Shown here: one piece after another, positions 1-36,574 of the stretch
Layout: every line of letters begins with the position of its first letter
Position numbering within the stretch: the first letter of the stretch is position 1
Assembly: GCA_022539475.1 (NCBI GenBank)
Contig: VCMS01000346.1
Coordinates: forward strand, 59,276 to 95,849
Direction: 5' to 3'
Length of the DNA stretch: 36,574 bases
Source: Gracilaria domingensis
Lineage: Eukaryota; Rhodophyta; Florideophyceae; Gracilariales; Gracilariaceae
Program-made: the position numbers and the translations under genes
Notes under the pieces: model-generated
The model's input: the letters and a program-made list of their open reading frames with translations, nothing else
Database searches by the model: none
Told to the model about the DNA's origin: nothing

Positions 1-1950
1 CAGATCAGGCGTCTGTCCATGCCACAGCTCAAACGGCGTCACGTCACTCGGAAGCGCTTTGCAGGTCACTCTGTTGCGCACATACACAGAAACATTCAGA
101 GCCTCAGCCCAAAAGCTTTTTGGCACATTCTTGTGATGCAAATTGACCTGACCAAGTCCATGAGTGTGCGGTTGAACCTCTCGGCAAGCCCGTTCTGCTG
201 TGGATTATAAGGCACAGTTCGCTGATGCTCAATACCGTACTGCTCAAGCTTTTCGGAGAACCGATTGGACAAGTACTCACCACCATTGTCAGTGCGTAAT
301 GCACGCAACACACTCTTGCGAGCGGTGATGGTTAACACTTTCCTGCCCATCTGGTTCTCCACAAACCTGAGCCACTTGATGAACATCCGGAACACCTCAT
401 CCTTCGTCTTGAGCATGTACAAGAAGCAGTAGCGGCTGTGGTCATCGATGAATGTGACAAAGTAGTGCGAGCCTCCCAAGGACTTCACGTTCACTGGACC
501 CGATATATCAGAGTGTACCAGGTCCAGTACGTGTTCAGCTCGTTCCCCCCCTTGCTTGGGAGTCGGAGCACGGGTTGCTTTGCCCACTACACAAGAGCCA
601 CACACATCCAGCTTCTGAGCCACATCCACATTCAGACCTGACACAACACCGTTTCGAGCCATCTGCTTGATGCCTTCCACATTCACATGAGCCATTCGAG
701 CATGCCAAAGAGACAAGTCTGACACAAGCGCACTGTCCGTGTCCGTGAACTGATCTGCAGCAGTGCAAAGGTAGTACAGGTCTTTGACGCGGCGCCCAAC
801 GGCAACCACTTTTGACCCCTTGTACACACATACCTTTTCTTTGTCAAACACTACCGTGCAGCCCAGATCACAAATCTGTGACACAGACAACAAATGGTAC
901 CGTAAGTTGGGCACGTGTACCACCTGCTTTAGCTTGCACTTACGCTTGGACCCTTCAACTGTCAGATCGAGCTCCACACTTCCGTGACCAACAGACTGCA
1001 ACTTGGAATCATTGCCGATGCTCACACCCGACGACACCTTTGTCTCGTACGTTTGGAACATTGAGTCATCATAAGTCATGTGCGCAGTAGCTCCAGAGTC
1101 AACAATCCAGTCACTGTTAGTGGCCTTGTCGGCACCATTCGCAATGAGGCATACAAAGTCAGAATCGCTGCCGCCCGTACCTTGCTCATCGTTGAGCGCG
1201 GTATGTACACTTGGGTGAGCAGCATCGATCTGATCCTTGTTAGCCCCATCACGTTGCTTTTTGAAACAGTTCTTCTGGATATGACCCTTTATGCCACAAT
1301 AGTAACACACAACCGACTTCAATGACTTCCTACGAAACTGGCGTCCCAAGAGTGCAGCATCACACCGGACTCCTCCTTGGCACGATCACTCATACGTTGC
1401 TCTTCTTGCAATAGACGGCTCTTCACAAACTCCATGGTGAGTTCGCGATCTCCGATCGTGGTGTCAATTGCAACAATGAGGTGCTCAAAACGATCCGGAA
1501 GTCCACATAGAGCAGCCATAGCAATGTCCTCTTCTTCAACGTTGACGTCCATACTCTTGAGGTCGGAGGCCAAGTGCCGAACACGATTGATGAATTGCAA
1601 CATCTTCTCGTCCTCGCGCATTTTGACAGAGTAGAAAGCACGTCTGGCGTTGATTCGGTTCAGAAGAGTCTTACGTTGAAACACATTGCAAATGGCCTTC
1701 CATGCGTCAGCAGCAGTCTCGATGTCTCGAATGTGATCCAAGTGCTCGTCGGCAAGCGTGAGTCCAATGATAGCTCTAGCCCTTTCGTCGCGGATTTGCC
1801 ACTTTACCAGTTCCTCTTCATCCGTGGGTGCAGAAGTGGTGAGATGGTTCTTGAGGTCTTTCGTGCAAGTACATACTGAATCTTCTGCTTCCAAGTATGG
1901 AAGTTATCCTCACCCAACTTCTCGATCTTGAGCCCACTAAACGAGTCCAT
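1..1950 (-). pseudogene. gag-pol: gag-pol N-terminal part (Gag, protease, integrase), frameshifted
   Basis: Starts at the ATG at 1950-1948 (MDSFSGLKIEKLGED). Encodes Gag with a CCHC knuckle (CYYCGIKGHIQKNC), protease motif WIVDSGATAHM, and integrase with HHCC zinc site and DDE core (TDNGGEY, then NGLAERFNRT). Compared with intact copy C the frame is broken by three one-base deletions, near 1862, 1364 and 141; no nonsense substitution was noticed. It ends at the window edge about residue 650, in the integrase C-terminal part. The breaks may be real decay or base-calling errors. Antisense frames here are shadows. Confidence 0.9.
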
Positions 1951-3192
1951 GATGTAAGAGAGGAACTGCAGCGAACCAGATAATGCGGTGGCAGACAGGC
2001 GGCAATAGCAAACGACAGCGGTAAACAACAACAGCAAACAACAACAAACAACAACAAACAACAATAACAACAAACAACAACAACAATAAAGATGAATAGT
2101 CGGGTGCAAAAGGAACTAAGATTCCTGGTACCCTAGGGAGTCGGACCCCTGACCCCCGGAGACTCTCCGGGTAAGAAACGACTTCTGCAGTCTACCTCCT
2201 CCTGCGTTCTAGGAGAAGGTGCGTCGCTCTCTACGAGACTTCCAGAGGATGGTTAATGACCGAAGATATGCCTTCACCAAGTAAAACCCTCTCTGGTCTC
2301 TTGCAAGAACTTGCGCGACCCTGAAACTGCAGGTACTATGACAAACCGAGGTACGCTTCTAGCAAGCAAACAATGAAGTTCACAAGCGGCCTGATCCTAA
2401 AAAGGAGGTCAGCCTACGACACGTCGCCTCCCCGCACCACCGAAGCAGTACGGATCAAAAGCTCGTTTCAGTTTGCCTTCGCCACAGATCAAGAACCCAA
2501 CACAAAGTCAGGTCAGCAACATAAAGGTGGACCACCTCCTGTCCAGTGCAGTACGTCACGGCACCCCGTCCACAAATGCCCCCGCGAAGAATACCAGGTC
2601 TTTCGACCGACACCGTTATCTGCCCCTAAGGACCGGTGGGAAACTCGCAAGACGGAACAAATGCTTTGGTTCAAGCCGCCAGACTAACGTCCCCGATTGC
2701 TCGGATCAACCGCTCGTCGCACCGAAACTCAAGTGATCACCACACCTGCCGAGCACACACGCAGTGCACGGACTTCAACAGAAACGAATGCTGAGCACAA
2801 CACACAAGTGCACAGACTTCAACAACACAAGGTCCTCAACCTCTCGGATCAGAACCCACAAAGACGACGTGGGGATCCCAACAATAATAACAGAGGGAGA
2901 CCAAACGAAGCGGATAGCGATCGACAACACGGGCAACAACGAGCGCCCAAACACAATCACGATAGAAAGTCAACGTCGAACCACCACCAACAAAACGCCC
3001 TCAGGGAGGAACGAACGACCGAAAGAAGAAAGTCAACACCGACCAACGATACGGTCAACACACCCGACGCAACGGAGAAGGGAACGAAAGGGAAAACAGC
3101 GAAGCGGATGAACGGCGGTGAGGGAGAGCGGCGAGAATCAGCGGCGAGAGGGAACGATAACGGCAGAGGTCAGCGGGGCTGGGCCCATAACC
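1951..3192 (-). other. 5' leader of copy A
   Basis: About 1.24 kb of non-coding leader between the gag ATG and the primer-binding site. Next to the ATG lies a TTG-rich tract (CAA-rich on plus, about 2025-2090). Beyond it is the conserved hairpin domain (about 2111-2247). The rest is A/C-rich on plus and without recognisable coding. A 175-codon antisense frame here (2697-3224) is hydrophilic, low complexity and runs into the LTR, so it is not called. Confidence 0.75.
3178..3192 (-). promoter_or_regulatory. Primer-binding site (half initiator tRNA-Met type), copy A
   Basis: On plus the 15 bases GCTGGGCCCATAACC abut the LTR. This is the anticodon arm and loop (CAU) of eukaryotic initiator tRNA-Met, so the sense strand would pair with a tRNA 5' half, as known for Drosophila copia. 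Confidence 0.85.
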
Positions 3193-3972
3193 TGATAGAG
3201 GTTGAAGCTGAAAGGGAAGGTTGAAGAAAGGATAGGGGAATGAAGGGAAGTTCGCCAGCTCTGGCTCGGATTTACTTGGAGGTGCTCGAGTCACCACTTA
3301 TATAGAACTACTTTGCGACACCATCGCACAACTCCAACTCCAAGCATACCTAAACCACAGCTAGAGACACTCAATACTACCAATCATCTTCTAACATAAC
3401 ATGGTAACACTGCCACACTATCATGACAGCTTACAACAACAAAGCACAACAACGCACAACAGTGCACAACCGTGCACATCAAGTTACGTGCCTACACATA
3501 ACCATGACCATGCACAGATTCACATAGTGCCAACACACTGTAATCCATACACGCCACCATAACAGTTACGTACAAGCTCACCAACTAACACGTCACCACA
3601 AACTACTCCAAGTCCTACGTCACCAACAATACCACAGTGTAAACCTCTTGACACGCATCTACTCCTCACCATAGTGCCAAAGTCACATGAAGCTGTCCTA
3701 CATGTCCACGTACATACGTGTGTACCCTGTGCATCATGTACAGCATGCCCAGTGTATTAGCTACACACGTGTACCCTGGAAACAACCCATTAGCGCCACA
3801 ACACTTGTACCAACCACAATGCATATGACCATTTGCAGTAGCCAATCAAAGCCCGTTTCACGTTGAGTTTGCTCAGAGGCGCATATGCGCTTTTCCAACG
3901 GCACCCTCCGAAACAGCCCATGCTCCCCAGCACTTTTGGTTTTCAGTGACAGCACAGGGTCAACATCCAACA
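3193..3972 (-). repeat. Cop1 LTR (5' LTR of copy A)
   Basis: 780-bp LTR, sense TGTTGGATGTTGACC...CTCTATCA. It contains a TATA box (TATATA 3299-3304), the 12-bp palindrome GCGCATATGCGC and an inverted CCAAT motif in U3. The right edge joins D's gag at 3973. Confidence 0.93.
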
Positions 3973-6900
3973 CGTATGAGTGATCGTGCAAGGAGGAGTC
4001 CGGTGTTGATGCTGCACTCTTGGGACGCCAGTTTCGTAGGAAGTCATTGAAGTCGGTTGTGTGTTACTATTGTGGCATAAAGGGTCATATCCAGAAGAAC
4101 TGTTTCAAAAAGCAACGTGATGGGCTAACAAGGATCAGATCGATGCTGCTCACCCAAGTGTACATACCGCGCTCAACGATGAGCAAGGTACGGGCGGCAG
4201 CGATTCTGACTTTGTATGCCTCATTGCAATGGTGCCGACAAGGCCACTAACAGTGACTGGATTGTTGACTCTGGAGCTACTGCGCACATGACTTATGATG
4301 ACTCAATGTTCCAAACGTACGAGACAAAGGTGTCGTCGGGTGTGAGCATCGGCAATGATTCCAAGTTGCAGTCTGTTGGTCACGGAAGTGTGGAGCTCGA
4401 TCTGACAGTTGAAGGGTCCAAGCGTAAGTGCAAGCTAAAGCAGGTGGTACACGTGCCCAACTTACGGTACCATTTGTTGTCTGTGTCACAGATTTGTGAT
4501 CTGGGCTGCACGGTAGTGTTTGACAAAGAAAAGGTATGTGTGTACAAGATGTCAAAAGTGGTTGCCGTTGGGCGCCGCGTCAAAGACCTGTACTACCTTT
4601 GCACTGCTGCAGATCAGTTCACGGACACGGACAGTGCGCTTGTGTCAGACTTGTCTCTTTGGCATGCTCGAATGGCTCATGTGAATGTGGAAGGCATGAA
4701 GCAGATGGCTCGAAACGGTGTTGTGTCAGATCTGAATGTGGATGTGGCTCAGAAGGTGGATGTGTGTGGCTCTTGTGTAGTGGGCAAAGCAAGCCGTGCT
4801 CCGACTCCCAAGCAAGGAGGGGAACGAGCTGAACACGTACTGGACCTGGTACTCTCTGATATATCGGGTCCAGTGAACGTGAAGTCCTTGGGAGGCTCGC
4901 ACTACTTTGTCACATTCATCGATGACCACAGCCGCTACTGCTTCTTGTACATGCTCAAGACGAAGAATGAGGTGTTCCGGATGTTCATCAAGTGGCTCAG
5001 GTTTGTGGAGAACCAGATGGGCAGGAAAGTGTTAACCATCACCGCTCGCAAGAGTGTGTTGCGTGCATTACGCACTGACAATGGTGGTGAGTACTTGTCC
5101 AATCGGTTCTCCGAAAAGCTTGAGCAGTACGGTATTGAGCATCAGCGAACTGTGCCTTATAATCCACAGCAGAACGGGCTTGCCGAGAGGTTCAACCGCA
5201 CACTCATGGACTTGGTCAGGTCAATATTGCATCACAAGAATGTGCCAAAAAGCTTTTGGGCTGAGGCTCTGAATGTTTCTGTGTATGTGCGCAACAGAGT
5301 GACCTGCAAAGCGCTTCCGAGTGACGTGACGCCGTTTGAGCTGTGGCATGGACAGAAGCCTGATCTGGGCAATCTGCGTGTGTTTGGTAGCCGTTGCTGG
5401 TACAAGGTGGTTGATCACAAGTTGAAGGAGCTGGAAGAGCGTGCAGTGGAGGCCATCTTCATTGGGTACACTTCAGGCTCCCACGGGTACAAGTTGTGGG
5501 ACATCCAGAAGAAGAAGGTGATTGTGTCACGAGATGTGAGGTTTGACGAATGCTCTGGAACTGAAAGTGACGAGCACTCTGAAGACGAGGACTATGCGGA
5601 TATCGACTTGGTCGACAAGTCGGTATCTGCTGAAGCCCCAACCTCCGACACATCCGCCGATCATTCTGAAGATGATCCTTCTGCACCAGCTTCTCATGAG
5701 AGTACCACGAATGCCAGTACGGATGAAGGCACCACACCAGTTCCACAAGATGAGCCGGAAGTGACAGAGACGCAGCCCCTTCGTAGATCCACACGTCAGA
5801 GAAAGACGCCATCCTCGTGGTGGCGTGGTGCCAGTGCTTTCCTTACAGCCAGTGATGATACTCCTTCGTCGTACGGTGACGCAGTGTCACGTCCTGATTC
5901 CGAAGCTTGGAAGAAGGCGATGAAGAGTGAGTACGAGTCAGTGATGGAGCATGACACATGGGATCTAGTGCCAAGGCCAGCAGACAGCAACGTGATTTCG
6001 TCCAAGTGGGTGTATGTACAGAAGTATGATGCTTCGTCATCTGGTGAACCGACCGTGCGTTACAAGGCTCGTGTGGTTGCAAGAGGCTTCCTGCAGATCG
6101 AGGGTGTGGACTTCTCAGAGACTTATGCACCTGTGGTGAAGTTCACATCCATCAGAATGATCCTGTCAGTAACTGCCGTACGAGACTTCTACTTGCACCA
6201 GATGGATGTGAAGACTGCCTTTCTGAACGGTGACCTTGACGAGACAGTGTACATGGAGCAGCCAATGGGATTCACACAGCAGGGAAAGGAGGTCTTGGTG
6301 TGCCGACTGAAGAAAGCGATCTATGGGCTTAGACAAGCACCAAGACAGTGGCACGCCAAGATATACGCCTTCCTTGTTGATGAAATGCACCTCAAGCCGA
6401 ATGACGCAGACGAGTGTGTCTACACCGGGATCATACTGGGTTTCTTGGTTATCATTGCTCTGTATGTTGACGACTTGCTGATTGCGAGTCCGAGCATGAA
6501 AACCGTGGAACGTGAGAAGGCAGAGCTGTCAAGTCGTTTCCGCATGAAGGACCTCAAAGAAGCTCGCATGGTTCTTGGATTTGAAATCCATCGAGACAGA
6601 ACCAAGCGAGAGCTGTACTTGACTCAGTCAGCGTACACGAACAAGGTCCTGGAGCGATTTGGCATGCAGCTGTCGAAACTCGTTGACACTGCTATGGAGT
6701 GCGCTGTGGACTTGTCTGTTGAGGAGGAAGTGCTCACGCATGTACCGTATCGTCAGGCGATTGGCTGCCTCATGTATCTCTCTGTGGGAACTCGTCCAGA
6801 CATCTCATATGCTGTGGCTAAGCTGGCCAAGTATGTTGAGAAGCCGGGAAACACTCACTGGAAGGCGGTCAAGCGTGTTCTTCGCTACCTCAATGGCACT

Positions 6901-7449
6901 ACCACGTTCGGGTTGACGTATGGCTCCAGCACCGATTTGCAACTGCACGGCTATGTGGACTGTGACTGGGCTGGCGATGTTGCCAACCGCAAGTCCACTA
7001 GTGGATACTTGTTCATGATGTGCGGTGGTGCTGTGTCGTGGTCGTCTCGTCAACAGGAGGTAGTTGCTCTGTCGAGTGCAGAGGCTGAGTACGTGAGCTT
7101 GTGCTCTGGCACCAAGGAGGCGATCTGGCTTAGGCGACTTTGGAACGGCATTGGCAGTATGATTGGCATGGAAGCAGACGGGTCTGTGAAGCTGCTGGTT
7201 GAACCAACTCCCATGTATGTTGACAACCAGGGCAGCATTGACCTTGCTCGAAATGGAGTGGTGAACAGGCGAACCAAGCATATTGAAATTCGGTTCCACT
7301 TCACTCGAGAAGCTCTGCAGGCCAAGTCGATTGTGCTGTTCTACTGCCCGACGGATTCCATGGTTGCCGACATGCTGAATAAGCCACTTGCGCGAGTGAA
7401 GCACGAGAGGTTCCGCGAAGCCGGTGGTGTGATCCACATAGAAGTTTGA
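3973..7449 (+). pseudogene. gag-pol: gag-pol of copy D (Gag C-terminus to RNase H), interrupted near gag/protease
   Basis: Begins inside Gag at the residue ~186 equivalent, where copy A is inserted. The zinc knuckle is at about 4053-4094. Against copy C there are one-base deletions near 3989, 4122 and 4227, all upstream of protease; the third restores the pol frame, which stays open from 4216 to 7449 (1077 codons). That frame carries WIVDSGATAHM (protease), integrase HHCC and DDE (SDISGP, TDNGGEY, ERFNRT), RT with DVKTAFLNGDL and ALYVDDLLIAS, and RNase H (SSAEAEY, YVDNQGS). All visible catalytic residues are kept. The interruption by A means this copy cannot make full Gag-Pol. Confidence 0.92.
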
Positions 7450-7460
7450 AGTCAGTGACT

Positions 7461-7468
7461 GAGGGGGG
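7461..7468 (+). promoter_or_regulatory. Polypurine tract, copy D
   Basis: GAGGGGGG immediately before the 3' LTR TGTTGG, the expected plus-strand primer position for an LTR element. It lies 12 bases after the pol stop codon. Confidence 0.85.
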
Positions 7469-7550
7469 TGTTGGATGTTGACCCTGTGCTGTCACTGAAA
7501 ACCAAAAGTGCTGGGGAGCATGGGCTGTTTTGGAGGGTGCCGTTGGAAAA

Positions 7551-7562
7551 GCGCATATGCGC
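7551..7562. promoter_or_regulatory. Conserved 12-bp palindrome in Cop1 U3
   Basis: GCGCATATGCGC is a perfect palindrome. It is present in every Cop1/Cop1b LTR that includes this part of U3 (for example 28805-28816) and nearly kept in the divergent Cop4 LTR (GGCGCATATGTGC near 13388). A dimeric transcription-factor site is plausible; no factor is identified. Confidence 0.5.
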
Positions 7563-7592
7563 CTCTGCGCAAACTCAACGTGAAACGGGCTT

Positions 7593-7603
7593 CTGATTGG
7601 CTA
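7593..7603 (+). promoter_or_regulatory. Inverted CCAAT (NF-Y-like) motif in Cop1 U3
   Basis: CTGATTGGCTA matches the reverse CCAAT-box consensus. It is conserved in the LTR copies (plus-strand form TAGCCAATCAG in minus LTRs) and also present in the Cop4 LTR (GTAGCCAATCA). Confidence 0.5.
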
Positions 7604-8141
7604 CTGCAAATGGTCATATGCATTGTGGTTGGTACAAGTGTTGTGGCGCTAATGGGTTGTTTCCAGGGTACACGTGTGTAGCTAATACACTGGGCATGCT
7701 GTACATGATGCACAGGGTACACACGTATGTACGTGGACATGTAGGACAGCTTGATGTGACTTTGGCACTATGGTGAAGAGTAGATGCGGTGTCAAGAGGT
7801 TTACACTGTGGTATTGTTGGTGACGTAGGACTTGGAGTGAGTTTGTGGTGACGTGTTAGTTGGTGAGCTTGTACGTAACTGTTATGGTGGCAGATACGGA
7901 TTACAGTGTGTTGACACTATGTGAATCTGTGCATGGTCATGGTTATGTGTAGGCACGTAACTTGATGTGCACGGCTGTGCACTGTTGTGCGTTGTTGTGC
8001 TTTGTTGTTGTAAGCTGTCATGATAGTGTGGCAGTGTTACCATGTTATGTTAGAAGATGATTGGTAGTATTGAGTGTCTCTAGCTAGTGGTTTAGGTATT
8101 GCTTGGAGTTGGAGTTGTGCGATGGTGTCGCAAAGTAGTTC

Positions 8142-8147
8142 TATATA
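8142..8147 (+). promoter_or_regulatory. TATA box of Cop1 LTR (copy D)
   Basis: TATATA in the context CTATATAAG about 110 bases before the LTR 3' end, so R and U5 are short. The position is conserved in all Cop1, Cop1b and CopN2 LTRs seen here. Confidence 0.65.
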
Positions 8148-8254
8148 AGTGGTGACTCGAGCACCTCCAAGTAAAATCCGAGCCAGAGCTGGCGAACTTC
8201 CCTTCATTCCCCTATCCTTTCTTCAACCTTCCCTTTCAGCTTCAACCTCTATCA

Positions 8255-9039
8255 ACTCTTGAGCATGGTTTCTACGACATTCTTGTTGCTGGCGATGATG
8301 GACTGCCGCGCATCATGCGTTCCCGTCATGTCACATTTGACGAAGATTCATTCCCCGGTGTAGAGTACTTAGAGGAGTACATGGAGGATGAAAGCGCATC
8401 TGATACTGATTTCACCTTGGATTCAGAGTCTCGCAGCACCGACGAGGACTCAAGCACAGGTTTTGATTTCCATGATGAGCTCTGTGTTGATGATATCACC
8501 AATGCTCTCGATACCACGCCAGAAGAATCTGAACCTGATGCTGCAGTCGTTGAAGCTGCGCCAAGTGTCCAGTCAAGTAACAGTGACTCTGGTGCTGACG
8601 AGAGTGAAGATGATGGCCAAACCTTCGGGGAGAACTACATGGACACATATGCTCCAGTAGTTTCATTTAGTTTGGTGAGGTTCTTCCTCTACCTGACGCT
8701 GTGCTTGCAGATGTTTGTGCCTCAAGTCGATGTGAAGACTGCCTTCCTCAATGGCGACCTCGAGGAAGACGTGTGGGTCATGTCACCGCGTAGCGTTCCG
8801 GGTCTTGGTTCACGGTGCTACAAACTTCAGAAAGCCATGTATGGATTGAAGCAAGCCCATTTGGCATGGCATACTAAGTTCACACGTGATCTACACTCCA
8901 TTGGTTTCCAGGAACTACCGAGTGCTCCATGCGTCTTTCGGAGAGCTAGTGAGCATAATGGATACTGCTATATCCTTGTGTACGTCGATGACTTGCTCAT
9001 CTTGCCGCCCGCTGCCAAGGAACGATCTGGGATCTTGGA
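8255..9039 (+). pseudogene. Cop3 pol fragment 1 (integrase tail plus partial RT)
   Basis: Open from its first base: TLEHGFYDILVAGDDG leads into MRSRHVTFDEDSFPG at 8315, the typical end of a copia integrase region, then an acidic linker, then RT with TYAPVVSFSLVRFF, DVKTAFLNGDLEED and LVYVDDLL. The RT N-terminal part between linker and TYAPVV is missing, as in the second copy. It is cut at 9039 shortly after the YVDD box and fused to antisense Cop1 gag-pol DNA; the open frame that continues to 9127 is therefore chimeric. About 99.7% identical by eye to the inverse of 16743-17527. Confidence 0.85.
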
Positions 9040-10088
9040 CCGTAAGTTGGGCACGTGTACCACCTGCTTTAGCTTGCACTTACGCTTGGACCCTTCAACT
9101 GTCAGATCGAGCTCCACACTTCCGTGACCAACAGACTGCAACTTGGAATCATTGCCGATACTCACACCCGACGACACCTTTGTCTCGTACGTTTGGAATA
9201 TTGAGTCATCATAAGTCATGTGCGCAGTAGCTCCAGAGTCAACAATCCAGTCACTGTTAGTGGCCTTGTCGGCACCATTTGCAATGAGGCATACAAAGTC
9301 AGAATCGCTGCCGCCCGTACCTTGCTCATCGTTGAGCGCGGTATGTACACTTGAGCAGCATCGATCTGATCCTTGTTAGCCCCATCACGTTGCTTTTTGA
9401 AACAGTTCTTCTGGATATGACCCTTTATGCCACAATAGTAACACACAACCGACTTCAATGACTTCCTACGAAACTGGCGTCCCACGAGTGCTGCATCACC
9501 ACCGGACTCCTCCTTGGCACGATCACTCATACGTTGCTCTTCTTGCAATAGACGGCTCTTCACAAACTCCATGGTGAGTTCGCGATCTCCGATCGTGGTG
9601 TCAATTGCAACAATGAGGTGCTCAAAACGATCCGGAAGTCCACATAGAGCAGCCATAGCAATGTCCTCTTCTTCAACGTTGACGTCCATACTCTTGAGGT
9701 CGGAGGCCAAGTGCCGAACACGATTGATGAATTGCAACATCTTCTCGTCCTCGCGCATTTTGACAGAGTAGAAAGCACGTCTGGCGTTGATTCGGTTAAG
9801 AAGAGTCTTACGTTGAAACACATTGCAAATGGCCTTCCATGCGTCAGCAGCAGTCTCGATGTCTCGAATGTGATCCAAGTGCTCGTCGGCAAGCGTGAGT
9901 TTAATGATCGCTCTAGCCCTTTCGTCTCGGATTTGCCATTTTGCCAGTTCCTCTTCATCCGTGGGTGCAGAAGTGGTGAAATGGTTCTTGAGGTCTTTCA
10001 GTGCAAGTACGTATTGAATCTTCCGCTTCCAGGTGTGGAAGTTATCCTCACCCAACTTCTCGATCTTGAGCCCACTGAACGAATCCAT
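9040..10088 (-). pseudogene. gag-pol: gag plus partial protease of B1, frameshifted and truncated
   Basis: ATG at 10088-10086 (MDSFSGLKIEKLGED). Gag is complete through the CCHC knuckle. A 4-base deletion near 9353, relative to copy C, shifts the frame just before protease; WIVDSGATAHM is still encoded in the shifted frame. The sequence ends at HVPNLR, before the integrase zinc domain. No integrase or RT remains. Confidence 0.87.
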
Positions 10089-11330
10089 GTTGTAAGAAGG
10101 GAACAGGGGAGCAAATCAAATACGGCGGGTGGCGGGTAGACAGCAACATCAAACAACGACAGCAAACAACGACAGCAAACAACAGCAGCAAACAACAACA
10201 ACGGCAAACAACAACAACGGCAAACAACAACAACAACAACAACAAAAACTTCAATAGTCGGGACCACTGGCAGGAACTAAATTCCCAGTACCCTAGGGGA
10301 TCGGACCCCTGACCCCCGGAGACCCTCCGGGTAGGAAACGACTTCTGCAGTCTACCTCCTCCTGCGTTCCAGGAGAAGGCGCGTTGCTCTCTACGTAGCG
10401 TCCAAAGGATGAAAGGATGGTTAATGACTAAAGATATGTCTTCACCACTCAACCCAATCTGGTCTCTTGCAAGAACTTGCGCGACCTCGAAACTGCAGCT
10501 ACTATCACAAACCAAGGTACGCTCCTAACGAGCAGACAATAATGCCCACACGCGGCCTGATCCTGAAAAGGAGGTCAGCCTTCGGTACGTCGCCTCCCCG
10601 CTCAACCGAGGTTGCACGGATCAAAAGCTCGTTTCGGTTTGCCTTCACCACAGATCAAGAACCCGACACAAAGTCAGGTCAACAACAACAAAGGTCAGCC
10701 ACCCAAGTCCAACAGTGCGTCACGGCACCCCGTTCACTTCAGCACTCGCGGTACTACCAGGTCTTCCGACCGACACCGTGATCCGCCCCGAAGGACCGGT
10801 GGGAGCCCGCTAGACAGCACGTCCGCTTTGGTTCAAGCCGCCAGACTAACGTCCCCGATTGCTCGGATCAACCGCTTGTCGCTGGACCTCAGATGACAAC
10901 CCCAAACGCTGAGCACACACAGTGCACAGACTTCAACAACTGCTGAGCACACACGCAGTGCACAGACTTCAACAACAAATGGCCCTCAACCTCTCGGATC
11001 AGAACCCGCAACACGACGCGGGGATCCCAACAATAACGACAGAGGGAGACCAAACGAAACGGATAGCGATCGACAACACGGGCAACAACGAGCGCCCAAA
11101 CACAATAACGATACAGAATCAACGTCGAACCACTACCACCACAACGCCCTCAGAGAGGAACGCAAGACCGAAAGGAGAAGATCAACACCAACCAACAACA
11201 CGGTCAACACACCCGACGCAACGACGAAGAGAACGAGAAAGGAAAACAGCGAAGCGAATGAACGGCGGTGAGGGAGAGCGGCAATAGACGAGCGGTAACG
11301 GCAGAGGTCAGCGGGGCTGGGCCCATAACC
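10089..11330 (-). other. 5' leader and primer-binding site of B1
   Basis: Leader with CAA-rich tract (about 10145-10250 on plus), hairpin domain (about 10273-10408) and primer-binding site GCTGGGCCCATAACC at 11316-11330. Nearly identical to the B2 leader (14046-15287) and clearly diverged from the Cop1 leader of A, C and E. No coding is recognised. Confidence 0.78.
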
Positions 11331-12109
11331 TGATGGAGGTTATAGCTGGAAAGGGAAGGTTGAGAGAAAGGATGGGGGGGAATGAAAGGAAGTTCGCCAG
11401 CTCTGGCTCGGAATTTACTTCGAGGTGCTCGAGTTACCGCCTATATAGAACTACTTTGCGCAACCATCGCAAACCTCCAACTCCAAGCAATACCTAAACC
11501 ACTAGCTAGAGACACTCAATACTACCAATCATCTCCTAACATAACATCGTAACACTCCCACACTATCATGGCAGCTTACAACAACAAAGCACAACAGTGC
11601 ACAACAGTGCACAACAACTTACTTGCCTACACATAACCTTGACCATGCACAGATTCACATAGTGCCAACACACTGTAATCCCTACACCACACCATAACAG
11701 TTACGTACAAGCTCACCAACAACACTTCACCACAAACGTACTCCAAGTCCTACGTCACCAGCAACACCACACTGTAATCCTCTTGACACCGCATCAACTC
11801 TTCACCATAGTGCCCAAGTTACACCAAGCTGTCCTACATGTCCACGTACATACGTGTGTACCCTGTGCATCCTGTACAGTATGCTCAGTGTACTAGCTAC
11901 ACACGTGTACCCTGGAAACAACCCATTAGCACCACAACACTTGTACCAACCACAATGCATATGACCATTTGCAGTGGCCAATCAGAAGCTCGTTTCACGT
12001 TCAGTTTGCGCAGAGGCGCATATGCGCTTTTCCAACGGCACCCTCCAAAACAGCCCATGCACCCCAGCACTTTTGGTTTTCAGTGACAGCACAGGGTCAA
12101 CATCCAACA
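11331..12109 (-). repeat. Cop1b LTR (5' LTR of B1)
   Basis: 779-bp LTR, plus-strand start TGATGGAGGTTATAGC and end CAACATCCAACA. TATA box at 11442-11447; palindrome and inverted CCAAT kept. Homologous along its length to Cop1 LTRs with many small differences. Confidence 0.9.
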
Positions 12110-12783
12110 AAAGACTCGTTCTGAATACAACCAGATCCAGGAAACCAAGTAGAAAACCAAAGAGGGAAACACCAAAGTAGCTTTGACAAACAAAAATACA
12201 AGCAGAGTGAGGGACTCAATGCTTATGTTACACAAAGAGGGTAAAGGCTGGAGTGGAGTATTCTCAACACTCAACAGCGAGGGCGCCAGCGGAGACCTTG
12301 TAACCAGGTCTACAACGCTCGTCGTGACGCGTCCCGTACGCGATCACAGGCGGAGTTCGGGTACTCGACGCCTGGAGTATACTCACGGGTGAGACAGAAC
12401 TCAACCCGGAAAGAAAAAGAAGAAGAAGAAGCAGCGGGTCCACTGGTAGGATCTAATATCCGGTTACTCTAGAGGTCCGAACCTCTGGTCCCTGATTACT
12501 GTCTCCAGGTGAGGCACGAGTTCTTCTTGACCTACCCTGCTCTGCGTACTTCAGAGCAAGGGGCTTTACAATCCCTACGAGACGTCCCAGGGAGGTTAGT
12601 AGCCAAAGATATGCGTTCACCAGTTAGCCCCTGCTAGTCGCTTGCGAGAAATCAGCGCGGTCCTTCTGCTCGCTCGCTCGCTCGCCTACCTGTCGCAAGA
12701 AAACAAAACTTCGTAGAATCCAAAAGAGAAATCAGTAGAAGAGCGTGACGTCTGCGAAGAGTCGACGCTCTGGGCCCATAACC
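12110..12783 (-). other. Cop4 leader with hairpin domain and primer-binding site
   Basis: Primer-binding site CTGGGCCCATAACC at 12770-12783. The hairpin domain (12449-12593) is homologous to the Cop1 domain but with different stem sequences that still pair. It lies only about 190 bases from the primer site, against about 950 in Cop1, so the Cop4 leader lacks most of the Cop1 spacer. A short GCTC repeat lies at about 12668-12684 and a purine tract at about 12411-12432. The part from 12110 to 12410 holds nothing I recognise. Confidence 0.7.
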
Positions 12784-13512
12784 TAACGCAAGGCACGCAG
12801 GTTAGACGAAGGGAAGTGAGAAAAATGTGAACAAGATGGGTAAAACAAACAAAGGGAGTAGGCCACCTTCGACCGAGTTTAGTGATCGGGGACGATCGCA
12901 ACCTACTAGTACTAACCGCGCACCGCCGCCGTCGCTGCATGCGACATAACAGCACACGCTGTCAAAGTGTACACCTTGACAACGAAAGCGCGCGCAAATC
13001 AAAATACGAGTTCAAAACCACTAAATCAAACTGCGCCAAATCCAATGCCAACTCCATGATCCATTAGTAGCCCCAAAAAATCAACATTTTCAATCCGGCG
13101 CATCAAACCCCCTCGCGCAGCTCAGAGTCGCACATTCGCTCCAAAACCCTTCGCAATAGCCTAGAATCGCACATCTTGCAAAAACCGCCCAGTATAGCCT
13201 GTATTCGCACATTCTCAGCTACTGCATAAGTGGCCAGCACTAGCAGACTCCAGCCAATCACAGCCCACCACTTGTGCCATCCGCCACTCCTGGCCCATAC
13301 AGCAAGAACCACTTGTCCAAACTACGTTGCATACACGCATTTGCAGTAGCCAATCATATTGCAGTATCAAGTTGGGTTTGCGGGGAGGCGCATATGTGCT
13401 TTTCGCGCGAGGGTGCCCAAAAGTGCCCATGCTCCCCTGCAACTTTGTATTCCAAGTACTTGGAGCACCCTTGAGGGAATGACAGGCACTCGACACCATC
13501 CAAACATCAACA
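12784..13512 (-). repeat. Cop4 LTR
   Basis: About 729 bp, from the base after the primer-binding site to CATCAACA at 13512; sense start TGTTGATGTTTGGATGG. The sense 3' end reads GCGTTA rather than the usual CA. No TATA box is visible at the position seen in the other families. It contains the near-palindrome and inverted CCAAT motif. Confidence 0.65.
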
Positions 13513-14045
13513 CTCTTCACAAACTCAATGGTGAGTTGGCGATCTCTGATCGTGGTGTCAATTGCAACAATGAGGTGCTCAAAACGTTCCGGAAGTCCAC
13601 ATAGAGCGACCATGGCAATGTCCTCTTCTTCAACGTTGACGTCCATACTCTTGAGGTCGGAGGCCAAGTGCCGAACACGATTGATGAATTGTAACATCTT
13701 CTCGTCCTCGCGCATCTTGACAGAGTAGAAGGCACGTCTGGCGTTGATTCGGTTCAGAAGAGTCTTGCGTTGGAACACATTGCAAATGGCGTTCCATGCG
13801 TCAGCAGCAGTGTCAATGTCACGAATGTGATCCAAGTGCTCGTCGGCAAGCGTGAGTTTAATGATCGCTCTAGCCCTTTCGTCTCGGATTTGCCATTTTG
13901 CCAGTTCCTCTTCATCCGTGGGTGCAGAAGTGGTGAAATGGTTCTTGAGGTCTTTCAGTGCAAGTACGTATTGAATCTTCCGCTTCCAGGTGTGGAAGTT
14001 ATCCTCACCCAACTTCTCGATCTTGAGCCCACTGAACGAATCCAT
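13513..14045 (-). pseudogene. gag-pol: N-terminal gag of B2
   Basis: ATG at 14045-14043; encodes about the first 178 residues of Gag (MDSFSGLKIEKLGED to LTIEFVKS), without the zinc knuckle. The frame then runs by chance through the Cop4 LTR to 13215, giving a 276-codon chimera. That tail shows no known domain and is not considered a protein. Confidence 0.85.
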
Positions 14046-15287
14046 GTTGTAAGAAGGGAACAGGGGAGCAAATCAAATACGGCGGGTGGCGGGTAGACAG
14101 CAACATCAAACAACGACAGCAAACAACGACAGCAAACAACAGCAGCAAACAACAACAACGGCAAACAACAACAACGGCAAACAACAACAACAACAACAAC
14201 AAAAACTTCAATAGTCGGGACCACTGGCAGGAACTAAATTCCCAGTACCCTAGGGGATCGGACCCCTGACCCCCGGAGACCCTCCGGGTAGGAAACGACT
14301 TCTGCAGTCTACCTCCTCCTGCGTTCCAGGAGAAGGCGCGTTGCTCTCTACGTAGCGTCCAAAGGATGAAAGGATGGTTAATGACTAAAGATATGTCTTC
14401 ACCACTCAACCCAATCTGGCCTCTTGCAAGAACTTGCGCGACCTCGAAACTGCAGCTACTATCACAAACCAAGGTACGCTCCTAACGAGCAGACAATAAT
14501 GCCCACACGCGGCCTGATCCTGAAAAGGAGGTCAGCCTTCGGTACGTCGCCTCCCCGCTCAACCGAGGTTGCACGGATCAAAAGCTCGTTTCGGTTTGCC
14601 TTCACCACAGATCAAGAACCCGACACAAAGTCAGGTCAACAACAACAAAGGTCAGCCACCCAAGTCCAACAGTGCGTCACGGCACCCCGTTCACTTCAGC
14701 ACTCGCGGTACTACCAGGTCTTCCGACCGACACCGTGATCCGCCCCGAAGGACCGGTGGGAGCCCGCTAGACAGCACGTCCGCTTTGGTTCAAGCCGCCA
14801 GACTAACGTCCCCGATTGCTCGGATCAACCGCTTGTCGCTGGACCTCAGATGACAACCCCAAACGCTGAGCACACACAGTGCACAGACTTCAACAACTGC
14901 TGAGCACACACGCAGTGCACAGACTTCAACAACAAATGGCCCTCAACCTCTCGGATCAGAACCCGCAACACGACGCGGGGATCCCAACAATAACGACAGA
15001 GGGAGACCAAACGAAACGGATAGCGATCGACAACACGGGCAACAACGAGCGCCCAAACACAATAACGATACAGAATCAACGTCGAACCACTACCACCACA
15101 ACGCCCTCAGAGAGGAACGCAAGACCGAAAGGAGAAGATCAACACCAACCAACAACACGGTCAACACACCCGACGCAACGACGAAGAGAACGAGAAAGGA
15201 AAACAGCGAAGCGAATGAACGGCGGTGAGGGAGAGCGGCGATAGACGAACGATAACGGCAGAGGTCAACGGGGCTGGGCCCATAACC
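14046..15287 (-). other. 5' leader and primer-binding site of B2
   Basis: Same organisation as the B1 leader: CAA-rich tract (about 14102-14207), hairpin domain (about 14230-14365), primer-binding site at 15273-15287. Only about one substitution (near 14420) is seen against B1 up to about 15238, then several more close to the primer site. Confidence 0.78.
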
Positions 15288-16064
15288 TGATGGAGGTTAT
15301 AGCTGGAAAGGGAAGGTTGGGAGAAAGGATGGAGGGAATGAAAGGAAGTTCGCCAGCTCTGGCTCGGAATTTACTTCGAGATGCTCGAGTTACCGCTTAT
15401 ATAGAACTGCTTTTCGCAACCATCGCAAACCTCCAACTCCAAGCAATACCTAAACCACTAGCTAGAGACACTCAATACTACCAATCATCTCCTAACATAA
15501 CATCGTAACACTCCCACACTATCATGGCAGCTTACAACAACAAAGCACAACAATTCACAACAGTGCACAACAACTTACGTGCCTACACATAACCATGACC
15601 ATGCACAGATTCACATAGTGCCAACACACTGTAATCCCTACACCACACCATAACAGTTACGTACAAGCTCACTAACAACACTTCACCACAAACTCACTCC
15701 AAGTCCTACGTCACCAACAACACCACACTGTAATCCTCTTGACACCGCATCAACTCTTCACCATAGTGGCCAAGATACACCAAGCTGTCCTACATGTCCA
15801 CGTACATACGTGTGTACTCTGTGCATCATGTACAGTATGCCCAGTGTACTAGATACACACGTGTACCCCGGAAACAACCCATGAGCGCCACAACACTTGT
15901 ACGAACCACAATGCATATGACCATTTGCAGTGGCCAATCAGAAGCCCGTTTCACGTTGAGTTTGCGCAGAGGCGCATATGCGCTTTTCCAACGGCACCCT
16001 CCAAACAGCCCATGCTCCCCAGCACTTTTGGTTTTCAGTGACAGCACAGGGTCAACATCCAACA
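15288..16064 (-). repeat. Cop1b LTR (5' LTR of B2)
   Basis: 777-bp LTR, TGATGGAGG... to ATCCAACA on plus. TATA box 15398-15403; palindrome and inverted CCAAT present. Differs from the B1 LTR at many positions, in contrast with the nearly identical leaders. Confidence 0.9.
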
Positions 16065-17527
16065 ATAGGAACAGCCCGGGGACTATCCAGACCAATCTCA
16101 GAGAGTACACGCCTCATCCACACAACCTCCTGAGCAGCCATGGTTAGGGCGTAGTACCTGGCCTCAGCAGTAGACAGAGCAACCGAAGCCTGCTTCTTGG
16201 AACCAAAAAATACCACTGCAGATCCGAACTTGATCATGTACTCAGACATCTTGCGATCGCAGGTGTCACCCGCGTAGTCCGAGTCCACATAGGCTTGCAT
16301 GTCCAGGGATCCAGCCTCGTAGTTCAAGCCATGTCTGCGAGTTCCTTGCAGGTAACGCAACACTCGCTTCGCCGCCCTGTGGCAGTATGCCATGGGGTTG
16401 CTCTGGAAACGAGCGAGGATGAGCACCGGGGCCAGAATGTCCACGCGCGTGCGCAGTGCCAAGTACAGCAGAGACCCGATCATCTGCTGATACAGCTGCA
16501 CATCTTGCGGTGACTTGTCTTCCTCGGCAGCGAGACCCGAGAAGAAGGACTCTACCATTGGACTACGAGCTGGCTTAGAGTTGTCCAGAACGAAGCGTCG
16601 CAGAATTCCTTCGATGTAGAGCGTCTGACCAAGGTGCACTCCATTGACACGAACATCGTCATCAATGCTCCATGTCAACTCTACACCGAGGTAGAGTGTC
16701 ACTTTGTTCTCAACACGAATCTCGTACAACCGCTTGAGCTCCTCCAAGATCCCAGATCGTTCCTTGGCAGCGGGCGGGAAGATGAGCAAGTCATCGACGT
16801 ACACAAGGATATAGCAGTATCCATTATGCTCACTAGCTCTCCGAAAGACGCATGGAGCACTCGGTAGTTCCTGGAAACCAATGGAGTGTAGATCACGTGT
16901 GAACTTAGTATGCCATGCCAAATGGGCTTGCTTCAATCCATACATGGCTTTCTGAAGTTTGTAGCACCGTGAACCAAGACCCGGAACGCTACGCGGTGAC
17001 ATGACCCACACGTCTTCCTCGAGGTCGCCATTGAGGAAGGCAGTCTTCACATCGACTTGAGGCACAAACATCTGCAAGCACAGCGTCAGGTAGAGGAAGA
17101 ACCTCACCAAACTAAATGAAACCACTGGAGCATATGTGTCCATGTAGTTCTCCCCGAAGGTTTGGCCATCATCTTCACTCTCGTCAGCACCAGAGTCACT
17201 GTTACTTGACTGGACACTTGGCGCAGCTTCAACGACTGCAGCATCAGGTTCAGATTCTTCTGGCGTGGTATCGAGAGCATTGGTGATATCATCAACACAG
17301 AGCTCATCATGGAAATCAAAACCTGTGCTTGAGTCCTCGTCGGTGCTGCGAGACTCTGAATCCAAGGTGAAATCAGTATCAGATGCGCTTTCATCCTCCA
17401 TGTACTTCTCTAAGTACTCTACACCGGGGAATGAATCTTCGTCAAATGTGACATGACGGGAACGCATGATGCGCGGCAGTCCATCATCGCCAGCAACAAG
17501 AATGTCGTAGAAACCATGCTCAAGAGT
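16065..17527 (-). pseudogene. Cop3 pol fragment 2 (integrase tail, RT, partial RNase H)
   Basis: One open frame over the whole fragment (about 487 codons). It starts at the LTR boundary with TLEHGFYDILVAGDDG, then SRHVTFDEDSFPG, an acidic Ser/Asp/Glu-rich linker, RT (TYAPVVSF, DVKTAFLNGDL, LVYVDDLL), and RNase H up to YVDSDYAGD and ALSTAEARYYAL, ending at DSPRAVPI before the last catalytic Asp region. The RT segment upstream of TYAPVV (normally about 100 residues, with the KARLVA motif) is deleted in frame. No LTR, primer-binding site or polypurine tract of its own is visible. It is a fragment of another copia lineage bounded by Cop1 and Cop1b LTRs. Confidence 0.87.
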
Positions 17528-18114
17528 TGATAGAGGTTGAAGCTGAAAGGGAAGGTTGAAGAAAGGATAGGGGAATGAAGGGAAGTTCGCCAGCTCTGGC
17601 TCGGATTTTACTTGGAGGTGCTCGAGTCACCACTTATATAGAACTACTTTGCGACACCATCGCACAACTCCAACTCCAAGCAATACCTAAACCACTAGCT
17701 AGAGACACCTCAATACTACCAATCAATCTTCTAACATAACATAGGCTAACACTGCCACACTACATGACCAGCTTACAACAACAAAGCACAACAACGCACA
17801 ACACTGCACAACCGTGCACATCAAGTTACGTGCCTACACATAGACCATGACCATGCACAGATTCACATCAGTGTCAACACACTGTTTTAATCCGTTATCT
17901 GACACCATAACAGTAACTGTACAAGCTCACCAACTAACACGTCACCACAAACTCACTCCAAGTTTCCTACGTCACCAACCAATACCACAGTTAAACCTCT
18001 TGACAGCGCATCTACTCTTCACCACTAGTGCCAAAGTCACATCAAGCTGGTCCGTACATGTCCACGTTACATACGTGTCTGTTACCCTGTGCATTCATGT
18101 ACAGCATGCCCAGC
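17528..18114 (-). repeat. Cop1 LTR, left piece of C's 3' LTR (split)
   Basis: First 587 bases on plus (sense 3' part) of a Cop1 LTR. It stops after ATGCCCAGC where CopN2 begins; the remainder resumes at 22618. Between about 17707 and 18100 it differs from every other LTR copy by more than a dozen small insertions and substitutions. Confidence 0.88.
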
Positions 18115-19105
18115 TGTTAGAGGTTATAGCTGGATCGGCAAAGTTGACATGAGGCAAGATGGGGGATGCAGGGAAATTCGCCAGCTCTGGCTCAGATTTA
18201 CTTGGAGGTGCTTGAGTCACAACCTATATAGCACTTCTTCGCTACTCCATCATGGGACTCCAACTCTGACCAACATGCAACTCACTAACCAGAGACACTC
18301 AATACTACCAATCATCTACAGACATAACATGGTAACAGTGCCAAACTGCTTACAACAGCAGTGCACAACAACGCACAACAGTGTACAACAGTGCACAACA
18401 ATTCAGTACACTACTGCACAGCAGTGCACAACAATGCACAACAATGCACACCAATGTAGTAGCCATGCACGTCCCTGACAGTGTACCGACACATTTCTAC
18501 AGCACACCACGAGCACCACACATCAACGCAGTCAACAATATGACAGCTCACCATAGTAACACGACCATGCATACACACAATGCAACACCTCACCATCATG
18601 ACCAGCCATGCTTACGGAACATCACATCACACTTCACGTGTTGCTGGCACGCTGTAATCTGTACACCACACCGTAGAGTGTACGTGCCAGATACCCAAGT
18701 CCCACATCATCAACAAGTACCTGTAAACCACATGACGTCAGTCACTTAGCTGCAACATGTTCCATTCATCCATACACACACATTTGCATGTAGCACAACT
18801 CAAACATGGTGTAAACTTCACAACACTGACAGTGCTGCCACCTGTACCTTGTGTGCACATACATAGCCTTCAACCCTGTACTTCATGACCACTGTACAAC
18901 CTGTCATCGTTGTACCTTGTGGTCATCCCAGCTGAACGATAGCGTTCCAGTGTAGCCATAAACGTTCAACCCATACTGAGTATACCACACAGCAACGTAG
19001 TATACCAAACAGAACAACATCAATCTCGGTTTCACGTATCAAGGTACCATTCTAGACTCCACACATCTCAACTGCTTGATGTCAGTGACAGCATGACTTC
19101 CAACA
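18115..19105 (-). repeat. CopN2 3' LTR
   Basis: 991 bp, TGTTAGAGGTTATAGC to ACTTCCAACA on plus. TATA box 18225-18230. Parts around the TATA box and in U3 are homologous to the Cop1 LTR; the rest is unlike it. Contains short GTGCACAACAA-type repeats near 18360-18450. Confidence 0.88.
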
Positions 19106-19115
19106 CCCTCCCTCT
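19106..19115 (-). promoter_or_regulatory. Polypurine tract, CopN2
   Basis: CCCTCCCTCT on plus (AGAGGGAGGG in sense) directly before the 3' LTR, followed inward by TGTTACTGACTTCAAG, which resembles the end of the Cop1 internal region. Confidence 0.75.
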
Positions 19116-19530
19116 GTTACTGACTTCAAGCAACCAGCGCTCCTGGTCAAGTACATGCTAAGTAACAAGTCGGGCAGTCAAGAAACCAATGTTACTGCAA
19201 ATAAACCTTACGATGGCCAACGGTGACAACCAAACATCAAGTGCAGTTAGTGTGTGTCCAAGCCCACGGCTGTACCGTTCTACCAGTATACCAAGATCAT
19301 AGTTCTGTTCTGTACGATTCGGATGTTCTGGAAACACCCTCCTTTTGTCACACACTCTGAACTTCTTACTCATCCTTCGTATGGCAACGAAGACAACAGC
19401 TTCCGGTTCAAACAGATATCAACAACAGACAGTGAGAGCCTAAGTCTGAGGATGTTACTCTGACACCCTCCCTCTCTCACTGGCTTTGAACTTCTCTCGG
19501 AACCAAAATGCACCTCAGAGTCCTTCACAA
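19116..19530 (-). other. CopN2 internal region, 3' part, non-coding
   Basis: No gene is recognised. Two further degenerate copies of the polypurine-tract neighbourhood occur: ACACCCTCCTTTTGTC near 19338 and GACACCCTCCCTCTCTCACT near 19460, each followed by a (T)GAACTTCT-like string as at the real Cop1 3' end. Confidence 0.5.
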
Positions 19531-19536
19531 AAGGGA

Positions 19537-20502
19537 TCTAGACGTCCACAACTGACCACATTCTAGACACCGAAAACAAATGTTGCTCCGAGCATGTAAC
19601 ACATAACAACCTCTCGGAGCACCATTAATCACAGTACTTCAACCAGACATGCAAACACACGCAACCTTCTGATTCAAGACCGATTTTCTGAACACCGGAC
19701 ATGCAACAAGTAGCAACCTTCCAGTTCAACATCACCTTCGTAACAGCTGGACATGCAAAAGAGAGCAACCTTCCAGCTCAACAAATCTCTTCAAACAGCG
19801 GACATTCAAAATCACAGCAACCTTCCGCGAATAACACACAAAGAGAATTGCAACACAGGCATCCTGGACTTGCAAAATGACAACCTTCCAGGCCCCGTCC
19901 ATACAAAGTGATGTCCTACACACTCAGGCATGAAACACTTAAACTCCTGAGTCAAACAGCTCTTTCATTCACACCGGACATGCAACACATAGCAACTTCC
20001 AGTGGCAACAAATTGAAACAAAGAGCAAAAAAACATCACAAGCATGAAACAAACACTCAGGCATGAAACACTCAACCTCCTGAATCAAACAGCTCTTCCA
20101 TACACCGGACATACATACAAGTAGCAACCTCCCGGTAACATGAAAACAACATGGAGAGCAAAACACACATCACAAGTGATCAATAATACACTCAGGCATG
20201 AAACACTCAACCTCCTGAGTCAAACAGCTCTTCCATACACACCGGACATGCAACCAAATAGCAACCTTCCGGTACAACAGAAGTAAAGCGAAGAGCACAG
20301 CACACATCCCGGGCATACATAACGACAACCTTCTGAGCCTGCGTAAGGAAGTCACGATAACAACGGACAAGTAACATCTCAACTTTCCAAAGTTGATACA
20401 AAGAAGAGCTCAGACATGTTCAACAATAAACACCCAGGAAGTGTCATAAACGAATCTCACACACACAGTCTCAGGCAGGAAACACTCCACCTCCTGAACT
20501 GT
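19537..20502 (-). repeat. Degenerate tandem array of ~15 compensated hairpins in CopN2
   Basis: Units spaced about 50-100 bases apart, each a short inverted repeat around a 17-21-base loop, often CATGCAA...AGCAACCT. Arms on plus include 19584-19592/19613-19621 (9 bp), 19745-19751/19772-19778 (7), 19798-19802/19824-19828 (5), 19863-19868/19887-19892 (6), 19922-19928/19946-19952 (7), 20190-20196/20214-20220 (7), 20241-20246/20268-20273 (6), 20465-20475/20493-20502 (10, one bulge). Arm sequences differ between units (AGCTGGA, GCGGA, CCTGGA, ACTCAGG, ACCGGA) yet each pairs with its partner. A higher-order repeat of about 135 bases is visible (20025-20136 against 20157-20273). Confidence 0.75.
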
Positions 20503-20509
20503 AGCGAGA

Positions 20510-21628
20510 ATAACAACAACAAACTGCAAGCGATCGGGTGCATAAGGAACTAAGATTCCTGGTACCCTAGGGAGTCGGACCCCTGACCCCCGGAGACCCT
20601 CCGGGTAGGAAACGACTTTCTTCTGTCTACCTCCTCCTGCGTTCCAGGAGAAAGCGCGTCGCTCTCTACGAGACGTCCAGAGGATGGTTAGTGACCAAAG
20701 ATATGCCTTCACCAAGTTAAACCCTCTCTGGTCTCTTGCAAGAACTTGCGCGACCCTGATACTGCAGGTACTATGACAAACCGAGGTACGCTTCCAGCAA
20801 GCAAACAATCAAGTTCACAAGCGGCCTGATCCTGAAAAGGAGGTCAGCCTACGACACGTCGCCTCCCCGCACCACCGCAGCAGTACGGATCAAAAGCTCG
20901 TTTCAGTTTGTCTTCCCAACAGATCAAGAACCCAACACACAGTCAGGTCACACACAACAAAGGTGAACCACCCCTGTTCGATGCAGTACGTCACGGCACC
21001 CCGTCAACTTCAGCCTCGCGGTACTACCAGGTCTTCCGACCGACACCGTTATCTGCCCCGAGGACCGGTGGGAGCCCGCTCGACAGTGCGTCCGAATTGG
21101 TTCAAGCCGCCAGACTAACGTCCCCGATTGCTCGGATCAACCGCTCGTCGCACCGAAACCCAAGTGATCACCACAAATGCCGAGCACACAGGCAGTGCCC
21201 GGACTTCAACGAAAAAACGAATGCTGAGCACAACACACAAGTGCACAGACTTCAACGACAACGGTACTCAACCCCTCGGATCAGAACCCGCAAACACGAC
21301 ACGGGGATCACAACAACGAAAACAGAGGCGAGAAACCAACAAAGCGGATAGCGATCGACGAAAACGAAAATGAACTAGAAACCAAACAGAATCACGAAAG
21401 TAGAACAGCGTCGAGCCACTACCACCAGAACGCCCTCAGGGAGGAACGCAAACCAAAAGGGAAATACAACACCACCAAACCGGTCAACGACAAGAAACAC
21501 GACGGAAAAAACATCGAAAACATCAACAACGGCGTTCAACAACACGGACGGCGGTGAGGGAGAGCGGCGAAAGGGAAACCTCATGACGAACGACAACGGC
21601 AGAGGTCAGCGGGGCTGGGCCCATAACC
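20510..21628 (-). other. CopN2 leader and primer-binding site
   Basis: Homologous to the Cop1 leader: hairpin domain at about 20545-20682, A/C-rich spacer, and primer-binding site GCTGGGCCCATAACC at 21614-21628 next to the 5' LTR. No gag ATG follows; the leader leads straight into the hairpin array. No coding is recognised. Confidence 0.78.
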
Positions 21629-22617
21629 TGTTAGAGGTTATAGCTGGGATCGGAAAGTTGACATGAGGAAGGATGGGGGGATGCAAGGGAAGTTCGCCAG
21701 CTCTGGCTCAGATTTACTTGGAGGTGCTTGAGTCACACCTATATAGCACTTCTTCGCTACTCCATCATGGACTCCAACTCTGACCAACATGCAACTCACT
21801 AACCAGAGACACTCAATACTACCAATCATCTACAGACATAACATGGTAACAGTGCCAAACTGCTTACAACAGCAGTGCACAACAACGCACAACAGTGTAC
21901 AACAGTGCACAACAATTCGTACACTACTGCACAGCAGTGCACAACAATGCACAACAATGCACACCAATGTAGTAGCCATGCACGTCCCTGACAGTGTACC
22001 GACACATTTCTACAGCACACCACGAGCACCACACATCAACGCAGTCAACAATATGACAGCTCACCATAGTAACACGACCATGCATACACACAATGCAACA
22101 CCTCACCATCATGACCAGCCATGCTTACGGAACATCACATCACACTTCACGTGTTGCTGGCACGCTGTAATCTGTACACCACACCGTAATGTGTACGTGC
22201 CAGATACCCAAGTCCCACATCATCAACAAGTACCTGTAAACCACATGACGTCAGTCACTTAGCTGCAACATGTTCCATTCATCCATACACACACATTTGC
22301 ATGTAGCACAACTCAAACATGGTGTAAACTTCACAACACTGACAGTGCTGCCACCTGTACCTTGTGTGCACATACATAGCCTTCAACCCTGTACTTCATG
22401 ACCACTGTACAACCTGTCATCGTTGTACCTTGTGGTCATCCCAGCTGAACGATAGCGTTCCAGTGTAGCCATAAACGTTCAACCCATACTGAGTATACCA
22501 CACAGCAACGTAGTATACCAAACAGAACAACATCAATCTCGGTTTCACGTATCAAGGTACCATTCTAGACTCCACACATCTCAACTGCTTGATGTCAGTG
22601 ACAGCATGACTTCCAAC
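21629..22617 (-). repeat. CopN2 5' LTR
   Basis: About 989 bp, TGTTAGAGGTTATAGC to ACTTCCAAC; the final A expected from the 3' LTR is missing. TATA box 21740-21745. Nearly identical to the 3' LTR apart from scattered small differences, so the insertion is young. Confidence 0.86.
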
Positions 22618-22819
22618 CCTGTTAGCTACACACGTCCTGAAACAACAAGCGCCAAACATGTACAAACAATGCAATGACCATTGCAGTAGCCAATCAGAAG
22701 CCCGTTTCACGTTGAGTTTGCGCAGAGGCGCATATGCGCTTTCCAACGGCACCCTCCAAAACAGCCCATGCTCCCAGCACTTTTGGTTTTCAGTGACAGC
22801 ACAGGGTCAACATCCAACA
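22618..22819 (-). repeat. Cop1 LTR, right piece of C's 3' LTR (split)
   Basis: Sense 5' part of the LTR (starting TGTTGGATGTTGACCC at 22819 in sense). It continues the piece at 17528-18114; together about 789 bp, the normal LTR length. Several small deletions occur next to the CopN2 junction (TGTTAGCTACAC where other copies read TGTATTAGCTACAC). Confidence 0.87.
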
Positions 22820-22829
22820 CCCCCCCTCT
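22820..22829 (-). promoter_or_regulatory. Polypurine tract, copy C
   Basis: CCCCCCCTCT on plus (AGAGGGGGGG in sense) directly before the 3' LTR and 10 bases after the pol stop codon. Confidence 0.85.
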
Positions 22830-22839
22830 GTCACTGACT

Positions 22840-25800
22840 TCAAACTTCTATGTGGATCACACCACCGGCTTCGCGGAACCTCTCGTGCTTCACTCGCGCA
22901 AGCGGCTTATTCAGCATGTCGGCAACCATGGAATCCGTCGGGCAGTAGAACAGCACAATCGACTTGGCCTGCAGAGCTTCTCGAGTGAAGTGGAACCGAA
23001 TTTCAATATGCTTGGTTCGCCTGTTCACCACTCCATTTCGAGCAAGGTCAATGCTGCCCTGGTTGTCAACATACATGGGAGTTGGTTCAACCAGCAGCTT
23101 TACAGACCCGTCTGCTTCCATGCCAATCACACTGCCAATGCCGTTCCAAAGTCGCCTAAGCCAGATCGCCTCCTTGGTGCCAGAGCACAAGCTCACGTAC
23201 TCAGCCTCTGCACTCGACAGAGCAACTACCTCCTGTTGACGAGACGACCACGACACAGCACCACCGCACATCATGAACAAGTATCCACTAGTGGACTTGC
23301 GGTTGGCAACATCGCCAGCCCAGTCAGAGTCCACATAGCCGTGCAGTTGCAAATCGGTGCTGGAGCCATACGTCAACCCGAACGTGGTAGTGCCATTGAG
23401 GTAGCGAAGAACACGCTTGACCGCCTTCCAGTGAGTGTTTCCCGGCTTCTCAACATACTTGGCCAGCTTAGCCACAGCATATGAGATGTCTGGACGAGTT
23501 CCCACAGACAGATACATGAGGCAGCCAATCGCCTGACGATACGGTACATGCGTGAGCACTTCCTCCTCAACAGACAAGTCCACACCGCACTCCATAGGAG
23601 TGTCAACGGGTTTCGACAGCTGCATGCCAAATCGCTCCAGGACCTTGTTCGTGTACGCTGACTGAGTCAAGTACAGCTCTCGCTTGGTTCTGTCTCGATG
23701 GATTTCAAATCCAAGAACCATGCGAGCTTCTTTGAGGTCCTTCATGCGGAAACGACTTGACAGCTCTGCCTTCACACGTTCCACGGTTTTCATGCTCGGA
23801 CTCGCAATCAGCAAGTCGTCAACATACAGAGCAATGATAACCAAGAAACCCAGTATGATCCCGGTGTAGACACACTCGTCTGCGTCATTCGGCTTGAGGT
23901 GCATTTCACCAACAAGGAAGGCGTATATCTTGGCGTGCCACTGTCTTGGTGCTTGTCTAAGCCCATAGATCGCTTTCTTCAGTCGGCACACCAAGTCCTC
24001 CTTTCCCTGCTGTGTGAATCCCATTGGCTGCTCCATGTACACTGTCTCGTCAAGGTCACCGTTCAGAAAGGCAGTCTTCACATCCATCTGGTGCAAGTGG
24101 AAGTCTCGTACGGCAGTCACTGACAGGATCATTCTGATGGATGTGAACTTCACCACAGGTGCATAAGTCTCTGAGAAGTCCACACCCTCGATCTGCAGGA
24201 AGCCTCTTGCAACCACACGAGCCTTGTAACGCACTGTCGGTTCACCAGATGACGAAGCCTCATACTTCTGTACATACACCCACTTGGACGAAATCACGTT
24301 GCTGTCTGCTGGCCTTGGCACTAGATCCCATGTGTCATGCTCCATCAATGACTCGTACTCACTCTTCATCGCCTTCTTCCAAGCTTCGGAATCAGGACGT
24401 GACACTGCGTCACCGTACGACGAAGGAGTATCATCACTGGCTGTAAGGAAAGCACTGGCACCACGCCACCACGAGGATGGCGTCTTTCTCTGACGTGTGG
24501 ATCTACGAAGGGGCTGCGTCTCTGTCACTTCCGGCTCATCTTGTGGAACTGGTGTGGTGTCTTCATCCGTACTGGCATTCGTGGTACTCTCATGAGAAGC
24601 TGGTGCAGAAGGATCATCTTCAGAATGATCGGCGGATGTGTCGGAGGTTGGGGCTTCAGCAGATACCGACTTGTCGACCAAGTCGATATCCGCATAGTCC
24701 TCGTCTTCAGAGTGCTCGTCACTTTCAGTTGCAGAGCACTCGTCAAACCTCACATCTCGTGACACAATCACCTTCTTCTTCTGGCTGTCCCACAACTTGT
24801 ACCCGTGGGAGCCTGAAGTGTACCCAATGAAGATGGCCTCCACTGCACGCTCTTCCAGCTTCTTCAACTTGTGATCAACCACCTTGTACCAGCAACGGCT
24901 ACCAAACACACGCAGATTGCTCAGATCAGGCTTCTGTCCATGCCACAGCTCAAACGGAGTCACGTCACTCGGAAGCGCTTTGCAGGTCACTCTGTTGCGC
25001 ACATACACAGAAACATTCAGAGCCTCAGCCCAAAAGCTTTTTGGCACATTCTTGTGATGCAACATTGACCTGACCAAGTCCATGAGTGTGCGGTTGAACC
25101 TCTCGGCAAGCCCGTTCTGCTGTGGATTATAAGGCACAGTTCGCTGATGCTCAATACCGTACTGCTCAAGCTTTTCGGAGAACCGATTGGACAAGTACTC
25201 ACCACCATTGTCAGTGCGTAATGCACGCAACACACTCTTGCGAGCGGTGATGGTTAACACTTTCCTGCCCATCTGGTTCTCCACAAACCTGAGCCACTTG
25301 ATGAACATCCGGAACACCTCATCCTTCGTCTTGAGCATGTACAAGAAGCAGTAGCGGCTGTGGTCATCGATGAATGTGACAAAGTAGTGCGAGCCTCCCA
25401 AGGACTTCACGTTCACTGGACCCGATATATCAGAGTGTACCAGGTCCAGTACGTGTTCAGCTCGTTCCCCCCCTTGCTTGGGAGTCGGAGCACGGGTTGC
25501 TTTGCCCACTACACAAGAGCCACACACATCCAGCTTCTGAGCCACATCCACATTCAGACCTGACACAACACCGTTTCGAGCCATCTGCTTGATGCCTTCC
25601 ACATTCACATGAGCCATTCGAGCATGCCAAAGAGACAAGTCTGACACAAGCGCACTGTCCGTGTCCGTGAACTGATCTGCAGCAGTGCAAAGGTAGTACA
25701 GGTCTTTGACGCGGCGCCCAACGGCAACCACTTTTGACCCCTTGTACACACATACCTTTTCTTTGTCAAACACTACCGTGCAGCCCAGATCACAAATCTG

Positions 25801-26874
25801 TGACACAGACAACAAATGGTACCGTAAGTTGGGCACGTGTACCACCTGCTTTAGCTTGCACTTACGCTTGGACCCTTCAACTGTCAGATCGAGCTCCACA
25901 CTTCCGTGACCAACAGACTGCAACTTGGAATCATTGCCGATACTCACACCCGACGACACCTTTGTCTCGTACGTTTGGAACATTGAGTCATCATAAGTCA
26001 TGTGTGCAGTAGCTCCAGAGTCAACAATCCAGTCACTGTTAGTGGCCTTGTCGGCACCATTCGCAATGAGGCATACAAAGTCAGAATCGCTGCCGCCCGT
26101 ACCTTGCTCATCGTTGAGCGCGGTATGTACACTTGGGTGAGCAGCATCGATCTGATCCTTGTTAGCCCCATCACGTTGCTTTTTGAAACAGTTCTTCTGG
26201 ATATGACCCTTTATGCCACAATAGTAACACACAACCGACTTCAATGACTTCCTACGAAACTGGCGTCCCAAGAGTGCAGCATCACCACCGGACTCCTCCT
26301 TGGCACGATCACTCATACGTTGCTCTTCTTGCAATAGACGGCTCTTCACAAACTCCATGGTGAGTTGGCGATCTCCGATCGTGGTGTCAATTGCAACAAT
26401 GAGGTGCTCAAAACGATCCGGAAGTCCACATAGAGCAGCCATAGCAATGTCCTCTTCTTCAACGTTGACGTCCATACTCTTGAGGTCGGAGGCCAAGTGC
26501 CGAACACGATTGATGAATTGCAACATCTTCTCGTCCTCGCGCATTTTGACAGAGTAGAAGGCACGTCTGGCGTTGATTCGGTTAAGAAGAGTCTTACGTT
26601 GAAACACATTGCAAATGGCCTTCCATGCGTCAGCAGCAGTCTCGATGTCTCGAATGTGATCCAAGTGCTCGTCGGCAAGCGTGAGTCCAATGATAGCTCT
26701 AGCCCTTTCGTCGCGGATTTGCCACTTTACCAGTTCCTCTTCATCCGTGGGTGCAGAAGTGGTGAGATGGTTCTTGAGGTCTTTCAGTGCAAGTACATAC
26801 TGAATCTTCTGCTTCCAAGTATGGAAGTTATCCTCACCCAACTTCTCGATCTTGAGCCCACTAAACGAGTCCAT
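22840..26874 (-). CDS. gag-pol: Intact Ty1/copia Gag-Pol polyprotein, 1344 aa
   Basis: Single open frame for capsid protein and replication enzymes. Domains by residue: Gag 1-~200 (helical, UBN2-like); CCHC knuckle C216-C219-H224-C229; protease D285-S-G; integrase zinc site H417, H422, C451, C454; integrase core D482, D555, E591 with exactly 35 residues between the last two; acidic Ser/Thr-rich linker ~710-790; RT ~850-1090 with D931 (DVKTAFLNGDL) and YVDD 1017-1020; RNase H ~1175-1310 with D1182/D1184, E1223 and D1270. The frame is open upstream to an ATG at 27033, adding a Leu/Val/Cys-rich 53-residue stretch, but that extension is out of frame with gag in B1/B2, so the MDSFSGL start is chosen. 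Product is expected in cytoplasmic virus-like particles. No frameshift separates gag and pol, as in Drosophila copia. Confidence 0.95.
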   Translation of the reverse strand: MDSFSGLKIEKLGEDNFHTWKQKIQYVLALKDLKNHLTTSAPTDEEELVKWQIRDERARAIIGLTLADEHLDHIRDIETAADAWKAICNVFQRKTLLNRINARRAFYSVKMREDEKMLQFINRVRHLASDLKSMDVNVEEEDIAMAALCGLPDRFEHLIVAIDTTIGDRQLTMEFVKSRLLQEEQRMSDRAKEESGGDAALLGRQFRRKSLKSVVCYYCGIKGHIQKNCFKKQRDGANKDQIDAAHPSVHTALNDEQGTGGSDSDFVCLIANGADKATNSDWIVDSGATAHMTYDDSMFQTYETKVSSGVSIGNDSKLQSVGHGSVELDLTVEGSKRKCKLKQVVHVPNLRYHLLSVSQICDLGCTVVFDKEKVCVYKGSKVVAVGRRVKDLYYLCTAADQFTDTDSALVSDLSLWHARMAHVNVEGIKQMARNGVVSGLNVDVAQKLDVCGSCVVGKATRAPTPKQGGERAEHVLDLVHSDISGPVNVKSLGGSHYFVTFIDDHSRYCFLYMLKTKDEVFRMFIKWLRFVENQMGRKVLTITARKSVLRALRTDNGGEYLSNRFSEKLEQYGIEHQRTVPYNPQQNGLAERFNRTLMDLVRSMLHHKNVPKSFWAEALNVSVYVRNRVTCKALPSDVTPFELWHGQKPDLSNLRVFGSRCWYKVVDHKLKKLEERAVEAIFIGYTSGSHGYKLWDSQKKKVIVSRDVRFDECSATESDEHSEDEDYADIDLVDKSVSAEAPTSDTSADHSEDDPSAPASHESTTNASTDEDTTPVPQDEPEVTETQPLRRSTRQRKTPSSWWRGASAFLTASDDTPSSYGDAVSRPDSEAWKKAMKSEYESLMEHDTWDLVPRPADSNVISSKWVYVQKYEASSSGEPTVRYKARVVARGFLQIEGVDFSETYAPVVKFTSIRMILSVTAVRDFHLHQMDVKTAFLNGDLDETVYMEQPMGFTQQGKEDLVCRLKKAIYGLRQAPRQWHAKIYAFLVGEMHLKPNDADECVYTGIILGFLVIIALYVDDLLIASPSMKTVERVKAELSSRFRMKDLKEARMVLGFEIHRDRTKRELYLTQSAYTNKVLERFGMQLSKPVDTPMECGVDLSVEEEVLTHVPYRQAIGCLMYLSVGTRPDISYAVAKLAKYVEKPGNTHWKAVKRVLRYLNGTTTFGLTYGSSTDLQLHGYVDSDWAGDVANRKSTSGYLFMMCGGAVSWSSRQQEVVALSSAEAEYVSLCSGTKEAIWLRRLWNGIGSVIGMEADGSVKLLVEPTPMYVDNQGSIDLARNGVVNRRTKHIEIRFHFTREALQAKSIVLFYCPTDSMVADMLNKPLARVKHERFREAGGVIHIEV

Positions 26875-28102
26875 GATGTAAGAGAGGAACTGCAGCGAAC
26901 CAGATAATGCGGTGGCAGACAGGCGGCAATAGCAAACGACAGCGGTAAACAACAACAGCAAACAACAACAAACAACAACAAACAACAATAACAACAAACA
27001 ACAACAACAATAAAGATGAATAGTCGGGTGCAAAAGGAACTAAGATTCCTGGTACCCTAGGGAGTCGGACCCCTGACCCCCGGAGACTCTCCGGGTAAGA
27101 AACGACTTCTGCAGTCTACCTCCTCCTGCGTTCTAGGAGAAGGTGCGTCGCTCTCTACGAGACTTCCAGAGGATGGTTAATGACCGAAGATATGCCTTCA
27201 CCAAGTAAAACCCTCTCTGGTCTCTTGCAAGAACTTGCGCGACCCTGAAACTGCAGGTACTATGACAAACCGAGGTACGCTTCTAGCAAGCAAACAATGA
27301 AGTTCACAAGCGGCCTGATCCTAAAAAGGAGGTCAGCCTACGACACGTCGCCTCCCCGCACCACCGAAGCAGTACGGATCAAAAGCTCGTTTCAGTTTGC
27401 CTTCGCCACAGATCAAGAACCCAACACAAAGTCAGGTCAGCAACAATAAAGGTGGACCACCTCCTGTCCAGTGCAGTACGTCACGGCACCCCGTCCACAA
27501 ATGCCCCCGCGAAGAATACCAGGTCTTTCGACCGACACCGTTATCTGCCCCTAAGGACCGGTGGGAAACTCGCAAGACGGAACAAATGCTTTGGTTCAAG
27601 CCGCCAGACTAACGTCCCCGATTGCTCGGATCAACCGCTCGTCGCACCGAAACTCAAGTGATCACCACACCTGCCGAGCACACACGCAGTGCACGGACTT
27701 CAACAGAAACGAATGCTGAGCACAACACACAAGTGCACAGACTTCAACAACACAAGGTCCTCAACCTCTCGGATCAGAACCCACAAAGACGACGTGGGGA
27801 TCCCAACAATAATAACAGAGGGAGACCAAACGAAGCGGATAGCGATCGACAACACGGGCAACAACGAGCGCCCAAACACAATCACGATAGAAAGTCAACG
27901 TCGAACCACCACCAACAAAACGCCCTCAGGGAGGAACGAACGACCGAAAGAAGAAAGTCAACACCGACCAACGATACGGTCAACACACCCGACGCAACGG
28001 AGAAGGGAACGAAAGGGAAAACAGCGAAGCGGATGAACGGCGGTGAGGGAGAGCGGCGAGAATCAGCGGCGAGAGGGAACGATAACGGCAGAGGTCAGCG
28101 GG
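26875..28102 (-). other. 5' leader of copy C
   Basis: About 1.23 kb of non-coding leader. TTG-rich tract in sense next to gag (about 26946-27012 on plus), hairpin domain 27035-27171 (stems 27035-27039/27046-27050, 27059-27062/27071-27074, 27079-27085/27089-27095, 27123-27127/27135-27139, 27153-27156/27168-27171), then an A/C-rich spacer on plus. Nothing coding is recognised. Confidence 0.78.
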
Positions 28103-28117
28103 GCTGGGCCCATAACC
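28103..28117 (-). promoter_or_regulatory. Primer-binding site, copy C
   Basis: GCTGGGCCCATAACC on plus, directly beside the 5' LTR end; matches the initiator tRNA-Met anticodon arm, not the tRNA 3' end. Confidence 0.85.
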
Positions 28118-28898
28118 TGATAGAGGTTGAAGCTGAAAGGGAAGGTTGAAGAAAGGATAGGGGAATGAAGGGAAGTTCGCCAGCTCTGGCTCGGAATTTA
28201 CTTGGAGGCGCTCGAGTCACCGCTTATATAGAACTACTTTGCGACACCATCGCACAACTCCAACTCCAAGCAATACCTAAACCACTAGCTAGAGACACTC
28301 AATACTACCAATCATCTTCTAACATAACATGGTAACACTGCCACACTATCATGACAGCTTACAACAACAAAGCCAACAACCACAACAGTGCACAACCGTG
28401 CACATCAAGTTACGTGCCTACACATAACCATGACCATGCACAGATTCACATAGTGCCAACACACTGTAATCCGTACCGCCACCATAACAGTTACGTACAA
28501 GCTCACCAACTAACACGTCACCACAAACTCACTCCAAGTCCTACGTCACCAACAATACCACAGTGTAAACCTCTTGACAGCGCATCTACTCTTCACCATA
28601 GTGCCAAAGTCACATGAAGCTGTCCTACATGTCCACGTACATACGTGTGTACCCTGTGCATCATGTACAGTATGCCCAGTGTATTAGCTACACACGTGTA
28701 CCCGGAAACAACCCATTAGCGCCACAACACTTGTACAACCACAATGCATATGACCATTTGCAGTAGCCAATCAGAAGCCCGTTTCACGTTGAGTTTGCGC
28801 AGAGGCGCATATGCGCTTTTCCAACGGCACCCTCCAAAACAGCCCATGCTCCCCAGCACTTTTGGTTTTCAGTGACAGCACAGGGTCAACATCCAACA
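28118..28898 (-). repeat. Cop1 LTR (5' LTR of copy C)
   Basis: 781 bp. TATA box 28225-28230, palindrome 28805-28816, inverted CCAAT about 28766-28776. It shares subtype markers with E's 3' LTR (GGAGGCGCTCGAGTCACCGC) rather than with C's own 3' LTR (GGAGGTGCTCGAGTCACCAC). Confidence 0.92.
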
Positions 28899-30404
28899 TC
28901 TCCAGACGTCAGTCCGAGATCACGTTCCAGCTCAGACGAATGCGTAACACCAGTGTTCACGTGGTTGTCCAGTCACACGAGCCGATCCCAGTTGTGAGTG
29001 GTACACGTCGACAGAACATGTGAGTGCGAACTGCAACACTGGTCATTGCAATGAGAAGCTCGACACTTCTCCATGGTACGGTTGATGCGCTCGCAATCGT
29101 AGTTCCGGAGTGTATGGCAGAGAAGATGTATCGTCGAAGAGTCTCCGATTGTCTGCAGAGCTTGTACTCCTTGCATCATCAGAGTGACTTCTTCACACAG
29201 CTTCCAAGCTGCTGAGCTTCTGGCACTCCATCATACACATCATGGATTCACTGCGTGTTCATGCCACATGACATACGCGAGTGATCATCCACAATGCTGA
29301 TGCGTACTGATCGGTCAGGAAGACAGGTGAGTGACCTATATGTCGAGTACAGTGTCACCAACTCGGATTCACGGATACTCCAGGAAAGAACTTGTGTGCT
29401 TCCAGACGACAGGTGACAACTCCTCATCTGTGACTGTGCACAACTGCATGCTTGTGCACCATGAAGTCTCTCGTGATGTGCGCCAGTCGGCGTGCCATAG
29501 TGAGTCAACTCGTAATGATGCCAACGCACTGCAGTCAGCTCACCAGCGAGTAATGCGTGCTCACGCGAATGCATGACCGTTGGCAAGTATACAGCCAGAC
29601 GTATCGCGCTCGCCGACCAAGCCATTCATGAATCAGCGACTCACGTGCACGGAACCGAGCTCATAGACTGTCGGCAAGCTCACAGAACAGTTGACTCCAT
29701 GTCAGCACGAGTGCGTCAATCAACTTGATTCACATTTCAAAGCAGATACATCTCCACATCGTGCAGACACAGTACTCTGTCCGCCAACCGATGTGTCGCT
29801 TCACATCGTCAATGAGCTTGAACAAGCAGCTGCAAGTGGAAGTATGAGAAGTGTCACTGTCTGCATAGTGTCCATCCGTTGGCAGTGCAGACTGGCTTCA
29901 ATGACATGCTGCATCTCACTTGGACTACCAGCGACTTGCTGACGCTAGATCCTCACTGTTGCTCAAAGCCACTGTCGAGTATGCTGACAGATGTTGCAGG
30001 AGTCCGGTACAAGCAACGTCTGGATGTCCATCTCGACACAAAGTCACAGTGATACCGCTGCACTGGCTGCTGCAAGTGCATGTGTCCAGACATATCGATC
30101 ATACCATCTGATGTGTGATAGAAGGTACCATGAGACTGTTGAACCTTCCCTTTCTTCGGTGGACTGCACAGTAGTCATGACGTGCATACATCGATGAGTG
30201 GTGCACAAGTCACGCAATCAGGACTCCTTGTACGTAATGGCAGCCGTGACTCAGTGAGCTCTGTGGATCAAGAGCACACATGGAGCTTGTGATCAGATGG
30301 CATCTGCATGATCAATGCGAACAGAGCTGAATGGACGATTCGACATGGCATTATGTCTACGAATGTGGTCGAAGCATCTGACCGTGTTCGAGCAGCGTGC
30401 ATGC
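28899..30404 (-). pseudogene. Cop5: strongly decayed copia protease/integrase relic
   Basis: Looks unique, but minus-strand frames keep copia integrase landmarks in order: WHHYELTHYGTPTGAHHERL from 29523, recalling the zinc-domain LWHxRxxH motif; Cys residues after it; ISIVDDHSR (VDDHSR 29292-29275); then CERINRTMEKCRA (ERINRT 29092-29075), recalling the AERxNRT block that holds the catalytic Glu. The first two share a frame; the third is shifted. A possible protease ILDSG lies near 29983-29969, at about the right distance, but is weak. The DNGGE block is not intact. No LTR or RT seen; 29990-30404 holds nothing recognisable. Confidence 0.6.
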
Positions 30405-31188
30405 TGATAGAGGTTGAAGCTGAAAGGGAAGGTTGAAGAAAGGATGGGGAATGAAGGGAAGTTCGCCAGCTCTGGCTCGGAATTTACTTGGAGGCGCTCG
30501 AGTCACCGCTTATATAGAACTACTTTGCGCAACCATCGCACAACTCCAACTCCAAGCAATACCTAAACCACTAGCTAGAGACACTCAATACTACCAATCA
30601 TCTTCTAACATAACATGGTAACACTGCCACACTATCATGACAGCTTACAACAACAAAGCACAACAACGCACAACAGTGCACAACCGTGCACATCAAGTTA
30701 CGTGCCTACACATAACCATGACCATGCACAGATTCACATAGTGCCAACACACTGTAATCCGTACACGCCACCATAACAGTTACGTACAAGCTCACCAACT
30801 AACACGTCACCACAAACTCACTCCAAGTCCTACGTCACCAACAATACCACAGTGTAAACCTCTTGACAGCGCATCTACTCTTCACCATAGTGCCAAAGTC
30901 ACATGAAGCTGTCCTACATGTCCACGTACATACGTGTGTACCCTGTGCATCATGTACAGTATGCCCAGTGTACTAGCTACACACGTGTACCCCGGAAACA
31001 ACCCATTAGCGCCACAACACTTGTACAACCACAATGCATATGACCATTTGCAGTAGCCAATCAGAAGCCCGTTTCACGTTGAGTTTGCGCAGAGGCGCAT
31101 ATGCGCTTTTCCAACGGCACCCTCCAAAACAGCCCATGCTCCCCAGCACTTTTGGTTTTCAGTGACAGCACAGGGTCAACATCCAACA
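30405..31188 (-). repeat. Cop1 LTR (3' LTR of copy E)
   Basis: 784 bp, TGATAGAGGTTGAAGC to ATCCAACA on plus. TATA box 30511-30516. Closest relative in the window is C's 5' LTR on the other side of the Cop5 relic. Confidence 0.93.
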
Positions 31189-31198
31189 CCCCCCCTCT
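31189..31198 (-). promoter_or_regulatory. Polypurine tract, copy E
   Basis: CCCCCCCTCT on plus, identical to copy C, between the pol stop codon and the 3' LTR. Confidence 0.85.
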
Positions 31199-31208
31199 GT
31201 CACTGACT

Positions 31209-34200
31209 TCAAACTTCTATGTGGATCACACCACCGGCTTCGCGGAACCTCTCGTGCTTCACTCGCGCAAGCGGCTTATTCAGCATGTCGGCAACCATGG
31301 AATCCGTCGGGCAGTAGAACAGCACAATCGACTTGGCCTGCAGAGCTTCTCGAGTGAAGTGGAACCGAATTTCAATATGCTTGGTTCGCCTGTTCACCAC
31401 TCCATTTCGAGCAAGGTCAATGCTGCCCTGGTTGTCAACATACATGGGAGTTGGTTCAACCAGCAGCTTCACAGACCCGTCTGCTTCCATGCCAATCACA
31501 CTGCCAATGCCGTTCCAAAGTCGCCTAAGCCAGATCGCCTCCTTGGTGCCAGAGCACAAGCTCACGTACTCAGCCTCCGCACTCGACAGAGCAACTACCT
31601 CCTGTTGACGAGACGACCACGACACAGCACCACCGCACATCATGAACAAGTATCCACTAGTGGACTTGCGGTTGGCAACATCGCCAGCCCAGTCAGAGTC
31701 CACATAGCCGTGCAGTTGCAAATCGGTGCTGGAGCCATACGTCAACCCGAACGTGGTAGTGCCATTGAGGTAGCGAAGAACACGCTTGACCGCCTTCCAG
31801 TGAGTGTTTCCCGGCTTCTCAACATACTTGGCCAGCTTAGCCACAGCATATGAGATGTCTGGACGAGTTCCCACAGAGAGATACATGAGGCAGCCAATCG
31901 CCTGACGATACGGTACATGCGTGAGCACTTCCTCCTCAACAGACAAGTCCACACCGCACTCCATAGGAGTGTCAACGGGTTTCGACAGCTGCATGCCAAA
32001 TCGCTCCAGGACCTTGTTCGTGTACGCTGACTGAGTCAAGTACAGCTCTCGCTTGGTTCTGTCTCGATGGATTTCAAATCCAAGAACCATGCGAGCTTCT
32101 TTGAGGTCCTTCATGCGGAAACGACTTGACAGCTCTGCCTTCACACGTTCCACGGTTTTCATGCTCGGACTCGCAATCAGCAAGTCGTCAACATACAGAG
32201 CAATGATAACCAAGAAACCCAGTATGATCCCGGTGTAGACACACTCGTCTGCGTCATTCGGCTTGAGGTGCATTTCACCAACAAGGAAGGCGTATATCTT
32301 GGCGTGCCACTGTCTTGGTGCTTGTCTAAGCCCATAGATCGCTTTCTTCAGTCGGCACACCAAGTCCTCCTTTCCCTGCTGTGTGAATCCCATTGGCTGC
32401 TCCATGTACACTGTCTCGTCAAGGTCACCGTTCAGAAAGGCAGTCTTCACATCCATCTGGTGCAAGTGGAAGTCTCGTACGGCAGTCACTGACAGGATCA
32501 TTCTGATGGATGTGAACTTCACCACAGGTGCATAAGTCTCTGAGAAGTCCACACCCTCGATCTGCAGGAAGCCTCTTGCAACCACACGAGCCTTGTAACG
32601 CACTGTCGGTTCACCAGATGACGAAGCCTCATACTTTTGTACATACACCCACTTGGACGAAATCACGTTGCTGTCTGCTGGCCTTGGCACTAGATCCCAT
32701 GTGTCATGCTCCATCAATGACTCGTACTCACTCTTCATCGCCTTCTTCCAAGCTTCGGAATCAGGACGTGACACTGCGTCACCGTACGACGAAGGAGTAT
32801 CATCACTGGCTGTAAGGAAAGCACTGGCACCACGCCACCACGAGGATGGCGTCTTTCTCTGACGTGTGGATCTACGAAGGGGCTGCGTCTCTGTCACTTC
32901 CGGCTCATCTTGTGGAACTGGTGTGGTGTCTTCATCCGTACTGGCATTCGTGGTACTCTCATGAGAAGCTGGTGCAGAAGGATCATCTTCAGAATGATCG
33001 GCGGATGTGTCGGAGGTTGGGGCTTCAGCAGATACCGACTTGTCGACCAAGTCGATATCCGCATAGTCCTCGTCTTCAGAGTGCTCGTCACTTTCAGTTG
33101 CAGAGCACTCGTCAAACCTCACATCTCGTGACACAATCACCTTCTTCTTCTGGCTGTCCCACAACTTGTACCCGTGGGAGCCTGAAGTGTACCCAATGAA
33201 GATGGCCTCCACTGCACGCTCTTCCAGCTTCTTCAACTTGTGATCAACCACCTTGTACCAGCAACGGCTACCAAACACACGCAGATTGCTCAGATCAGGC
33301 TTCTGTCCATGCCACAGCTCAAACGGGTCACGTCACTCGGAAGCGCTTTGCAGGTCACTCTGTTGCGCACATACACAGAAACATTCAGAGCCTCAGCCCA
33401 AAAGCTTTTTGGCACATTCTTGTGATGCAACATTGACCTGACCAAGTCCATGAGTGTGCGGTTGAACCTCTCGGCAAGCCCGTTCTGCTGTGGATTATAA
33501 GGCACAGTTCGCTGATGCTCAATACCGTACTGCTCAAGCTTTTCGGAGAACCGATTGGACAAGTACTCACCACCATTGTCAGTGCGTAATGCACGCAACA
33601 CACTCTTGCGAGCGGTGATGGTTAACACTTTCCTGCCCATCTGGTTCTCCACAAACCTGAGCCACTTGATGAACATCCGGAACACCTCATCCTTCGTCTT
33701 GAGCATGTACAAGAAGCAGTAGCGGCTGTGGTCATCGATGAATGTGACAAAGTAGTGCGAGCCTCCCAAGGACTTCACGTTCACTGGACCCGATATATCA
33801 GAGTGTACCAGGTCCAGTACGTGTTCAGCTCGTTCCCCCCCTTGCTTGGGAGTCGGAGCACGGGTTGCTTTGCCCACTACACAAGAGCCACACACATCCA
33901 GCTTCTGAGCCACATCCACATTCAGACCTGACACAACACCGTTTCGAGCCATCTGCTTGATGCCTTCCACATTCACATGAGCCATTCGAGCATGCCAAAG
34001 AGACAAGTCTGACACAAGCGCACTGTCCGTGTCCGTGAACTGATCTGCAGCAGTGCAAAGGTAGTACAGGTCTTTGACGCGGCGCCCAACGGCAACCACT
34101 TTTGACCCCTTGTACACACATACCTTTTCTTTGTCAAACACTACCGTGCAGCCCAGATCACAAATCTGTGACACAGACAACAAATGGTACCGTAAGTTGG

Positions 34201-35241
34201 GCACGTGTACCACCTGCTTAGCTTGCACTTACGCTTGGACCCTTCAACTGTCAGATCGAGCTCCACACTTCCGTGACCAACAGACTGCAACTTGGAATCA
34301 TTGCCGATGCTCACACCCGACGACACCTTTGTCTCGTACGTTTGGAACATTGAGTCATCATAAGTCATGTGCGCAGTAGCTCCAGAGTCAACAATCCAGT
34401 CACTGTTAGTGGCCTTGTCGGCACCATTCGCAATGAGGCATACAAAGTCAGAATCGCTGCCGCCCGTACCTTGCTCATCGTTGAGCGCGGTATGTACACT
34501 TGGGTGAGCAGCATCGATCTGATCCTTGTTAGCCCCATCACGTTGCTTTTTGAAACAGTTCTTCTGGATATGACCCTTTATGCCACAATAGTAACACACA
34601 ACCGACTTCAATGACTTCCTACGAAACTGGCGTCCCAAGAGTGCAGCATCACCACCGGACTCCTCCTTGGCACGATCACTCATACGTTGCTCTTCTTGCA
34701 ATAGACGGCTCTTCACAAACTCCATGGTGAGTTCGCGATCTCCGATCGTGGTGTCAATTGCAACAATGAGGTGCTCAAAACGATCCGGAAGTCCACATAG
34801 GGCAGCCATAGCAATGTCCTCTTCTTCAACGTTGACGTCCATACTCTTGAGGTCGGAGGCCAAGTGCCGAACACGATTGATGAATTGCAACATCTTCTCG
34901 TCCTCGCGCATTTTGACAGAGTAGAAAGCACGTCTGGCGTTGATTCGGTTCAGAAGAGTCTTACGTTGAAACACATTGCAAATGGCCTTCCATGCGTCAG
35001 CAGCAGTCTCGATGTCTCGAATGTGATCCAAGTGCTCGTCGGCAAGCGTGAGTCCAATGATAGCTCTAGCCCTTTCGTCGCGGATTTGCCACTTTACCAG
35101 TTCCTCTTCATCCGTGGGTGCAGAAGTGGTGAGATGGTTCTTGAGGTCTTTCAGTGCAAGTACATACTGAATCTTCTGCTTCCAAGTATGGAAGTTATCC
35201 TCACCCAACTTCTCGATCTTGAGCCCACTAAACGAGTCCAT
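31209..35241 (-). pseudogene. gag-pol: gag-pol of copy E with two one-base frameshifts
   Basis: Start ATG 35241-35239; same domain order as copy C, with CCHC knuckle, WIVDSGATAHM protease, integrase HHCC/DDE, RT YVDD and RNase H all visible. Length is 4033 bases against 4035 in C, from one missing T near 34219 (between protease and integrase zinc domain) and one missing A near 33327 (integrase C-terminal part). No stop-creating substitution was noticed. Either a recently inactivated copy or an intact one with two base-calling errors. Confidence 0.9.
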
Positions 35242-36487
35242 GATGTAAGAGAGGAACTGCAGCGAACCAGATAATGCGGTGGCAGACAGGCGGCAATAGC
35301 AAACGACAGCGGTAAACAACAACAGCAAACAACAACAACAAACAACAACAAACAACAATAACAACAAACAACAACAACAATAAAGATGAATAGTCGGGTG
35401 CAAAAGGAACTAAGATTCCTGGTACCCTAGGGAGTCGGACCCCTGACCCCCGGAGACTCTCCGGGTAAGAAACGACTTCTGCAGTCTACCTCCTCCTGCG
35501 TTCTAGGAGAAGGTGCGTCGCTCTCTACGAGACTTCCAGAGGATGGTTAATGACCGAAGATATGCCTTCACCAAGTAAAACCCTCTCTGGTCTCTTGCAA
35601 GAACTTGCGCGACCCTGAAACTGCAGGTACTATGACAAACCGAGGTACGCTTCTAGCAAGCAAACAATGAAGTTCACAAGCGGCCTGATCCTAAAAAGGA
35701 GGTCAGCCTACGACACGTCGCCTCCCCGCACCACCGAAGCAGTACGGATCAAAAGCTCGTTTCAGTTTGCCTTCGCCACAGATCAAGAACCCAACACAAA
35801 GTCAGGTCAGCAACAATAAAGGTGGACCACCTCCTGTCCAGTGCAGTACGTCACGGCACCCCGTCCACAAATGCCCCCGCGAAGAATACCAGGTCTTTCG
35901 ACCGACACCGTTATCTGCCCCTAAGGACCGGTGGGAAACTCGCAAGACGGAACAAATGCTTTGGTTCAAGCCGCCAGACTAACGTCCCCGATTGCTCGGA
36001 TCAACCGCTCGTCGCACCGAAACTCAAGTGATCACCACACCTGCCGAGCACACACGCAGTGCACGGACTTCAACAGAAACGAATGCTGAGCACAACACAC
36101 AAGTGCACAGACTTCAACAACACAAGGTCCTCAACCTCTCGGATCAGAACCCACAAAGACGACGTGGGGATCCCAACAATAATAACAGAGGGAGACCAAA
36201 CGAAGCGGATAGCGATCGACAACACGGGCAACAACGAGCGCCCAAACACAATCACGATAGAAAGTCAACGTCGAACCACCACCAACAAAACGCCCTCAGG
36301 GAGGAACGAACGACCGAAAGAAGAAAGTCAACACCGACCAACGATACGGTCAACACACCCGACGCAACGGAGAAGGGAACGAAAGGGAAAACAGCGAAGC
36401 GGATGAACGGCGGTGAGGGAGAGCGGCGAGAATCAGCGGCGAGAGGGAACGATAACGGCAGAGGTCAGCGGGGCTGGGCCCATAACC
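35242..36487 (-). other. 5' leader and primer-binding site of copy E
   Basis: CAA-rich tract about 35313-35382 on plus (three bases longer than in C), hairpin domain 35405-35541, primer-binding site GCTGGGCCCATAACC at 36473-36487. Otherwise as in copy C; no coding. Confidence 0.78.
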
Positions 36488-36574
36488 TGATAGAGGTTGA
36501 AGCTGAAAGGGAAGGTTGAAGAAAGGATGGGGGAATGAAGGGAAGTTCGCCAGCTCTGGTCGGAAGTTAACTTG
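36488..36574 (-). repeat. Cop1 LTR, partial (5' LTR of copy E)
   Basis: First 87 plus-strand bases (sense 3' end, U5) of the LTR; the rest lies beyond the window. The last ~20 bases deviate slightly from other copies (CTGGTCGGAAGTTAACTTG), as at a low-quality contig end. Confidence 0.88.

Follow-up and report, generated by a model that had tools for sequence, protein, structure and literature searches.

A non-coding element nested in a copia element

The window, by which we mean the whole stretch of 36,574 nucleotides of Gracilaria domingensis DNA that was analysed, is a nest of Ty1/copia elements. One of them, CopN2 (18115-22617, minus strand), is a non-autonomous Ty1/copia-type LTR element of 4.5 kb whose sense strand is the minus strand, as judged from its primer site, its purine tract, and the direction of gag-pol rather than from the wobble pairs discussed below. 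Comparison of its LTRs places the sense 5' LTR at 21629-22617 and the sense 3' LTR at 18115-19105 (both minus); they are about 990 bp each, are 98.8% alike, and enclose an internal part of about 2.5 kb. A 15-nt primer binding site (21614-21628, minus), complementary to nucleotides 26-40 of tRNA-Met(CAT), starts at the LTR end. The anticodon arm of tRNA-Met(CAT) was found at four places in the genome by a short pattern search; three of the four were scanned, and all three were called tRNA-Met and are identical in sequence. The putative polypurine tract (19106-19115, minus) adjoins the 3' LTR and was assigned by inspection, from composition and place only. Three occurrences of the purine tract with its flank (plus strand ACACCCTCC...) lie in the 3' portion of CopN2 (19103-19126, 19334-19357, and 19463-19486), as if extra polypurine tracts lay inside the element.

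CopN2 had been described from its sequence as an element with no protein, and this description is supported: none of the five overlapping ORFs of at least 120 aa has a Pfam match, and the longest sense ATG frame has 71 aa. A simple motif script found the ends of 14 CopN2 copies, four of which have a perfect 5-bp target-site duplication; for a 15th copy no end was found, and in some of the other 10 the script settled on an internal LTR boundary or on masked flanking sequence. With the same script no target-site duplication was seen for the copy in the window.

CopN2 sits in the 3' LTR (17528-18113 plus 22622-22819) of an autonomous copia element, which is likely to be the helper kind for CopN2 and is called the helper here. 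The open gag-pol frame of the helper (22840-27039, minus; 1399 aa), identified by ORF and alignment and by Pfam, encodes a copia-type gag domain and a CCHC zinc knuckle. The helper has the same tRNA-Met primer site at its own LTR end. The two elements are alike in about 290 bp at the sense end of their LTRs (77%) and in the leader (20509-21628, minus; about 83%), the aligned regions being 20509-21915 and 27000-28408 (83.3%). No further likeness between them was seen over 150 bases at E 1e-20. The array of hairpins in CopN2 begins where the likeness of the leaders stops, the end of hairpin 1 being 7 bases from 20509. The likeness stops in an (AAC)n stretch (20509-20530 and 26948-27010), where template switching or recombination could plausibly have taken place. 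Elsewhere in the window there are two copia pieces with shortened gag frames (9039-12113 and 13513-16068), about 98% alike (9556-12113 versus 13513-16068), which apparently belong to another mosaic or derivative family.

Anatomy of the hairpin array

The array consists of 14 hairpin slots (19584-20502), all on the minus strand, of which 12-13 are well formed. The sequence-only reading had counted about 15 units; the array is real, and the count is corrected to 14 by a covariance model built from 11 units. In the window this model finds the 14 array hairpins, 13 of them at E <=2.4e-5, and its only further match up to E 5 (16096-16135, E 1.1) is at chance level. A descriptor for the two-helix form has 12 matches in the window, all on the minus strand and all within the array, and none on the plus strand. 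Both the descriptor and the covariance model identify hairpins 3 (20240-20274), 4 (20190-20220), 5 (20103-20137, the most variable between copies), 6 (20055-20085), 8 (19922-19952), 9 (19862-19893), 10 (19796-19830), 11 (19745-19778), 12 (19693-19726), 13 (19641-19674), and 14 (19584-19621, with a 9-bp stem). The covariance model identifies hairpins 1 (20466-20502, with a degenerate core and a bulged stem; E 2.4e-5), 2 (20307-20338, degenerate; E 0.068), and 7 (19972-20004, with one core G missing). There is no Rfam match in the window at the gathering score.

The hairpins follow a common plan. A variable outer stem of 5-9 bp (longer and bulged in slot 1) leads to an internal loop, in most units AGGU (5') opposite UG (3'). 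This is followed by a 3-bp inner helix, itself variable (UGC/GCA, UGU/ACA, or UGA/UCA in regular units), and by a free apical loop of 5-9 nt. A conserved core (AGGU/UG and the inner helix) is combined with outer stems that vary across units. The loops had been described as alike; local folding replaces the single open loop of that description with the internal loop, the 3-bp inner helix, and the apical loop. The individual stems that had been listed were all read from the sequence at the same positions, and the five mismatches within arms are C-A or A-C on the plus strand, as claimed.

With stem lengths chosen by hand, 140 pairs were annotated over the 14 slots, and 132 of them are Watson-Crick or G.U. 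When the sense sequences are folded in isolation, the outer stem is predicted in 13 of 14 slots (not in slot 2) and the full annotated two-helix fold in eight (slots 3, 4, 6, 7, and 11-14).

Covariation between hairpin units

Eleven of the 14 units were aligned. Units 1 and 2 (degenerate) and 7 (misaligned by MAFFT) were left out, which favours the paired percentage. In the alignment, pairing holds in 95.5% of the pair cells, and both sides have changed in 8 of the 10 pairs. Shuffling of the 3' letters lowers the paired percentage to 73.7 +/- 2.8%, and a shift of the partners by 1-3 columns lowers it to 22-45%; the covariation score is 0.776, versus 0.319 +/- 0.047 for shuffles and 0.045-0.123 for slid partners. 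None of 500 shuffles reaches the observed paired percentage, the observed double-change cells, or the observed covariation score; the observed count of doubly changed pairs is reached by 16 of them, and that of pair types by 9.

Shuffles can be misleading where the units are related. Unconstrained evolution on the unit tree was therefore simulated as well, starting from a perfectly paired root. In 400 simulations whose stem divergence (0.449) was matched to that observed (0.445), 58.2% of cells pair on average and 80.0% at most, and the covariation score does not exceed 0.425. Even at a far lower divergence (0.198), one of 400 simulations reaches the observed percentage and none reaches the score. 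The sequence-only reading held that the stems differ and are compensated by the partner arm, and named a phylogeny-matched null as the check. With none of the 400 simulations at matched divergence equalling the observed pairing, and with a score well above the simulated maximum, the compensation is confirmed.

Copies of CopN2 in the genome

The genome searched for copies comprises 77.9 Mb in 680 contigs. A host serine hydroxymethyltransferase encoded in it is 100% identical, over 95% of the query, to one recorded for Gracilaria domingensis, which makes the host that red seaweed or a very close relation of it; a protein search with a stretch of pol gave no host name. A DNA search gave at least 45 CopN2 matches at 90-100% identity (40 of 62 candidates scored). 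Two patterns of the core with its closing pairs have 260 and 124 matches, versus 0 and 8 for the reversed patterns; among the matches listed for the first (100 of 260), 98 were read as adjoining others in arrays. In viral contigs, a collection from which records of this genome may be missing, the hairpin matches, one in each of 87 contigs and none in an array, were taken as chance. The sequence of 39 loci and then of 12 more was fetched (51 besides the window, some with shortened arrays), and the covariance model has 625 matches in them at E <=0.1. The array is found in 51 of 51 other loci, which had been chosen by array matches. By a fixed descriptor, 35 of the 38 arrays of at least 960 nt (the window included and three identical duplicates kept) hold 11-14 hairpins: 14 in six arrays, 13 in thirteen, 12 in ten, 11 in six, and 10, 8, and 7 in one each. 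The same descriptor finds no antisense hairpin in any of the 52 arrays. In four copies (L041, L042, L043, and L045) overlapping alignments imply an extra double-hairpin unit of about 135 bp, so array length varies.

Two CopN2-type LTR matches over 900 bp were found in 15 of 39 loci. L040 was set aside from dating, as its two LTRs face opposite ways (93.9%); the same-orientation pairs are 99.6-100% identical in 14 of 14 cases. Judged by these LTR pairs, and for the copies with two full LTRs that such dating covers, CopN2 has moved recently. In L011 (contig C422) a CopN2 LTR runs straight into the internal region of an adjoining copy, and neighbours appear to share an LTR head to tail.

Exchange of LTRs with the helper

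Four array copies among the 39 flanked loci (L012, L018, L030, and L031) have helper-type LTRs at both ends and a CopN2 leader (97.4-98.5%). About 780 bp of these LTRs corresponds to the helper LTR (92-97%), and just 164-228 bp at the sense start is CopN2-like; by their sequence they are a composite LTR subtype. Their LTR pairs are 100% identical over 1024 bp in L012 and over 945 bp in L031, 99.7% in L018, and 95.2% in L030. Six other copies (L026, L029, L032, L033, L037, and L044) have one helper-type LTR and no full CopN2-type LTR. Array copies with helper LTRs at both ends mean that the array and the helper LTR have been combined, and array elements with either LTR type have moved recently. 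The combination fits template switching between co-packaged RNAs and hence suggests mobilisation by the helper; other recombination is also possible. The shared leader, the primer site, and the helper-type LTRs on some copies are indirect signs that CopN2 may be mobilised by helper proteins.

The helper copy in the window has no hairpin of the covariance model, and five other copia regions with more diverged gag have no match to it. These regions were considered as alternative helpers and rejected, since they are related to the helper already described and belong to its kind, either in full or with deletions. The absence of hairpins from the helper in the window and from the five regions indicates that the array is not a signal common to the helper's own RNA. 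In addition, contig C117 of G000 has four gag matches 4.0 kb apart (183391, 187400, 191409, and 195417), all at 96%, which suggest a tandem array of a copia derivative.

Selection on pairing among copies

The copies are too alike for slot-by-slot covariation. Therefore, variants private to one copy, which mostly reflect decay after insertion, were compared with variants shared by at least two copies, which have passed through moving lineages. The test used 49 distinct copies, three identical duplicates having been removed. Variants that break pairs number 57 private and 16 shared, those in the AGGU/UG core 30 and 9, those that keep pairs 20 and 15, apical variants 23 and 16, and spacer variants 126 and 93; 4 private and 6 shared variants at pairs with an unpaired majority were set aside. 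Relative to the spacer, shared variants are depleted for pair-breaking (p = 0.002) and core (p = 0.03) but not for pair-keeping changes (p = 1). Breaking versus keeping variants give p = 0.04, a value that rises to 0.13 when unit 5 is left out and to 0.28 when units 1 and 2 are left out as well. For breaking and core variants together (87 private, 25 shared) against spacer and apical variants together (149, 109), p = 0.00025; the value is 0.0009 without the hard-to-align stretch 19990-20240, and 2.4e-5 with the 35 near-complete arrays only, or 0.0046 for these arrays if shared means three or more copies. These p-values are approximate, because variants are linked within copies.

The statistics thus support a depletion of pair-breaking and core variants among the shared ones, with pair-keeping, apical, and spacer variants not depleted. 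The caveat is that the depletion fades (OR 1.7-1.8, p = 0.10-0.13) without the six most diverged copies, which supply many of the private changes. What the units and the copies support, subject to this caveat, is a structure that is compensated between units and kept in moving lineages, its conserved part being the internal loop and the inner helix, not the stem sequence. Of the selection on RNA folding proposed earlier, the part concerning intrastrand pairing is upheld by the variant test, with the same reservation about old copies; the part concerning RNA and strand is not.

The strand of the fold

It had been argued that C-A and A-C mismatches on the plus strand, which become G.U in sense RNA, point to folding of the sense RNA. 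This argument fails. The array is rich in A and C on the plus strand, and composition alone predicts that 81-83% of the G.U-or-A.C mismatches would be sense G.U; 13 of 17 are. Across copies, variants giving sense G.U (16 private, 7 shared) and sense A.C (19, 8) fare alike (p = 1). The comparison of breaking with keeping variants gives p = 0.046 by antisense rules versus 0.040 by sense rules. As the results with both sets of rules are alike, the variants do not resolve RNA from DNA, nor one strand from the other. The fold z-score was discarded as evidence of strand, the antisense value being the stronger (-6.08 versus -3.31; 20 shuffles each). The sense hairpin is predicted to be the more stable in 14 of 14 units (in slot 1 by only 0.1 kcal/mol), and composition contributes to this. 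The natural reading is that the hairpins would act in sense RNA, because the element is transcribed that way.

Possible role of the array

Packaging, dimerisation, and binding of Gag or of a host protein had been put forward from the sequence as possible roles. We tentatively favour the reading that the array is a multivalent RNA docking platform in a protein-free copia parasite, with helper Gag as the most likely partner. CopN2 RNA would start like helper RNA (LTR end, primer site, and leader), so the helper could provide for its priming and probably its packaging. In the place of gag-pol CopN2 carries about 14 modular hairpins, each displaying much the same AGGU/UG internal loop between two helices, with a stem that may have any sequence provided that pairing is preserved. 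One RNA-binding protein could then dock at many sites in the sense RNA. Helper Gag is the candidate, since its zinc knuckle could bind unpaired G residues, and docking would give CopN2 RNA an edge over helper RNA in being taken into particles. Against Gag, the searched helper copies lack the hairpin, and the shared leader could suffice for packaging. Note that the copies with helper-type LTRs strengthen the link with the helper and not the docking role, the probability of which they leave unchanged.

A further-reaching form of this idea, that the protein genes were replaced by an amplified row of about 14 covarying hairpins serving as multivalent bait for helper Gag (or for a host carrier) and that CopN2 outcompetes the helper in this way, is possible but doubtful. 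If true, the array would be an RNA device for competition by a non-coding element. CopN2 bears on the wider question of how LTR elements without proteins survive alongside their helpers. It is a compact case, with recently moving copies, a leader and a primer site in common with the helper, exchange of LTRs, and a repeated RNA motif with signs of selection, and what the parasite gains from its array is open to experiment through loss or disruption of the array. The hairpin itself, a structural RNA module with no match in Rfam, can be set beside known protein-binding hairpins.

The hairpins may instead be bound by a host RNA-binding protein that serves nuclear export, stability, or the fate of an unspliced and untranslated RNA. 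Constitutive transport elements of some retroviruses offer a comparison. The same anatomy and the same evidence of selection apply to this rather unlikely alternative, and helper RNA without the motif fits a need peculiar to RNA without translation. It is countered by the fact that no host gene with the motif was recognised, nearly all of the core matches listed lying in arrays.

An origin without function is improbable but has a known basis. Correction of quasi-palindromes is a known mutational process, in which template switching by reverse transcriptase or during repair turns near-palindromes into palindromes, and it would yield matched arms that look compensated without selection. Such correction, however, should also erase the AGGU/UG mismatches, which persist in nearly all aligned units, and the finding that pair-breaking variants are common as private and rarer as shared variants looks like loss of unfit lineages, not correction.

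We consider it quite improbable that the structure acts in DNA or cDNA (as a cruciform, in a single-stranded intermediate of reverse transcription, or in recombination or integration) rather than in RNA. The equal fate of sense-G.U and sense-A.C variants agrees with it, inverted repeats fold on either strand, and the z-score is better on the plus strand. However, sense hairpins are predicted to be more stable in all units, though composition helps, and 7-bp arms with gaps of about 20 nt make poor cruciforms. Least probable of all is a neutral, degenerate tandem repeat, in which a palindromic unit of 52-135 bp was amplified by slippage or unequal exchange and its pairing inherited, as the tandem periods of 52 and 133 bp and the extra unit implied in four copies would allow; stem columns differ by 44.5% between units, yet 95.5% of cells pair, where drift from a paired ancestor would leave about 58%.

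Comparison with known systems

The retroviral psi signal and the coat-protein hairpins of phage MS2 display a small unpaired motif to a Gag or capsid protein. The proposed docking hairpins of CopN2 would work in a like manner. Unlike them, CopN2 has about 14 paralogous copies of its motif in a non-coding body, which are absent from the searched helper copies. A packaging signal is expected in the helper genome too, and neither the helper copy in the window nor the five copia regions contain the hairpin.

The best reading of CopN2, from its sequence features, is a LARD-like element with a new RNA module. LARD elements (e.g., Sukkula of grasses) have a non-coding core with conserved RNA structure [PMC7215508], and they resemble CopN2 in that they are LTR elements which possess a core domain but encode no protein. 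Of the LARD features, CopN2 has the two LTRs, the target-site duplication (in 4 of 14 copies, the window copy not among them), the lack of coding capacity, the primer site and the polypurine tract (the tract by inspection), and, within one genome, a conserved structured non-coding domain. It differs from LARD elements in its Ty1/copia-type leader, its red algal host, its LTRs of about 0.99 kb, its length of 4.5 kb, and its row of small modular hairpins; in the portions of the LARD literature examined, a tandem hairpin row is not described. TRIM elements, including Cassandra, are likewise protein-free LTR elements, but assignment of CopN2 to them was rejected, since in TRIMs the LTRs are short and the internal domain is nearly absent, and CopN2 has LTRs of about 990 bp and an internal part of about 2.5 kb. 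A conserved fold is predicted for Cassandra RNA [PMC7215508]; it is an LTR-to-LTR super-hairpin with 5S rRNA regions, whereas CopN2 has a row of hairpins.

Among the literature matches listed (titles and the starts of abstracts, with subscription literature mostly outside), nothing was found that describes covarying hairpins lined up in tandem in an element of this kind. The enod40 RNAs, whose stem-loops are reported to come from transposons and to resemble tandem repeats [PMC10578108], are a different case from the CopN2 array. For Drosophila copia, a half-tRNA is reported as primer [PMC5371799]. CopN2 is similar in having a primer site complementary to an internal stretch of a tRNA, here read from the genome of a red alga.
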